Source: Legionella cardiaca
GTDB taxonomy: Bacteria > Pseudomonadota > Gammaproteobacteria > Legionellales > Legionellaceae
DNA: 64,000 bases
Direction of reading: 5' to 3'
NCBI RefSeq assembly: GCF_029026145.1
Contig: NZ_CP119078.1
Location: 1 to 64,000 of the forward strand
The notes beneath the pieces were generated by a model. That model was not told where the DNA came from. It searched no databases and worked only from the letters and a program-made list of their open reading frames with translations. Made by a program: the position numbers and the translations under genes. This document shows, one piece after another, positions 1-64,000 of this stretch (positions are counted from its first letter, which is position 1; every line of letters begins with the position of its first letter).

Positions 1-756
1 GTAGCGCATGAAACGCCTGAGAAAATTTTCAAAGTAATTGTTGATCCTCTAGTTGGTGTAATGCCATTTCAATGCCGTGAAGTAGGCTTTAAATTAGGTC
101 TAAACGATGAACAAATTAAGCAATTTACCCATCTCATGATGGCTTTGGGTAAAATGTTTGTAGAATGTGACTTAAGTCTTTTAGAAATTAATCCTTTGGT
201 GGTCACAAAAACGGATCAATTACTTTGTCTGGATGGCAAAATTAATGTTGATGGCAATGCTCTTTACCGACAACCTAAGCTAAAAAGCATGCGTGATACC
301 ACTCAAGAAGATGAGCGTGAAAACAGAGCGACAGACTGGGAATTGAATTACATTCCTTTGGATGGAACGATTGGTTGCATGGTCAATGGTGCTGGACTTG
401 CTATGGCAACCATGGATGTAATTAAGCTTCATGGTGGTGAACCTGCAAACTTTCTGGACGTTGGTGGTGGTGCTACTAAAGAGCGTGTTAGCGAAGCATT
501 TAAAATCATTTTGTCTGATAAAAATGTCAAAGGAATTTTGGTTAATATATTTGGTGGAATCGTTCGTTGCGATTTAATTGCTGACGGAATTATTGCAGCG
601 GTTAAAGAAGTTGATGTCAAAGTTCCTGTTGTTGTGCGTCTCGAAGGCAATAATGCTCAATTAGGCGCTGATATTTTAAATAAAAGTGATTTAAACGTTA
701 TCGCAGCAGATAGCTTGACCGATGCTGCGAAGAAAATTGTGGCAGCAGTTGCCTAA
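1..756 (+). CDS. sucC: Succinyl-CoA synthetase beta subunit, 5' partial
   Basis: The frame is open from base 1 to the stop at 756, so the gene begins outside the window; about 251 C-terminal residues are visible. The product is the ADP-forming succinate-CoA ligase beta chain, which works with SucD in the TCA cycle in the cytoplasm. Visible family features are a [10 protein letters not shown] stretch from the end of the ATP-grasp part and the CoA-ligase domain with FLDVGGGA and [11 protein letters not shown]. sucD follows after 65 bp, the usual sucCD order. The internal ATG at 61 is not the start because the family sequence continues upstream of it. Identification is secure. Confidence 0.97.
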
Positions 757-768
757 TTATCATTAGGA

Positions 769-793
769 GCTTTATCGGTAAAAACCGTAAAGC
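769..793 (+). other. Intercistronic hairpin between sucC and sucD
   Basis: GCTTTA pairs with TAAAGC and CGGT with ACCG around one bulged T. There is no T-run, so this is more likely an mRNA stability or processing element than a terminator. Seen in sequence; role inferred. Confidence 0.35.
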
Positions 794-821
794 ATCCTGA
801 ACTTAAATTTCGAGGCTAACA

Positions 822-1697
822 ATGAGTGTATTAGTAAATAAACAAACAAAAGTAATTTGCCAGGGCTTTACTGGTAAACAAGGTACCTTTCATTCTGAAC
901 AAGCTATTGCCTATGGTACTCGCATGGTTGGAGGGGTTACCCCAGGAAAAGGTGGTCAAAACCATTTAGGTTTGCCTGTTTTTAACACCGTGCGCGATGC
1001 TGTTCAAGAAACTGGTGCGGAGGCTTCTGTAATTTATGTGCCTGCGCCATTTTGCAAAGATTCAATTCTTGAAGCAGCCGAAGCGGGTATTAAATTAATT
1101 GTTTGTATTACTGAAGGTGTGCCTGTTCTTGATATGTTACAAGTTAAAGTATATTTAGAGAATAATACCCAAGCACGCTTAATTGGTCCTAATTGTCCAG
1201 GTATCATCACTCCCGGAGAATGTAAAATCGGTATTATGCCTGGTTCAATTCATTTACCTGGTAAGGTGGGTATCGTGTCGCGATCTGGTACACTAACTTA
1301 TGAAGCAGTTAAGCAAACAACAGATAAAGGCTTTGGTCAAAGTACTTGTATCGGAATAGGAGGAGACCCCATTCCTGGTACTAGTTTTATTGATGCATTG
1401 GCGCTCTTTGAAAAAGATCCACAAACAGAAGCCATTATTATGGTTGGCGAAATCGGTGGTTCGGCAGAAGAAGAAGCAGCAGAATTTATTAAGGCACACG
1501 TCAAAAAACCAGTGGTCTCTTACATCGCTGGCGTTACTGCACCCGCTGGTAAGCGCATGGGGCATGCAGGAGCAATCATTTCTGGAGGAAAGGGAACTGC
1601 TGCAGAAAAATTTGCTGCTCTTGAAGCTGCTGGTGTTAGAACAGTACGCTCACCTGCGGATCTGGGTGATGCGATTGCTGAAGTTACTGGTTGGTAA
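822..1697 (+). CDS. sucD: Succinyl-CoA synthetase alpha subunit
   Basis: 291 residues, full length for the family. The alpha chain binds CoA and carries the phosphohistidine intermediate of succinate-CoA ligase. Visible features: N-terminal CoA-binding Rossmann part with [11 protein letters not shown] and GGVTPGKGG, a [14 protein letters not shown] stretch, and the [14 protein letters not shown] segment containing the active-site histidine near residue 246. It lies 65 bp after sucC and is presumably co-transcribed with it. The ATG start gives the canonical N-terminus [18 protein letters not shown]. No anomalies. Confidence 0.98.
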
Positions 1698-1710
1698 GAA
1701 CCGTTCCTAA

Positions 1711-1740
1711 CTCAAGCCTTGAAAATTATCAAGGCTTGAG
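1711..1740 (+). terminator. Stem-loop after sucD
   Basis: A perfect 12-bp stem CTCAAGCCTTGA / TCAAGGCTTGAG with a 6-nt loop lies 14 bases after the sucD stop. The following GTTTGCTC is only weakly T-rich, so termination may be inefficient. It probably ends the suc operon. Confidence 0.6.
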
Positions 1741-1835
1741 GTTTGCTCATTGCATGAAGCTTCCTCGCTACACTCCAGATGACGTGACCGCTCTTGTATT
1801 CTCTCACAAGCCGCCGGATAGTAAGATAAAAGAAT

Positions 1836-2540
1836 CTATTTTTTAAACTTTTTCTTGATCACTTCATCAAACAAAACCTTTTTATCATCTGTTAATTCAT
1901 TGCGGCGTAAAGTCATCATTTCTTCAATACTTCCCTGGATACACTCAGGCGTTAAGCGGTCCGTAATTAATACTCCATTGAGATGATCAATTTCATGCTG
2001 AAGAACTCTGGCATAAAATCCACTTTCGTTAGTTTGATGTTCCATTCCTTGTTCATCAAAATAGCTAAGTATAATTTGTTGATAACGGGGTACTTTACCA
2101 GCTTTGCTGGCTACTGAATAACAACCTTCAAAATCATTGAATATACCAGCACGTTCTACTCCCTGATAGGAAGGATTAATTAAAATATGCATCGGATAAA
2201 CTTTTACATTATCACGCAGCAAAGCGGCTTCTTCGGGAATATAAATAGCAATAATTTGGGTATGATGATTGACCTGAGGGGCAGCAAGACCTACACCACC
2301 CAATTGAAATAATTTTTCCTTCATTGCTTGAATTAATGCTAAATTTTCACTGCTTAAAGGAAAACTAACTACTTTTGCGGGTGTTTTTAGAACATTCGTA
2401 AATTGCTTTTGCTCGATAGTAACAATATTCAGGGCCTGTGTTTGTGAAGTCATAATAAATGTTAATCCTAAAATAAAAAATCTACTGTGAATGACAGTGA
2501 TTTTAAATCGTCTGGCCAGAGCTAAAAATGTAATTGTCAT
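1836..2540 (-). CDS. Peptide deformylase family protein with probable signal peptide
   Basis: 234 residues, longer than typical deformylases (about 170). The three metalloprotease motifs are present: GVGLAAPQ at 82-89, EGCYS at 138-142 with metal-ligand Cys140, and HEIDH at 182-186. Family role: removal of the N-formyl group from nascent proteins. Unusually, residues about 12-36 form a basic then hydrophobic stretch ending in TQA, which resembles a Sec signal peptide; starting at Met30 would remove most of it, but neither ATG has a good Shine-Dalgarno sequence. There is no fmt neighbour, so this is probably not the housekeeping enzyme. Family call is firm; export is inference. Confidence 0.85.
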   Translation of the reverse strand: MTITFLALARRFKITVIHSRFFILGLTFIMTSQTQALNIVTIEQKQFTNVLKTPAKVVSFPLSSENLALIQAMKEKLFQLGGVGLAAPQVNHHTQIIAIYIPEEAALLRDNVKVYPMHILINPSYQGVERAGIFNDFEGCYSVASKAGKVPRYQQIILSYFDEQGMEHQTNESGFYARVLQHEIDHLNGVLITDRLTPECIQGSIEEMMTLRRNELTDDKKVLFDEVIKKKFKK

Positions 2541-2615
2541 CTATTTCATTTATATTCGCTGATTATTTTATAGATAAGAAAGGTAGAAACAGGTAAAGCA
2601 GTATGCATCAGCCAA

Positions 2616-5600
2616 TTATGGTACCGCAACCACCGGTCTTTCATTTGAATCAGGAACCACAGGCTCCGGTAAATCATAACTTCGCGCTGCTTCAGGTGCA
2701 AACAAAGTGTAACGACGCGGTAGTGAGTAAGATTCGGTTGGTGCTTTAGCAGCCGTCTCTAATTTTTGCGCAAGCACTTTATATTTTGGCGTGTAGAGAT
2801 GTAAAGCTGAGAGCAATGACATTATACACTGCGCAATCCATGCAAAGCTTAGAGTATTATAATGATGGTAAGCTAGCATGGTTGCTTTAAAGGAACCTTT
2901 TTTAACTTCTGTAGCAATATCTTCAAGGCGTTTTTCAACGGTCTGTTCACTGTGAGCTATGCGTTTTAAATTATCAATAATTTCAACTTTATTTGCTAAT
3001 GTTCTTGCACTTTCAAAAAAAGAAGTTCCTCTTTGGATAGATTGATTGACTTTACCAAAATAACCATCAAATTCAGCTAGTACTGTACGAACGGCCTCCA
3101 AATGCGAGTATTTAGAAAAATTGCGCCGGTCGAAAGTTCGTACTTCGGCACTCAATAAGGATTTAATCGTCGCATCAATATCTTGAGCTACTTTGGCTTG
3201 TTCAATAATTGCAAGGGATTTAGTCTGTAAAAAATCTTTTAAGGTGTTGTTATATTCATCCCGTGTATGAAGCAGACCAATATAACGAGAGGTAGCTAAC
3301 TTCAGCTCACGAGCAAATGCTTTCTCCGTATAATCGTCAATAAATTTAGCACTAGCGTTTTCTTGATTTTCTTTGACTTTATTAAGATAAGTACTTCTTT
3401 CTTTCACCGCATTAATTTCAAATTGTAGCGAATTATTACAACCTTGGTAATAATTCAAAACCGTTGTAATCATTTGTATAACATTCGCTGTCTGAGGTGT
3501 TTTTTTAGCCTCTGTAGTAACAGGCGTTTCTTGCGAAACTGGTTCAGTCTTGGGACTTTGGGCTTCGGGAATAGATTTTTCTGGCTCAGAAAGGGTTGAT
3601 TCCGTCTTTTCTTGCGTAATTATAGTCTCTTTCTCGCTAGTATCTTCACGCGCGCCCTTAGTATGCGTAGAAGGGGTTTCTGTCGTTACAAAAGGGACTT
3701 GAAAAGTCTGCAAAATATTTTCTACTTCCTTATATTTTCCTTCAGTAGCTCCAGCATCAGGCACTCTTAAATGTTTCTTCTCTTCCCTAATAATAGGCAG
3801 TGCTGCTTCATAGAGTCGAAGTAAACGCTCTTTATTAGATTCAAGCAATGACGTCGGTAAATGAGCCGCCGCAGTGGTGTAACTATCTATTTCTGCCTTA
3901 AGAGCACTGACTAACGCATATTTATCAGTTAGCGTGGCTTTGGCAGGGTCATATTTATCAGTATTTAATTCCTCAACCTTAATCGTTAAGCGCGGATCTT
4001 TGCTGTCGGTTGGAAACATTTGGGCTTTTATCTTTTCACTACGTCTACGCGCGGCCTCAGCACGGTAAGTGATAGGAGCTAAGGTGCTGACAAGAGCAAT
4101 ATGCTCTTGTGAACTTAAGCCAAGGGATTCGAGGAATGCTTGATGGAATTCATCAAGTATAGATTTCATTGGATCAGATAATAACCCTGGTGCTAAGCCC
4201 AGTTTATCTTCCCATGCATCGGTTTCTATTAAAATTCGAACAAAAAGATCATTATTAAGATCTTCTAAGTGAGCAAGAGCTGCCTCATGGCTGAGTTTTG
4301 TAAATTCATTAAGTTTACGTTTAAGCTCTTTGTAGAGACGATACATTGTTGGTGTTTCAAGCAATAACTTAAAGTAAGAATTTGAGTTTTCAACGATACG
4401 TTCAATATTAAGGGTAGCCTGTTTTGCGTATTTATTAACCGTATCCTTGGTTTCTTTAGACAAGCTATTGCCACCTGTCGCTGCTTTAATATGTTCAGGA
4501 ATAAGCGCAAAAGCATGCAATGCATGCCAAAGTCCGCTATATTTAACTGTTTTATCCTGGAATTGAGGTTGTTCTAATTTAACTTCTTCACTGCCTACAA
4601 CGTAATTTTCTTTTTGCTCTATAAACGCTTGGTAAATAACTAAGGCTTTGCTCTTTAATTCTTCTGCAAGTAAGGATAAATGAGGATCAACAGCTAAATC
4701 TTTTGCGAGCTCAAATAGTTCATCCACATGCCCCTTAGCCTGGACAAGATGATAAACATAAAAAATCTGCGTACTCTTCTGATCTAATTTCTCAAGTTGG
4801 ATACAAATGTGTTCCAGGTGATATAAACTATTGAAAATACGCTTTAGAACAGCTACTTGCCTGCTTTCGACAAGCGCAGTATTTTTGTTCTCCATTTCGG
4901 GAAAGGGAACACCCTTCCAAGCGGGTAATAATTTATCTCTTACCGTTTGATTGAAAACACTCGTTAGTTGGGTTAAAGAAGCCCTATAAGCTGCAATGGC
5001 TTTTGAGTAATTAGTATGTTTTATTAAATAGGATGCTCGACTACCGCCACTATTATCTGGAGTCAACACCTGCTCTTTTATGTGGGTAACATATTTTTGT
5101 TTAGCTAGTTCTTGATACTCTTCAGCTTTTACTTTATAAAATTCGGCTAAACTGGTAAACAATCCAAACAGGGCATCCGTGTTGTTTGTATCGAAACAAT
5201 CGATTAAAACCTCTTCTTTCGTTTCTTTCTCTTTTTCGTCTTCTTTGTTATCTTCTTCATCAATATAAGGTTTCTCTGATAGCATATCAACGATAGCTCT
5301 GTCTTGTTGCTCTGCCTTTTTTCGACTAGGCATCTTTTCTACAAGATAGGGTTGAAATTGGCTATATAAGCGGCGCAATTGCTTCTTTACATCGCTATCT
5401 TTAATTTCCGCTAAAGGCTTTTGTCCTGGCTCAGCAAGGATATCCAAAAATTCCTGCAGTGCAATTTGAGCTTCAATGATTTTGGCATATTTGCTTTGAT
5501 AGTATTGGTCCAAAGTATTTGTTTGCTCTAGCGTCAAGGATGCCTGATTACTTACCCAGGTATTTTCAGCATCTTTTGCAAATTGTACCTTAGCAAAGCC

Positions 5601-7610
5601 GTCGGTATCCTGATTCAATTTCAGGTGAAATTCTTGAGTGGCAACATCCTTTTTAAGGGCTGCTTGAAGGATTTTTTTAAAATCGGCAAGGCGTGTAAGT
5701 ACCACAGAGTCTGTTTGGTTATTTAGTCCGCGCCAGGCGCTTGCTAACTGACGAAAAACTCCATTATTATCGATCAAGTTCGCAATAATTAAATTGGTTA
5801 ATTCTGGGTCAATTGTTTCTGCATAAGGCAGTAAATTTTTAAGTTCATTTTTTAATTTTTCTTTAACATCTGGTGGCAGATTTGATAAAGAATATTGTGC
5901 ATATTGAGCATTTTCAATTGCCAATGCAGCTTGACTACTGATCCATATACTTTCAGCACCTCTTGAAGATTGTAAAACAATATGCGCCTTAGCAGGGTCA
6001 ATACCTAAAGCCAGAGCGTCGTTATGTGTAACGAGGGGCATTCTATTTTTGTAAGGAAAAACATTGATATCGGCCTGAGTTTCTACGGAATCAATAATAT
6101 CCTGATTTAATTTAATGTGAAATTCTTGAGTTACAACATCCTTACTGAGAGCTGTTTGCAGTTTTTCCTTAAACTCGGCCAGGCCTGTAAGTGCCACAGA
6201 ATCTGTTTGGCGACTTAGCAAATGCCAGGCGCTGGTCAAATAACGGAAAACACCATTGGTGTCTACCAAATTCGCGATAATTAAATTGGTTAACTCTGGA
6301 TCAATTGTTTTTGCATAGGGCAGTAAATACTTAAATTCATTTTTTAATTGCTCTTTAACATCTAGGGGCAAATTTAATAAAGAATATTGTGCATATTGAG
6401 TATCTTCTATGATAGCGAAGAACTTAGTAAATGCTTGAACAGCAAATTGTTGTTTTGTTAAATTCCACTTTTCGGTGGCAATTCGTTGTCGAATCGGCTC
6501 AAGTCGCAAATCTGTAAAGAGAGCGTCTTCAATGGATAGTAACTCCGCACCTTCTTTGGAGAAATCAACGATTTTTGATACATAAATCCCTAATAATTTA
6601 TAGAAAGGTTTTATATGAGTCATCATCGGTTTAGAGAGTGTCCCGGGTGCCAATAAGGCCTGATCTTCTAACCGATCAGCAAGACTAAACAATCTGGGAA
6701 GCAATTCATATTTTAATCGTCCCATATTGTGTCGAATGACTTGTTGCGAAGAATCATTCGCGTAACCTATTTGTTGTAGACTACTCATGGATAAGGTGAT
6801 GATTTCACGAATAATGCGAATATAATTAAGCGCCCTAAACGACAAAAAGATGTCGCCACTTTGAAGGTTTTCTATTGATTTTAATAAGTAGAAAGCATTT
6901 TCTTGCAACTCATCGAGCTTTGCTTTATCAATTGTTGGCTGATAGGTCGATATTTGTGGTGCATAAGTTTGCAGATAAACCGTGAGCTGTTGGATATAAC
7001 CGGGTAAGACTGCCCCAAAGTGAGCCAGAAAATCATAATCAAAGTTACCCTCATTAGGCTTCATTTGGGCAATAGCAATACCACTGATCAAACCAGCGGT
7101 GCGTCCTATTGGATAATCTTTGAGGGTAGACGTTAGTTCGATTGCTCCATTTTTATGAGCATCTGCATAAGCTTTAATTGGCGCTAATAATTGAATGACG
7201 TGTTGAAGTTCGCTGCCCAAAACCTCATTAAAATCAATATCAAGATGCGTTAATAAGTAACTCGCTTTGTACCCATGTTCAATGGTTTTATAGTAAAGCT
7301 TTGACAAGACCTGCAAAAGTTGTTTTTTATCACTATATCTTAAATTAAGGGATTGCAAGTCTTCGAAAGCTAATTGAGCATGGTAGAGTGCATTGACAAC
7401 TTGTTTGATTTGAACGACTTGTTTGGGTTCATGCTCAAAATTGCTAAAAGGCTCACCTTCGGCATTGATTGCTGTGAAGAAAGGTTTAATTTTTTCACTA
7501 AAATAAGGACCTTTAAGGGAAACAAGAATTTTTCCTCTCAGATTTTTCAAAAAGTTAGCGATGTCTTTTTCTTTAAAGTTATCAAGTAACTCAAGATATC
7601 GTTCTAGCAT
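2616..7610 (-). CDS. Very large helical protein with internal duplication, candidate effector
   Basis: 1664 residues, family not recognised. The protein is rich in Leu, Lys, Glu and Ala and looks almost wholly alpha-helical. Two copies of a block of about 105 residues begin AQYAQYSL or TQYAQYSL and end at KLNQD; their DNA sits 492 bp apart without indels. A Pro/Thr/Glu-rich linker lies at about residues 1290-1360, and a hydrophobic helix (SFAWIAQCIMSLLSALHLY) near residue 1600 could touch a membrane. It is transcribed alone, divergently from pdxH. Large helical proteins of this kind are often Dot/Icm substrates in Legionella, but no translocation signal is proven here. Confidence 0.85.
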   Translation of the reverse strand: MLERYLELLDNFKEKDIANFLKNLRGKILVSLKGPYFSEKIKPFFTAINAEGEPFSNFEHEPKQVVQIKQVVNALYHAQLAFEDLQSLNLRYSDKKQLLQVLSKLYYKTIEHGYKASYLLTHLDIDFNEVLGSELQHVIQLLAPIKAYADAHKNGAIELTSTLKDYPIGRTAGLISGIAIAQMKPNEGNFDYDFLAHFGAVLPGYIQQLTVYLQTYAPQISTYQPTIDKAKLDELQENAFYLLKSIENLQSGDIFLSFRALNYIRIIREIITLSMSSLQQIGYANDSSQQVIRHNMGRLKYELLPRLFSLADRLEDQALLAPGTLSKPMMTHIKPFYKLLGIYVSKIVDFSKEGAELLSIEDALFTDLRLEPIRQRIATEKWNLTKQQFAVQAFTKFFAIIEDTQYAQYSLLNLPLDVKEQLKNEFKYLLPYAKTIDPELTNLIIANLVDTNGVFRYLTSAWHLLSRQTDSVALTGLAEFKEKLQTALSKDVVTQEFHIKLNQDIIDSVETQADINVFPYKNRMPLVTHNDALALGIDPAKAHIVLQSSRGAESIWISSQAALAIENAQYAQYSLSNLPPDVKEKLKNELKNLLPYAETIDPELTNLIIANLIDNNGVFRQLASAWRGLNNQTDSVVLTRLADFKKILQAALKKDVATQEFHLKLNQDTDGFAKVQFAKDAENTWVSNQASLTLEQTNTLDQYYQSKYAKIIEAQIALQEFLDILAEPGQKPLAEIKDSDVKKQLRRLYSQFQPYLVEKMPSRKKAEQQDRAIVDMLSEKPYIDEEDNKEDEKEKETKEEVLIDCFDTNNTDALFGLFTSLAEFYKVKAEEYQELAKQKYVTHIKEQVLTPDNSGGSRASYLIKHTNYSKAIAAYRASLTQLTSVFNQTVRDKLLPAWKGVPFPEMENKNTALVESRQVAVLKRIFNSLYHLEHICIQLEKLDQKSTQIFYVYHLVQAKGHVDELFELAKDLAVDPHLSLLAEELKSKALVIYQAFIEQKENYVVGSEEVKLEQPQFQDKTVKYSGLWHALHAFALIPEHIKAATGGNSLSKETKDTVNKYAKQATLNIERIVENSNSYFKLLLETPTMYRLYKELKRKLNEFTKLSHEAALAHLEDLNNDLFVRILIETDAWEDKLGLAPGLLSDPMKSILDEFHQAFLESLGLSSQEHIALVSTLAPITYRAEAARRRSEKIKAQMFPTDSKDPRLTIKVEELNTDKYDPAKATLTDKYALVSALKAEIDSYTTAAAHLPTSLLESNKERLLRLYEAALPIIREEKKHLRVPDAGATEGKYKEVENILQTFQVPFVTTETPSTHTKGAREDTSEKETIITQEKTESTLSEPEKSIPEAQSPKTEPVSQETPVTTEAKKTPQTANVIQMITTVLNYYQGCNNSLQFEINAVKERSTYLNKVKENQENASAKFIDDYTEKAFARELKLATSRYIGLLHTRDEYNNTLKDFLQTKSLAIIEQAKVAQDIDATIKSLLSAEVRTFDRRNFSKYSHLEAVRTVLAEFDGYFGKVNQSIQRGTSFFESARTLANKVEIIDNLKRIAHSEQTVEKRLEDIATEVKKGSFKATMLAYHHYNTLSFAWIAQCIMSLLSALHLYTPKYKVLAQKLETAAKAPTESYSLPRRYTLFAPEAARSYDLPEPVVPDSNERPVVAVP
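5607..5918 (-). repeat. Internal gene duplication, copy 2
   Basis: Encodes the second copy, from AQYAQYSLSNLP to FHLKLNQD, 164 codons downstream of copy 1. Similarity resumes weakly after it (GAESIWISSQAALAIEN versus DAENTWVSNQASLTLEQ), so the duplicated unit may be longer than the conserved core. Confidence 0.85.
6099..6410 (-). repeat. Internal gene duplication, copy 1
   Basis: Encodes the first copy of a repeat inside the 1664-residue protein, from TQYAQYSLLNLP to FHIKLNQD. It matches copy 2 at a constant 492-bp offset with scattered substitutions and no indels. Confidence 0.85.
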
Positions 7611-7848
7611 TCTGGTCTTAATAGAAGATTGATGCGTTCAAATGATATAGGATCATTATTAAGAAAACATTAACACGACGATAATTTTCATTATTTTACA
7701 GCGTAACCATCTCTAATTTTCGCTCGAAAAATGCTTCATCTTCTAGCCAAGGTTTTGTCAGATAGGAACATTATGGTCTTCTACTGTTGCTGCATCCTAT
7801 TTTTGTATACCATCTAGGGCCCGATTAAGTGATGAGCTTGGAAGGAAT

Positions 7849-8496
7849 ATGAACAATTGGAAAACATTGGCAGATATTCGTCGTGAATATGGTGAGTTAG
7901 TTTTGGCAGAAGAGTCTTTACCTGAAAATCCAATAATACAATTCAAGCTGTGGTTTGAAGAATCCTTGACAGTAGAGAAGAGCGATCCGACCGCTATGGT
8001 ACTTTCAACGGTGGATCATAAAGGGTTTCCAGATTCTCGTGTTGTTTTGCTGAAAGGCTTAGAGGATGATGCGTTTATTTTCTATACTAATTACCAAAGT
8101 ACAAAATCGTTACAGCTCAGCGAAACGCCTTATGCTGCTTTAAATTTTTATTGGCCACAGATGGCACGCCAGATTCGTATTCGTGGGCGTGTAAAAAGAA
8201 CAACTAAAAAACAATCAGACAGTTATTTTGCCACAAGACCATTACCTAGCCAGTTAAGTGCAATTATCTCTGCTCAAAGCCAGCCAATTGATAGCCGGAA
8301 AGCTTTAGAAGAGGCCTTAAATAAATTAATTGCCGCACATGGACAAGAAGCGGTTGTGCGTCCCCAAAATTGGGGGGGGTATTTAGTTATTCCAGATGAG
8401 ATAGAGTTTTGGCAAGGACGGAACAATCGCCTACACGATAGAATCTGTTATTACAAAAAGAAAAATAAATGGAGTTACTGTCGTTTGGCACCATAA
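7849..8496 (+). CDS. pdxH: Pyridoxamine 5'-phosphate oxidase
   Basis: 215 residues, full length. FMN-dependent enzyme oxidising pyridoxamine or pyridoxine 5'-phosphate to pyridoxal 5'-phosphate in vitamin B6 synthesis and salvage. Visible features are the RVVLLKG and [10 protein letters not shown] flavin/substrate segment, the RQIRIRGR strand, and the C-terminal [13 protein letters not shown] signature. The ATG follows GGAAGGAAT, a good ribosome binding site. It is divergent from the giant gene, sharing a 238-bp intergenic region. Confidence 0.97.
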
Positions 8497-8729
8497 ATGC
8501 ATTATAAATTTCAAGGTTATTGCCTTACAATTTCCGCGATTTAAATGAATTAATTAATTTGTCAAGAAAGAGTAAAAAATGATCATGCAAAGGCATGAAT
8601 AAACGAGTAGGCGTAGAATGGGGATAAAGAGAAGTGTCATTAGTGTTTAGGAGAATTCGCACTTCAATTTCATGAATGGCAAGAAATAGCGGACTCGATT
8701 TACAAAGACGCTAAAGAGAGGGTATCAAT

Positions 8730-9113
8730 ATGAAAGATATAAATGCGTTGTTACCACATATAAAGTTGCGTTTTGACATTGAACATCCAAATCTTGAAGA
8801 ATGTTATGCTTATGGTTATGAATGCGCTTTGGCAGATATAGGTGAAGAAACTAATCCTTATCGTGAAGGAAGTTCAGAATATGAGCAATGGTCTGAAGGT
8901 TGGTGGGCGGGTTTTTATGGTGAAAAACCCTTGTACCCGCTCGCCGAGGAACTGTTAGAAGCTGATGAAGAAAAAGAGGCTGCTAATGATTACGTCTATC
9001 ATTCATTAACAAATATCGTTAGCCCTAACTTTCTGGCAAAAATGCTTCGCATTACCGGTGCCATTGCCGCCACAGCTGTCGTGGGCTATCAGGTTCTTGA
9101 TTTAGTTGCTTAA
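8730..9113 (+). CDS. RMF/CrpP-like small protein, possibly LetE
   Basis: 127 residues. The N-terminal half contains YGYECALA, NPYREGS and EQWSEGWWAGF, the spacing and residues of the ribosome modulation factor family (GYxxG, PY, WxxGW). The tail is acidic and ends in a hydrophobic helix (AATAVVGYQVLDLVA). In L. pneumophila the transmission-trait enhancer LetE is, to my recollection, a small protein encoded near pdxH, so this may be its orthologue; I cannot confirm by alignment. A GAGAGGG ribosome binding site precedes the ATG. Confidence 0.7.
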   Translation: MKDINALLPHIKLRFDIEHPNLEECYAYGYECALADIGEETNPYREGSSEYEQWSEGWWAGFYGEKPLYPLAEELLEADEEKEAANDYVYHSLTNIVSPNFLAKMLRITGAIAATAVVGYQVLDLVA

Positions 9114-9144
9114 CGCTTCCAATTGAATATGTGAATATAAAATC

Positions 9145-9166
9145 AAAGGCAGGAAATCCTGCCTTT
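9145..9166. terminator. Bidirectional terminator between convergent genes
   Basis: AAAGGCAGG pairs with CCTGCCTTT, with an AAAT loop. It is flanked by A/T-rich runs on both sides and lies between convergent genes ending at 9113 and 9168, so it can serve both strands. Confidence 0.75.
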
Positions 9167-9167
9167 A

Positions 9168-9554
9168 TTATTTAAATAGTTTTAAAACCATACTTCTCAT
9201 TCTCGCTAATTCAGCGGGATTAAATTCTTTATATAATGGGCTGCCAATATTTAAACAGACAGTAACTTCTTCACCAATTCCTTTTAATAAATCGACTCCT
9301 GATAAGCGCAGTAAATGAATATCGTTACGAATTTCTGCAGCCCAATTGTCAAGATACTCCATATTAGTGAAGACTGGCAGAAAAAAATGCTTCTCATGTT
9401 CTAAATAGAGTACTTCAGGCTGCTCAGGATTAGAGTTTTTATCAACGGGTATAATAAAATTCGCTTTAATAAACTCAAGGTAGGCTTTATTGGCCTCGAC
9501 ATTTTCCCCAGAAGAATCCAACGCCTTTTTAATTGCCAATTCAAGCTCATTCAT
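9168..9554 (-). CDS. SseB N-terminal-like domain protein
   Basis: About 128 residues from MNELELAIKKAL. The pattern (helical start, FIIPVDKN strand, FFLPVFTNMEYLDNW, then DLLKGIGEEVTVCLNIG) fits the SseB/SseBN family, best known from the enhanced-serine-sensitivity protein; a biochemical role is not established. In-frame alternative starts lie at 9560 and 9584; none has a clear ribosome binding site. Convergent with the RMF-like gene. Confidence 0.65.
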   Translation of the reverse strand: MNELELAIKKALDSSGENVEANKAYLEFIKANFIIPVDKNSNPEQPEVLYLEHEKHFFLPVFTNMEYLDNWAAEIRNDIHLLRLSGVDLLKGIGEEVTVCLNIGSPLYKEFNPAELARMRSMVLKLFK

Positions 9555-9808
9555 AATCATTTGACCAAGATAAAAAAGGCACATTATATCTAATTTAGTG
9601 CTTAATTACCGCAAAAAGGTCACAATACTCTGATGGATATACATTTAGAGAGAAAAATGCTAAGTTGCATATCGAGCAATGTGTTGAAATAATTGTCGAT
9701 AGCAGTATAATGTAGGATTGAATTTTTGCTAATTTAATGACCAACCTACTGTTTTTACATGATTTATCTCGAATTCGTCTTGGATGGAAACGGTAACAGA
9801 GTGAATTT

Positions 9809-11107
9809 ATGAATATGATAGCAATGTCTCAGAGTGAAAAAGCGGGTCGCATCAATCGGTTAGGATTTGCCTGGATTGTTTGGGGTTTAGCGGCAGCTTT
9901 CTATTTTTCCGACTATATGGCACGAGTAGCTCCAGGCGTGATGCATCGTAGCTTGCAAATTGATTTTGGTATTAACGAGGCCGGATTCGGTATTTTGACT
10001 GCCTCGTTTTATTTCCCTTATATTCTCATGCAGATACCAGTAGGGCTCACCGTCGATCGCATGAGTATTCGTGCTATCTTGACTGTAATGTCTTTAGTAA
10101 CTGCATTAGGTTGCGGTGTTTTCGGTTTAGCCGACGGTTTAGCGATGGCTTCAGTAGGGCGGATGCTTATCGGATTTAGTGCTGCATTTGCGTTTGTAAG
10201 TTCTCTTAGGTTAGCCACATCGTGGTTTCCTCCTGCTATGCTTGGTCTGCTCGCCGGTTTAACTCAAGCTCTAGGAATGTTGGGTGCTGCAGCGGGAGAG
10301 GCACCAGTTTCATTTTTAGTGGCTAATGTAGGGTGGCGGCATAGCATGCTGATTATTGCCTTTTTGTTTATTGCATTAGCAGGCCTCTTATATCAATTTG
10401 TCCAAGATAAGCCTGGTGCAAAACGCCATGAATTAAAGAAAAGCGAACCTAGAATCAGTATTCTTAGTAGTTTGCGTATCGTATTGTCACATCGACAAAT
10501 TTGGATTAATGCTCTTTATGCAGGCTTTTTATTTGGCCCTACAGCAGTTATTGGTGAAGCAATTGGTCCAGCCTACTTGCAATATGGTCGTGGTCTAACA
10601 GCACATGCAGCGGCTTTTGCTACGGGCTTAATTTTCATAGGTTGGGGAATAAGTGGTCCTTTGTCAGGTTGGTTATCTGATAAAATGGGGCGCAGAAAAC
10701 CGTTGATGATCTTTTCTGCCATATGTGGAATCATACTGACTTCGTTGTTTGTTTTTTATCCGAATATCGATCAAACAACTGCATATATTATTTTCTTTAT
10801 TTTTGGTGTCACCAACACGGGTGTGGCAATAGCCTATGCTGTATCAACAGAAATTTGTGAAAATAATGTAGTTGGTACTTGCATCGCATTTACCAATATG
10901 ATTTCCATTTTTGTTGGTGCATTGATGCAACCTCTGGTCGGCCGTTTAGTAGATATCGTTTCTGGCCCGCGTGCTTATAATGTAGAGACATTATTGCTCT
11001 CCGATTTTCAGGCTGGTTTAAAAATATTGCCGCTTTGCTCTCTGGTCGCTTTAATTTTGGCGCTAATGGTAAAAGAAACATATTGCAAACCTATTCGCCA
11101 AGTTTAA
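9809..11107 (+). CDS. Major facilitator superfamily transporter
   Basis: 432 residues with about 12 hydrophobic segments. The loop-2/3 MFS motif appears as GLTVDRMSIRAILT near residue 80 and its second-half copy as GWLSDKMGRRKP near residue 290. An N-terminal segment SDYMARVAPGVM resembles sugar-phosphate and organic-anion MFS families. Substrate cannot be inferred. The gene stands alone between an AT-rich upstream space and the DUF945 gene. Confidence 0.85.
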   Translation: MNMIAMSQSEKAGRINRLGFAWIVWGLAAAFYFSDYMARVAPGVMHRSLQIDFGINEAGFGILTASFYFPYILMQIPVGLTVDRMSIRAILTVMSLVTALGCGVFGLADGLAMASVGRMLIGFSAAFAFVSSLRLATSWFPPAMLGLLAGLTQALGMLGAAAGEAPVSFLVANVGWRHSMLIIAFLFIALAGLLYQFVQDKPGAKRHELKKSEPRISILSSLRIVLSHRQIWINALYAGFLFGPTAVIGEAIGPAYLQYGRGLTAHAAAFATGLIFIGWGISGPLSGWLSDKMGRRKPLMIFSAICGIILTSLFVFYPNIDQTTAYIIFFIFGVTNTGVAIAYAVSTEICENNVVGTCIAFTNMISIFVGALMQPLVGRLVDIVSGPRAYNVETLLLSDFQAGLKILPLCSLVALILALMVKETYCKPIRQV

Positions 11108-11239
11108 TAAGTAACTGTTCACTATGAATTTTTTCTTTAATATCTTTGCTAGTTAGTCCATCTCGTGTTTTAATTGAGGGCGGTGCCTCTCGTCTGTCTG
11201 ATATTTTCACATAGAGGCTGACACTAACACGGAGATAAT

Positions 11240-12724
11240 ATGAAAAAATTCATAGGATTAGTGGTTATTTTAGCTGCTCTAGTCCTCGGCTCTTATTATG
11301 GTATGGGCTATCTTACTGAACAAAAGGTCAAGGAAAGCCTTAATTTCGTGAATCGATCGAATGGTGTAGCTGCTTCAATTGTCAAATATGACCGTGGATG
11401 GTTTACCTCAAAAGCAACACTCAACTGGCGTGTTCACATCCCTGAGCAAACTATTCAGAATAATGGTCAAACACAAACGCTTCCTGCAAAAGACTACAAC
11501 ATGCAGATGCCAATTACCATTTATCATGGACCCGTTATATTCTCCCAGCATGGAGTAAAATTTGGGTTAGGCTACGCACACACTACTCTTGCGATGCCAC
11601 AAGAGTATGTCGAGCAATTTAATAGTTTATTTACTAATGAATCTACAAAGCCAAATGTAGTAATTGACTTTTTTGTAAATTACTTTGGTAACAGTAGCAT
11701 TGACATGTCTGTTCCAGCGTTTAAATTATTTGCAAAAGAAGGAAATGCAACTTTTGAATGGTTGGGTATGTCTACCTCGACAAATGTTTCCTCAAACTTG
11801 GATAAAGTTGGTGGCAATATCACTATTGATGGTCTGAATTTTCAAAAGGACAAAGTCAATACAAAGATGTCGGCCATTACTAGCGAATATAATCTCCACA
11901 GAACAGATAAAGGGTTGTTTTTAGGTGATGCCAGCTTATCATTCCCTTCTTTTGTGGTGATGGATAGTGACAAAAAGTTATTCGAGTTAGGACAGTTTGA
12001 TATTCATTCTGATTCTGATATTGAAGATGGTTTATTTAGCTCTCATTTCAAAACTTCTGTTGAAAAAATTATTGCGAATGAGAAGACTTATGGACCTGGA
12101 AATTTAGAAGTTGCAATTCGTAATCTTGATGCGGATGCATTAGCCAGATTAAACGAACAAGCTCAACAAGTGCAACAAGGCACTGATGCAGAGCGCCAAC
12201 GCGCAATGTTAGCTATGCTACCAGAGTTGCCAAAATTGTTTAGCAAAGGTGCGGAATTTGAAATTACTGAAATGAATTTTGTGATGCCACAAGGGACTGT
12301 TGAAGGTAATCTTATGGTTTCATTACCAAAAGGGGAAATGGGTAACCCATTTGAGTTGATACAAAAAATTCAAGGTAATGGTAAAATAAAAGTTCCTGCT
12401 GCCGTTGTTAGAGAACTTGTTACAGAGTCTATTAAACAAAAAATGATGTCACCACAAGCGCAGCAAAATGATCAACAAAATCAACAAGGAATTACTCAAC
12501 AGATACAACCACAAAGTAATCCGGATGCTAGTGCGCAAGCGGCAGCTAATTCTAGTGATGTATCACAACAAGCTGTAACACTTGCTGATAAACAATTGGC
12601 AACGTTGGTACAAAATGGTGTTTTAGCGCAACAAGGTACAGACTATGTGATTGAAGTGAGCCTCAATCAAGGGCAACTTACAATTAATGGAAAGCCTTAT
12701 AGCCCTGAAATGATGAAATTCTAA
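11240..12724 (+). CDS. DUF945 (YdgA-like) protein
   Basis: 494 residues. An N-terminal membrane anchor (residues 4-22) is followed by the family hallmark GMGYLTEQKVKESL and a periplasmic body, with YDRGWFTSKA near residue 53 as in E. coli YdgA. The segment at about residues 400-445 is Gln/Ala/Ser-rich and probably disordered. Function of the family is not defined. Start is supported by GGAGATAAT upstream of the ATG. Confidence 0.85.
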   Translation: MKKFIGLVVILAALVLGSYYGMGYLTEQKVKESLNFVNRSNGVAASIVKYDRGWFTSKATLNWRVHIPEQTIQNNGQTQTLPAKDYNMQMPITIYHGPVIFSQHGVKFGLGYAHTTLAMPQEYVEQFNSLFTNESTKPNVVIDFFVNYFGNSSIDMSVPAFKLFAKEGNATFEWLGMSTSTNVSSNLDKVGGNITIDGLNFQKDKVNTKMSAITSEYNLHRTDKGLFLGDASLSFPSFVVMDSDKKLFELGQFDIHSDSDIEDGLFSSHFKTSVEKIIANEKTYGPGNLEVAIRNLDADALARLNEQAQQVQQGTDAERQRAMLAMLPELPKLFSKGAEFEITEMNFVMPQGTVEGNLMVSLPKGEMGNPFELIQKIQGNGKIKVPAAVVRELVTESIKQKMMSPQAQQNDQQNQQGITQQIQPQSNPDASAQAAANSSDVSQQAVTLADKQLATLVQNGVLAQQGTDYVIEVSLNQGQLTINGKPYSPEMMKF

Positions 12725-12745
12725 TAAAGCAATGGAAAATTATCA

Positions 12746-12773
12746 CATGAGCTCAGGTTAGCTTGAGCTCATG
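12746..12773 (+). terminator. Stem-loop after DUF945 gene
   Basis: CATGAGCTCA pairs with TGAGCTCATG, a perfect 10-bp stem with an 8-nt loop, 22 bases after the stop. There is no good T-run, so it may be a weak terminator. Confidence 0.5.
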
Positions 12774-12774
12774 A

Positions 12775-12827
12775 CTAATTCCTGATTTTAAACTAAATTT
12801 ACAAACTCTGTACTTGTCAGGAATTAG
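12775..12827 (+). promoter_or_regulatory. Inverted repeat in the fis upstream region
   Basis: CTAATTCCTGA (12775-12785) and TCAGGAATTAG (12817-12827) form an 11-bp perfect inverted repeat with a 31-nt spacer, ending 44 bp before the fis start. It could be an operator or a leader structure; nothing in the sequence decides which. Confidence 0.4.
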
Positions 12828-12871
12828 CCGATTCGGTAATATGCTCGTTTTTAAAGGAGGAGTTAATAAGA

Positions 12872-13153
12872 ATGACAACAATCAGTAATGAAGCTGGGGA
12901 TGCTACTATGTCACTGGCAGAGAGTGTCACTCAATCAGTGCAGAAATATTTCGCCGAGCTCAAGGGAACTGATCCTGTTGATCTGTACCAATTTGTTCTT
13001 GAAGAGATTGAAACACCATTGTTTCGTGCTGTCATGGAACATTGCAAATATAACCAATCACGTGCAGCCATTATGCTGGGGATTAGCAGAGGAACGCTAA
13101 GGACAAAATTACGTCGTTACTTTGATGACAAATACGTTGGTACAAGAGATTAA
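12872..13153 (+). CDS. fis: Fis family nucleoid protein / regulator
   Basis: 93 residues. Small DNA-bending factor of the Fis family; Legionella is known to encode several Fis paralogues that influence effector gene expression. The C-terminal helix-turn-helix is clear: YNQSRAAIMLGISRGTLRTKL at residues 57-77. An AAAGGAGG ribosome binding site precedes the ATG. Which paralogue this is cannot be told. Unlike enterobacteria there is no dusB directly upstream. Confidence 0.93.
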   Translation: MTTISNEAGDATMSLAESVTQSVQKYFAELKGTDPVDLYQFVLEEIETPLFRAVMEHCKYNQSRAAIMLGISRGTLRTKLRRYFDDKYVGTRD

Positions 13154-13173
13154 CTTTCGCTCTATGCGAAACC

Positions 13174-13204
13174 AAGGGAAGAATAGCGATCTTCCCTTTT
13201 TTTT
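13174..13204 (+). terminator. Rho-independent terminator of fis
   Basis: AAGGGAAGA pairs with TCTTCCCTT with a 7-nt loop and runs directly into a T-run. It lies 20 bases after the fis stop. Confidence 0.9.
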
Positions 13205-13360
13205 GCCGCTAATTCCTATCCTCCGAAAAGCTGGCTTAATTTTGCAAAAACAATGGCTTAGAATTCCCTATCAGCGTGATAATTGGTAATTTGGAATGAT
13301 GATACAAAGCACAGTTGACGTCTAGGAGCAATATCTCGACAACACTGTGCTTTCTTAAGA

Positions 13361-14308
13361 TTATTCAGCAAACATCGAACTTACGGATTCTTCCACATTC
13401 ACTCGTTTGATAGCTTGTGCCAGCATATCAGCAAGGCTAACTACTCTAATTTTTTTACAGCGTTTCGCAGCCTCTGAAAGTGGGATGGTATCAGTTACTA
13501 CAACTTCATCGAGAGATGAATTAATAATATTGTCTACCGCAGGTCCAGATAAAACTGGATGGGTAATATAAGCACGCACACTCGTAGCACCATTTTGCTT
13601 AAGCTGGTAAGCGGCAGAACAAAGAGTACCTGCTGTATCAACAATATCGTCAATAATGATGCAATGTCTACCGGCTGGTTCCCCAATAATGTGCATTACT
13701 TCCGATTTATTGGGACCGCTACGCCGTTTATCTATGATAGAAAGATCAGCATCATTAAGCTGCTTCGCCATGGCTCTTGCGCGCACAACACCCCCTACAT
13801 CAGGTGAAACTACCATGAGATTACAAAGATTCTGCTGCTTAATATCCTCGAGCAAAATGGGTGTTGAATAGACGTTATCTACTGGCATGTAGAAAAAGCC
13901 TTGGATTTGATCGGCATGCAAATCTACGGTGAGCACGCGACAAATACCAACTGAAGCCATCATATCTGCCACCACTTTAGCGGTGATAGGAACCCGTGCA
14001 GAACGAACTCGTCGGTCTTGACGAGCATAACCAAAATAAGGAACAACGGCAGTAATCCGACCTGCTGACGAACGCCTTAAAGCATCCGCCATAATCAATA
14101 ATTCCATTAAGTTATCATTGGCTGGAGAACAAGTAGATTGAATAATAAATACATCACGCCCACGCACATTTTCAAGAATTTCAACCATGGTCTCACCATC
14201 GCTGAAAGTACCTACTGAAGCCTGACCAATAGGAATTTGTAAGTGGGAAGCTATTTTAAGGGCCAGCTCTGGGTTAGCATTGCCGGTAAAGATCATCATT
14301 GTCGACAT
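13361..14308 (-). CDS. prs: Ribose-phosphate pyrophosphokinase
   Basis: 315 residues. Makes PRPP from ribose 5-phosphate and ATP for nucleotide, His and Trp synthesis. Visible features: the [22 protein letters not shown] catalytic region, the [11 protein letters not shown] metal/substrate motif, and the PRPP loop [12 protein letters not shown] chose the ATG at 14308 because AAAGG lies 10 nt upstream; a TTG two codons earlier is also open. It is downstream of tRNA-Gln on the same strand. Confidence 0.98.
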
Positions 14309-14457
14309 GTGCAAAAAACCTTTGATTGAGTTTAATCAGGTAACTTAAACACATAGCAGAAGACAGCCAGAAAGATATAGTTATTATTTGAGCGATCCGG
14401 TGAACGCATCCTTCCCGGGTATCTTCTGCCGTCTGTTTACTTGAATCAACAAGATTG

Positions 14458-14532
14458 TGGCTGGGGTGCTAGGATTCGAACCTAGGTATGCAGGGATCAA
14501 AACCCTGTGCCTTACCGCTTGGCGACACCCCA
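14458..14532 (-). tRNA. tRNA-Gln (anticodon TTG), CCA encoded
   Basis: The reverse complement folds as a full cloverleaf: acceptor TGGGGTG/CACCCCA, D arm GCCAAGCGGTAAGGC, anticodon loop TTTTGAT with anticodon TTG, T arm CTAGGTTCGAATCCTAG, and an encoded CCA. 75 nt including CCA. It lies between lolB and prs, where ispE sits in many gammaproteobacteria. Confidence 0.97.
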
Positions 14533-14591
14533 ATAAGTTGTAGATTCTTCTAAATCATCCATGAACACTGTGCATTGCTGCAAACGTGCGT

Positions 14592-14620
14592 ATTTTGCAA
14601 AGTATTTAGGGTCTTGTCAA
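14592..14620 (-). promoter_or_regulatory. Probable promoter of tRNA-Gln (and prs)
   Basis: On the minus strand TTGACA (14620-14615) is followed after 17 nt by CAAAAT (14597-14592), which matches TATAAT at four of six positions. Initiation would fall about 50 bases before the tRNA. Prediction by eye. Confidence 0.55.
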
Positions 14621-14736
14621 ACAATTTTTGCGTGTATGGTGCTGTCCAATTAGTAATTGGTTAATTTTCGATATAAAAGTAGAGAAATATTTAAAAAAGT
14701 TTCCTGGACTTATAGTCCAGGAAGCTTAAGATGAAC

Positions 14737-15462
14737 TCAGAGGCGCCAGCGTTTAATAACCAGTTTCATAAATAAACCGTTGCCTTGTAATCTAATTACA
14801 CTAGGCAGGACCGCTTTGCCGACAGTAGTATATTGTGCATAATCAATCACATAGCCAGATTGCTTTAAGACCAAGAGATGATTTGCTGCATCGCGTTTTG
14901 CTGATTGCACATTACCAGGAGCTGGTAATCCTCGTACCCAATAGAAAAGATTTTGAACTGGGAGGCGAATACCCGTTTGTTGTTTCATCAACTCCTCAGC
15001 GCTAGCTGATGAGGCTGACTTAGGGCCATCGCGAAGAGTAACCACCCCTCCTTGCTTATTAATAATAACAGTACCACTACCTAAAGGGCCAAATAAACGA
15101 ATTTGGTACTGGCTACTACCACGTTGTAACCAGTTAATAGACGCATTCCATCCTTTGCTTTTGCTACGGGCCGCAAGAGCACCTGAAATTTCCCAGGAAG
15201 TGATCGCACTTGCCGAGCTGGTAGCCGCAAGTTTTGCTGTTTCAGCTGTTGCACTGGTTGTTTTAGCTGTTGTGTTTTTACCAACAGCTGTTTCTGTTAC
15301 AGTATTTTCATTTTTAGATGTTGCTTCCGCTGTAGTAGTTGTCGTAGTCTCGTTTGTTACTGAGGGGCCACGGTAAGTTGAAGGCACCTCCATCGTGGGA
15401 CGAGGGGTACAGGCAACTAACAGAAGAAAAGAGCTAATTAAAGTCGATTTAATAGCAGTCAT
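14737..15462 (-). CDS. lolB: Outer-membrane lipoprotein LolB with long Thr/Ala-rich spacer
   Basis: 241 residues. LolB accepts lipoproteins from LolA and inserts them in the outer membrane. A lipobox LLVAC puts the lipidated Cys at 18. The LolB domain starts near residue 90 (SWEISGALAARSKSKGWNAS) and continues with QIRLFGPLGSGTV and a conserved FYWVRGLPAPG. Between Cys18 and the domain lies about 70 residues of Thr/Ala/Ser/Glu, longer than in standard LolB. The lolB-tRNA-prs order lacks ispE. Confidence 0.88.
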   Translation of the reverse strand: MTAIKSTLISSFLLLVACTPRPTMEVPSTYRGPSVTNETTTTTTAEATSKNENTVTETAVGKNTTAKTTSATAETAKLAATSSASAITSWEISGALAARSKSKGWNASINWLQRGSSQYQIRLFGPLGSGTVIINKQGGVVTLRDGPKSASSASAEELMKQQTGIRLPVQNLFYWVRGLPAPGNVQSAKRDAANHLLVLKQSGYVIDYAQYTTVGKAVLPSVIRLQGNGLFMKLVIKRWRL

Positions 15463-15618
15463 TGCATCTCCTTAAATCCGTTTACATAGTGTCACCTCTT
15501 ATAATAGTCTGCAAGTTAGAAATTTTCCTTATTAAGTGTTTAAGAGCGTTATTTGGCCCCATAGTTTTTCTATGCACAATGCGTTAGACTCCATAGGTGG
15601 CAATTAAAATGTAGTCTT

Positions 15619-16098
15619 ATGAAACATAAAGCAATTTATCCCGGAACTTTTGACCCTATTACTAATGGACACGTAGACATTATTACGCGTGCTTCAAAAA
15701 TATTTCCTGAGCTAGTCGTTGCTGTGGCCAGTAATAGTGCAAAACGCCCTTATTTCACGCTGGAAACGCGTATTGAATTGATTAAAGATGCATTAGGGAA
15801 TTTACCAGGTGTAACAGTAATGGGCTTTGATTGTTTATTAATTGATTTTGTTCACGATCAGAAAGCAGGCATTATTTTACGAGGCTTGCGGGCAGTCAAT
15901 GATTTTGAGTATGAATTTCAATTGGCAGGAATGAATCGAAAACTCTCAAAAGAAATTGAAACGTTATTTCTAACACCTTCAGAACACGTCTTGTTTATTT
16001 CATCAACGTTAGTTCGCGAAATTGCACAACTTGGAGGCGATGTATCGCAGTTCGTACCATCCTCTGTTGAGAGGGCATTTCGCCAAAAGAGAACCTAA
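15619..16098 (+). CDS. coaD: Phosphopantetheine adenylyltransferase
   Basis: 159 residues, normal length. Catalyses the penultimate step of CoA synthesis, from 4'-phosphopantetheine and ATP to dephospho-CoA. The nucleotidyltransferase signature is [12 protein letters not shown] at residues 6-17, followed by [14 protein letters not shown] and the C-terminal [10 protein letters not shown]. The TAA stop overlaps the next ATG in TAATG, so ggt is translationally coupled. Confidence 0.98.
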
Positions 16099-17819
16099 TG
16101 TTAAAGCTTATGAAAGTGCTTAAGTTTTTACTTGTTTTAGCAATAACGACAAGTACGTCTAATGCAGCAAATTATGCGACAACCCCCTCTGCTTATGCTG
16201 TTGCAAGTGCTCATCCCCTGGCAACAAATGCAGGCCTTGAAATTCTTGCTGCAGGTGGAAATGCGTTTGATGCTGCTATAGCCATAGGTGCTGCCTTAGC
16301 TGTTGTTGCACCCTACCATTCTGGCTTAGGCGGCGGTGGTTTTTGGCTATTACATCAAGAGAAAGATAAAAAAAATATTTTTATAGATAGTCGAGAAAAG
16401 GCACCTCGGGCTGCCCATCGGGATATGTTTCTAGGTGCCGACGGTAATCCTGTGCCCGGATTATCTTTAAATGGAGGCCTTGCTGCAGCTATTCCAGGCG
16501 AACCTGCTGCTTTAGTCTATATTGCAAAGCACTATGGTCGTTTGCCTTTGTCGCGCACACTCGCTCCAGCTATTCGTCTTGCCGAGGAAGGATTCATCGT
16601 TGATGAGCAATTTAATTATTTTTCAACTATGGATGATCGTTTGCAAATGTTGCGTCATTTCCCAGATACGGCTGCTGTTTTACTGCATAACGGTCAACCT
16701 TATAAAATAGGTGAACGTTTAAAACAACCCGACTTAGCAAACACATTGAGATTATTGGCTGAACAAGGACATGATGGCTTTTATCGCGGAAAAGTGGCGG
16801 AGCAATTGGTAAAGGGAGTACGTGAAGCGGGTGGAATATGGTCTTTAGATGATCTTGCCAAATACGAGATTAAAATTCGTGAGCCTTTGCAGAGCGCGTA
16901 CCATAATATGTTAATTATCACGGCACCACCGCCTTCTGCAGGCGGAATAGCCTTGATTACCATGCTAAATATTTTATCGGCTTACCCCTTGCAAACCTAT
17001 TCCAAAGCGCAATGGGTGCACTATGTGACGGAAGTAATGCGACTCGCTTTCTGGCAGCGCGAACAGTCATTGGCAGATCCTGATTTTATAACAGTTCCAG
17101 TAGCAAGATTATTATCTGCAGAAAATGCTAAATACCTCCGCTCATTAATTTTTAAAGATAAAGCTACTCCCAGTAGTGCTTTGCAGGGCACTATGCCGCA
17201 GGAGCATAAAAATACAACGCAAATTGTGGTTATGGATAAAGAAGGCAATCGTGTTTCCGCAACATTAACCGTTAATTTTATCTTTGGTTCTAGCGTTATT
17301 GCTGGCGGTACAGGTGTTATCCTTAATGACGAAATGGACGATTTCTCATCCAAACCCGGAGCACGAAATGTCTTTGGAATTGTCGGTAGTGAAAAAAATA
17401 GTATTGCTCCCGAAAAAAGACCGGTTTCAAGCATGGCGCCAACATTTCTTGAGATGCCAGGTCGTGTGGCTATTGTTGGCACACCCGGAGGCAGTCGGAT
17501 TCCAACAATGGTTTTATTGGCGTCACTCGTTTTTAATGATTATCAAGGTGCCATATCCATGGTATCGGCCATGCGGTTTCACCATCAGTATTTGCCCGAT
17601 TGGCTACAGTTCGAACCGGAAACTTTTTCTCCAAGTTTGCAAGCGGAGCTAAAGAAAATGGGGTATAAATTAATGGCCTTGAAGCAATATTATGGTGATA
17701 TGCAGGCAATTACTTGGGACAAAGAAACAAATATTGTCACAGCTGCCTCTGACCCGAGACATATAGGATTAGCTGCAGTAATTAGCGTAGACCAGCAAGG
17801 TTACGGATGGCCCCATTAG
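16098..17819 (+). CDS. ggt: Gamma-glutamyltransferase precursor
   Basis: 573 residues. N-terminal nucleophile hydrolase that cleaves glutathione and other gamma-glutamyl compounds in the periplasm. Residues 1-23 form a signal peptide ending SNA. The autoprocessing site is NTTQ with predicted nucleophile Thr373, and GTPGGSRIPT holds the oxyanion/substrate motif. The sequence around Thr373 (TTQIVVMD) differs mildly from the common TTHYSVVD. It overlaps coaD by one base. Functional link between the two is not evident. Confidence 0.95.
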   Translation: MLKLMKVLKFLLVLAITTSTSNAANYATTPSAYAVASAHPLATNAGLEILAAGGNAFDAAIAIGAALAVVAPYHSGLGGGGFWLLHQEKDKKNIFIDSREKAPRAAHRDMFLGADGNPVPGLSLNGGLAAAIPGEPAALVYIAKHYGRLPLSRTLAPAIRLAEEGFIVDEQFNYFSTMDDRLQMLRHFPDTAAVLLHNGQPYKIGERLKQPDLANTLRLLAEQGHDGFYRGKVAEQLVKGVREAGGIWSLDDLAKYEIKIREPLQSAYHNMLIITAPPPSAGGIALITMLNILSAYPLQTYSKAQWVHYVTEVMRLAFWQREQSLADPDFITVPVARLLSAENAKYLRSLIFKDKATPSSALQGTMPQEHKNTTQIVVMDKEGNRVSATLTVNFIFGSSVIAGGTGVILNDEMDDFSSKPGARNVFGIVGSEKNSIAPEKRPVSSMAPTFLEMPGRVAIVGTPGGSRIPTMVLLASLVFNDYQGAISMVSAMRFHHQYLPDWLQFEPETFSPSLQAELKKMGYKLMALKQYYGDMQAITWDKETNIVTAASDPRHIGLAAVISVDQQGYGWPH

Positions 17820-17844
17820 TTGTTGTCTATTAAGTTAAATCGTT

Positions 17845-17864
17845 CTCATTATTTAGATAATGAG
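17845..17864. terminator. Possible bidirectional terminator
   Basis: CTCATTAT pairs with ATAATGAG with a 4-nt loop, overlapping the plsC stop and lying 25 bases after ggt. T-rich bases follow on the plus strand. Short and A/T-rich stem, so only moderately convincing. Confidence 0.35.
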
Positions 17865-18595
17865 TCTTGTTCTTCGACTAGCAATTGCATTGATTGATGT
17901 ACAAGTTTTACGAGCTCTTCTTTATTTTCATTAGTGTACCGTGAAGCGTCAATGGGAGCACCAATGTGTATCTCAGCGGTCTGATTAATATTAATTTGGG
18001 TCGTTCTTGCAGGCAAAATATCATAAGCACCGCGAATACCAATGGGAATTATGATGGCTTTTGCTTCAATAGCCGTGATAAATGCTCCCTTTTTAAAAGC
18101 TGCAAGTTTACCATCTTTGGAACGTGTCCCTTCTGGAGCTATCCACATGACAATTCCACTTTCTAATAATTTTCGTACAGCCTCTAAGTCTTTAATTGCC
18201 TGGTGTCTATTTTTGCGATCTATGAAGGGAAACTCTGCAGCCATCATGCCTTTACCCATAATTGGAATTCTTGACAATTCTTTTTTTGCCAACATGCGAA
18301 TGGAGTGATTGGGAAAGGCTTTAAAACTAAGGGGGATATCATAAAGACTGCTATGGTTGCACATAATGATAGTTGCTTGTCCTTGCTTGGGCTCAATACC
18401 ATGTGGATTTACTACTTTGCATTTTACGCCGACGAGATTAAGCAAACGATTAGCCCATTGATGGATAGTTTTATCAACCCAGGCGCGATTAGTTTTTCCT
18501 GTAAAGCGTTTTATGATTGAACGCAGGCAAGCATCTGCAGTATAGAGTACTGACAATAAGATAATCCATTGCGTACGAAGTTTGCTTATTTTCAT
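17849..18595 (-). CDS. plsC: 1-acyl-sn-glycerol-3-phosphate acyltransferase
   Basis: About 248 residues from MKISKL; an in-frame ATG at 18637 would add 14. Transfers an acyl group to lysophosphatidic acid in phospholipid synthesis at the inner membrane. The acyltransferase blocks are visible: NHSSLYD (HX4D), FPFIDRKNR, APEGTRSKDG and IIPIGIRGAYDILP. A hydrophobic N-terminal helix anchors it. Convergent with ggt. Confidence 0.92.
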   Translation of the reverse strand: MKISKLRTQWIILLSVLYTADACLRSIIKRFTGKTNRAWVDKTIHQWANRLLNLVGVKCKVVNPHGIEPKQGQATIIMCNHSSLYDIPLSFKAFPNHSIRMLAKKELSRIPIMGKGMMAAEFPFIDRKNRHQAIKDLEAVRKLLESGIVMWIAPEGTRSKDGKLAAFKKGAFITAIEAKAIIIPIGIRGAYDILPARTTQININQTAEIHIGAPIDASRYTNENKEELVKLVHQSMQLLVEEQDSLSK

Positions 18596-18688
18596 AGAAT
18601 TAATTATTCGATAACAAATTGCCAGATGATACTGCATGTTTGTGAGGTTTCACAGCATAAAGTAGTGACCAGCCTAACCGCGAGGAGA

Positions 18689-19291
18689 TTACGAGTAATT
18701 TGTTTCAATTCCTTTGTTTTGTTTAATTCGCCTGTTGCCGTCATCCCGTTTTAAAGATGAATTTAGAGTAAATGTATACAAGCATGTGGCGGCAGTTATT
18801 TTAAGAGTAGCACCAAACAGGTAAGGCCAAACGCCGAACAACCAGGCATTTTGGGGACCTAAGTAAAAGCATAAGGTGAGAAAACCACAAGATAAAATGA
18901 GTGTTTCATTTAAAGAAAAATAAAGCCAGGCATGAAAGAAGTTTTTAGGTCGTTTGCTAATAATTTTTAGTAGAAGAAATGATGAAAATAGAAAACCAAA
19001 ATAATAACCTGCTGCAGGTGAAATAAACCAGGTTGGGTTCGAAGTGCCTTCTGGTAATATGGGTAGTCCTAGGGTAGCCAAAGTCAAATAGACCAGAACA
19101 ACCCAAAATGCACGTTTGCCAAGTATAATTATCAGAGAAGAAATACTCAGGCTTTGAAGAGACATTTGTATGGAAGTCATTGGGATAGGCAATTTTTTAA
19201 ACGCCATTAAGGCCATAAAAATGACACCACAAAGCATAGTACCTACGATTTTTGCTATAATAAGAATTTTTTTTTCTTGCATAAAGTTCAT
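18689..19291 (-). CDS. bioY: BioY family biotin transporter component
   Basis: 200 residues with five to six membrane segments. The sequence KLPIPMTSIQMSLQSL, then YLTLATLGLPILPEG and SPAAGYYFGF, match the BioY S-component pattern for biotin uptake. No EcfA or EcfT partner is nearby. The C-terminus (LKRDDGNRRIKQNKG) is basic and cytoplasmic. It lies 21 bp downstream of mutM on the same strand. Confidence 0.85.
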   Translation of the reverse strand: MNFMQEKKILIIAKIVGTMLCGVIFMALMAFKKLPIPMTSIQMSLQSLSISSLIIILGKRAFWVVLVYLTLATLGLPILPEGTSNPTWFISPAAGYYFGFLFSSFLLLKIISKRPKNFFHAWLYFSLNETLILSCGFLTLCFYLGPQNAWLFGVWPYLFGATLKITAATCLYTFTLNSSLKRDDGNRRIKQNKGIETNYS

Positions 19292-19312
19292 CTTTCTTAC
19301 CAGATTTAATAA

Positions 19313-20134
19313 TTAGGATTCCAGCGGTTGACAGTGAGGACAAAAAGCAGAATTTCGTCCGCCGATTGTTATGGCTTGAATTAGGTGACTACACTGAAAA
19401 CAAGGAAGTCCCTTTCGACCGTAAACTTGAAGACTATTAGCAAAATAGCCAGGTTTACCGTCAATTGTAAAAAAATCCCGTAATGTTGTGCCACCAGCCC
19501 TAATCGCTTGTTCGAGTACTTGTTTAATATAATTAATAAGTTCTATCAGCTGATTTTTTTGTAAATGACCTGTTGCTGTTTGCGGATGAATTCCTGCTAA
19601 AAACAAGCTTTCTGTGGCATAGATATTTCCAACGCCAACAACAATATCATTGCGCATAATGAACGATTTTATAGGTTGCTGTTTCTTATAGGCTCGCTGA
19701 GAAAGATACTCTATATTAAAAACATCAGAAAGAGGTTCTGGGCCTAAATGAGATAGAAGTGGATGGTCCTGGGGATTATCTGCCAAGTATAACCAAAGGC
19801 CGAAACGACGCGGATCATTGTAACGAAGTGTATATTCGTCGTGAAGTCGCATATCAATATGGTCGTGTTTGTCCGGGGGGTGGTTTGATTCTACCAGGCG
19901 TAAATGCCCTGACATGCCCAAATGGATAAGAAGATAGCCTTGAGTTAAATGTAAAAGCAAATACTTCGCCCGTCGCGTAATAGCTAATATCTGTTGTCCA
20001 GAGCAAATCTCATTTAACGGCGGGACTAACAAGCGCAATTTAGGCTGTCTAACATCAATAGCTTTTATAGTCTTATTAAGCAAGTAGGGGCTAATTCCTA
20101 ATCTTGTGGTTTCGACTTCGGGTAATTCTGGCAT
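19313..20134 (-). CDS. mutM: Formamidopyrimidine-DNA glycosylase
   Basis: 273 residues. Base-excision repair enzyme removing 8-oxoguanine and ring-opened purines, with AP-lyase activity. It starts PELPEVETT, giving the catalytic N-terminal Pro and Glu. KYLLLHL carries the conserved Lys near 57, VGVGNIYATESLF is the helix-two-turn-helix segment, and a CxxC...CxxC zinc finger ends the protein. The start overlaps the upstream stop as TGATG. Confidence 0.97.
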   Translation of the reverse strand: MPELPEVETTRLGISPYLLNKTIKAIDVRQPKLRLLVPPLNEICSGQQILAITRRAKYLLLHLTQGYLLIHLGMSGHLRLVESNHPPDKHDHIDMRLHDEYTLRYNDPRRFGLWLYLADNPQDHPLLSHLGPEPLSDVFNIEYLSQRAYKKQQPIKSFIMRNDIVVGVGNIYATESLFLAGIHPQTATGHLQKNQLIELINYIKQVLEQAIRAGGTTLRDFFTIDGKPGYFANSLQVYGRKGLPCFQCSHLIQAITIGGRNSAFCPHCQPLES

Positions 20135-20364
20135 CAGTCTTTATCATTATGTTCTATAATTCGCCCTTTAGCCGGTTCTTCTTTTTTTACTGGAAATAAC
20201 AAATTTTTCACAAAATAAATTAACCAAAGCACACCACCGATTACTAATCCCCAAATCAGCACATATGAAAACATTATAAATAAGCCGATTACTAGTGCAA
20301 TGGCAATGCCTGCAATTAGAAAAGGAATAAGTTGCTGTAAAAGACGGTCGAATTTCTCGTTCAT
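20134..20364 (-). CDS. Small membrane protein, unknown function
   Basis: 76 residues. Two close hydrophobic segments (about residues 13-34 and 36-53) followed by a charged cytoplasmic tail (KKEEPAKGRIIEHNDKD). Not recognised. It is coupled to mutM by a one-base overlap, so it is probably expressed with it. Confidence 0.7.
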   Translation of the reverse strand: MNEKFDRLLQQLIPFLIAGIAIALVIGLFIMFSYVLIWGLVIGGVLWLIYFVKNLLFPVKKEEPAKGRIIEHNDKD

Positions 20365-20540
20365 TTAGAGTCCCTATTAAAGAAAATTAGGCTATTTTGT
20401 CCTAGCCCTATTTTAAAATTATCGTCTACAAGTTCTTTTGATGCAATGCGAATTGTACAATTTGTGGTATTATATTGAGAATGCTGCTATGAGTTTATAA
20501 TAACTGATGCAGTAATTTTTATTTTTAGTGGAGTAGCCAT

Positions 20541-21725
20541 ATGATTTATGGGGTTCTGAATCTATCTTTTTGGGGATATGTGTTAGCTACAATTATTCTT
20601 ACACAAATTACCATCGCTGCTGTTACCATTTACTTGCATCGTCACCAAACACATCGTGCTCTAACATTACATCCGATTGTTAGTCATTTTTTTCGTTGCT
20701 GGCTCTGGCTAACAACGGGAATGGTCACCGCGCAATGGGTTGCTATTCACCGTAAACATCATGCTACTACTGATATTGAAGGTGATCCTCATAGTCCCAT
20801 CGTTTTAGGTATAAAAAAAGTCTTTTGGCAAGGTGCTGAGTTGTATAAGGAAGCGGCTAAAGACAAGGAAATGATTGACAAATACTCTCATGGCACACCT
20901 ACAGATTGGATAGAGCGAAATGTTTACTCCCGCTTTTCTTCCAAAGGGATTTTGTTGATGTTTTTGTTGGATCTCTTACTTTTTGGTTTACCCGGTATTA
21001 CTATCTGGGCGATCCAAATGATGTGGATTCCGCTGCACGCTGCCGGTGTGGTAAATGGAATCGGACATTATTGGGGATATCGAAATTTTGAATGCCATGA
21101 CGCGGCCACGAATATTTTTCCCTGGGGATTTTGGATAGGTGGTGAAGAATTGCATAATAATCACCACACTTTTGCTTCTTCGGCAAAATTCTCCATCAAA
21201 TGGTGGGAGTTTGATATTGGTTGGTTATATATTCGTTGCCTGTGTTTTTTAAAACTTGCTAAAGTTAAAAAATTGCCTCCAAAACTGGCAAGGGAAGAAG
21301 GGAAACTTCATGTCGATTTAGAAACAGTTAAAGCGGTAGTTAGTAACCGTTTCCAAGTAATGTCGCAGTATTATAAACGTGTTGTTCGTCCAATCCTTAA
21401 AGATGAAAAACGCAGTTCAACATCGTCAGCTGAAAAGCATCTTTTTCAGCGTGCAGGTCGATTATTACGATTACAAGACAGTTTATTATCCCCTCGCTCC
21501 AGGACTCGCTTACAGGCTTTGCTAGCAAGTCGCGAGCAACTGCGAATGGTTTATACCTTCCGGCAATCTCTGCAGAATATTTGGCTAAAAACAGCCAGTT
21601 CGCAGAAAGAGCTAGTTGAGGCTTTACAACAATGGTGTAAGCAAGCTGAAGAGTCTGGCTTAGAGGTATTGCACCAGTTCGCTCAACAAATCAAAGGTTA
21701 TGTTCCTCGGACAGTAAAAGTTTAA
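20541..21725 (+). CDS. Membrane fatty-acid (acyl-CoA delta-9 type) desaturase
   Basis: 394 residues. Non-heme di-iron desaturase of the inner membrane, introducing a double bond in acyl chains. The three histidine boxes are HRHQTH at 33-38, HRKHH at 70-74 and HNNHH at 205-209, with hydrophobic pairs between. After about residue 250 there is a soluble helical tail of some 140 residues rich in Gln, Leu and Arg, as in related Pseudomonas desaturases. A strong terminator follows. Confidence 0.9.
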   Translation: MIYGVLNLSFWGYVLATIILTQITIAAVTIYLHRHQTHRALTLHPIVSHFFRCWLWLTTGMVTAQWVAIHRKHHATTDIEGDPHSPIVLGIKKVFWQGAELYKEAAKDKEMIDKYSHGTPTDWIERNVYSRFSSKGILLMFLLDLLLFGLPGITIWAIQMMWIPLHAAGVVNGIGHYWGYRNFECHDAATNIFPWGFWIGGEELHNNHHTFASSAKFSIKWWEFDIGWLYIRCLCFLKLAKVKKLPPKLAREEGKLHVDLETVKAVVSNRFQVMSQYYKRVVRPILKDEKRSSTSSAEKHLFQRAGRLLRLQDSLLSPRSRTRLQALLASREQLRMVYTFRQSLQNIWLKTASSQKELVEALQQWCKQAEESGLEVLHQFAQQIKGYVPRTVKV

Positions 21726-21752
21726 AAAAGCGGGTTGACCCCGCTTTTTTTT
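21725..21752 (+). terminator. Rho-independent terminator of desaturase
   Basis: AAAAAGCGGG pairs with CCCGCTTTTT with a 5-nt loop and continues in T residues, directly after the stop codon. Confidence 0.93.
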
Positions 21753-22061
21753 TCCCTCTTTTAAGTTCATGGCGCACGAATTACAATTTCTTTTTGTCTA
21801 CTTCATTAAAGCGAAAATATTTTACTGCTAGAATTAAAATAGACTACTTTCGAAATACCCAGTGATTGCTGTTAGCAAAAGGAAAAATGCGCTAAAGACT
21901 TAGTATGTCTTTTTCAAATTCAGATTTTTTTCTTTCAGCTTTATTGCTTCGTTGCTAATTTCAAAAAGAAGTCTAATAGTGACTGAAGCAGATTGTTGAC
22001 TTTCGTTCACTTTTGCTTTGAAGTAGAGAACCGACCACATTATTTTATGGAGATGTTGTTT
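21753..22061. other. Intergenic region before the PHB reductases
   Basis: About 310 bp without a convincing gene. An open frame enters from 21993 but the family sequence starts only at 22062. A small hairpin-like AAAGAC...GTCTTT lies near 21893-21915. No copy of the PhaR-type palindrome seen before the phasin gene was found here. A promoter for the downstream operon must lie in it but was not pinpointed. Confidence 0.5.
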
Positions 22062-22802
22062 ATGGAAAAAATGACAGCCGTTGTAACTGGGGGAACAGGT
22101 GGGATTGGTACAGCTATTAGCCAGCGCCTAGCTGCGGATTACCAAGTAGTCGCTTGCTATTTTAAAGATGGAAATCACGAAGAAGCCAAACGTTGGCAAG
22201 CAGAACAGCGAGCAGCTGGTTATGAAATTGATATTGTTTATGCCGATATCGCCCGTTTTGAAGATTGCGAAAAGTTAGCCGCCCTTGTTTTAGAAAAATA
22301 TGGCCATATTGATGTGCTGGTAAATAATGCTGGCATCACGGTTGACACAAGTTTTAAAAAAATGAGTGCTCAACAATGGCAACAGGTTATTGATGCAAAT
22401 TTAACGAGTGTTTTTAATATTACTCGTAATATCCTTCCTGCGATGCTTGAAAAAAATTATGGCCGTATTATTACGATTTCTTCAATTAATGGTCGAAAAG
22501 GGCAATTCGGTCAATGTAATTATGCAGCATCAAAAGCCGCACTTTTTGGATTTACCAAGAGTTTAGCACTGGAAGTGGCTTGTAAAGGTATTACCGTGAA
22601 TACTATTTCTCCTGGTTATATTGAAACACCGATGTTAGCAGCAATGCGTGAAGAGGTATTAAAAAGTATTATTGCTAATATTCCAGTCGGACGTTTGGGG
22701 ACACCACAGGAAATAGCTGACGCCGTTGCATTTTTGGCCGCAAAAAGCTCTGGATTTATTACAGGTGCAAATTTGGATATTAATGGCGGACAATACATGT
22801 AA
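22062..22802 (+). CDS. phaB: Acetoacetyl-CoA reductase, copy 1
   Basis: About 246 residues. Short-chain dehydrogenase reducing acetoacetyl-CoA to (R)-3-hydroxybutyryl-CoA for PHB. NADP-binding TGGTGGIG near residue 9, NNAG near 90, and the active-site S-Y-K set with YAASKAA. I chose the ATG at 22062 because GGAG lies 9 nt upstream and the extension to 21993 is unlike the family. A paralogue follows 20 bp later. Confidence 0.92.
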   Translation: MEKMTAVVTGGTGGIGTAISQRLAADYQVVACYFKDGNHEEAKRWQAEQRAAGYEIDIVYADIARFEDCEKLAALVLEKYGHIDVLVNNAGITVDTSFKKMSAQQWQQVIDANLTSVFNITRNILPAMLEKNYGRIITISSINGRKGQFGQCNYAASKAALFGFTKSLALEVACKGITVNTISPGYIETPMLAAMREEVLKSIIANIPVGRLGTPQEIADAVAFLAAKSSGFITGANLDINGGQYM

Positions 22803-22822
22803 TTTGATTTTTAGGGAAAAGA

Positions 22823-23569
22823 ATGCAAAAAGAAAAAGTAGTACTAATTACTGGTGGTACGGGTGATATTGGTACGGCCATTATAAAGCAACTGAGGCCC
22901 TTATATGGACATGTTGTTGCTTTGGATATTATTTCAAAAGAAGAAGCATCTGAATGGCAAGATGAATTAAAACATGAAAGTCATCGCAGTGTAATTTATC
23001 GACAAATGGATGTTTCTAACTTTGATCAATGCAAGTTGGTTATTGATGATCTTATTTATGAATTTGGCCGTGTTGATGTCTTAATAAACAATGCTGGTAT
23101 TACCCGGGATGCGGTGTTTACAAAGATGACAAAACAACAATGGGATGAGGTTTTAAGAGTAAATCTTGACAGTATGTTTAATGTGACTCGTCAGGTTGCC
23201 GAGCAAATGCGTAATCAGGAAAGCGGTCGTATTATTAATATTTCTTCAGTCAATGCCCAAAAAGGTCAGTTTTCGCAAACGAATTATGCGGCATCAAAGG
23301 CTGGAATTTATGGATTTACTAAAAGCTTGGCTCAAGAGCTTATGTCGAAGAATATTACAGTAAATAGTATTTCTCCTGGTTACGTGAATACCCGCTTAAT
23401 GAAGGGAATTCGTCCCGATATTTTGCAATCTATTATTGACTTGATCCCTGCGAAGAGATTGGCTGAGCCAGAGGAAATCGCTTGGGTAGTGGAGTTTTTA
23501 GTCAATGAGAAAAGTCGCTATATCACTGGGGCAAATTTAAGCGTTAATGGTGGTTTACATATGTATTAG
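22823..23569 (+). CDS. phaB: Acetoacetyl-CoA reductase, copy 2
   Basis: 248 residues. Second SDR with the same plan as its neighbour: TGGTGDIG, NNAGITRD, NYAASKAGIYGF and a C-terminal ITGANLSVNGGLHM. About half the residues appear shared with copy 1, so this is an old tandem duplication. AGGGAAAAG provides the ribosome binding site. Which copy serves PHB is not decidable here. Confidence 0.92.
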   Translation: MQKEKVVLITGGTGDIGTAIIKQLRPLYGHVVALDIISKEEASEWQDELKHESHRSVIYRQMDVSNFDQCKLVIDDLIYEFGRVDVLINNAGITRDAVFTKMTKQQWDEVLRVNLDSMFNVTRQVAEQMRNQESGRIINISSVNAQKGQFSQTNYAASKAGIYGFTKSLAQELMSKNITVNSISPGYVNTRLMKGIRPDILQSIIDLIPAKRLAEPEEIAWVVEFLVNEKSRYITGANLSVNGGLHMY

Positions 23570-23572
23570 TGT

Positions 23573-23605
23573 TTGTCGTGTCGAGAGGAATTTTCGACAC
23601 GACAA
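23573..23605 (+). promoter_or_regulatory. Perfect 12-bp hairpin before phaR
   Basis: TTGTCGTGTCGA (23573-23584) pairs with TCGACACGACAA (23594-23605) around a 9-nt loop. It starts right after the second reductase stop and ends 18 bp before the phaR ATG. No T-run follows, so attenuation, processing or an operator are all possible. Confidence 0.55.
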
Positions 23606-23623
23606 TGTGTTACTGAGAAAAAT

Positions 23624-24034
23624 ATGGCAAGACTAATTAAGAAATATAAAAATCGCAGACTATATGACACTGAAAAAAGTCAATATATTACTGTCGAAGA
23701 ATTACAAAGTTATGTTGTTGAAGGCTTGCCATTTAAAGTGGAAGATTCAACCACAGGAAAAGATATAACTAATGCAACTTTACTGCAGATATTTGTAGAA
23801 ATGGAAAGTGGCGCTACACAGTTTTTATCGCCGGAAATATTGCGCCAATTAATCACCTTTGCAAATCATCCCATGAGTCAATCCTTTAAGGCAGTATTGG
23901 AGCAGATGTTTTCTAATATGGAAAAATTGCTGCAAACGAATCCTTATGTTAATGACTACAAAAAAGCGAGTACCTTTTGGGACCAGCAAATGCAGCAGTT
24001 TTTTAAGCAGTGGCAAGGATTCTTTGACCGCTGA
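23624..24034 (+). CDS. phaR: Polyhydroxyalkanoate synthesis repressor
   Basis: About 136 residues. PhaR senses PHB and represses phasin and related genes. It begins MARLIKKYKNRRLYDTEKSQY, the hallmark of the PHB/PHA accumulation-regulator DNA-binding domain, and continues with a PHB_acc domain (TLLQIFVEMESG). The ATG at 23624 was chosen over an upstream frame opening at 23573 because family homology begins there. It follows the reductase pair and precedes the phasin. Confidence 0.93.
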   Translation: MARLIKKYKNRRLYDTEKSQYITVEELQSYVVEGLPFKVEDSTTGKDITNATLLQIFVEMESGATQFLSPEILRQLITFANHPMSQSFKAVLEQMFSNMEKLLQTNPYVNDYKKASTFWDQQMQQFFKQWQGFFDR

Positions 24035-24086
24035 TCTGCTTTAAAAAATAAGTTCTGTGCTTTGTCGTATATAAGGGAGAAGCATT

Positions 24087-24104
24087 TTGTTGCAGTGCAA
24101 AAAA
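24087..24104 (+). promoter_or_regulatory. Candidate PhaR operator, distal site
   Basis: Contains TTGCAGTGCAA (24090-24100), a perfect palindrome about G95. PhaR operators in other proteobacteria are TGC/GCA palindromes. It is one of two near-identical copies upstream of the phasin gene and lies 17 bp before a TTGACA. Confidence 0.55.
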
Positions 24105-24154
24105 AAAATTGAATAACTCCTTGACATCGCTATAGTATAAGTACTAATCTATAA

Positions 24155-24169
24155 TTGTGCAGTGCAACA
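24155..24169 (+). promoter_or_regulatory. Candidate PhaR operator, proximal site
   Basis: TTGTGCAGTGCAACA repeats the distal palindrome core TGCAGTGCA and overlaps TATAAT at 24150-24155. TTGACA lies at 24121 but with 23-bp spacing, so the exact promoter is unclear. Binding here would block initiation of the phasin gene. Confidence 0.55.
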
Positions 24170-24184
24170 TAAGGGGGAAGTATC

Positions 24185-24472
24185 ATGACACAGGCATATT
24201 TTGAAAAATGGAGTGAGATAACTAAAAAAATGCAAGAGCCACTTCAAGCTTTTGCTGAACTCAATGTAAAAACCATGCAAAGCTTAAATTATTTAAAACC
24301 AGACGAATTAGCGAATACTAAAAAGCCTGAGGAGCTATTAGAAAAGCAAATTCACCTGGCAATTGAAAATGGACATAAAGCTTTAGACTATCTGCAAAAA
24401 TCATTTCAGATTATGGAAAAAACAATGTTATCTCTTGTGCAGGAAGTCAAAAATAAAGCGGATATTAAGTAA
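24185..24472 (+). CDS. Phasin family protein
   Basis: 95 residues, amphipathic and helical: YFEKWSEITKKMQEPLQAFAELNVKTMQSL is the typical opening of small phasins. Phasins coat PHB granules. The gene sits next to phaR, has its own promoter region with two candidate PhaR sites, a GGGGGAAG ribosome binding site, and a strong terminator. Confidence 0.87.
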   Translation: MTQAYFEKWSEITKKMQEPLQAFAELNVKTMQSLNYLKPDELANTKKPEELLEKQIHLAIENGHKALDYLQKSFQIMEKTMLSLVQEVKNKADIK

Positions 24473-24488
24473 TATTGAAACGAGAATT

Positions 24489-24521
24489 AAAAAAGCTATT
24501 ACTTTTGTTAATAGCTTTTTT
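24489..24521 (+). terminator. Rho-independent terminator of phasin gene
   Basis: AAAAAAGCTATTA pairs with TAATAGCTTTTTT, a 13-bp stem with a 7-nt loop. The A-run and T-run make it usable on either strand, and the next gene is convergent. Confidence 0.9.
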
Positions 24522-24545
24522 AAGCTTAACTATCTCTCAAATTAT

Positions 24546-25091
24546 CTAGGGTTTGTAACTCATGATATCGATATCAAGAGGAGCCCCATGATCCCTAGTA
24601 GCTCTAACCATCGTATCGGTCACCACCGCTTCGATAATTTCGCTACAAGGTGTTCTTCGATATTTATGTAATGAGTCAATCGTTGCTACCAATCTGTCAT
24701 CTTGAGCCATGCCAAATAGGGTATTTCTATCAAGCTCTGCCCTTTGTCTTTGATAGAATTGCACCAGGCCATTGACTCTTGCCAAATTTAACTCATAAGC
24801 ACCATTCATGCTGTTTTCAATATTCTTAACTACAACACTTGCTCGTTGCCCATGATTATTGATTTGATTAGCACACTCCTGTGCTAAATTATATATTGCA
24901 GTAAGATAGGATTGTTCATCGCGTAGCATTAGAAAGCGCATTGCTTCTTCGGCGAGCTCTTGAACTTGTCCGAAATTTGGGGCAGCAGCGCCTCCGCCTC
25001 CAGCTGCCGCTGCTGGAGCTCCATCAACCTCAATAGGTGTAACCTCGGCTTCTGCCTTTCTTTTTTCTTGTGCTTCATCCTTTCGTTTCAT
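24546..25091 (-). CDS. Hypothetical protein with Ala/Gly linker
   Basis: 181 residues, not recognised. A charged N-terminus (MKRKDEAQEKRKAEAE) is followed by an Ala/Gly-rich stretch at about residues 24-38, then a helical domain (about 40-181). AAGGGA lies 8 nt before the ATG, so translation is plausible. It sits between the phasin gene and phaC, but no sequence feature ties it to PHB. A secreted or effector role cannot be excluded. Confidence 0.65.
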   Translation of the reverse strand: MKRKDEAQEKRKAEAEVTPIEVDGAPAAAAGGGGAAAPNFGQVQELAEEAMRFLMLRDEQSYLTAIYNLAQECANQINNHGQRASVVVKNIENSMNGAYELNLARVNGLVQFYQRQRAELDRNTLFGMAQDDRLVATIDSLHKYRRTPCSEIIEAVVTDTMVRATRDHGAPLDIDIMSYKP

Positions 25092-25201
25092 AATTGCAGT
25101 CCCTTGATCATTTTGCTTTATTATAGCACCAGCTTGTATTTATTTTGATCAATGGTGGCGAGAACGTAAGTCAATAATTTTGAAAATCAATTAGGTGTAG
25201 G

Positions 25202-25230
25202 CAGTGCTTTCTGGTACCCAGGAAGCACTG
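25202..25230 (-). terminator. Stem-loop after phaC
   Basis: CAGTGCTT(T)CTGG pairs with CCAG(G)AAGCACTG around a short loop, 8 bases after the phaC stop on the minus strand. No clear T-run follows. Confidence 0.45.
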
Positions 25231-25238
25231 AATAAGCA

Positions 25239-27068
25239 TTATTTAAACGCTACGGCTGTTTGCTCTGTGGCGAACAAGGTTTCTTGTTCTTTACTGAGGT
25301 TGTTTTTTTTTACCTTTGCTGTTTTATGCGTTGTATGTACGTAGCTCCCCGGTGCATCAAGAAGTGGTTTAAAAGGCAGTGATTTGAAATTAGGCGCATT
25401 TATTAAGCGGCCAGATTCTTTTTTGAGCCAGTTTAACCACTCTGGCCACCAGGAACCTGGATGATGAACAGCATCAGCTAACCATTCTTCTGCCGTTTGG
25501 TTGGTGCTCGTATTATGATAATAGCCATATTTTTCGCTACTTGGTGGATTAACAATGCCTGCAATATGTCCGGAGCCTCCTAATAAAAAGCGTTTCTTTC
25601 CTTTCATTATTTGGAAGCCAAGATAAGTTGTTTGCCAAGGCGCAATATGGTCCTTTTGTGTCGAAACAAAAAAGGTGGGTACATCAATTTTAGTAACATC
25701 CAAAGGAACTTGGTTAAGATGAATTTTGCCAGGTTTAATCAAATTGTTGTGTAAATACATCCAACGTAGGTATTGCGAGTGCATTTTCGCAGGCATGTTC
25801 GTAGCATCGGCATTCCAATATAAAATATCAAAAGGAACGGGATCTTTACCTTGTAAATAGTTTTTAATGAAAAATGACCAAACCAGATCATTTGCTCTTA
25901 ATGAATTAAAAGTACTTGCCATGAAGCGGCCATCAAGAAATCCCTTGGCATGCATTTCTTCTTCTATGCGAAGAATTTGTTGTTCGTCAATGAATACAGC
26001 GATATCACCCGGCTCACTAAAATCGATCATTGATGCGAGAAAGGTGGCGCTACGAATGGGGTTTTCTTTAAGTGCCTTTAAATAAGCAAGCATGCAAGCA
26101 TTTAAGGTGCCGCCAATACAGAAACCAAGGATATTAACCTGTTCAACCTTAAGTTGTTTTTTAATGGTTTGTATTGCGGTTAACGGTCCTTCATTAAGAT
26201 AATCATACAACCCTTTTTCAGCATAACTGGCATCAGGGTTTACCCATGAAATAACAAAAACAGTGATTCCTTGTTGCACAAGCCAGCCGATGAGAGAGTT
26301 ATGAGGACTTAAATCAAGGATGTAGTATTTATTAATCCATGGCGGCACGATTAAAAGAGGAATTGTATTTACCTTGTCAGTTTGTGGTGTATATTGAATA
26401 AGCTCCATCATATCGTTGCGATAAATAACTTTCCCGGGAGTTGTTGCAATGTTTTCTCCTATTTTAAAGGCATCGGTATCAGTCATTTTAATAATTAAGC
26501 GTGATGAGCCTGTTTCTAAATCGGTTAGCAAATTCTGTAAGCCACGCAGCAAATTTTTACCATGACTTTGAATTGTTTCTGCCATTAATTGAGGGTTGGT
26601 ATGTAGGAAATTAGCAGGGGATAAAGCATCCAAATATTGTCTGGTGAAAAACTGGACTCTTTTAGCGAGTTGTTTATCACCGTAATCAAGATGTGCAAAT
26701 AAAGAATTTAAGTGTTCGCTGGCTAATAAATAGTGTTGACTTAATAAATTAAAAAAGGGATTGTTTACCCATTCGTCGCCGCTAAAGCGCCTATCATCAA
26801 TCGGCATGGCTTTTCCTTCAAGCCAATGGTTGAATTGATCTTGAACCAACCCCATCGCATCCTGCCAATAGGCAATTTGCATTTGCCAAACTTGTTCCGG
26901 ATTTTTCAAAATAATAGTTAATAAGGCCTGAAAATCAACGGTTAAATCCATGAATTGCTTGATAAGTGAAGGAAGTTGAGCAGGTTGATGCTTTATACCA
27001 TCTATTAGCTGGAGGCTTTTCATGGCAACGGAGTGCATGAGATCACTAAGTTCTGTATCGTGGGTCAT
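25239..27068 (-). CDS. phaC: Class I poly(3-hydroxybutyrate) synthase
   Basis: 609 residues. Polymerises 3-hydroxybutyryl-CoA into PHB on granules. The lipase-like box is GFCIGG with nucleophile Cys317; Asp473 in STQKDHIAPW and His501 in GGSGHIAG complete the triad. The N-terminal domain (about 1-200) with WQDAMGLVQDQ is typical of class I enzymes. It is opposite in strand to the reductases and phaR. A 5' region of 236 bp separates it from the kinase gene. Confidence 0.96.
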   Translation of the reverse strand: MTHDTELSDLMHSVAMKSLQLIDGIKHQPAQLPSLIKQFMDLTVDFQALLTIILKNPEQVWQMQIAYWQDAMGLVQDQFNHWLEGKAMPIDDRRFSGDEWVNNPFFNLLSQHYLLASEHLNSLFAHLDYGDKQLAKRVQFFTRQYLDALSPANFLHTNPQLMAETIQSHGKNLLRGLQNLLTDLETGSSRLIIKMTDTDAFKIGENIATTPGKVIYRNDMMELIQYTPQTDKVNTIPLLIVPPWINKYYILDLSPHNSLIGWLVQQGITVFVISWVNPDASYAEKGLYDYLNEGPLTAIQTIKKQLKVEQVNILGFCIGGTLNACMLAYLKALKENPIRSATFLASMIDFSEPGDIAVFIDEQQILRIEEEMHAKGFLDGRFMASTFNSLRANDLVWSFFIKNYLQGKDPVPFDILYWNADATNMPAKMHSQYLRWMYLHNNLIKPGKIHLNQVPLDVTKIDVPTFFVSTQKDHIAPWQTTYLGFQIMKGKKRFLLGGSGHIAGIVNPPSSEKYGYYHNTSTNQTAEEWLADAVHHPGSWWPEWLNWLKKESGRLINAPNFKSLPFKPLLDAPGSYVHTTHKTAKVKKNNLSKEQETLFATEQTAVAFK

Positions 27069-27216
27069 CCGAGCTCCTAAGTGATTAAACTTATCGATAA
27101 TTCTTACTAGCTTAGCAAAGGTTAATAATAGATAGCTATAAACTAAGAAAGATAATTAATATAAGAATTATAAGCAGGAAAAATAATTGGCTTTTGTTGC
27201 TTATTCTCAATAAACT

Positions 27217-27243
27217 GCCTATGAATTTAGAAAATTCATAGGC
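27217..27243. other. Strong 12-bp hairpin between kinase gene and phaC
   Basis: GCCTATGAATTT pairs perfectly with AAATTCATAGGC around a 3-nt loop. It lies 62 bases after the kinase gene's stop. There is no T-run on the minus strand, so it may be a factor-dependent terminator or a processing site. Confidence 0.45.
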
Positions 27244-27304
27244 ATTGATAATAACTAAAGCCAAAGCAGTTTTTGCTAGCATCGGATCCAGGAACAATTA
27301 AAGT

Positions 27305-29020
27305 TTAAAAGAAGAAACTATTTTCAGTCACCATCTTTTGTTCACTCTCTGTAAGTGCCTCAAAGCAGTTTTCATAATAGGCTTCTTGCCGTTGTTTTTT
27401 GCAAGACATGTCTTTTGTAAAGAGATTACTTCTTTTGAGTTGTTTAAAAACGATAGGAAAATGTTCTACAGGTTCTAAAGTAAGAGAATCGTAAGTTAAA
27501 ATTTTTCTGCCTGCAAAAGGAGAAGATGTTTTAAATTGCATTAATTTTTTATTTAATTTATCTGCATACAGTATAAAATCATCAATTGTTACGTCGTATT
27601 TCTCTGTTGCAAGGAAATGCTCAAATACCTTCTTAAATGACTTATCTTGCTTAAGTAAATCATCCTGGGACAAGGTAATTAGTTGATTAGCCTGAACAGT
27701 ATAAAAATAATAAATCTTTTTTAGTTCAGAATTTTTTTGGTTGAAATCGAAAATTGTTTTACAATTTCGCAGGTAATTACATTTTAGTCGCTCTGAAAAC
27801 TCCTTGATATTCTCAGGAATTTTGAAAAGTTCTAAAGAGACTTCATCCAGGAGAGCAATTATTTCTTTCGTATTTTCAAGCGTGCAGGAGCAACTTTCTA
27901 TTTCATCTAATTTTTTCCGCAATTCCAAACCAAGACAATTTGCCAAAGCAATATTTTCTGCTCTTTGCGCTGCATATCGTCTTAGCTTTCTTGTTAGTAG
28001 CAAAGATTCAAGCTGTTCTTCTAAGTCATTTAACTCTGGGCGTTCCCTGGGATCCTCACAAATCATACTGTTTATAATTTTGACTATTGTTTCTTTATCA
28101 CTGTTCGTTAAGTCATTAACAGCATCGCAGAATGAATCAATATTGTATAATTCCTTGTCACTTTCGGGGTCAAAACACATATTCCAACTGTCAGCGATTG
28201 TAAGCCCGAGAGATGCAATATCAGATTTTTTAGTTGTATACCTACCCTTAAGCTGCTCATGTGACTTATAGCTAGCGGTTCCAACATTTTCATTAGCGGT
28301 TTTTTCTCCATTTTCTTTGCTAAGACCAAAATCACAGATTTTTACAGGAGGAATTCTGGATGAATCATAAGTAATATTTGCAGGTTTGATATCGCGATGA
28401 ATAATGTTGCGTCTGTGGACTTGCTTATTTAAAGCACGTGTTAAATCGATTGCTAAGTCAATGAGAAAATCAGAATCATACTCTTGTAATTGATTTAAAA
28501 AATTTTCCAAGCTGCTGGGGCCCAGATTATGCATTATCAAAAAAGCTGCAGTAGCTGCTTTCTTGCCTTTTATTAACACTGGCTCCTTGCAATGCAGATG
28601 TTTAACCCGCTTACTAAATACATACTCTCTTTGAACTTCCGTTGCTATATCAGTAGCTAGCATCGGTTCTTCAATATATTTAGCTATATAATAAACAGGC
28701 TTTAGGTACAATAATCCATTTTCATCAGCGAGCAACTTCTTTTTTATTAAAAAGATTTTAGCGCTACCTTCAGATAAACGAATATTGTCTTCTAAAATAG
28801 CATAGCGAGGGGTGCCTTTGCCGTTTGAACGAAAAAGAACAACATCATTGCTGAAAGAAAATAATCTATTGGATTGCGCGGTATAATGCTTGCCCTTTTG
28901 TAACAATGGCGTGGAAAATTGTTTGAGAATCCAACTTACTTCTGCAATTATTTCAGGTGGGTAGGTATGAATTTTATTAAGGTTAATGTTAATAACCAAG
29001 GAACCAGAATCAGGGTACAT
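27305..29020 (-). CDS. Eukaryotic-like Ser/Thr protein kinase, candidate Dot/Icm effector
   Basis: 571 residues. Kinase core at about residues 80-340: HRDIKPAN at 208-215 (catalytic Asp210, Asn215), DFG at 230-232, then GTASYKSHEQ as the activation segment and P+1 region, and DIASLGLTIADSW. An early glycine-rich loop is degenerate (SEGSAKIF). The C-terminal 230 residues are helical and unassigned. The last 25 residues are Glu-rich (EALTESEQKMVTEN), resembling the E-block of Dot/Icm substrates. Which LegK-type kinase it resembles, if any, is unknown. Confidence 0.85.
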   Translation of the reverse strand: MYPDSGSLVININLNKIHTYPPEIIAEVSWILKQFSTPLLQKGKHYTAQSNRLFSFSNDVVLFRSNGKGTPRYAILEDNIRLSEGSAKIFLIKKKLLADENGLLYLKPVYYIAKYIEEPMLATDIATEVQREYVFSKRVKHLHCKEPVLIKGKKAATAAFLIMHNLGPSSLENFLNQLQEYDSDFLIDLAIDLTRALNKQVHRRNIIHRDIKPANITYDSSRIPPVKICDFGLSKENGEKTANENVGTASYKSHEQLKGRYTTKKSDIASLGLTIADSWNMCFDPESDKELYNIDSFCDAVNDLTNSDKETIVKIINSMICEDPRERPELNDLEEQLESLLLTRKLRRYAAQRAENIALANCLGLELRKKLDEIESCSCTLENTKEIIALLDEVSLELFKIPENIKEFSERLKCNYLRNCKTIFDFNQKNSELKKIYYFYTVQANQLITLSQDDLLKQDKSFKKVFEHFLATEKYDVTIDDFILYADKLNKKLMQFKTSSPFAGRKILTYDSLTLEPVEHFPIVFKQLKRSNLFTKDMSCKKQRQEAYYENCFEALTESEQKMVTENSFFF

Positions 29021-29263
29021 AGAATTCGTTACAAATTATTCAAAATGTATAAATTTTAACATCTCTTGAATTTTGCTTGCATGGGTAAAACTACCCATAT
29101 CACCGTTATAAAAAAGAATTCTTTTTTAATTCAATGCATTATGAAATTAATGAAATAAACTCAAGGCTATAGAGGTGATTTTAGATTGTAAATAAATTGA
29201 AAATTGCATTTTCGTCTTCTAAACTGTACAAATATTTATCAAAACCGGCCAGGTCTTAGCATC

Positions 29264-30394
29264 ATGCATGATATAGATATTGTAAGTATTGCCTCCGTTG
29301 TACCTGAACAAGCTGTCCTAAGTAGTGAAATCATAAAAGAAGCAAACGGCAACATTAGTCCTGAAGTACGGACAATGTTTGATGCAATGGCCATTCATCA
29401 ACGTTACTCCGTTGTGGAAGATTACCCTCGGTATCTGTCAGGGAAAAAGCAAAGAGCATTAATTCAAGATATCAATGAACTTGCTGTGGATTCTATCCAC
29501 AGATGTATTAATGCAACAGACAAGGCTTTGAACATAGGCCTTTTTATTACCATTACTAATACAGCAATGCGTCCACTGCCATGTATGGCGTATGAAGTCA
29601 TTGCCAAAATTAACCCAACCATTCTTCCTCGTGAAGTAAGTGTTATTAACATGCAAAATCAAGGTTGTTCTACCTTGGTTAAAGCCATTGAAATAGCGCA
29701 ATCTTTTCTAGCAACTAATTTAGGAAAGCAAGCTTTAATTACAGTAGCTGAAACTCATACTGCGATGTCCGCACCGACGTTAAAAAGAAAAAGTATAGGT
29801 TTTAAAGAAATAAGAGAATTGGCAAATGAACAAAAAAGACAGGAAGAAACTCTTAATTTAAACAATTTGATTAATAGTTATCTATTTGGTGATGGGGCTG
29901 TTTCCCTACTATTGCAAAGCAATGAAAATGAGAACAAGTTTGAATGTTTTCATCTGACCAACTGCTCTTGCAAAGATACTGAAATATTGCATATGGATGA
30001 AGGGGGGAGTTATAAGCCATTTTATGATGGATTTCCTCAATACTATTTAAGCAAAATAGTGCCCGCAAGAGGGTTATTTTATAGCAAATGCTTGCTAGAA
30101 AAACTCTGTAAAAACTGCTCCCAAGATGACTATATCAATGATATCGATCTTTTTTTAATTCACACGGGCAGCAAGAAAATTATTGACGGTGTAAGACGCG
30201 CATTTAATTTAGAATCTGACAGCGAAAAAGTCTCTCATTCCTACTCGATTATCAATAATTTTGGCAATTTATCCTCCTGTTCTATCGGATTTATGCTTGA
30301 TGAGGCTATTAACAAAGGTAAAGAAAAAGGAACGATTTTATTAGTTTCTTTTGGTGTTGGTTTTAGCGGAAGTATAGCGAAATGGCATCTCTGA
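29264..30394 (+). CDS. Thiolase-fold ketosynthase resembling type III polyketide synthase
   Basis: 376 residues from the ATG at 29264; an upstream extension to 29204 lacks family character. The catalytic triad reads Cys135 (QNQGCSTL), His300 (LFLIHTGSKKIIDGV) and Asn335 (NNFGNLSSCSIGFMLDEA). The last motif is typical of chalcone/stilbene-synthase-like enzymes rather than FabH. Such enzymes condense acyl-CoA with malonyl-CoA to make pyrones or resorcinols. Substrate and product are unknown. A FabH-like gene follows 107 bp later. Confidence 0.8.
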   Translation: MHDIDIVSIASVVPEQAVLSSEIIKEANGNISPEVRTMFDAMAIHQRYSVVEDYPRYLSGKKQRALIQDINELAVDSIHRCINATDKALNIGLFITITNTAMRPLPCMAYEVIAKINPTILPREVSVINMQNQGCSTLVKAIEIAQSFLATNLGKQALITVAETHTAMSAPTLKRKSIGFKEIRELANEQKRQEETLNLNNLINSYLFGDGAVSLLLQSNENENKFECFHLTNCSCKDTEILHMDEGGSYKPFYDGFPQYYLSKIVPARGLFYSKCLLEKLCKNCSQDDYINDIDLFLIHTGSKKIIDGVRRAFNLESDSEKVSHSYSIINNFGNLSSCSIGFMLDEAINKGKEKGTILLVSFGVGFSGSIAKWHL

Positions 30395-30501
30395 AGAGGC
30401 AATTCTGGGTTGAGAGGATGGTGGTTCAAGCGGCAAAGAAAAAACCTTGTCGAATGTCAGAAACTATTTTTAGCATGTGCAATGCAAAAAGGAGTTAACT
30501 T

Positions 30502-31470
30502 ATGACTGATATTCAAATTTTATCATGTGGTGGTTATCTTCCTGAAAAAGTTGTTACCAATAAGGATCTCGAAGCAATATTGGATACAAGCGATGCTTGG
30601 ATAACGCAAATGACAGGCATTAAGCAACGCCATGTTCTTACAGAGAATGAAGATTTTTTAGATTGTAGTTACAACGCAGCCATGAGAGCCATTGAGGAAG
30701 CTGGCATTTCTCCCCAATTGATTGATTTGATTATTGTAGCGACTACAACCTCTTATCAGTTAATGCCTAGCACGGCTGCTATGCTGCAGCAGAAGCTCAA
30801 CAATCCACATTGTATTGCTTTTGATATGCAGGCTGCGTGTTCAGGCTTCATTTATGCGCTAGGAAATGCTTATTATCTCATGCGGGCAAATCCAAATATT
30901 GAACATGCTTTAATCCTGGGTTGTGATGTTTTTTCTAAAATTGTTGATAAGAATGACAGAGCAACAAGTATATTATTTGGCGATGGATTTGGCGCTTTTG
31001 TATTGAAACGTTCAGATAATGGTCAAGGTATTTTTTACTGTAATTTAGGTGGAGACGGTGCGGGTATTGATGAGCTATACATTCCTTGGGGATGTGCTAA
31101 AGGAAAACAGGAAGAACATCAACCTTTTATTAAAATGAACGGCAAACACGTTTTTAAGAATGCGGTTGCTCGATTTACTCATGAAATCCAACAAGCTTTA
31201 AAATGTGCGCAGCTGACGGTTAGCGATATTCAACATTTTATTCCCCATCAGGCTAATATTCGTATTTTGCAAACGATAGCGACAACCTTAAATGTGCCCA
31301 TGGAAAAATTTATCATTTCCTTAGATAAACATGGAAATACATCAGCCGCTTCTATTCCTTTAGCTTTCCGCGAAGCTTACCTGGAAGGAAAAATCCAGCG
31401 TGGCGATTTAATACTGTTGTGTGCTTTTGGCGCCGGTTATACTTGGGGAACCATTCTTTTTGAATTTTAA
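30502..31470 (+). CDS. fabH: 3-oxoacyl-ACP synthase III (FabH) family
   Basis: 322 residues. KAS III condenses acetyl-CoA with malonyl-ACP to start fatty-acid synthesis. Triad residues are Cys113 (AACSGF), His249 (FIPHQANIR) and Asn279 (HGNTSAAS), all canonical. It begins MTDIQILSCGGYLPEKVVTN. It is not in a fab/plsX cluster, so it may be a second FabH or a specialised starter enzyme acting with the upstream ketosynthase. AAAAAGGAG precedes the ATG. Confidence 0.88.
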   Translation: MTDIQILSCGGYLPEKVVTNKDLEAILDTSDAWITQMTGIKQRHVLTENEDFLDCSYNAAMRAIEEAGISPQLIDLIIVATTTSYQLMPSTAAMLQQKLNNPHCIAFDMQAACSGFIYALGNAYYLMRANPNIEHALILGCDVFSKIVDKNDRATSILFGDGFGAFVLKRSDNGQGIFYCNLGGDGAGIDELYIPWGCAKGKQEEHQPFIKMNGKHVFKNAVARFTHEIQQALKCAQLTVSDIQHFIPHQANIRILQTIATTLNVPMEKFIISLDKHGNTSAASIPLAFREAYLEGKIQRGDLILLCAFGAGYTWGTILFEF

Positions 31471-31547
31471 CTAGAAAGCAGCAGCTTCTTCTCCTGTAGA
31501 CTATTTGTAGGTTACAATTCTGCCAATTTATTTTTCTTGCGTGTCGA

Positions 31548-34500
31548 ATGCAGCTTAAAGAGTTAAAATTAGCAGGGTTTAAATCCTTCGTGGATCTCAC
31601 TGTCGTGCCTTTTCCAAGTCAATTGGTTGCAGTTGTTGGACCTAATGGTTGTGGAAAATCCAATGTTATTGATGCTGTACGCTGGGTAATGGGCGAAAGC
31701 TCTGCAAAAAATCTGCGCGGCGAGTCAATGACTGATGTCATTTTTAATGGTTCAACAAATCGTAAAGCTGTAGGGCAGGCTTCCGTAGAGCTTGTTTTCG
31801 ACAATAGCCTTGGACGCTTAACAGGCCAATATGGCAGCTACCAGGAAATTTCAGTAAAACGTGTCGTTACTCGCGATGGTGAATCCTACTACTATTTAAA
31901 TGGTAGTCGTTGCCGTCGCCGTGATATCACCGATATATTTTTAGGAACAGGAGCAGGTGCTCGTGGTTATTCCATTATTGGCCAGGGAACTATTTCAAGA
32001 ATTGTAGAAGCTCGCCCCGAGGAATTAAGAGCTTATCTTGAAGAAGCGGCAGGTGTTTCAAAATATAAAGAGCGACGTCGTGAAACGTTGGTACGTATTA
32101 ATCATACCCGCGAAAATTTGGCACGCGTTGCTGATATCCGCGATGAATTAGACAAACAGTTACAGCGACTCGAGCGCCAAGCCAAAGCGGCTGAGCGTTA
32201 TAAGGTTCTGAAGGCTGAAGAGCGATTGTACAAAGCCGAAATTTTAGCATTGAAATGGCGCGGACTAACGGAAGAACAAATTACAAGACAGGCGGCAATC
32301 AAGCAATTTCTGGCGGAATATGAAAGCCATCAGGCAAATGCAGCCGAAGCGTTTAAGCAAAGTACATTATTTCGTGAAAAACTTCATGAGGACAATGAGG
32401 TTTTTCAACAGGTACAAACGAATTTTTATCAATTGGCTACAGAAATTGCTCGTTTAGAAGAGGCAATTGGCCAAAACAAACGTGAAAAGCAGCGTCTGCA
32501 GGCCGATCAACAACAAATCCAAATAGATTGGCAAACGGCAACGAATCAAATACAACAAGATACTGAGCTATTGCAAAATAGTGAGCAATCCTTAGAAACA
32601 TTAAATAAGAATTGGCAATCTTTACAGACGGAATTTTGTGATAAAGAACGGTTATTGCAGGACATACAGAAACAACAAGCGGACTGGAACAGCAAGGCAC
32701 AGTCAATGCAAATTGAGTCCAATAAAGCCATACGCGTGGTCGAAGTCGAACAGTTGCGATTACAGCATATTGCTCAACAACGCCAACACGTATTAACAAG
32801 GCTTGAAAAAATTGCCGAGGAACAACGACTCATTGAAATTGATTCTCTCAAGGAAACGCTTGTCACGCAAAAAGAAACATTAAAATTATTGGCGATGCAA
32901 ATAGAGGAACAAGAGATTGGCTACCAGCAAATTGCAACCGAAACCTCAGCATGCCGGGAACAGTTAGCCGCAACGGAGAAGAAGGTTCTTGAAGCACAAG
33001 ACAACGTTTATCATTTAACTACCAAGCAGGCTGGTGTATTTGCAGCACAACAGACTGCTTTGGGGCGCACAAAAACATTAACTTCTCTTGAATTGTGGGA
33101 AAATAAACCTCGCCTCGTTGAAAAATTGACCGTAGATAAAGAGTGGCAATATGCTTGTGAACTTGTACTCAATGATGGCTTGCAAGCCATTGTTTTGGAT
33201 TCGTTGGATGAACTCCTGGCAAATATCAGTACAATACCTGCTAATACCGCGTTGTTCCTTACCCCACGTCAAATTAAAGAAACAGTAAAGAGCAACTACC
33301 CACGTTTAGTTGATAAAATAACGGGTTTTCAACCCAATTGGTTGCCCTCTCTAGATAATATTTATGCGGCCAATAATTTAGATGAAGCACTTGCCTGGTT
33401 GGGAAATTTAAGTGACTTGGAATCAATCATTACTCCTGATGGCTATTGGTTATCAAAACAATGGATTAAAATTGCCAAGGCATCCGCCCAAGAACAAACA
33501 GGATTATTATTGCGTCAGGAAGAATTAGTAATTCTTAATAAAGAGCTTTCTACTGCTGAAGAACAATTAGCTAGTTTAAAAATAGCGCGTGATCAATTAC
33601 ATCAACGGCTTCAAGAGCATAGCTTAAGTTTGGACATTGCAAAGCAGCATTTATCGGTAACTCGTGATAATTATAAAACTTGTGAACTAGATGTTAATAC
33701 GAAAACGCATGCCTTACAGCAAGCTGAGATAAGAGAAAATCTTTTAGTTGGTGAACATGAAGAACTTTCATTAGCGTTGGAAGAATTGGCAACGGATCAA
33801 CATAATGCAGAACAGGCCTTGTTGATAGCGACCAAAGCAACTAAACAACATGAAGAGGAACAACATGAATTTGTTGTTCAAAAAACACAATGGGACAATA
33901 CCTTACTGTCTCATCGTCAAGCGGTGGACGATGTCCGAGCAGCTTTACATCAGAGTCAGTTACTCTATGATCGAGAAAAGATAAAAATTCAGCAGCTAAC
34001 GGAGAATGTCAAACGTGAAAAATTACGTCTTGAAACTCTGGATGACCGTATGGAAACGCTTGCTGCTCGCTTATTGGCTCTTGAAACCCCCGAAGCGGGT
34101 TTACATAATAATTTGCAAGAAAAAATTCTGCAGCATAGGGAGTTAGAAGAACAATTAAGCCTATTCAGAGAAAATCTCAATAGCTTAACAAGACAATTAG
34201 AATCTTTTGAAGCACTTGTTCGGACAGAAGAAAAAAATGCACAGCTTGTTCAGGAAAAAATGCAACAAGAACAAATGCAGGAACAAGCGCTAGCTGTTCG
34301 TGCAAGTGGAATTATTGAGTCATTGACAGAACTTGATGTGCAGTTGAAGGATTTATTAGCCAATATCCCCACGGATGTTTCTCAAGAAGCCCATGAACAA
34401 GCCTTGGCTGAAATCGTTGAAAAAATTAAACGCTTGGGTGCAATTAATTTAGCAGCTATTGAGGAATACGATACAGAATTGCAGCGTAAACAGCATTTAG

Positions 34501-35051
34501 ATGAGCAATATCACGATCTTAGTGAGGCCCTTGCAACGCTTGATGCAGCCATTGAAAAGATGGACAAAGAAACACAACAACGCTTAAAAAATACCTTCGA
34601 CGAAGTTAATACAGCGTTCCAATCACTTTTCCCCCGTCTTTTTGGTGGGGGTCGTGCAATGTTAGAGTTAACTTGCGATAATCTGCTAGAAGCTGGTATT
34701 TTAGTGATGGCTCAGCCTCCGGGTAAGCGAAATAGTACAATTCATTTACTTTCTGGTGGGGAAAAGGCGATGACGGCTGTGGCCTTGGTGTTTGCTATTT
34801 TTCAATTAAATCCATCACCATTTTGTATGTTGGATGAAGTAGATGCGCCACTTGATGATGTGAATGTTGGTCGATTTTGTACTTTAGTAAAAGAGATGTC
34901 ACAATTCGTACAATTCCTGTTTATCACTCATAACAAAGTAACTATGGAATTGGCAGATCATTTAATTGGAGTAACTATGCGTGAACCTGGTGTTTCTCGT
35001 GTGGTTGCAGTAGATGTAGAACAGGCTTTGTCGATGAGCTCGTCGGAATGA
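31548..35051 (+). CDS. smc: Chromosome segregation ATPase Smc
   Basis: 1167 residues, full length. Condensin core for chromosome organisation. Walker A is GPNGCGKSN at 31-39, the arms are two long Gln/Glu/Lys-rich coiled coils around a hinge at about 500-650, and the C-terminal head carries LSGGEKAMTA and Walker B FCMLDEVDAPLDD. The ATG gives the canonical MQLKELKLAGFKSF. zipA follows 27 bp later, as in many gammaproteobacteria. No scpA or scpB is in view. Confidence 0.97.
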   Translation: MQLKELKLAGFKSFVDLTVVPFPSQLVAVVGPNGCGKSNVIDAVRWVMGESSAKNLRGESMTDVIFNGSTNRKAVGQASVELVFDNSLGRLTGQYGSYQEISVKRVVTRDGESYYYLNGSRCRRRDITDIFLGTGAGARGYSIIGQGTISRIVEARPEELRAYLEEAAGVSKYKERRRETLVRINHTRENLARVADIRDELDKQLQRLERQAKAAERYKVLKAEERLYKAEILALKWRGLTEEQITRQAAIKQFLAEYESHQANAAEAFKQSTLFREKLHEDNEVFQQVQTNFYQLATEIARLEEAIGQNKREKQRLQADQQQIQIDWQTATNQIQQDTELLQNSEQSLETLNKNWQSLQTEFCDKERLLQDIQKQQADWNSKAQSMQIESNKAIRVVEVEQLRLQHIAQQRQHVLTRLEKIAEEQRLIEIDSLKETLVTQKETLKLLAMQIEEQEIGYQQIATETSACREQLAATEKKVLEAQDNVYHLTTKQAGVFAAQQTALGRTKTLTSLELWENKPRLVEKLTVDKEWQYACELVLNDGLQAIVLDSLDELLANISTIPANTALFLTPRQIKETVKSNYPRLVDKITGFQPNWLPSLDNIYAANNLDEALAWLGNLSDLESIITPDGYWLSKQWIKIAKASAQEQTGLLLRQEELVILNKELSTAEEQLASLKIARDQLHQRLQEHSLSLDIAKQHLSVTRDNYKTCELDVNTKTHALQQAEIRENLLVGEHEELSLALEELATDQHNAEQALLIATKATKQHEEEQHEFVVQKTQWDNTLLSHRQAVDDVRAALHQSQLLYDREKIKIQQLTENVKREKLRLETLDDRMETLAARLLALETPEAGLHNNLQEKILQHRELEEQLSLFRENLNSLTRQLESFEALVRTEEKNAQLVQEKMQQEQMQEQALAVRASGIIESLTELDVQLKDLLANIPTDVSQEAHEQALAEIVEKIKRLGAINLAAIEEYDTELQRKQHLDEQYHDLSEALATLDAAIEKMDKETQQRLKNTFDEVNTAFQSLFPRLFGGGRAMLELTCDNLLEAGILVMAQPPGKRNSTIHLLSGGEKAMTAVALVFAIFQLNPSPFCMLDEVDAPLDDVNVGRFCTLVKEMSQFVQFLFITHNKVTMELADHLIGVTMREPGVSRVVAVDVEQALSMSSSE

Positions 35052-35078
35052 TACGGGTTCTTAATAGAGGAGTAAAAA

Positions 35079-35804
35079 ATGCAGGCAAATTGGAGTCTTA
35101 TCCTTAATGTTCTGTTACTCATTGGCGTTGTAATTGCTATTGGACGCTTGATGAAGGCCAGGCGCCAGAGCTTGAATCCCGTTAGTTATCAACCCTCCTT
35201 CGGACAAACAGAAAATAAACAGTTTGATGACATTATTGCTGTGCGCAAAGTTAATCATGGTTTTCAAGACGTTACCGAAGAGCATCACGATAACTTCACG
35301 GAAACAACAGCTGCAATGGGACCCATGATCGGTGAGTTTGAAGAAGAAAACCACGCTACTAGTAATGAGCCCGGTCAATCACTAATGATGTTTTTATTAG
35401 CTAAAGAAAATCGTCAATTGGCAGGTTATGAATTATTGCAAACAGTATTAGCTGCAGGCTTACGTTTCGGAGAAGGTCAGTTGTTTCATCGTCATCAACA
35501 TGCCAATGGTCAAGGTCCCGTGCTTTGCAGTCTAGCAGCAGCAACAGCAAGTGGCGTATTTGATTTGCAAAATATCGGCGCTTTCAGCGTTAGAGGCCTA
35601 TGTCTTTTTATGCAATCTTCAGGCAATCCAACAATAGATGCTGAGCGCCTTAACATTATGTATGAAACGGCAAAGCAACTTCGGGATGGTCTGGATACGC
35701 ATTTGCTTGATGAGCAGCGCCAGCCACTGACAGAGGCCAGCTTGGCGCGCTACTATCGTAAGTTAAATATTAGCGAAACTTATGAATTGCCCGCTCTGGC
35801 TTAA
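35079..35804 (+). CDS. zipA: Cell division protein ZipA
   Basis: 241 residues. Membrane-anchored FtsZ tether of the divisome. An N-terminal membrane helix (about 6-22) is followed by a short charged linker (to about 95) and the C-terminal FtsZ-binding domain with FLLAKENRQLAGYELLQTVLAAGLRFGEGQLFHR. The linker is much shorter than in E. coli. The usual downstream ligA is missing; a YggU gene overlaps the 3' end by 23 bp. Confidence 0.88.
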   Translation: MQANWSLILNVLLLIGVVIAIGRLMKARRQSLNPVSYQPSFGQTENKQFDDIIAVRKVNHGFQDVTEEHHDNFTETTAAMGPMIGEFEEENHATSNEPGQSLMMFLLAKENRQLAGYELLQTVLAAGLRFGEGQLFHRHQHANGQGPVLCSLAAATASGVFDLQNIGAFSVRGLCLFMQSSGNPTIDAERLNIMYETAKQLRDGLDTHLLDEQRQPLTEASLARYYRKLNISETYELPALA

Positions 35805-36108
35805 ATACAATGCTCAGCAACTTACACTACAAATAAAAGTTAAGCCGGGTGCCAAGCAAAACAAAATTTCATTTGATTCAGTAGATTGCTTGCAGATTAG
35901 CCTGCAAGCAAGCCCTCAAGATGGTAAAGCCAACAAAATGCTTATTCAGTATTTGGCAAACTTATTAGGTGTTATGCAAAAACAAATTACCATTCTATAC
36001 GGCACTACCTCTCGTAATAAAGTGCTTGGTATAAAAGTGGTTGCTGGTGAACAAGAGAGATTAATAAAGTATTTCATGGAGCAACTGCACCAAAATAACA
36101 AATTGTAA
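35782..36108 (+). CDS. YggU/DUF167 family protein
   Basis: 108 residues. Small alpha/beta protein of the DUF167 family, function unknown. The core VKPGAKQNKI, followed by SPQDGKANKMLIQYLANLLGV and ILYGTTSRNKVLGI, is diagnostic. It overlaps zipA by 23 bp and is likely translated by coupling. Confidence 0.9.
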   Translation: MNCPLWLKYNAQQLTLQIKVKPGAKQNKISFDSVDCLQISLQASPQDGKANKMLIQYLANLLGVMQKQITILYGTTSRNKVLGIKVVAGEQERLIKYFMEQLHQNNKL

Positions 36109-36277
36109 ATAGGATATGTCATCCATTCTCGCGATGACGCTTGGCGTTTACCGCTACAAAAATATCGCCCAGGGAAGAAGCTTACTCAATCCAGAGCTAT
36201 ATGTATAAAATTACAGCATTTGCTGGTGAGTTCGAGGAATAATAAGTACACTAGGCTTTTGACTATTCTAAATTGCT

Positions 36278-37606
36278 ATGAACCTAAACTATATTGCGAA
36301 ATTACTGGGTAATTCGTGTCCTGGCGACACATTAATTACGGGTATTTGTATCGATAGTCGCCAGATAAAACCAGGGGACTTATTTATTGCTTTAGCGGGA
36401 GAACGCTTCGATGGTCATGATTTCATCGAAGAAGTGGCGGCGAAAGGTGCTCTTGCCGTTGTTTGTAGTCGAATAAATAATAAGGTTGCAATACCGCAGT
36501 TGCTCGTTCCCGACACGCTAAAGGCCTTGGCAAAAATTGCAGCTGCACATCGCCAAACTATTCAGTGCCCTGTGATTGCGTTAACAGGTAGCAATGGCAA
36601 AACAAGTGTAAAAGAAATGATCGCTTCCATTCTGCCAAAGCCGGCTCACGCCACTACAGGCAATTTAAATAACCATATTGGTGCTCCTTTAAGTGTCTTG
36701 CAATTGAATTCTACCCACCGCTATGCAGTATTTGAATTAGGTGCCAATCATATTGGGGAAATCGCGCATACGGCGGCTATTGTGCAGCCACATGTTGCGC
36801 TTATTAATAATATTGCGCCTGCACATATAGGTGAATTTGGTTCAATTGATGGTGTTGCCAAAGCAAAAGGTGAAATTTATCACGCATTAGATAGTGCTGG
36901 TACTGCCATAGTGAATGATGATGACGCTTATGCGCATTTTTGGGATGGAATCTTAGGGAGTAAAAAAGTCTTGCGTTTTTCCTTGACGAAACCTGCGGAT
37001 ATTTATGCACACAATATTTGTTTTAATGAACAAGGTTGTGCGCAATTTGATTTAACTCTTCCGACAGGGCAGGCACAAGTTACGATGCAAGTTCCTGGTG
37101 AGCATACGGTATCCAATGCGTTAGCTGCAGCAAGTTGTTGCTATGCAGTGGGAATCTCCCTAACTGACATTGTTCGAGGATTAAGTCAGTTTCGCGGCGT
37201 TCCTGGTCGGATGACTTTTTTAAATGGAAAAAATCAATCATTAGTAATTGATGATACTTACAATGCCAATTTACGCTCGGTACTTACTGCTGTTGATGTA
37301 TTAGCTAAACGTCAGGGACGTCGTATTCTTGTTTTAGGAGATATGGGGGAGCTTGGTAGTTGGACGCAAGAGCATCATGAGGAAGTGGGCTATGCGGCGC
37401 AGCGTCAGGGGATTGATCTGCTGTTGACGTGTGGCGTTCATAGTGCACATACCAGTAAAGCATTTGGACTTAGTGCAAAACATTATAAAACGCAGGAAGA
37501 ACTGGCCCAGGATTTGCTCAAAAAACTTGATGCCAACACGACTGTTTTAGTAAAAGGCTCACGTTCCGCGGCAATGGAAAAAATTGTGCATCAACTGGTG
37601 GGTTGA
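36278..37606 (+). CDS. murF: UDP-MurNAc-tripeptide-D-Ala-D-Ala ligase
   Basis: 442 residues. Adds D-Ala-D-Ala to the UDP-MurNAc tripeptide, the last cytoplasmic step of pentapeptide synthesis. The P-loop is GSNGKTS at 104-110, the N-terminal Mur domain has GICIDSRQIKPGDLF, and VIDDTYNAN lies in the C-terminal part. It heads the visible mur/fts run. mraZ, rsmH, ftsL, ftsI and murE are not in the 170 bp before it, so the classical cluster is broken here. Confidence 0.96.
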   Translation: MNLNYIAKLLGNSCPGDTLITGICIDSRQIKPGDLFIALAGERFDGHDFIEEVAAKGALAVVCSRINNKVAIPQLLVPDTLKALAKIAAAHRQTIQCPVIALTGSNGKTSVKEMIASILPKPAHATTGNLNNHIGAPLSVLQLNSTHRYAVFELGANHIGEIAHTAAIVQPHVALINNIAPAHIGEFGSIDGVAKAKGEIYHALDSAGTAIVNDDDAYAHFWDGILGSKKVLRFSLTKPADIYAHNICFNEQGCAQFDLTLPTGQAQVTMQVPGEHTVSNALAAASCCYAVGISLTDIVRGLSQFRGVPGRMTFLNGKNQSLVIDDTYNANLRSVLTAVDVLAKRQGRRILVLGDMGELGSWTQEHHEEVGYAAQRQGIDLLLTCGVHSAHTSKAFGLSAKHYKTQEELAQDLLKKLDANTTVLVKGSRSAAMEKIVHQLVG

Positions 37607-37761
37607 ATCCCAGAATATGATATGCTTGGCAACTTTTTGCGCGGCCAAATAATTGCGCCAGGATATTGAGATGATGGCAGTTGTTTTTCGGCAATGAATA
37701 GCAACGTATCCTATGCGATTTTACTTGGGGATTCCCTAACTTTTAATGAGGTAGATAGAAA

Positions 37762-38847
37762 ATGCTTTTCTGGTTAACGCAGCTATTACAAGGACAGTAC
37801 CATGCGTTTAGAGTATTCCAATATTTGACATTCCGTTCTATTTTGGCGGCTTTAACGGCGTTGCTTGTTGGGCTTTTCTGTGGTCCTGTAATGATTCGCT
37901 GGTTGAGAAATTTGCAAATTGGCCAGATGGTACGAGATGATGGGCCGAAAACACATTTATCAAAAGCAGGGACTCCTACAATGGGAGGCGTGTTGATTCT
38001 GCTTGCAATTATTGTTAGTTGCTTACTATGGGGAGATCTCAGGCAATCGTCCCTTTGGTTAGTATTATTAGTAACTACTGGTTTTGGTTTAGTCGGTTGG
38101 GTTGATGATTATCGCAAGCTCGTTCGGAAAAATTCTAAAGGTTTACCCGCACGATGGAAATATTTTTGGCAATCGGTGATTGCTCTTTGCGCGGTATTTT
38201 TTTTGTATTGGAATGCAGAAATTCCCGTACAAACTCAATTAACAGTTCCTTTTTTTAAGGATTTATTGATTAATCTCGGTCCCTTCTTTCCAGTATTAGC
38301 TTATTTTGTAATAGTTGGCAGTAGTAATGCTGTGAATCTAACGGATGGCTTGGATGGTTTGGCAATCATGCCTATTGTTATGGTTGCTGGTGCATTGGGT
38401 ATTTTTGCTTATGCGAGTTCTAATGCGATTTACGCCCATTATTTAGCAATTCCTTTTGTGCCTAATACAGGTGAGCTAACTATTTTTTGCTCAGCAATTG
38501 TGGGGGCTGGTCTTGGCTTTCTTTGGTATAACAGTTATCCAGCACAAGTGTTCATGGGCGATGTTGGGTCATTAGCTCTTGGAGCTGCTTTAGGGATGGT
38601 TGCTGTGATTGTCAGACAAGAGCTTGTCCTGTTAATTATGGGAGGCTTGTTTGTTATTGAAACAGTGTCTGTCATTTTGCAAGTAGGATATTTCAAGTAC
38701 ACGGGTGGTAAGCGCTTATTCCGCATGGCACCGCTACATCATCATTTTGAATTAAAAGGATGGTCTGAACCCAAAGTAATCGTTCGTTTTTGGATTATGA
38801 CTGTCGTATTTGTACTCTGTGGCTTGGCAACCTTAAAACTACGTTAG
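37762..38847 (+). CDS. mraY: Phospho-MurNAc-pentapeptide transferase
   Basis: 361 residues with about ten membrane segments. Transfers phospho-MurNAc-pentapeptide to undecaprenyl phosphate, forming lipid I. Visible motifs: [27 protein letters not shown] (catalytic Asp pair), [13 protein letters not shown], and [13 protein letters not shown]. Lies 155 bp after murF. Confidence 0.98.
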
Positions 38848-38855
38848 GTGGAATC

Positions 38856-40196
38856 ATGAACCAATCACTTTATTTGGTCGCAGGATTAGGGAAAACAGGA
38901 CATTCTATCGCTGGGTATTTGCGTCGGCGCAATAAGCCTTTTGTAGTTTTTGATACACGTAAAGAAGTGACGGGATTATCAGCGTTTACGGCGGAGTTCC
39001 CTGGAGTTGATGTGTTTTTAGGAGAATTACCTCCAATGATATATCAACAGTTAGCCGGAATTATTACTAGCCCAGGGATCTCATTAGATGAGCCTTTTTT
39101 ACAGCAAGCGTTTAAATTGAATATTCCTGTATTTGGAGATATTGAATGTTTAGCGCAGGAAATACAAGCACCTGTCGTGGCTATTACTGGTACGAATGGT
39201 AAATCAACGGTAACCACCCTAGTGGGGGAAATGGCTAAAGCTGCTGGCTTATCCGTTGCTGTTGCAGGCAACATAGGGCTTCCCGTACTTGATCTGTTAG
39301 ATAATGAACAGCACTATGATTTATGGGTCTTAGAGTTATCCAGTTTTCAATTGGATTTAACCCATTCGCTCAAACCGATTGCTGCAACGATTTTGAATCT
39401 TTCACCCGATCACTTAGATAGGCATCACACCTATCAGGCATATATCGACTCGAAACAACAAATTTATCAACAGGCACAATTTCTTTTATACAATCGCCAG
39501 GATGAGCATACATTTCCAACTGCCGCGCTGAAAGAGACTAACAGTTCCAGCTATGGCTTGGATGAAGCTCAAGAAAACCATTGGGGAATTGTCGAAAAAG
39601 ATGGTATTAATTATCTTGCTCATGGCAAACATTGTTTCTTACCCGTTGATAAGTTGCGTATTAAAGGGAAGCATAACTGGCAAAATGCATTGGCGGCATG
39701 CGCCTTGGCTAAAGCCGCAGGCATAGACTTTAAGCCAATGATTCAGGTTCTTGAATCATTTGCTGGGTTGCCTCATCGTTGTCAGTGGGTAAGAACTTTG
39801 AATCAAGTAGATTGGATTAATGATTCTAAAGGAACCAATATTGGTGCTACTATCTCTGCTATTTCTGGAATAGGAGGTTCCATGCAAGGGAAGATTGTAT
39901 TAATTGCCGGTGGCCAAGGAAAGGGTGCTGATTTTACTGAACTTTGTACGCCTGTTGCCGATTATGTACGTTCCATTGTTCTAATTGGTGAAGATGCCGA
40001 TAAAATGGAAACGGCACTTGGAAAAGTTGTGCCTACGTTACGTGCTTCATCATTGGATGGTGCTGTACTGCTTGCCAAAGAACAAGCGATGCCAGGGGAT
40101 GTTGTGTTATTGTCGCCTGCTTGTGCAAGTCTTGATATGTTTCGTGACTTTAATCACCGCGGAGAAGTATTCACCAATTTAGTAGGTAGATTGTGA
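38856..40196 (+). CDS. murD: UDP-MurNAc-L-Ala:D-Glu ligase
   Basis: About 446 residues. Adds D-Glu to UDP-MurNAc-L-Ala. The P-loop is GTNGKSTVTT, followed by GNIGLPVLDL and LELSSFQLD, and NDSKGTN in the third domain. Start chosen at 38856, where AGGTGG precedes the ATG 8 bp after mraY; an upstream frame opening at 38790 lies inside mraY. The stop overlaps the GTG of ftsW by four bases. Confidence 0.96.
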   Translation: MNQSLYLVAGLGKTGHSIAGYLRRRNKPFVVFDTRKEVTGLSAFTAEFPGVDVFLGELPPMIYQQLAGIITSPGISLDEPFLQQAFKLNIPVFGDIECLAQEIQAPVVAITGTNGKSTVTTLVGEMAKAAGLSVAVAGNIGLPVLDLLDNEQHYDLWVLELSSFQLDLTHSLKPIAATILNLSPDHLDRHHTYQAYIDSKQQIYQQAQFLLYNRQDEHTFPTAALKETNSSSYGLDEAQENHWGIVEKDGINYLAHGKHCFLPVDKLRIKGKHNWQNALAACALAKAAGIDFKPMIQVLESFAGLPHRCQWVRTLNQVDWINDSKGTNIGATISAISGIGGSMQGKIVLIAGGQGKGADFTELCTPVADYVRSIVLIGEDADKMETALGKVVPTLRASSLDGAVLLAKEQAMPGDVVLLSPACASLDMFRDFNHRGEVFTNLVGRL

Positions 40197-41377
40197 GTAC
40201 AATGCAGCCCAGACACTACAATTTGCGCGGTAAACCTACCAATAAACCCATTGCTCTGTATGACAAATGGTTAATGGGTGCTGTGCTTGGCTTGTTGATT
40301 ATTGGCCTAATGATGGTTGCATCGAGTTCGGTCATGATCTCGACAAAATATTATCACCAGCCTTTTCATTTTCTGATTCGCCAGTCTTGCTACCTTTTCG
40401 CAGGATTTATGGTGGCTATTGTTGTCATGCGAATAGACAGTAGCACTTGGGAAAAATGGAGTGTTCCGCTGTTATTAGTTTGTTTACTCATGTTACTGGT
40501 GGTATTGATCCCAGGAATCGGCCGGGTCGTCAATGGTTCCAGGCGATGGCTTGCGTTTGGCCCCATTGGTATTCAAGTTTCGGAGCTCGCTAAATTAACC
40601 ATGATTTTTTATGTTTCAGGTTATTTAGTGCGGCAACAAGAAAGTGTGCGTCAAAGCATTTTGGGATTCATCAAGCCTATGATCATTTTAGGAATGGTGT
40701 CTGTTTTACTACTAATGGAACCTGATTTTGGTGCTACTGTAGTTATCTCTGGTACGGTGATGGCACTCTTATTTTTAGCAGGAGTAAGACTTCGCTACTA
40801 CATTGGACTATTAATTATTGTAATCTGCTGCCTCGCGATGCTTGCCTTTTCTTCGCCCTACCGGGTTGCCCGTTTAACGGCTTTTTTAGATCCCTGGGCT
40901 GATCAATTTAATAGTGGTTATCAATTGACACAATCACTCATCGCTTTTGGCCGTGGAGGATGGTTAGGTACTGGCTTAGGAGACAGTGTACAAAAATTAT
41001 TTTATTTACCGGAAGCTCATACCGATTTTCTATTTGCCGTGCTGGCCGAAGAATTAGGGCTGGTTGGCGTAATGTTGGTATTAATTTTGTATAGTATATT
41101 GGTGATTAGGGGCTTGATGATAGGTTTTACAGCCTATAATCAGGAGCGTCTGTTTGCAGCTTTTACCGCGTATGGCTTAACTTTTTGGTTAGGTCTGCAG
41201 GCAGCAATTAATATGGGCGTGAATTCAGGATTACTACCGACGAAGGGATTAACGCTACCCATGCTTAGTTACGGTGGTGCTAGTATGGTAGTGAATTGTG
41301 TGGTAATTGCACTGTTATTGCGCATTGATCATGAAAATCGTTGGCAGTCTTTAGGACTAAGATCGCCAACATCATAA
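40193..41377 (+). CDS. ftsW: Lipid II polymerase / division protein FtsW
   Basis: 394 residues with ten hydrophobic segments. SEDS-family glycosyltransferase of the divisome. Visible are GSRRWLAFGPIGIQVSELAKL, LLMEPDFGATVV, AHTDFLFAVLAEELGL and LPMLSYGGASM. The GTG start overlaps murD; an ATG three codons later is an alternative. In most relatives murG follows; here murC follows after 93 bp. Confidence 0.96.
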   Translation: MSTMQPRHYNLRGKPTNKPIALYDKWLMGAVLGLLIIGLMMVASSSVMISTKYYHQPFHFLIRQSCYLFAGFMVAIVVMRIDSSTWEKWSVPLLLVCLLMLLVVLIPGIGRVVNGSRRWLAFGPIGIQVSELAKLTMIFYVSGYLVRQQESVRQSILGFIKPMIILGMVSVLLLMEPDFGATVVISGTVMALLFLAGVRLRYYIGLLIIVICCLAMLAFSSPYRVARLTAFLDPWADQFNSGYQLTQSLIAFGRGGWLGTGLGDSVQKLFYLPEAHTDFLFAVLAEELGLVGVMLVLILYSILVIRGLMIGFTAYNQERLFAAFTAYGLTFWLGLQAAINMGVNSGLLPTKGLTLPMLSYGGASMVVNCVVIALLLRIDHENRWQSLGLRSPTS

Positions 41378-41470
41378 CCGTAAAGAGGATAGAGTGTTAC
41401 ACTTTAGTTAGGATAATGCCTTTTTAAACTAAAGGTAAACACACTTTACCTCCTAATAAAGGGGAATTTT

Positions 41471-42895
41471 GTGAATAACATAGGGCAGTTTCTATCACCA
41501 AGGATGGGTAGAGTAGAACAAATTCATTTTGTTGGGATTGGCGGCGCTGGAATGTGTGGTATCGCTGAGGTTTTACATAACCAAGGATATCGTATTACAG
41601 GTTCCGATCTAAGTGAAAGTCGCACGGTACAACGATTACAAGCTTTGGGAATCAAAGTTTATATCGGTCATCGCGTTGAGAATGTGATTGGTGCAGATGT
41701 GGTTGTACGCTCAACAGCGGTTAGTGCCGATAACCCAGAAATAATTGCTGCCAATGAACAAGTAATTCCTGTTATTCCACGAGCCGCAATGCTCGCAGAG
41801 TTAATGCGATTTCGCCATGGTATTGCCATTGCCGGTACGCATGGAAAAACAACCACCACAAGCTTGGTGAGTAGTTTATTAGCTGAAGGGGGACTTGATC
41901 CGAGCTTTGTTATTGGCGGTAAGTTAAATAGTTGTGGTTCTAATGCGCAATTAGGGAAGTCTGCCTACTTTGTTGCTGAAGCAGATGAAAGTGATGCTTC
42001 TTTTTTATTCTTAAAACCAATGATGGCGGTTGTTACCAATATAGATGCCGATCATATGGGAACTTATGATGACAGTTTTGACAAGTTACGTAATACCTTT
42101 GTTGAATTTCTGCATCATTTGCCATTTTACGGTTTAGCCGTTCTTTGCATTGAAGATGCCGAAGTATGCCGAATTCTTCCCTCTGTTCAGCGTCCAACGC
42201 GCACCTATGGATTTCGTGAAGATGCTCATTATCGTGCTTTAAACTGGACCCAAAATGGCTTGTTAAGTGAATTTACTGTACAAAGACCTGCGCCATATAA
42301 ACCATTAAATATAAAATTCCAATGGCCTGGTCGTCATAACGTCTTAAATGCTCTGGCTGCAATTGCTATTGCTACGGAATTGGGTGTGGATGATGAATCT
42401 ATCATTAATGGTTTATTAAAGTTCCAGGGTGTGGGGCGCCGTTTTCAAATGTTAGGTGAAAGACGTTTTGAGCGAGGTTCTGCGATCATTGTGGATGATT
42501 ATGGCCATCACCCACAGGAAATTATGTCAACAATTGATGCATTCCGACGCGTTTGGCCTGATAAACGTCTGGTTCATGTATTTCAACCGCACCGCTATAC
42601 CCGTACGCAGTCACTATTCAGTCAGTTTGTGGATGCGTTAAGTTTGTCAGATGAGCTATTATTGATGGATATTTACTCTGCCGGAGAGCAGGCAATACCC
42701 GGCTTGAGTAGCGAAACCTTACTGCAACAAATCAGTCAACAGCAGCCTAATGCAAGATTAGTAAATGATAAAAACTTAGCGCAAACATTGGATGAATTGA
42801 TTACCGATGGTAGTGTAATTTTGATGCAGGGAGCCGGCAGTATTGGTCAGCTGGCACTTAATTTAATGCAGTCTTCAGTGCGAGAATCCGCATGA
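41471..42895 (+). CDS. murC: UDP-MurNAc:L-Ala ligase
   Basis: 474 residues. Adds the first residue, L-Ala, to UDP-MurNAc. The N-terminal HFVGIGGAGMCGIAEVL binds UDP, and GTHGKTTTTS is the P-loop near residue 120. VDDYGHHPQE marks the C-terminal domain. GTG start preceded by AAAGGGGAA. The stop overlaps murB by four bases. Confidence 0.97.
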   Translation: MNNIGQFLSPRMGRVEQIHFVGIGGAGMCGIAEVLHNQGYRITGSDLSESRTVQRLQALGIKVYIGHRVENVIGADVVVRSTAVSADNPEIIAANEQVIPVIPRAAMLAELMRFRHGIAIAGTHGKTTTTSLVSSLLAEGGLDPSFVIGGKLNSCGSNAQLGKSAYFVAEADESDASFLFLKPMMAVVTNIDADHMGTYDDSFDKLRNTFVEFLHHLPFYGLAVLCIEDAEVCRILPSVQRPTRTYGFREDAHYRALNWTQNGLLSEFTVQRPAPYKPLNIKFQWPGRHNVLNALAAIAIATELGVDDESIINGLLKFQGVGRRFQMLGERRFERGSAIIVDDYGHHPQEIMSTIDAFRRVWPDKRLVHVFQPHRYTRTQSLFSQFVDALSLSDELLLMDIYSAGEQAIPGLSSETLLQQISQQQPNARLVNDKNLAQTLDELITDGSVILMQGAGSIGQLALNLMQSSVRESA

Positions 42896-43797
42896 AAACC
42901 CTAGATGAAGTGAATGCTGTCACCTATCAGGGCCAACTGCTGGTCAATGAGCCGCTGGCTGATTATACAACCTGGAGAGTTGGTGGGCAGGCACAAAAAC
43001 TGTATAAACCCATCAGCATTTTTGATCTAGCACTCTTTCTTAAACAATTACCTAAAGAGGAGCCTTTGTTATGGCTTGGTTTGGGAAGTAACTCTTTGAT
43101 TAGAGATAAAGGTTTTGCCGGAACCGTTATCTTAACGCAGGGTTGTTTAAAAGAAATAAAATTGCTTGCCGATGATGTGGTTCATGTCGAGGCTGGCGTG
43201 TCTTGTGCTACCATGGCGAGATTCTGTGCTCGCGCCAATTTGGCGGGGGGAGAGTTTTGGGCTGGAATTCCAGGTACAATGGGTGGCGCTTTACGAATGA
43301 ACGCTGGCTGCTTTGGCGGCGAAACCTGGCAATCGGTGATTGAAGTAGAAACGATAACTCGTCATGGTGAAATACGGAGACGGAAACCCGATGAGTTTGA
43401 AATCGCCTATCGCCATGTTGCGGGTTTACAAGATGAGTGGTTTGTAGCTGCCACTTGCCGCTTGGTAAAAGGTGAGAAAGAGAAATCGTTGCAACTTATT
43501 AAAGAATTATTAGCTCATCGAGCGGATACACAGCCTACCAATGAGTATAATTGTGGGTCTGTGTTTAGAAATCCTCCAGGTAATTTTGCTGCTCGTCTCA
43601 TTGAGACATGCGGGCTTAAAGGCAAGCAAATTGGAGGCGCGGTTGTTTCGGAAAAACATGCCAATTTCATTATTAATCAACATGGTAATGCATTGGCCAG
43701 TGATATCGAATCATTGATTGAATTAGTGCGCAGTACGGTGCATCAGCTAACTAACATTGAGCTGATTCGTGAAGTGCATATCATTGGAGATCTTTAA
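42892..43797 (+). CDS. murB: UDP-N-acetylenolpyruvoylglucosamine reductase
   Basis: 301 residues. FAD enzyme reducing UDP-GlcNAc-enolpyruvate to UDP-MurNAc. FAD-binding motifs: [25 protein letters not shown] and [27 protein letters not shown] holds the catalytic Ser. It is the short type II form. Its presence between murC and ddl follows a known arrangement outside enterics. It overlaps both neighbours. Confidence 0.97.
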
Positions 43798-44891
43798 TGC
43801 CTAAAGCAATTAATCTGTTATTACTTTACGGTGGTAAATCGGGTGAGCATGAGGTTTCCTTATGTTCAGCTGCCTCAGTTTTGAGAGAGCTTGATTCTGG
43901 TAAATACAATATTATTCCCGTAAGTATGGATAAAGATGGTCAATGTTATCTCAACGATTATCAAGAATTACAAGCCTTTAAGGAATGCTTACCTGTTAAG
44001 ACGGCAAATTCACGTGCTTTAACCAGTTTATTGGTAAATGGGCGTTTGGCAATTGAAGCAGATATTGTTTTTCCCGTGGCTCATGGACCTCTTTATGAAG
44101 ATGGATGTCTGCAAGGATTACTGGAGTTAGCTGGTGTGGCTTATGTCGGTTGCGATGTATTGTCATCAGCAATTGGTATGGATAAAGATATAGCTCGACG
44201 TCTTGCCTGCAGTGAGACAATTGAATCAGCTCGCTATCGCATGTTGTCTTGGCATAGTTCTGCTGCTGAAAGACAACAATTTTGTAAGCAGACTGCTGCC
44301 GAATTAGGATGGCCTATGTTCGTTAAACCGTGCTCTCTAGGCTCAAGTGTGGGCATTCATAAAGTTAAAAATATGGCTGAATTAACTACTGCTATTGAAG
44401 ATGCATTGCGCTATGATGAAACAATTTTAGTGGAAGAGTTTATTCAAGGGCGAGAAATTGAATTAGCTGTACTTGAGAATACATCTCCTGCTGCCGCGCC
44501 AAGAGTCAGCTTACCCGGAGAAATTTGTGTCCATCATACGGATGGATTTTACTCTTACACTGCAAAATACCTGGAAAGTAATCAAACTGAATTACACGTC
44601 CCCGCCAAACTTGATGCGGAACTTATTCAGCGATTACAAGCAATTGCAGGCGAAATATTCACTCGTTTGAAATGCAAAGGTATGGCTCGTGTTGATTTCT
44701 TTGTTAATGATCAAAATGGCAAAATTTACTTTAATGAAATCAATACGATTCCTGGTTTTACTTCCATTAGCATGTATCCCAAAATGTGGCAGGCTAGTGG
44801 TTTAAAATACCCGGCTCTTTTAGATGAGCTAATAGATTTGGCAATGACTCACCAGCGTTGTAGACAGCAGTTAGTGACTGATTATCAATGA
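43797..44891 (+). CDS. ddl: D-alanine-D-alanine ligase
   Basis: 364 residues, ATP-grasp. Makes the D-Ala-D-Ala dipeptide that MurF uses. Visible features: [14 protein letters not shown] at the start, [13 protein letters not shown] in the ATP-grasp, [14 protein letters not shown], and [12 protein letters not shown] as the metal-binding end. The start overlaps murB in TAATG. Slightly longer than E. coli DdlB. Confidence 0.97.
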
Positions 44892-44950
44892 ATAAGAAAT
44901 CAAGGGTTAGCGTAATGTAAGTGATATGGTAATAGGTGGTGGGTAAGTGG

Positions 44951-45652
44951 ATGGCTGATACTGGACGATTACGCTATGCAAGCTTTTTAACAATATTAGT
45001 TATTTGTGCTCTTTTCCTGGCGGCCAGGCTGATTTATTTATACGTGGCTGATCCGAAAAGATTCCCTATTAATACTGTCAAAATTGTTGCAAGTTATCAT
45101 CATATTTCTCATAAGGACCTAGAGATAATCCTAACGAAGTATGTTGATTCCAGCTTTTTTTCACTGCCGGTTGGCAAGCTATATACTGATTTAGCTGCCT
45201 TTGACTGGGCAGATCAGGTTCAAATTGAGCGTATCTGGCCTGATACTTTAAAAATTACTTTAGTGGAGAAAATCCCTGCAGCCACATGGAACGATGCCAT
45301 GATGACTGAAGACGGAGAATTGTTTAATTATGGGGGACGATTAGATTCTTCACTACCTCATTTGAGTGGACCTGCGAATCAACAGAAGGAAGTCTTACAA
45401 GTTTACAAAAAAATGAGTAAGATATTATCAATATATGGTTTGCATGCAGCTTCACTAGAGTGGCGTGATAATCGAGCTTGGGAGCTTAGCTTAGCTAATG
45501 GCATACAGTTACGCTTAGGAAAGCGGGATTTGGAAACACGGATAACCCGATTCTGTAAAGCATATCCTGCTGTTTTTGCAGAACGGTCGGATCAGTTGGC
45601 AAGTGTTGATTTACGTTATCCGCGAGGCATGGCGGTGCAATGGAAAAAATAA
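44951..45652 (+). CDS. ftsQ: Cell division protein FtsQ
   Basis: About 233 residues. Bitopic divisome protein linking FtsB/FtsL to the others. One membrane helix (about 14-31), a POTRA domain starting FPINTVKIVASYHHISHKDLE, and a C-terminal beta domain with LEWRDNRAWELSLANGIQLRLGK. I took the ATG at 44951; an in-frame start five codons earlier is possible. It is 59 bp after ddl and ahead of ftsA. Confidence 0.9.
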   Translation: MADTGRLRYASFLTILVICALFLAARLIYLYVADPKRFPINTVKIVASYHHISHKDLEIILTKYVDSSFFSLPVGKLYTDLAAFDWADQVQIERIWPDTLKITLVEKIPAATWNDAMMTEDGELFNYGGRLDSSLPHLSGPANQQKEVLQVYKKMSKILSIYGLHAASLEWRDNRAWELSLANGIQLRLGKRDLETRITRFCKAYPAVFAERSDQLASVDLRYPRGMAVQWKK

Positions 45653-45663
45653 GCGGGAAGATA

Positions 45664-46902
45664 ATGGCAAAAAAATTAGAAAAAAATATCATCACCGGTT
45701 TGGATATTGGCACCTCAAAGGTAGTTGCGCTTATTGGTGAAGTAGCGGCAGACGGTGCAATTGAAATTATAGGTATCGGACGTCACCCCTCCCGCGGATT
45801 AAAACGAGGTGTAGTTGTTGATATAGAAGCGACGGTTAACTCCATTCAACGAGCTGTTCAAGAAGCAGAATTAATGGCTGGATGCGAGGTACGAACGGTT
45901 TATGCAGGAATTGCGGGTAGCCATATTCGTAGTTTGAACTCTCATGGAATTGTCGCCATTAAAGATTTAGAAGTTTCTCAAGCCGATGTAGAGCGTGTAC
46001 TTGATGCAGCGAAGGCTGTAGCTATCCCGGCCGATCAAAAGATTCTTCATATTCTTCCTCAAGAATTTATTATCGATAATCAAGGTAGTATTCGTGAACC
46101 AGTAGGCATGGCGGGTGTGCGTTTGGAAGCTCGAGTTCATATCGTAACGGGTGCGGTCAGCGCTGCGCAAAATATTGCTAAATGTGTACGGCGCTGTGGT
46201 TTAGAAGTCAGCGACATCATTCTCGAGCAATTGGCCTCCAGTCATGCAGTGCTAACTGAAGATGAAAAAGAACTAGGGGTTTGTCTTATTGATATTGGTG
46301 GAGGTACCACTGATATCGCGGTTTTTGCGGAAGGTGCGATTCAATTTACAGCAGTAATTCCTATTGCGGGCGATCAGGTAACGAATGATATCGCCATGGC
46401 ATTACGTACTCCCACAAAAGCTGCGGAAGCTATCAAAGTCAAGCATGCTTGTGCCATGCCTGAATTAGCCAATCCTAGTGAAATGATAGAAGTGTTAAGT
46501 GTTAATGAGCGGCCTGGACGCAAAATATCTGCAAAGGTACTTTCAGATGTTGTTTCTGCGCGCTATGAGGAATTGTTTTCGTTAGTTCGCAATGAACTGC
46601 GACGCAGTGGATTTGAACAACGAGTTGCTGCTGGCATGGTGATGACTGGCGGAGGCTCTTGCGTGCGTGGTGCTATTGAATTGGCTGAAATGTGTTTCGA
46701 AATGCCTGTACGCCAAGGGTGTGCCCACCAAGTCTCTGGCTTGGTTGAAGCAACAGTTAATCCTTCCATGACCACAGGAGTCGGTTTATTGTTGCATGGG
46801 TTTCAACAGCAGTATGAAGGTGGTTATAATATTACCACTCTAAGCGATAGCGGCAAAGGAGTGTGGGCACGAATGAAAGAATGGTTTAATGGTAATTTCT
46901 AG
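45664..46902 (+). CDS. ftsA: Cell division protein FtsA
   Basis: About 412 residues. Actin-fold protein that anchors FtsZ to the membrane. ATP-site motifs: TGLDIGTSKVVALIGEV, DIGGGTTDIAVF and VMTGGGSCVRGAIEL. The C-terminal WARMKEWFNGNF is the amphipathic membrane-targeting helix. The ATG at 45664 gives the normal N-terminus; a frame opening at 45640 would overlap ftsQ. Confidence 0.97.
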   Translation: MAKKLEKNIITGLDIGTSKVVALIGEVAADGAIEIIGIGRHPSRGLKRGVVVDIEATVNSIQRAVQEAELMAGCEVRTVYAGIAGSHIRSLNSHGIVAIKDLEVSQADVERVLDAAKAVAIPADQKILHILPQEFIIDNQGSIREPVGMAGVRLEARVHIVTGAVSAAQNIAKCVRRCGLEVSDIILEQLASSHAVLTEDEKELGVCLIDIGGGTTDIAVFAEGAIQFTAVIPIAGDQVTNDIAMALRTPTKAAEAIKVKHACAMPELANPSEMIEVLSVNERPGRKISAKVLSDVVSARYEELFSLVRNELRRSGFEQRVAAGMVMTGGGSCVRGAIELAEMCFEMPVRQGCAHQVSGLVEATVNPSMTTGVGLLLHGFQQQYEGGYNITTLSDSGKGVWARMKEWFNGNF

Positions 46903-46981
46903 TAGGTTCAATCCAGATTGGTTACATGATAATTTAGGATAGAGCCTCAATATTGACAGAATTTTTGAGGGGAGAGGTCAA

Positions 46982-48163
46982 ATGTTTGAATTAACGGAGA
47001 GTCAGCTAGACAATGCCGTAATTAAAGTTGTTGGTGTTGGCGGTGGCGGTGGTAATGCAGTTCAACACATGGTTACTGAAAATATTGATGGTGTTGAATT
47101 TATTTGTGCCAATACTGATGCTCAAGCGCTCAAAAATTCAAATGCGAAGGTTCACATTCAGCTCGGCGAAGAATTAACTAAAGGTTTAGGTGCTGGGGCT
47201 AACCCCCAGATAGGACGCGAAGCTGCCGAAGAAGACCGAGAACGCATCAAAGAAGTCCTGGCTGGTGCTGATATGGTATTTATTACCGCAGGAATGGGAG
47301 GCGGAACTGGAACAGGTGCCGCGCCAGTTTTTGCTGAAGTGGCAAAAGAATTAGGTATTCTCACCGTCGCGGTAGTTACCAAACCCTTTGCTTTTGAAGG
47401 AAAGCAACGCGCCTTAGCTGCCGAAGAGGGAATTCGTCGTTTGGGTGAGCACGTTGATTCCTTAATCACTATTCCTAACAATAAGCTCTTAAGTGTATTG
47501 GGTAAAAACATTAGCCTTCTAAATGCTTTTAAAGCAGCTAATAACGTTCTTTTAGGTGCTGTGAAAGGTATTTCTGATCTCATCACTCGTCCAGGTTTAA
47601 TCAATGTGGATTTTGCCGACGTACGCACAGTCATGTCTGAAATGGGAATGGCAATGATGGGAACAGGAAGTGCTACTGGCGAGCAAAGAGCACGTCAAGC
47701 TGCTGAAGCGGCCATTGCTTCGCCCTTGTTAGAGGACGTTAATTTTTCTGGTGCTCGTGGAATTCTGGTCAATATTACCGCTGGACTCGATATGTCTATT
47801 GGGGAATTTGAAGAAGTCGGCGATGTGGTGAAAGAGTTTATCTCTGACGATGCTACCGTTGTGGTTGGTACCGTTATTGATCCTGCAATGACTGATGAAA
47901 TGCGTGTAACTGTCATAGTGACAGGTTTGGGAGATCAACGAGGTCGCCATCAGCAACAACAAACTATTATTAGCACAAAGAACAGAATTGCGGAGACCAC
48001 TCGCAGCGACGGCTCATTGGATTACCAGCAATTTGATAGACCCGCTGTGATTCGTAAACAAGCAGCTGCTTCTACAAAACCAACCAGTGAAGCTTCAATC
48101 CCTGATGTTGATTATTTGGATATCCCTGCTTTCTTGCGTCGACAAGAGGAAAGTGTTGAATAG
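46982..48163 (+). CDS. ftsZ: Cell division GTPase FtsZ
   Basis: 393 residues. Tubulin homologue forming the Z-ring. The GTP loop is GGGTGTG at 106-112, the T7 synergy region shows [11 protein letters not shown], and the C-terminal peptide [12 protein letters not shown] is the docking site for FtsA and ZipA, both encoded nearby. A GGGGAGAGG ribosome binding site precedes the ATG. Confidence 0.99.
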
Positions 48164-48410
48164 TCAGACCAGCTCGTAATAGCTTTAGAGGTATAAACCT
48201 GTCTTTCATGTGGTGAGTCTCCCGATTGAAGCGCTTGCTCTTTAAGGAGATTCATTGCATGCAAAGTGAGGAAGTATACAGGGTTTTGACCTGTCTCATA
48301 GGCATTACGCTGATTATTATAAAAAAATTAGACTAATCAACAGATTGTTGATATGATTTGGTAGTTTATTGCGCGCTTAAAAAATGGGATATCAAAAAGG
48401 TGATTACTGA

Positions 48411-49325
48411 ATGATAAAACAAAGAACTCCTAAGAAAGTCATTCAAGCAACAGGTGTCGGTTTGCATTCCGGAGAAAAGGTTCTACTCACCCTGCGTCCC
48501 GCTCCCATCAATACAGGTATTGTTTTTAGGCGTATTGACTTAAACCCAGTGATAGAAATTCCCGCACTTTATGATCAAGTTGGCGATACAATGCTCTGTA
48601 CCTCTTTACAGCGCGATGGTGTTAAGGTTGCTACCGTGGAACACTTGCTGTCTGCCTTCGCAGGGTTAGGCATTGACAATGCTTATGTAGATATTAATGC
48701 ACCAGAGCTTCCCATTATGGATGGTAGTGCTGCCCCTTTTGTATTTTTGATTCAATCGGCAGGAATTCGCGAGCAAAGTGCTGCAAAACGATTTATTCGT
48801 ATATTAAAACCCATCCGCATTGAAGATAATGGCAAATATGTCCAATTTCTTCCTTACAATGGCTATAGAGTTTCATTTACTATTGATTTTGATCATCCTG
48901 TATTTAATGACAGACCTCAGACTGCGACCTTTGATTTTTCTAGTACCTCTTATGTAAAAGAAGTGTGTCGTGCACGTACATTTGGTTTCCTGTCTGACTA
49001 TGAGAAATTGCGTGAAAATGATTTAGCCAAAGGCGGTAGTCTAGATAATGCGATTGTCGTTGATGATTATCGCGTCTTAAATGAAGATGGTTTACGCTTT
49101 GAATCGGAATTTGTTACTCACAAAGTACTGGATGCCATCGGTGATTTATATCTTCTAGGTTGTGGATTAATTGGTGCCTTTGAAGGTTATAAATCAGGAC
49201 ATGGTCTTAATAATCGACTTTTACGCGAGTTGATGGTGCGTCAAGATGCTTGGGAATATACCTATTTTGATGCAGAAAATTATCAACCAACCATGGCCGC
49301 AGATTTTTTACCTGCCGAAGCATAA
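48411..49325 (+). CDS. lpxC: UDP-3-O-acyl-GlcNAc deacetylase
   Basis: 304 residues. Zinc enzyme of the first committed step of lipid A synthesis. [16 protein letters not shown] gives the first zinc His near 78; [15 protein letters not shown] supplies the other zinc ligands, and [12 protein letters not shown] the catalytic base. It ends the division cluster, 247 bp after ftsZ, as in E. coli. Confidence 0.98.
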
Positions 49326-49473
49326 TCTTAGAATGAATCCAAATGCTGGCATAGTCTGAGCAAAGGCATGCTTATCCAAGATTTTTCAAATTTCATATTC
49401 AATATGTACTATCTCTTTGCGTAAACTCTATAATGCCAAGGATGGCGTCTCATAAATTGTTATCAGATATCAG

Positions 49474-50010
49474 ATGAAGAATAAATTTACAAAGATTAAT
49501 ATAGAAACGCTAATATTGGTTGCGGTTTGGGAAGCTCCTTTTATTTTTCAAGGCTGCTTTAAAATTAGGAAAGAGGACGACGCAGTTAATTCTTCTCTTC
49601 TTTTCTTCAGATGTGAAGGTTACCATTTGCATCAGACAGCAATAGTTAATGAATTTTCTCCGAATGAATATATATTTACCCATCTGTATCGCAATTCAGT
49701 TCGTTTGTCATTAGAAAACTCAGAGTTAGAAGATAAGCATGCCCTTTATCTTTTGAAATACGCGTTAGACTTAACTTTGAAATCAATGTTGGAAAAACAA
49801 AAGCAGGATCTTATTTATAGAGATGAAGTTGTCACAGAGACAATTGCCGCAAAAATTGCGCCCATTTTACATTATGGTTCCTGGAGTGACAAAGTCGAAG
49901 ATATTGGTTTTGCTGTGGCGGTTGATTTTAATCCGCAAGAAACGATGGGGGAGGCTGCTGTATTAGCTTTACTCGCTGAAACAAAGTCGTTACATGCAAA
50001 AATAAATTGA
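49474..50010 (+). CDS. Hypothetical protein
   Basis: 178 residues, not recognised. It looks like a soluble alpha/beta protein, with an N-terminal beta-rich half and a helical stretch at about 85-115. No signal peptide or membrane helix. It lies after lpxC on the same strand and converges on dciA. No ribosome binding site stands out, but frame length and composition support a real gene. Confidence 0.6.
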   Translation: MKNKFTKINIETLILVAVWEAPFIFQGCFKIRKEDDAVNSSLLFFRCEGYHLHQTAIVNEFSPNEYIFTHLYRNSVRLSLENSELEDKHALYLLKYALDLTLKSMLEKQKQDLIYRDEVVTETIAAKIAPILHYGSWSDKVEDIGFAVAVDFNPQETMGEAAVLALLAETKSLHAKIN

Positions 50011-50124
50011 TTATGAAAGCAAGGCATGACAATTAAAATCAGTAATGCTTACTTCGGCAAACTCCAATGCTTCTTAGAGCACTACTAAACCAATTGAGTA
50101 ATGTCTGACATTCTATACACAAGG

Positions 50125-50133
50125 TTATCCACA
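50125..50133 (+). promoter_or_regulatory. DnaA box (consensus TTATCCACA)
   Basis: A perfect match to the high-affinity DnaA 9-mer. Flanked by CTATACACA 4 bp upstream of it and an inverted near-match 5 bp downstream. Confidence 0.65.
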
Positions 50134-50138
50134 GAATT

Positions 50139-50147
50139 TGTGGGTAA
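50139..50147 (-). promoter_or_regulatory. Inverted DnaA-like box
   Basis: TGTGGGTAA reads TTACCCACA on the minus strand, one mismatch from TTATCCACA. Confidence 0.5.
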
Positions 50148-50254
50148 CCTAATTGTCAATAAGCAATGGAAAAATGTATTCGAGCTATATTTAGCAAGGG
50201 ACAATAAAAATTGAGAAAAAAGAGTTAAGAGATTTATTTTGGGATAGATAAAAG

Positions 50255-50263
50255 TTATCCACA
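50255..50263 (+). promoter_or_regulatory. DnaA box (consensus TTATCCACA)
   Basis: A second perfect DnaA 9-mer in the same orientation, 130 bp from the first. Confidence 0.65.
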
Positions 50264-50361
50264 GAGGGATATCGAGTTGATAAAATTACTAGCTTTACGA
50301 TAATAGCCAAATAAATTTTGAAAAAACAGTCTTGACAGCAAAAAATTTTAAAAAGAGGTTG

Positions 50362-50790
50362 TTAATTTTGTTCCGTAGACAGTTGTTGCAAAGCTTTTTT
50401 GAGTGGTTCGTAATTACATTGTTCACTTGCAATACGAATGGTATCGCGAGCGCTGTTTGACAATGGAATGGTTTTGTTTTTGTTACACGTCGCCAGTTGA
50501 TGAGAATTTTCCTCAATAACGGTGATTTTTATCCCTACAAGCTGATAAAGTCCTGCTTCTCTTCTTAATTTGTCGCGTAACTCAGGGATGGCATAACGCA
50601 ACTCGGTTGCCCATGCTGAATTTGTGATCGTCAGCGTTAGAGAACCTCTGAGGAAACTGCCAACATTACAATAATTTACTAAATGCGCGGGTAAATAGGT
50701 TTTAACCAGGGCATTTAACCCTTCCAACTCTATAGCATTCTGACAAATTTCTAATAATTGCGGGTTTAGGCAGCGATTAATACGACGCAT
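50362..50790 (-). CDS. dciA: DciA-type (DUF721) helicase loader
   Basis: 142 residues. DUF721 family, now known as DciA, which loads the replicative helicase DnaB in bacteria lacking DnaC/DnaI. The family core is LRGSLTLTITNSAWATELRYAIPELRDKLRREAGL at about 48-82, ending in a helical tail. A neighbouring secA, common for this family, is not in view. The DnaA boxes just beyond its stop are noteworthy. Confidence 0.85.
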   Translation of the reverse strand: MRRINRCLNPQLLEICQNAIELEGLNALVKTYLPAHLVNYCNVGSFLRGSLTLTITNSAWATELRYAIPELRDKLRREAGLYQLVGIKITVIEENSHQLATCNKNKTIPLSNSARDTIRIASEQCNYEPLKKALQQLSTEQN

Positions 50791-50935
50791 ATAGTCTTAG
50801 ATAAATTGATAACCTGACAAGTATACCATTATTATTTCTTAGACATAGAAGATATACCAGAAACGTAATGGATGACAGGATCTGCTATCTGCAATATCAT
50901 TAGGCTTTTAAGTGACAGTGATTTAAAGGACAACA

Positions 50936-51358
50936 ATGACGGACAGAAGTGTCGTATATTTTGCAAGACTGCATTGGATTTTATTTTTCTGGCCCTTAGC
51001 GCTTGCATGTTTTGCCATTTTTTTAGGTACACAAATTAACCAATTAAAAGAAGTGTCACTCATGTTTCTTGGTGTTGCTTTTATTTGGATATTAATGACC
51101 TGGGTAACCTACCATTTTTCATCACTTACCATTAAACAAAAACAGGTAATACTTCGTACAGGAATGTTGGTTAGACAAACAGTTGATATTCCTCTTTCTA
51201 AAATAGAGAGCATTGATATTCGTCAATCAATTTTGGGTAGTATTTTTCGCTATGGCTCATTGGTAATTACAGGCACTGGTGGCACGCGTCATGTTATGAA
51301 TTTTCTCGATAAACCGCTAACCTGTCGACGCTATATCGAACAGCTTATGCATGAGTAA
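50936..51358 (+). CDS. Membrane protein with bacterial PH domain (DUF304/bPH2-like)
   Basis: 140 residues. Two hydrophobic segments (about 13-33 and 40-58), then a beta-rich bPH domain with YHFSSLTIKQKQVILRTG and IPLSKIESIDIRQSILGSIFRYGSLVITGTGG. Function of such proteins is mostly unknown. It overlaps the next gene by 8 bp. Confidence 0.83.
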   Translation: MTDRSVVYFARLHWILFFWPLALACFAIFLGTQINQLKEVSLMFLGVAFIWILMTWVTYHFSSLTIKQKQVILRTGMLVRQTVDIPLSKIESIDIRQSILGSIFRYGSLVITGTGGTRHVMNFLDKPLTCRRYIEQLMHE

Positions 51359-52241
51359 TGAACATTGGTCCAGGTTGTTTTTTAAGCAACCTATTATTGC
51401 AATTTCTCCTTTAAAAGGTGGGCGTCAACACCAGACTGATTTAATTGAACTCACAGATGGTAGCAAATGGGTTTGTAAAAAACTCACTGGCAGTACCTGG
51501 CTTGGGATAATGAATTCTGCACAATTTAGGTTTACCGAGGTAATTGCAACACATGTCGCCAATAAAACAGGCTATACTTATGCGCCAAAAACCCTTCCTA
51601 TTCCAAAACGGTGGGTAGAAGGTACACAAACTCATTTACTCATTACTCCTTATTGTAAAGGTAAATTAAGAGCGACAGTTACGCAGGAACAAGCATTTTT
51701 ACTAGGAAAATTGCTGGCAAAATTGCATCAATTAAATTTGCCAAAGAAAGGAGGACAGGCTTTTCCATGTATTAATTTACCTGAGAATCAATCTTATTCA
51801 CCTGAAGTTAAATTGCTTGTTGAGCAATCTAATGCTTCCTTGCAATATGACAGTCAAAACTGGGTTGTTAGCCATCGAGATATCCATTTAGAAAATATTG
51901 TATGGAAGGATGCAGAAAAGCCGCATTTAATTGATTGGGAGAGTGCAGGACTGATTCATCCCTTTGTCGAATTAATTGGTGTGGCTATGAACAGCTCTGG
52001 CCTGGCAGTAAAAAAGTTCGAAAAGAATCTCTTTCGTGCTACTTTAAGAGGCTATGCGCAGATTATGGGTAATTTACCACAAGCAAACGAGCACTTATGG
52101 GGCCTGATTTTTCATAGCTGGCTTCTCTGGTATGCCTACAGTCTCAGAAGAAACTGGCAAGAAGATGCCGAGCAAACCTTGCAAGTCATTAAGCTTATTA
52201 AACTGAAAATGAAAGAATTACAGCATCTCTATGCTGATTAA
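51351..52241 (+). CDS. Kinase-fold phosphotransferase (APH family), 3' end altered by island
   Basis: 296 residues. Aminoglycoside-phosphotransferase/choline-kinase-like fold: HRDIHLEN at 175-182 and LIDWE around Asp195. True substrate is unknown. The 3' part (52007-52222) is repeated perfectly at 56410-56625. Joining 51351-52006 to 56410-56656 gives an in-frame 300-residue product ending KELQLLYTEFNLI, probably the original gene; the present gene ends KELQHLYAD. The catalytic part is untouched, so it should still work. Confidence 0.85.
   Translation: MSNEHWSRLFFKQPIIAISPLKGGRQHQTDLIELTDGSKWVCKKLTGSTWLGIMNSAQFRFTEVIATHVANKTGYTYAPKTLPIPKRWVEGTQTHLLITPYCKGKLRATVTQEQAFLLGKLLAKLHQLNLPKKGGQAFPCINLPENQSYSPEVKLLVEQSNASLQYDSQNWVVSHRDIHLENIVWKDAEKPHLIDWESAGLIHPFVELIGVAMNSSGLAVKKFEKNLFRATLRGYAQIMGNLPQANEHLWGLIFHSWLLWYAYSLRRNWQEDAEQTLQVIKLIKLKMKELQHLYAD
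52007..52222 (+). repeat. 216-bp perfect direct repeat, left copy
   Basis: Identical base for base to 56410-56625. It is the 3' part of the phosphotransferase gene. Beyond its right end the two loci diverge, though TTAACYTTATCTAAAGT is shared a few bases later (52251-52267 and 56643-56659). Confidence 0.97.
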
Positions 52242-52478
52242 GACTATTTTTTAACTTTATCTAAAGTTTGATAAAAAAAAGAATTAGATAAAATTAAATA
52301 TTTTAGAAAACACACAGTAAAAAAATTTGAACTTGAATATTAGGTACATGTAAACAAAGCTAAATAGGGGAAAATAGTAATAAAATTATAAAAGGGTAAT
52401 CTGAAATAACATTCCCATTTTAAAATGGTGAGACATTATTAGCCTTCCATTAAGTAAGCAATCTTAAATATAATTTTA

Positions 52479-53759
52479 TTAGTTTAGTTTTATCATTTTA
52501 TTGTCATGTGCATACTTAAACCACATAGTAACGAAAGAAAAAATCACCAAAATGATGACTACTAATGGAGGGGAGATCGAACTTTGTGTTTTTCTCAAAA
52601 GCATTAGAGATAATAAGGGGGTTAAACCTGCAGAAATGCTTGCTGCAGTTGAATATAATAAAGATAAAACTGTACAGCGCAAATTGAAAGGAAACATCTC
52701 TGCCAACATCACTGGCACAGTGGCATAATAAGCTCCTGCCGGAATTGATATCAGTGCTTGTATTAAAATAAACTGATTATAAGTTCCATAGGATAGCAGA
52801 TAAAAAAATGGTTGAAGTAGCAACAAAAAACCAACGATTGCAGCAACAATAATTCCTTCTCGCTTTACTTTGTCAGATAATTTTCCAAAAATAGGAAAAA
52901 CACACAATAAAACCATTAATGAAATAATATTAGATTTAATAATCTGGTAGTCTGTAAAATTTCCATAGATATGAGCTTGTGTTGGACCATAGATATATAT
53001 CTGAAACGTTGTAGCAACCCCTAAGCTACTTAATGCAAATACATATAAACATTTCGATTTATATTTAAATAAATATTGTAAAGACTGATTGCATAAATTT
53101 TTGAGTTTTGGCCTAGTATTATTTGCATAATAATTTATATATTCTTTGCTTTCCGGGATAAACATTCGTATATATAAGCCTATAGAAGAACCTAATAAGG
53201 CTAGAATAAAAGGAATGCGCCATATAGCCCATCCTAATTCAGGGTAGCACTCTATTAAGTAGGTGATTATTAATGAAAATAGAGATGCAACTAACAGGCC
53301 TGCCATTGTCCCGAATGAGGCCCAACTACCTGAATAACCCTTATTGGATGTTTCGGCATTTTCTATAAGATAAGCTGAGGAATTAAGATATTCGGCACCA
53401 CAAGAAAAGCTCTGAATAATACGCAATATCAAAAGACATGCTATTGAAGCAATACCAATTGAATTGCTAGAGGGAATAAAACCGATTAAAGTTGTAGAGA
53501 TTCCCATGCTAAGTATAGAAGCTGCAAGAGTAATTTTTCGCCCATAAATATCGGAAAATAAACCCATAAATATTGCGCCAATAGGTCTTGCTAAATAACC
53601 AGCAAAGAAAGTGGCGAATACGATGAGTAACCCCTTGGTGACATCTCCAATCAAATATTTGGCCAGATAAACCGATAGTAGTCCACATAAGGCCAAATCA
53701 AAAGCCTCAACAAGGTTTCCTAGCATTCCAGCAACAAGGATACGTGTTTGATGCTTCAT
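52479..53759 (-). CDS. MFS transporter, MHS (ProP/ShiA)-like
   Basis: 426 residues, 12 membrane segments. MHS-type features: GNLVEAFDLALCGLLSVYLAKY at the start, FFAGYLARPIGAIFMGLFSDIYGRK as the loop 2/3 motif, and LRIIQSFSCGAEY in place of the usual GGE. Family members carry small organic acids or betaines by proton symport; export is less common. It is last in the island operon; its ATG overlaps the deformylase stop (TAATG). Confidence 0.85.
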   Translation of the reverse strand: MKHQTRILVAGMLGNLVEAFDLALCGLLSVYLAKYLIGDVTKGLLIVFATFFAGYLARPIGAIFMGLFSDIYGRKITLAASILSMGISTTLIGFIPSSNSIGIASIACLLILRIIQSFSCGAEYLNSSAYLIENAETSNKGYSGSWASFGTMAGLLVASLFSLIITYLIECYPELGWAIWRIPFILALLGSSIGLYIRMFIPESKEYINYYANNTRPKLKNLCNQSLQYLFKYKSKCLYVFALSSLGVATTFQIYIYGPTQAHIYGNFTDYQIIKSNIISLMVLLCVFPIFGKLSDKVKREGIIVAAIVGFLLLLQPFFYLLSYGTYNQFILIQALISIPAGAYYATVPVMLAEMFPFNLRCTVLSLLYSTAASISAGLTPLLSLMLLRKTQSSISPPLVVIILVIFSFVTMWFKYAHDNKMIKLN

Positions 53760-54283
53760 TACAATTCCAGCCTTTTTTGTAATTCAGTTGCTGTAATTAA
53801 GCTGTCATGGTTTGCAATATGATCAAAAAATAAAAATCCATCCAAATGATCTACTTCATGCTGAAGTATACGTGCTTCAAGCCCGCTTGCACGTTTTTTA
53901 ATAAAATTTCCATTGAGGTCAAAGCCAGAGTATTCGATCTCCATTGCTCTGGGAACCTCTCCTCTTAACTCACCTGTATTTAAGCAACCTTCATAGCCAG
54001 TTTGTATTTCTTCAGATAAATTTTTTACGGTTGGATTAATTAATACCGTGTCAGGAATGTGCTCATCAATTTTTCTTGTTTTAGTATAAGTAGTTCCAAA
54101 AACAATGATTCTTTTACTAATACCAATTTGTGGAGCAGCGATGCCTACAGCACCCTTATCTTTCATAATTTCAATCATATCTATAATAAGGCTTTTTAGC
54201 CAAGCAGAACCAAAATCTGACCTAGAAACGGGCTCGGCTTTTTCTCTTAATATAGGATTGTCTTGTTTAAGTATTATTCTCAT
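53759..54283 (-). CDS. def: Peptide deformylase, island-borne
   Basis: 174 residues, normal length. Motifs: GAVGIAAPQ at 44-52, EGCLN at 98-102 with metal-ligand Cys100, and HEVDH at 142-146. Motif II normally reads EGCLS; here Asn replaces Ser. Metal ligands and catalytic Glu are intact, so activity is expected. It is the second deformylase paralogue in the window and again has no fmt neighbour. It overlaps the upstream gene by 17 bp and the MFS gene by one. Confidence 0.9.
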   Translation of the reverse strand: MRIILKQDNPILREKAEPVSRSDFGSAWLKSLIIDMIEIMKDKGAVGIAAPQIGISKRIIVFGTTYTKTRKIDEHIPDTVLINPTVKNLSEEIQTGYEGCLNTGELRGEVPRAMEIEYSGFDLNGNFIKKRASGLEARILQHEVDHLDGFLFFDHIANHDSLITATELQKRLEL

Positions 54284-54854
54284 AATTCACCTGGTTATTT
54301 ATAATGAGTTTTAAAGTCGGTTTATGCGCAATGAAAGTTTGTTGTTTTTCTGGTAAGGGAATGGTTTTGATTATGTTCCGTAAACAGAATTGTCCCATAT
54401 TTATGAGGGTATCGAGATTAGTTAACAATCTACTTTTTGTAACTTTATCGCTTGTTTTTAATGCAAAAGAATAGACTACACGGTATTCAGCAAACCGAGC
54501 GGGAATTGCAATACCTATGCTGAATTTTTGTGCTTCTAATTTATAATGACGTAAACGATTTTCTTTTGTTTTTGGGTAAAGCTCCTCCCAATATTGTGCT
54601 TGATCTTGTTGAATGAACTTATCATGATAACTTTTATCTAACTGCCATAAATTATGCTCGATGAGATTACACTCAATGGAAGGATGAGAAGATAAAAAGA
54701 ATAATTCATTTTTTGGATTTATTAACGCTATTGCCAGGTAATCAATTTCCAACAGGCCAATTACGTCACTAAATATCCTTTTGACTGTTCTGTAATGCTC
54801 AAAGAGAAAGTCTTTCGCCTGTGGGTGAAGGGTGATTGAAGGGTTAACATCCAT
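54267..54854 (-). CDS. Sensor-only protein resembling LuxR autoinducer-binding domain
   Basis: 195 residues without a helix-turn-helix. The order of elements (EIDYLAIALINPKNELFFLSS, then HNLWQLDKSYHDKF, then SIGIAIPARFAEYRVVYSFAL) parallels the N-terminal part of the LuxR-type protein at 55611-56414. It may bind a ligand or antagonise that regulator. Similarity is judged by eye and is weak. Lies 10 bp after the XRE gene and overlaps def. Confidence 0.5.
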   Translation of the reverse strand: MDVNPSITLHPQAKDFLFEHYRTVKRIFSDVIGLLEIDYLAIALINPKNELFFLSSHPSIECNLIEHNLWQLDKSYHDKFIQQDQAQYWEELYPKTKENRLRHYKLEAQKFSIGIAIPARFAEYRVVYSFALKTSDKVTKSRLLTNLDTLINMGQFCLRNIIKTIPLPEKQQTFIAHKPTLKLIINNQVNYENNT

Positions 54855-54864
54855 TTATTATATT

Positions 54865-55359
54865 CTACTTATTGCATGACATTTTCCGATATTTTTCTTC
54901 ATAAGAAGAAATTGAATCTATTGCCAAGTTAATGATTTTTTCTAGATTTTCTTTCGAAGTGTCTATCTGGCGAACATCTCGTATTAATCCTAACACAAAG
55001 TCAGCATAATCGTCAGTATTTCCTGTTTCTTCTCTGTATAAATGATGGCTCTTCTTAAGAATATAATGTAGTAAATCGTCATCAATAAGCTGGGTTTGAT
55101 GTGATTCACTTCTTTCTTGTTCACCGAATAACAACCATCCGGCAGTTACATTTAACTCTCTAGCTATATTTAGGATTCTTGCATAATCAGGTAGAGCATC
55201 TCCACGAATATAACGCCGACATATTTGTTCAGATACTCCAGCAAATTTAGAAAGGGTTTGAATGCAAATACCACTAGGCGATCTTGATGCTATGTGCCCT
55301 CTTAATTTCATAATCTCAATTAGCCTATGTGAAAATTCTTTGTACTTACCAATTCCCAT
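54865..55359 (-). CDS. XRE-family transcriptional regulator
   Basis: 164 residues. An N-terminal Cro/CI-type helix-turn-helix at about 30-70 (CIQTLSKFAGVSEQICRRYIRGDALPDYARILNIARELNVTAGWLLFG) is followed by a helical C-terminus. The closing NVTAGWLLFGE is typical of phage-repressor-like regulators. It heads the four-gene minus-strand operon and probably controls it and the divergent luxR-type gene. Confidence 0.87.
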   Translation of the reverse strand: MGIGKYKEFSHRLIEIMKLRGHIASRSPSGICIQTLSKFAGVSEQICRRYIRGDALPDYARILNIARELNVTAGWLLFGEQERSESHQTQLIDDDLLHYILKKSHHLYREETGNTDDYADFVLGLIRDVRQIDTSKENLEKIINLAIDSISSYEEKYRKMSCNK

Positions 55360-55610
55360 AACGAATTCCTACCATGATTTAGGATGAAGAAGTTAACACA
55401 TAAATTATTAGCATTCAAAATTATATTTTTTATATTAAATAATCTTAAATTATTGGATTTATAATGATAATTGTTTCTTGTTGTTAATTTAAGTTTCGTT
55501 ATTGAGTGTTTTTTGATAACATTCCCAAATTAATATTTATTATTCAATGCATTGCTCGAGAATGCGCTGTCTTTGGTTGTATTGCTATTATTTTTATATA
55601 AGAAAGGAAA
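55360..55610. promoter_or_regulatory. Divergent control region in the island
   Basis: 251 bp of very AT-rich DNA between the XRE and LuxR genes. It holds a short inverted repeat AATAAT-N5-ATTATT (55438-55454) and ATAACATTCCCA at 55516, which recurs at 52406. Promoters for both directions must lie here. Confidence 0.45.
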
Positions 55611-56414
55611 ATGGAATTTATGAACAATATTTCTAATACCTTGAGTTTAGCCTGTAAGAAGCAAATTGATGAAGTTTGTAAACCAATGGCAAATATAGAT
55701 CTTAAGTACCTTGTAATGTATCTCATTTTTAATGATGGTAGATTATTGATTCTTTCTAATATACCTCCTCTTGTTCAACGATATTATCAGGAAAATTTAT
55801 ATAAACAGGATTATAGCTATACCTATAAAATGATTGAGGCGGCATATGAAGGTTATTATTTATGTAATGAAGTAGAGTTTTCCTCCCCTGAGTTTAAAAA
55901 AATCCTAAAAGAAAAATATAATATTTATCCTATCTATAATATAGTTAGACGATGTGCTGAATGTACTTTTGTTTTTAGTGCTATCCGTGGTGCTCCAGTT
56001 AAATCTGATCAACTTTTTTACAAAAAAACGATTAGGTCCTTTGAAAATTTTTGTGCTAATTTTGTTGATGCATTTCTTGAGGTGATTATTTATCGCCATC
56101 CTAAATATAGATACTCCTTTATTTTGACAAACCAAACATATCGTCATGCAATAATAAAAGGCGGCTATGCCGAGAGTGAAACAATCTCAATGAGAGAGCA
56201 AGAATGCTTATGGCTTTCTGCACAAGGTAAAACTGTGAAACAAATTGCACAAATTCTTAAAATAAGCCCCTACACAGTTGAAAAATATTTAAAAAATATT
56301 CGTGAAGCATTTAATTGTCATACCTTGATTGAAGCTGTCATCGAGGGAATTCATAGAGGAATGATAGGTAGGGTTAATATAAATAAAAAAATCATTAGTT
56401 CTGATACTAAGTAA
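55611..56414 (+). CDS. LuxR-family transcriptional regulator
   Basis: 267 residues. The C-terminal LuxR helix-turn-helix is at about 193-250 (SMREQECLWLSAQGKTVKQIAQILKISPYTVEKYLKNI). The N-terminal 170 residues are a sensor-like domain without recognisable residues for acyl-homoserine lactone binding. AAGGAAA precedes the ATG. The last codon and stop fall inside the right direct repeat, so the gene's original end may have been replaced. No luxI is in view. Confidence 0.87.
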   Translation: MEFMNNISNTLSLACKKQIDEVCKPMANIDLKYLVMYLIFNDGRLLILSNIPPLVQRYYQENLYKQDYSYTYKMIEAAYEGYYLCNEVEFSSPEFKKILKEKYNIYPIYNIVRRCAECTFVFSAIRGAPVKSDQLFYKKTIRSFENFCANFVDAFLEVIIYRHPKYRYSFILTNQTYRHAIIKGGYAESETISMREQECLWLSAQGKTVKQIAQILKISPYTVEKYLKNIREAFNCHTLIEAVIEGIHRGMIGRVNINKKIISSDTK

Positions 56415-56625
56415 AAAAGTTCGAAAAGAATCTCTTTCGTGCTACTTTAAGAGGCTATGCGCAGATTATGGGTAATTTACCACAAGCAAACGAGCACTTA
56501 TGGGGCCTGATTTTTCATAGCTGGCTTCTCTGGTATGCCTACAGTCTCAGAAGAAACTGGCAAGAAGATGCCGAGCAAACCTTGCAAGTCATTAAGCTTA
56601 TTAAACTGAAAATGAAAGAATTACA
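56410..56625 (+). repeat. 216-bp perfect direct repeat, right copy
   Basis: Identical to 52007-52222. It forms the right border of the island and supplies the stop codon of the LuxR-family gene. Confidence 0.97.
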
Positions 56626-56656
56626 ACTGCTCTATACGGAATTTAACCTTATCTAA
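56410..56656 (+). pseudogene. Orphaned 3' end of the phosphotransferase gene
   Basis: Encodes the last 80 or so residues of the phosphotransferase in frame to a TAA at 56654, but lacks the catalytic part and a start signal. It is probably the original 3' end, because it abuts ltaE directly, separated from its gene by the island. Confidence 0.85.
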
Positions 56657-56667
56657 AGTGACTTACT

Positions 56668-57708
56668 ATGAAAAAGATTGATTTGCGCAGTGATACGATG
56701 ACAAAGCCTGATAAAGGCATGTTGCAGGCAATGATTCATGCTGAAGTTGGAGATGATGTCTGGAATGAAGATCCAACTGTTAGACGCCTGGAAGAAATGA
56801 TAGCCGACAAGGCTGGTATGGAAGCAGCCGTATTTGCACCCTCTGGAACACAATCTAATTTAATGGGACTTATGGCACATTGTGAGCGTGGTGACGAATA
56901 CATTGTTGGTCAAACCGCTCATACCTATCGTTGGGAAGGGGGCGGGGCTGCTGTCTTGGGAAGTATCCAACCGCAGCCTATTGATTTTTCTGACGATGGT
57001 AGTCTTCCTTTGGATAAAGTGGCATTAATGATTAAACCTATCGATGATCATCATCCCCGTACTAAATTGTTATGTCTCGAAAATACAACAAATGGTAAGG
57101 TGTTACCCCTTGATTATCTTAAAACCATACCTCAATTTTGTCGTGAACATCGGATTGCCAGCCATTTAGATGGTGCTCGAGTTTTTAATGCTGCAGTTAA
57201 ATTAGGCGTTCCTTTAGAAACGATTAGCAGGAATTTTGATTCTATTTCCATTTGTTTATCAAAAGGATTAGGTACACCAGTCGGTTCTGTACTTTGTGGC
57301 AGTAGTGAATTAATTAAGCGTGCGAGACGTTGGCGTAAAGTGTTGGGTGGAGGTATGAGACAAGCCGGGATTTTAGCAGCTGCAGGCATTTATGCGTTGG
57401 AAAATAACGTAGAGCGTTTAAGGGAGGATCATGAAAATGCTTTTTACCTTGCTAGCGGCTTAACAGAGTTTAATAGCATTGAAGTGGACCAGCAATCACT
57501 GCAAACAAATATTTTATGGGTTAAATTTAAACATCGCTATAGCGAATTACAAATCTATCTCCAGCAAAAGGGCATTTTATTCCCTCTGGCAAATTCACAA
57601 GGGACAGTAAGACTTGTTACTCATCTTGATGTTACAAGAAATGATATAACTCTTACTCTGGAGACAATTAAAAATTTTTACAAAAGTATCAGCTTCAATA
57701 ATTCCTAA
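56668..57708 (+). CDS. ltaE: Low-specificity L-threonine aldolase
   Basis: 346 residues. PLP enzyme cleaving L-threonine or L-allo-threonine to glycine and acetaldehyde. It starts IDLRSDTMTKP, has GDDVWNEDPTVRRLE, APSGTQSNL and HLDGARVFNA, and the PLP-binding Lys is in CLSKGLGTPVGS. Start follows the pseudogene by 11 bp; before the island arrived it was probably co-transcribed with the phosphotransferase gene. Confidence 0.95.
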   Translation: MKKIDLRSDTMTKPDKGMLQAMIHAEVGDDVWNEDPTVRRLEEMIADKAGMEAAVFAPSGTQSNLMGLMAHCERGDEYIVGQTAHTYRWEGGGAAVLGSIQPQPIDFSDDGSLPLDKVALMIKPIDDHHPRTKLLCLENTTNGKVLPLDYLKTIPQFCREHRIASHLDGARVFNAAVKLGVPLETISRNFDSISICLSKGLGTPVGSVLCGSSELIKRARRWRKVLGGGMRQAGILAAAGIYALENNVERLREDHENAFYLASGLTEFNSIEVDQQSLQTNILWVKFKHRYSELQIYLQQKGILFPLANSQGTVRLVTHLDVTRNDITLTLETIKNFYKSISFNNS

Positions 57709-57717
57709 CGTAATAGA

Positions 57718-58749
57718 GTGGAGGCCAAGCGTAGAATTCCACTCCTGTTAGCTAATTTGCAATTTTCAAATAGGACAGTCAAATTGGTACCTAGGCAAAA
57801 ATTGGTAGAGTCGAAATTAAATGCTAATAAAATCAGTGCGACGTCTGACAATTTTTTAAAACTGAAAGTTTTTGCTTTTCAGCCCGATGAAAAATTTTAT
57901 TTTCGCTCCTTTGAAGAGCGTCTGCAGATAGTAGAGGAACGAGTACTTCTTGCCAAAAAAATGGTACAAGGTAGTGTGGAACAAGAAGACAATCGCGATC
58001 CCCTGGAAAGCAAAAAATTTAAATGGTTTGGCTTTAAAGACACTAAAAGTCAACTTAAAAAATTAGAATTAGCATCAGATGCCACGCAACCCTTGGCAAT
58101 TTTTGTTGCCCCGGAATATTTATTTAAAAATTTATCTGGCCTTTGTTACCAACGTTACTATACCTGGGAGCAAAAGAATGCGTTCAAAAAAAGATTAAGG
58201 GCGCTATCCCTCGATACCGATATGCTCATTGTCCCTGGAACAATTTGTTGGTATAAGGAGGCGAAGACCAGTCAAAATATCTATTATCGGAATACAGCTT
58301 ATTTCTTCTATCGTGGCAATATCCAAAAATACAAAAAAAGATATCCTCATACATGTTATGATTTTGATTATACGGATGAAGGCTTTTTAAATTTAATGGA
58401 TTTGCGTCGACTGTATTTCAAATCCGGTGAGAAAGATGCCGCGGTCAAAGATTATTTTGGGATGAAATTAGGTGTTGAGATTTGTTACGATAGTGTACGA
58501 GGTTCATTAGCGCGAGTTATTAAAGAAAAAAACATTCCCTTAGACATACAACTTATCATTGCCGATGGCGCCAAAGAGGCTACTATTGTCGAACGAGATG
58601 GGTTGTTACTTATTAAAATAGAAAGAAATGCGGAAGAATCAAAAATAGGCAGAATCATCATCAAGGATAATAAAAACGCGGAATTAATCCCCGCTATGGC
58701 ATCGAACTGCTTTGAAACGAATGATTTAATTTCTTTTCAATTTAGATAA
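57718..58749 (+). CDS. Divergent nitrilase-superfamily (carbon-nitrogen hydrolase) protein
   Basis: 343 residues, GTG start 9 bp after ltaE. The Glu-Lys-Cys triad of the superfamily can be placed: Glu133 in FVAPEYLF, Lys204 or 206 in the GNIQKYKKRYP segment after YRNTAYFFYRG, and Cys256 in GVEICYDSVRG. The first 120 residues contain an unusual charged region between strands. Overall similarity to known amidases is low, so the reaction is unknown. An effector role is possible but unsupported. Confidence 0.7.
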   Translation: MEAKRRIPLLLANLQFSNRTVKLVPRQKLVESKLNANKISATSDNFLKLKVFAFQPDEKFYFRSFEERLQIVEERVLLAKKMVQGSVEQEDNRDPLESKKFKWFGFKDTKSQLKKLELASDATQPLAIFVAPEYLFKNLSGLCYQRYYTWEQKNAFKKRLRALSLDTDMLIVPGTICWYKEAKTSQNIYYRNTAYFFYRGNIQKYKKRYPHTCYDFDYTDEGFLNLMDLRRLYFKSGEKDAAVKDYFGMKLGVEICYDSVRGSLARVIKEKNIPLDIQLIIADGAKEATIVERDGLLLIKIERNAEESKIGRIIIKDNKNAELIPAMASNCFETNDLISFQFR

Positions 58750-59489
58750 TTTTCAATGTGTCAGGGAATCAGGATTAGCAATAAAATCTGCAACTGCACT
58801 TGCTTCTCGTGAATTGCTACATCTTATTGTCCATGGAGTCTTCTCTATCATGGCATAAAGCTGGCGTAGTTACTCGTCATGAGCAAAATACATTATTTTT
58901 AAGCCAGTCGGATTTCGTATTTTTAGAAACCTTAGAAGCACCTATAATGGCGTAACGTAAGAACAAAGGCTTATGTTAGGGAGAAGGATATTGACCAATA
59001 GGTAAAGATAAGTGGTTAAGTCTTGCAACGGTCACTGTTGCTAAGAGGATGTCACCAAAAGTATCTTAGGCGTCTTGGTCAATGCCAAGCTTGCTCACCA
59101 TACCTTCTTTTGACTTCCGAAATGGTTTTGTTAGCCGTGCAAGATTTTTAACCACAACTCTATAATATCAAGGCTTAAGACTTACAACAATTGGATTTGA
59201 TGCTTCTTTTGTAAAGATCTCGCAAATTTCAATTTGGTTAGCCGAGATAGGGCGTAAGGTTGGTTTTTTCTATACAAAAGTTAAACAAAAAGATTCATAT
59301 TGCTTATTAGGAAAGCTGTTTACCCAGGGGTATATATACTCACGTAACACGTCATTTTTCGTGGATATACGTGGATATAATAGTCAAATAGACTCAAAAA
59401 TTTCTTTAGCAAGACGAAATGAATACCTTCATTAATAATCCAAGTGGTAAATCTCCCCAATCACAAGGATAGTGTGAGGAGATTGAAAT
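58750..59489. other. 740-bp gene-poor interval, possible decayed gene
   Basis: No intact frame. On the minus strand one frame from about 59255 to 58830 is open except for a few stops and reads gene-like stretches such as VVVKNLARLTKPFRKSKEG, but another frame also looks gene-like near 59165, as expected for frameshift decay. Near 59360 CGTGGATATA occurs twice in tandem. Family of any former gene is not recognised. Confidence 0.35.
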
Positions 59490-60917
59490 TTAGATTATAG
59501 GAGACGCTTGGGAAAAAGAGATCTGTTCACTATCGCTTTGCATTTCTACGCTGTCTTCTTCACGTTTCAGTATAGTTCTTATCTGCCTGCAAAAAAATGC
59601 CTCTTTATAACTGTCATTGCTTGGATTAAGAAAGGTATAAATGCTCAGAAAATAATTGATACTTGTATTATCAAGATCACTTAATTTAAATCCTGTACCT
59701 ACTTTCATGAAACATTGATTAATAAACTGAACAGCAAGGTATTCTTTGTTATCTTTAAATTGATTATATAAATGCTCAATAACAAGTTTTTTATCTTGCA
59801 GCATTGCCGCTTTGTAGGTAGGAAACTCTTTGAAATTATCATTCGCCATTTTCACAAGGTCTGAAAATGGTGTGGTATAAAGCTGGTGAATTGTTTCAAA
59901 AATTTCGCATTTTATACGTTGTGATTGTAGAAACTGGCTAGGGAGAGGGGGTTCAACATATTGTGATTTGTCATCAGGAGTTGGTTCAGTTGAATTACTG
60001 TATTGTTGAAATATTGCATTAATTATGTCGAAGGGATTTGTAAAATTTAACCAATTACTGTCTTCCTTGATTCTTGAATTTGTTTGCTCTTTAAATGCAG
60101 GAAATCCTGGAAATGCTGGATTTTGTGCATCTGCTGTCTCAGCACCCTGGTCATCTGCATCTGTACCCCGCTCATAAGCAAACGCAGCACCTTGCCCATA
60201 TGAATACGCTGCGCCTTCTGTAGCCTCTGTGCTTTCCCCCACACACTCAATATTTTCTTCATATCCCTGGGGTGAGTTCGTTTCATCTTCAAAAAGAAGA
60301 AATTGGGCAAGACATTGACCAAAATCAATTAAGGTAACTTGGAGATGTGTATTATATTCTACTAATCCCCAGTTAGTATTTCCTCTATCTCCTCGCCCAA
60401 GAACTGTCAATAACACTGCACAAACACCAAGTCCGCGTACAGGTTTTGAGTTTCCTTGCTGAACCTCAACATCCCCTTCAGAATTAATTTTGTAACCGAG
60501 AATGGTTTGCGCATTGTAGTTATATGAGGCTTTCCAAGTTTGGAAATGCTCCATAAAATCCGATCCTATGAACAATTCATTCACATTCTTGCCATGAAAC
60601 CGATTATATTTGGCGGTGCAATGAGGACTAATTGCGCGTATTAAATCACCACAAAACCCCTCTCTTGAGATTGCGAATAGTTCTTCATTAGCTTCAATTT
60701 CATCAGCATATACACTGTCATAGAAATATTCATTACCAACAAGATCACCTATCTTTATTATGATTTTCTTTTCACTATTATGTTTTTTAGCAATACAAAC
60801 AACAGAATTACCCTTAGGTCCATCAGAAAAACGTGTAAAGAGCGTTGTTTTTTGTGGGGTTTTTTTAGATATTTTAAAAAAATGCAAGATACACCTCTGT
60901 TTGCTAACGATTAACAA
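59490..60917 (-). CDS. PI-kinase-like protein, candidate Dot/Icm effector
   Basis: 475 residues. A kinase-like core: Lys55 in KKIIIKIGDL, GRGDRGNTNWG at 174-184 resembling the catalytic GDRHxxN loop of phosphoinositide kinases, and LIDFG at 196-200 as the metal-binding DFG. An Ala/Glu/Gly-rich insert covers about 215-275. The last 30 residues are Glu/Ser-rich (REEDSVEMQSDSEQ), resembling an E-block secretion signal. Not an exact match to any lipid kinase I recognise; HipA-like kinase fold is an alternative. Confidence 0.65.
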   Translation of the reverse strand: MLIVSKQRCILHFFKISKKTPQKTTLFTRFSDGPKGNSVVCIAKKHNSEKKIIIKIGDLVGNEYFYDSVYADEIEANEELFAISREGFCGDLIRAISPHCTAKYNRFHGKNVNELFIGSDFMEHFQTWKASYNYNAQTILGYKINSEGDVEVQQGNSKPVRGLGVCAVLLTVLGRGDRGNTNWGLVEYNTHLQVTLIDFGQCLAQFLLFEDETNSPQGYEENIECVGESTEATEGAAYSYGQGAAFAYERGTDADDQGAETADAQNPAFPGFPAFKEQTNSRIKEDSNWLNFTNPFDIINAIFQQYSNSTEPTPDDKSQYVEPPLPSQFLQSQRIKCEIFETIHQLYTTPFSDLVKMANDNFKEFPTYKAAMLQDKKLVIEHLYNQFKDNKEYLAVQFINQCFMKVGTGFKLSDLDNTSINYFLSIYTFLNPSNDSYKEAFFCRQIRTILKREEDSVEMQSDSEQISFSQASPII

Positions 60918-61085
60918 TTACTCATTTTAGTAAATGTTGTCTTTGGCCATATTTTGCGCGAAGCATAGCAAAATTTTTTATAGCGTCAAGGTCAAGAAGT
61001 TATCAATACTGTATTTAGTAGTAGATGTAGGTTTAAAAATTTGCACGCATTTAAGTATCAGTTAAATCTATACGAATACTTGTTT

Positions 61086-62114
61086 TTATTTTTTTAGTAG
61101 GTGATTAATCTGATTAAATGGATACGGAGTTGACTTATCCTTTTGAATTTCTTTATAAAATCTATGCATTTTTTCAGCAATTGAAGCATGTTTAGATAGA
61201 AGATCACTAATTTTATCCGGTAAATTACTTGGGAATTTGTTTGCCAAATAATTACTTAAAGTATCATCCCAATTTTTATTATCAATATAACTAGTAAGAA
61301 CACTATGTAATAAGTTAACGAAATAACTGCCTCTGTCATAATTTTTGTGATCGTTTATAAAATTTAACTCAACCGTTGATAAATCAAACTTGTTAGATAA
61401 TGCCAAACCAAAATCACTGAGATAAATACTTTCTTCATCCGCTAAAATGTTATGGAAATGAGCATCCATATGAAGAAAATTATTGTCATGCATAAACTTG
61501 AAAACCATTTCAAAAGAATTATGCAATTGTTCAAGGTAGTTGATTGAATCTGATTCTGGGTAATTTAGTAGAATATCTTTTAAATGTTGGTATAAATTTT
61601 TAGGGAAATGTTCAAGAAATAATAAAAGACTCGCGTTGGCATTGTTTAAGCTATCTACTCGCTCTTTGATATTCGGGTTATTTTCCCAATAATCTAAATA
61701 ATTTGCGATAGTACCCCAATAAGAAACATCCGTTTTACTTAAACGATCTGGGATAATTCGCCAATTATACATAATCGGAAAATGAAGACATTGACCAGTA
61801 ATCACCCAATTGGTTGTCATAACATGTGCTGCGAGTTCACGCCACACATTAAAACCAGCCGATCCAATCCCATATTGATAGCACATTGGTAAGTCAAAAA
61901 TATTAGCGGTGGACATGAAAATATCCAATTCTAATTCAGTAATGGGAACTTGCTTTACAAATACGGGAATATTCTCGATTTCTATTCGAACAGAAGTCCC
62001 TCCAATGCCAGTATGAATTTCTTTTCCACTTAAGAGAGCATCAATTAATTGCTGATTGCTCATGCACGCTAGTGTATTGGAGACAACAGTATATTTTTTA
62101 GTTCGCGTAGACAT
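61086..62114 (-). CDS. Protein-kinase-like protein, candidate effector
   Basis: About 342 residues from MSTRT; a GTG three codons earlier is possible. All kinase landmarks can be placed (numbering from the GTG): Gly-rich GIGGTSV at 39-45, Lys57 in VFVKQVP, Glu96 in WRELAAH, catalytic loop HMDAHFHN at 218-225 and DFG at 237-239. The HxDxxxxN form resembles lipopolysaccharide- or aminoglycoside-type kinases more than HRD kinases. Substrate unknown. Adjacent genes on the same strand also have eukaryotic-like folds. Confidence 0.75.
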   Translation of the reverse strand: MSTRTKKYTVVSNTLACMSNQQLIDALLSGKEIHTGIGGTSVRIEIENIPVFVKQVPITELELDIFMSTANIFDLPMCYQYGIGSAGFNVWRELAAHVMTTNWVITGQCLHFPIMYNWRIIPDRLSKTDVSYWGTIANYLDYWENNPNIKERVDSLNNANASLLLFLEHFPKNLYQHLKDILLNYPESDSINYLEQLHNSFEMVFKFMHDNNFLHMDAHFHNILADEESIYLSDFGLALSNKFDLSTVELNFINDHKNYDRGSYFVNLLHSVLTSYIDNKNWDDTLSNYLANKFPSNLPDKISDLLSKHASIAEKMHRFYKEIQKDKSTPYPFNQINHLLKK

Positions 62115-62271
62115 ACTATTCACGTGATTTACTGATTGTGGCGGATAAGATTGTAACAGTTCTTTTTTAAAGCTTCATACTTATCCTGTTTAGCAGATGG
62201 ATATGATTAAAATAAAATGTCGTAATAGATTCGGACAGAAATATTATAAAAAAAATCATTTCATTAGGTGG

Positions 62272-62307
62272 GCGTTGCTATTACGGATCTATTAGCAATA
62301 GCAACGC
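62272..62307 (-). terminator. Terminator-like hairpin after ankyrin gene
   Basis: GCGTTGCTATT pairs perfectly with AATAGCAACGC around a 14-nt loop, 12 bases after the ankyrin gene stop on the minus strand. A T-run lies about 15 nt further, a little far for an ideal terminator. Confidence 0.5.
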
Positions 62308-62318
62308 ATTAATGTTTA

Positions 62319-63017
62319 TCAGGGATGAATTGCACTATTATTATTCATATCATCACCACAATTTTGCTTAAGCGCATTCAAAAGGTTACTCACAATTTTT
62401 TGTTTCACCTCTTTAAGTATTTCCGCAGTCTGAAAGAAAGTGCCATAATTCCGAATCACTCGCTTTACTGTATTCACTATCTGTTGTAATGGTTCTGTCA
62501 TAGTAGCTGTTGCATTGACCAAAGGATGCATCGCTAGAGCCAGTACAATATCTAAATGTCGATTATTGGCAGCCCAACGGAGTGCATAATTATCATCCGC
62601 GGCTGGATTGACATTAGGAAGAGTCATTAGAAATTTAACCACGGCTAAATGACCATGACGTGCAGCTGCACGAATGGCATTGTTATTACCTGCATCGGGA
62701 TTAACATCAGGAAGTGTTATTAGAAATTTAGCCACAGCTAAACGTCCATTACGTGTCGCCACACGGAATGCATGATTATTTGCATCTGAAGTGACACCAG
62801 GAAGCGTTACAAGAAATTGGACAACTTCTAAATAACCATTGTATGCAGCCAAACAGAGTGCATTATTTTCATCGCCATTTGGATCCACACCCGGAATGGT
62901 CGTTAGAAATTTAATCAAATCTAAATTATTATTAATGATTGCTTTAATAAAAATTTTATTTAATGTCTCAGTCATTAATCCATCATTGGGAGAATTGGTT
63001 TCACTTCGTTCGCGCAT
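62319..63017 (-). CDS. Ankyrin-repeat protein
   Basis: 232 residues. Four to five ankyrin units between about residues 20 and 175, for example NNALCLAAYNGYLEVVQFL, NHAFRVATRNGRLAVAKFL and NNAIRAAARHGHLAVVKFL, each ending TLPxVNP or similar. The DNA of the units is clearly related, suggesting recent internal amplification. The C-terminal 55 residues are helical. Ankyrin proteins are frequent Dot/Icm effectors in Legionella; here that is inference. Confidence 0.87.
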   Translation of the reverse strand: MRERSETNSPNDGLMTETLNKIFIKAIINNNLDLIKFLTTIPGVDPNGDENNALCLAAYNGYLEVVQFLVTLPGVTSDANNHAFRVATRNGRLAVAKFLITLPDVNPDAGNNNAIRAAARHGHLAVVKFLMTLPNVNPAADDNYALRWAANNRHLDIVLALAMHPLVNATATMTEPLQQIVNTVKRVIRNYGTFFQTAEILKEVKQKIVSNLLNALKQNCGDDMNNNSAIHP

Positions 63018-63162
63018 GATTATTTATTCCAGAATATTCTATGTGAATGAAATATATAGTCATATCATTAGTACTTTATTAAGTTATCTACGCATTTGTC
63101 GCGAGATAACTACCTTAGATTGGAAAATAGAGACTTATTGCAAGTCTGTAAGGATTAATAAT

Positions 63163-63705
63163 ATGTTAGCTAAATGTTCAGTTTTTATTGCTACCAGTCT
63201 TGATGGATTTATTGCTAGAGATGATGGGTCTATTGATTGGTTAACGAAGGCGAATAATCTTGCGCCATCTGGTGAAGATGGTGGTTATAAATCATTTATA
63301 TCAACAGTCGATGGATTAGTTATGGGAAGGTACTCCTTTGAGAAAGTATTATCATTTGAAACTTGGCCATATGGAGACCTTCCAGTAATGGTGATGACTA
63401 ACCACCCCATAGAAATACCTGTGCATTTGAAAAAATGCGTCTCCACATCTTCAGAAACACCTACAGAACTAGTAAACCGGTTAACAAATGAAGGGTATAA
63501 GCATCTTTACATTGATGGAGGCATTACTATTCAAAACTTTATAGCTAGTGGCCTGATTAACGAATTAACAATAACTATTGTTCCGGTTTTGCTAGGTTCT
63601 GGTCGCCCATTATTTGGAGCATTGGCACGGGATATTGAATTAAACCAAATGACAACGTACACACTGGGTGGTGGTTTTGTCCAAGTTAAATACAAATTAA
63701 TGTAA
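63163..63705 (+). CDS. Dihydrofolate reductase / RibD C-terminal family protein
   Basis: 180 residues from the ATG at 63163, with AAGGA 8 nt upstream; the open frame reaching back to 62839 is opposite the ankyrin gene and not part of it. The fold signature is VFIATSLDGFIARDDGSIDWL, DGLVMGRYSFEKVL and LYIDGGITIQNFIASGLINELTITIVPVLLGSG. Small NADPH-dependent reductases of this group are widespread; the substrate is not known. Confidence 0.9.
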   Translation: MLAKCSVFIATSLDGFIARDDGSIDWLTKANNLAPSGEDGGYKSFISTVDGLVMGRYSFEKVLSFETWPYGDLPVMVMTNHPIEIPVHLKKCVSTSSETPTELVNRLTNEGYKHLYIDGGITIQNFIASGLINELTITIVPVLLGSGRPLFGALARDIELNQMTTYTLGGGFVQVKYKLM

Positions 63706-63853
63706 CCGACTTGTCAAAGCAAAAAAATGACTGCATTAGTTTATGGCTGACGCATCCCCATTATTAATAGAGTATCTAAGGTAGAAAGTTGTGTACAACA
63801 AATTATTAATGTTAGCGTGCCACCTGAAGATTAAGCACAAGGTTTCATACAGA

Positions 63854-64000
63854 TCAACCTGATTTGTCTAATTGGCTAGATAGTAAACCCTTAAGAATAG
63901 GGTCCGCTTCTTTTATAAATTCACTATCATCATAAGTGGTTGAAGAATCAAAAACATGATTATATTGAACTTTAACTTTGGTATCGTTAGTAAATAATTG
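63854..64000 (-). CDS. 3' end of an unidentified gene, cut by the window edge
   Basis: A minus-strand frame runs from the window edge to a TGA at 63854, giving 48 residues ending KGLLSSQLDKSG. No family can be recognised from this piece. Composition looks coding, but length is too short for certainty. Confidence 0.45.
   Translation of the reverse strand, partial: QLFTNDTKVKVQYNHVFDSSTTYDDSEFIKEADPILKGLLSSQLDKSG

What the first reader, a model, noticed from the sequence alone, without database searches (positions are those of the whole stretch)
52007..56656. Island inserted in a phosphotransferase gene, bounded by a perfect 216-bp direct repeat
52007-52222 and 56410-56625 are identical, and the right copy continues the gene in frame to a natural end next to ltaE. 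The left copy ends in a related but different tail (TTAACTTTATCTAAAGT versus TTAACCTTATCTAAAGT just after). Such a long identical repeat with no integrase points to a recent entry by homologous recombination of a molecule that carried a diverged copy of the gene's 3' end. The repeats should also allow precise loss of the island, restoring a 300-residue protein.
Basis: partly seen in the sequence, partly recalled or inferred. Interest (0 to 1): 0.8.

Follow-up and report, generated by a model that had tools for sequence, protein, structure and literature searches.

The report
Island that duplicated a gene's end
In a Legionella-type bacterium, a small gene island without a visible recombinase gene sits between two copies of the end of a neighbouring gene, and some related islands in sister species show the same kind of scar, which suggests that they enter genomes through ordinary DNA similarity instead of their own cutting-and-pasting enzyme.

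Summary
Positions 52007-52222 and 56410-56625 are identical, the only such pair in the window and in the genome. The phosphotransferase gene is not interrupted: the left copy is a complete 296-codon gene with a different tail; the right copy is a truncated remnant running on to the native tail beside ltaE. All 17 differing alignment columns lie in the last 45 of 261, a sharp switch. In 13 of 15 relatives holding the gene it abuts ltaE, so the island is derived. No integrase was found. The island is a chimera: a repressor/deformylase/transporter module that at 13 of 13 intact loci examined elsewhere lies beside AlpA, joined to a LuxR-type gene that is 12-15 codons shorter than its close relatives at the repeat junction. 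At 4 of 8 sites of this LuxR subfamily (window included) a piece of the left flank is duplicated beyond LuxR; 4 sites lack it. Repeat lengths (83 bp to about 2.2 kb of flank) and offsets vary, so no fixed att site or target duplication fits. Best explanation: insertion-duplication by one-ended homology, probably a circularised fragment and single crossover. Recency is unproven: gene conversion could also keep the copies identical.

The parts
51351..52241 (+). APH-fold phosphotransferase gene, complete (296 aa), last codons of the second (donor-like) type
   Evidence: Pfam PF01636; the three NCBIfam models that match stay far below their cut-offs
52007..52222 (+). left copy of the perfect 216-bp repeat
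52223..52267 (+). diverged tail on the left copy; similarity to the native APH-ltaE interval stops here
52268..52478 (.). A+T-rich spacer, left end of the island (tail plus spacer 52223-52478: 22.7% G+C)
52479..53759 (-). MFS transporter (metabolite:H+ symporter type)
53759..54283 (-). peptide deformylase
54267..54854 (-). 195-aa protein without Pfam match; possible distant relative of the LuxR N-terminal domain
54865..55359 (-). XRE repressor, weakly RstR-like
55419..55600 (.). interval where DNA similarity to the AlpA-type module islands ends (55418) and similarity to LuxR cassettes begins (55601): chimera point
55611..56414 (+). LuxR/GerE-type regulator, 267 aa, lacking the last 12-15 residues of its close relatives; stop codon lies inside the repeat
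56409..56410 (.). right junction, LuxR 3' end joined to the phosphotransferase gene
56410..56625 (+). right copy of the 216-bp repeat (gene remnant)
56626..56659 (+). native tail of the phosphotransferase gene and start of the native interval before ltaE
56668..57708 (+). ltaE, native right flank

Best explanation
The island entered by insertion-duplication through one-ended homology, without a recombinase of its own. A DNA fragment carried the 3' end of the phosphotransferase gene with a diverged tail, then the module, then LuxR. Its LuxR end was joined non-homologously to phosphotransferase sequence at the point now seen as 56409/56410, which probably cut off the end of LuxR. The molecule was taken in by RecA-type pairing within the gene's 3' end. 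The likeliest form is a fragment closed into a circle and integrated by a single crossover; a closely similar form is homology-facilitated illegitimate recombination with duplication. The result is a complete gene with the donor tail on the left and a truncated copy with the native tail on the right. Shown: the repeat, the two-phase tail, the short LuxR that ends inside the repeat, the empty site in relatives, no integrase found, and similar flank duplications at three other LuxR-island sites. Inferred: the donor, the circle or the one-ended joint, uptake by transformation or conjugation, that LuxR was cut by the event, and that the event is recent.
For: Perfect identity of 216 bp with an abrupt change to a diverged tail. 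Empty site APH-ltaE in 13 of 15 relatives that hold the gene. LuxR 12-15 residues shorter than its close relatives. No integrase- or AlpA-like sequence in the window by tblastn with two Legionellaceae integrases and one AlpA at E 1e-4, and none among the ten proteins of the island and its flanks scanned with Pfam. Flank duplications of variable length and offset at 4 of 8 sites of the close LuxR subfamily: window, G002 purE site, G008, G007. Among 321 mechanically listed ORFs in 44 fetched stretches, 8 show such a repeat: 6 of the 10 close LuxR genes and 2 of 311 others, both genes of the two islands at the G002 purE site; two of the six LuxR positives are second copies in tandem arrays whose repeat is the LuxR gene itself. 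Laboratory precedent: in E. coli conjugation with a plasmid cut to leave one homologous end, 56 of 60 clones carried a partial duplication of the target (109-950 bp in the 14 sequenced), ascribed to single crossover of a circular molecule that had lost part of the homologous segment (PMC3240628, passages read). The genome encodes ComEC and DprA.
Against: No donor molecule or second strain of the species was available. Published homology-facilitated illegitimate recombination generally deletes recipient DNA. A circle from a diverged donor should leave differences inside the 216 bp, so the donor must have been nearly identical there, or both copies are recipient DNA. Microhomology at the joint cannot be measured without the intact donor LuxR, and the short LuxR could be native. 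Four of 8 close LuxR sites (L091, L093, L096, L098) show no such duplication, nor do the 11 loci of more distant LuxR relatives (one of them, L101, has only 1 kb of left flank). Two of the three supporting sites are weak: G007 contains a dispersed REP-like core and G008 a short intergenic repeat.
Confidence: 0.55

Rival explanations
1. Old insertion-duplication kept identical by gene conversion: the island is not recent; the two gene copies 4.4 kb apart have been homogenised up to 52222, beyond which the older divergence shows.
For: In two tandem relatives the LuxR copies differ less than the flank copies: 4 substitutions in 968 columns against 7 in 186 (Fisher P 5e-4) and 4 in 917 against 8 in 171 (P 9e-5). 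A conversion tract would also give the abrupt switch.
Against: The right copy is a remnant free to decay, and the comparable remnant in the purE locus has decayed (91-96%, with deletions); here it is perfect. Selection on LuxR can explain part of its low divergence.
Confidence: 0.22
2. Tandem duplication of a pre-existing gene-island-LuxR unit, followed by loss of the second island by recombination with an island-free allele.
For: Tandem units with different cargo exist in G002 and G007; transformation-driven tandem duplication is documented in pneumococcus (PMC3784515, passages read).
Against: Needs an extra loss step here; only one close LuxR copy is in the genome, its other matches being weak.
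Confidence: 0.12
3. Site-specific integration at the gene's 3' end by an integrase acting in trans; the repeat is the attachment site.
For: The element supplies a replacement 3' end, as integrase elements in gene ends do (recalled); the module elsewhere lies in AlpA-bearing islands, 6 of 13 with an integrase in the fetched stretch.
Against: No integrase in the window; the repeat is 216 bp with a further diverged part; related islands have flank repeats of other lengths and unrelated sequence; the right end lies inside LuxR here but about 70-200 bp beyond it elsewhere.
Confidence: 0.05
4. Assembly artefact.
For: None direct; reads were not available.
Against: Single contig, completeness 100, different tails on the two copies, and similar structures in the assemblies of other species.
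Confidence: 0.03

Closest known systems
Insertion-duplication by single crossover of a circular molecule that lost part of its homologous segment (E. coli lacZ system, PMC3240628, passages read)
   Same: One-ended homology; partial duplication of the end of a gene (109-950 bp there, 216-250 bp here)
   Different: Laboratory construct there; here a natural island, seen only in its final state
Homology-facilitated illegitimate recombination, as proposed for V. cholerae T6SS effector-immunity arrays (PMC5361080, passages read)
   Same: Conserved upstream stretch as anchor, non-homologous far end, arrays of successive insertions without evidence of an integrase
   Different: Generally deletion of recipient DNA; here duplication; cargo unrelated
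Integrase-borne Legionella genomic islands and ICEs (PMC3218107, passages read; L. adelaidensis NZ_LR134418)
   Same: The XRE-195aa-deformylase-MFS module (seen in the L. adelaidensis ICE region and 12 further loci)
   Different: No integrase, AlpA or conjugation gene here; a LuxR-type gene stands in the place of AlpA
LuxR-type solo regulators
   Same: GerE helix-turn-helix at the C-terminus
   Different: The N-terminal part matches no Pfam family at E 0.001, and no solved structure matches that part by sequence

Membership tests
Integrase-mediated genomic island in a gene 3' end | integrase gene in or next to the island | tested here: not met
Integrase-mediated genomic island in a gene 3' end | attachment core of fixed length shared by related elements | tested here: not met
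   flank repeats from 83 bp to about 2.2 kb of left flank, unrelated sequences
Integrase-mediated genomic island in a gene 3' end | element supplies the gene's 3' end | tested here: met
Transposon or insertion sequence | transposase and short target duplication of fixed length | tested here: not met
   no transposase family among the island proteins; variable repeats
Insertion-duplication by single crossover | direct repeats of the homologous segment at both ends, one copy truncated at the join | tested here: met
Insertion-duplication by single crossover | circular donor carrying the gene's 3' end | not testable with these tools
   no such donor among plasmid records at the sensitivity used; other strains of the species are not held
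Homology-facilitated illegitimate recombination | 3-10 bp microhomology at the illegitimate joint | tested here: inconclusive
   sequences at the joint seen, but the intact donor LuxR is unknown
Homology-facilitated illegitimate recombination | deletion of recipient DNA at the joint | tested here: not met
   duplication instead
Quorum-sensing LuxR solo | GerE DNA-binding domain | tested here: met
Quorum-sensing LuxR solo | autoinducer-binding domain | tested here: inconclusive
   no Pfam match for the N-terminal part; the structure prediction could not be run

The most novel reading that the evidence does not exclude
LuxR-tailed accessory islands of Legionella and kin form a recombinase-free family of mobile cassettes. 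They pick up the end of the gene next to them, re-enter by one-ended homology at that gene or at the LuxR gene of a resident island, leave a growing scar of host-gene duplicates behind the LuxR end, and exchange cargo in tandem arrays.
Probability: 0.2. Interest if true: 0.75.

Novelty: new variant of a known kind. Interest (0 to 1): 0.5.

Why it matters
How an island without an integrase got in can seldom be read from sequence. Here the scar (perfect duplication, donor-like tail, short regulator ending in the repeat) and its recurrence at some LuxR-tailed islands in sister species make the question testable by comparing strains. If true, ordinary recombination plus a shared regulator gene can act as a mobility system for exchangeable cargo.

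Tried and rejected
Integrase or att model: disfavoured by variable repeat lengths and absence of an integrase. Transposition: no transposase family among the island proteins and no fixed target duplication. Plasmid or phage origin: LuxR finds no phage record and only distant plasmid relatives, best 48%; island DNA finds one plasmid record, L. adelaidensis, at 68.5% over 57% of the query, covering the module without LuxR; two viral-contig scans found no relative. Donor of the left tail: in 22 genomes nothing beyond short matches (best 21 bp, E 0.0015), apart from the native copy in the same genome. The empty-site check for G007 failed: its left-flank gene has no relative among the 22 genus genomes; the check for the G008 LuxR site was inconclusive. 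The flank repeat of G007 contains a REP-like core (my label) with 23 matches in that genome; the full 170 bp is confined to two places, so that case is weaker. The G008 case is a short intergenic repeat and also weaker. Strings printed for loci on the minus strand were in the wrong orientation and were replaced; the two translated lines at the end are out of frame and were not used. An earlier count said 12 of 13 for AlpA; the output shows 13 of 13. Structure prediction of the LuxR family was tried four times and never accepted, so nothing rests on it. Literature searches that listed nothing on this island type: (library of open papers only); two searches gave listings of LuxR-solo and Legionella papers, of which PMC3218107 and PMC11472951 were looked into by passages.
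Full report
What was claimed and what is there. The two 216-bp copies are identical and stand at the stated coordinates. They are the only such pair in the window and the only two matches in the 3,477,232-bp genome. The phosphotransferase gene (PF01636) is complete on the left, 51351-52241, 296 codons. The right copy is a remnant that begins at the end of a LuxR-type gene and runs in frame to a stop ending at 56656, 11 bases before ltaE. Over the full homologous stretch of 261 columns, all 17 differing columns lie in the last 45, so the boundary at 52222/52223 is a real switch and not chance.

The island is the derived state. Of 22 genus genomes searched (own included), 15 relatives hold a strong match to the phosphotransferase gene; the other six have none or only weak matches. 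The order dciA, bPH-domain gene, phosphotransferase is kept in 15 of 15, and ltaE follows directly in 13 of 15. The two exceptions are G002, where no ltaE is found in the 12-kb stretch, and G020, where only about 1.5 kb of flank was held. None of the 13 has an island there.

What the island is made of. It holds an MFS transporter, a peptide deformylase, a 195-aa protein and an XRE repressor on the minus strand, and a LuxR/GerE-type gene on the plus strand. Relatives of the 195-aa protein occur in 90 of 143 family genomes. Fifteen loci, taken mostly from the top of that list, were fetched: 13 carry the whole module (one cut by a contig end), at 59-71% (XRE), 43-56% (195 aa), 61-68% (deformylase) and 65-74% (MFS) amino-acid identity; two, L121 and L135, are incomplete or altered. 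In 13 of these 13 an AlpA-type gene lies beside XRE (one of them is the source of the AlpA query), and in 6 a tyrosine integrase lies within the fetched stretch (two of them the query sources). Two of those six also hold restriction-modification genes. One of the 13 lies in an ICE region of L. adelaidensis NZ_LR134418. The window has no such AlpA or integrase. DNA similarity to the module islands runs to 55418 and similarity to LuxR cassettes starts at 55601, so the island is a chimera of two element types. The LuxR-linked modules of G002 and of L. adelaidensis NZ_LR134433 carry a different, distant subfamily of the same four genes (MFS about 35%).

The LuxR end is short. Its seven close relatives in the alignment end 12-15 residues later, and an F-A-R/K-P stretch in that missing part is shared by 8 of the 11 aligned relatives. 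In the window the gene stops inside the repeat, the stop codon being supplied by phosphotransferase sequence. That the event cut it is inferred.

The same kind of scar elsewhere. The close LuxR subfamily (64-72% identity) has 10 full copies at 8 sites. Four sites show a duplicated piece of the left flank beyond the LuxR end. In the window it is 216 bp identical plus the tail. At the purE site of G002 it is a degraded copy of 2157 bp of left flank (purD-purN-purE and 165 bp beyond), now 860 bp, pieces in order, 91-96%, followed by a second island whose LuxR is 99.5% identical to the first. In G008 it is 83 bp at 97.6%, the only two copies in that genome. In G007 it is 170 bp at 94.7%, with tandem units of different cargo and near-identical LuxR; it contains a core that is dispersed in that genome, so this case is weaker. 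Four sites (L091, L093, L096, L098) show none, also with a permissive search (best 64% over 69 bp, E 0.006), and neither do 11 loci of more distant LuxR relatives (L101 with only 1 kb of left flank). As a control, 321 mechanically listed ORFs of 150 codons or more in 44 fetched stretches were tested for a direct repeat of at least 80 bp and 90% between the stretch from 60 bp before to 320 bp after the stop and up to 13 kb upstream. Eight were positive: 6 of the 10 close LuxR genes and 2 of 311 others, among them 10 distant LuxR genes. The 2 are genes of the two islands at the G002 purE site, and two of the 6 are second tandem copies whose repeat is the LuxR gene itself. The stretches were chosen around LuxR, module and flank genes and some overlap, so this is not a genome-wide rate.

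History at one site. The purE site is occupied twice in G002. In G008, whose PurE is 98% identical, only a 3' scrap of LuxR (68 bp matched at 84%) remains after purE. In G001 and G010 neighbouring genes follow purE without an island. In the window's genome the flank genes were not found in the stretch fetched, and the other genomes with purE (18 of 22 have a match) were not examined. The simplest reading is that these islands come and go, and that the loss in G008 was not a clean recombination between flank repeats.

Mechanism. Flank repeats of unrelated sequence and variable length, with LuxR-end offsets from inside the gene to about 200 bp beyond it, do not fit a site-specific recombinase or a transposase. 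They fit insertion-duplication through one-ended homology. In an E. coli study, 56 of 60 clones expected to be illegitimate events instead carried partial duplications of the target (109-950 bp in 14 sequenced), ascribed to single crossover of a circular molecule that had lost part of the homologous segment, while homology-facilitated illegitimate recombination generally deletes recipient DNA (PMC3240628, passages read). Homology-facilitated illegitimate recombination was proposed for arrays of T6SS immunity genes in V. cholerae (PMC5361080, passages read), and transformation-driven tandem duplication is shown in pneumococcus (PMC3784515, passages read). High recombination and natural competence of L. 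pneumophila are described in PMC3218107, and its transformation rates in PMC11472951 (passages read). The genome here encodes ComEC and DprA above the curated cut-offs, which makes uptake plausible but does not show it.

What stays open. Identity of the repeat need not mean recency: in G002 and G007 the LuxR copies differ less than the flank copies, which points to gene conversion, in part to selection, or to both. The donor is unknown: the left tail has no relative beyond short matches in 22 genomes other than the native copy. What the island does for the cell is inferred only from gene families: a transporter and an extra deformylase beside two regulators. The 195-aa protein and the LuxR N-terminal part may be distantly related (hhalign probability 51%); this is a lead, not a result.

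Verdict. The gene is not disrupted, the island is a chimera with a short LuxR, and the scar type recurs at some related islands. This is a new variant of a known kind of event, of moderate interest.

Noticed in passing
L092:5152-14768 (G002 purE site): Two LuxR-tailed islands in tandem with different cargo, separated by a decayed copy of purD-purN-purE; LuxR copies 99.5% identical.
   Followed up: partly
L168 (G008, reverse strand, after purE): A 3' scrap of the LuxR gene remains beside purE, probably a scar of a lost island.
   Followed up: yes
L122-L134, module loci: The XRE-195aa-deformylase-MFS module lies beside AlpA in 13 of 13 intact loci, with tyrosine integrases in 6 of the fetched stretches and restriction-modification genes in two: apparently a standard part of a Legionellaceae island family.
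   Followed up: partly
window:54267-54854: The 195-aa protein has no Pfam match; a relative in L. adelaidensis is annotated as flagellar protein FlgJ, for which no support was seen here; a weak profile match to the LuxR N-terminal domain exists.
   Followed up: partly
L097:9134-9374, L092:14702-14800, L168 after purE: Sequences of a CGGGAATGA type (REP-like, my label) lie just beyond the LuxR stop in G007, G002 and G008, near the joints.
   Followed up: no
L097:5291-13540: G007 tandem units carry asparaginase or methyltransferase genes, one with a Vut_1 transporter, beside near-identical LuxR genes.
   Followed up: no
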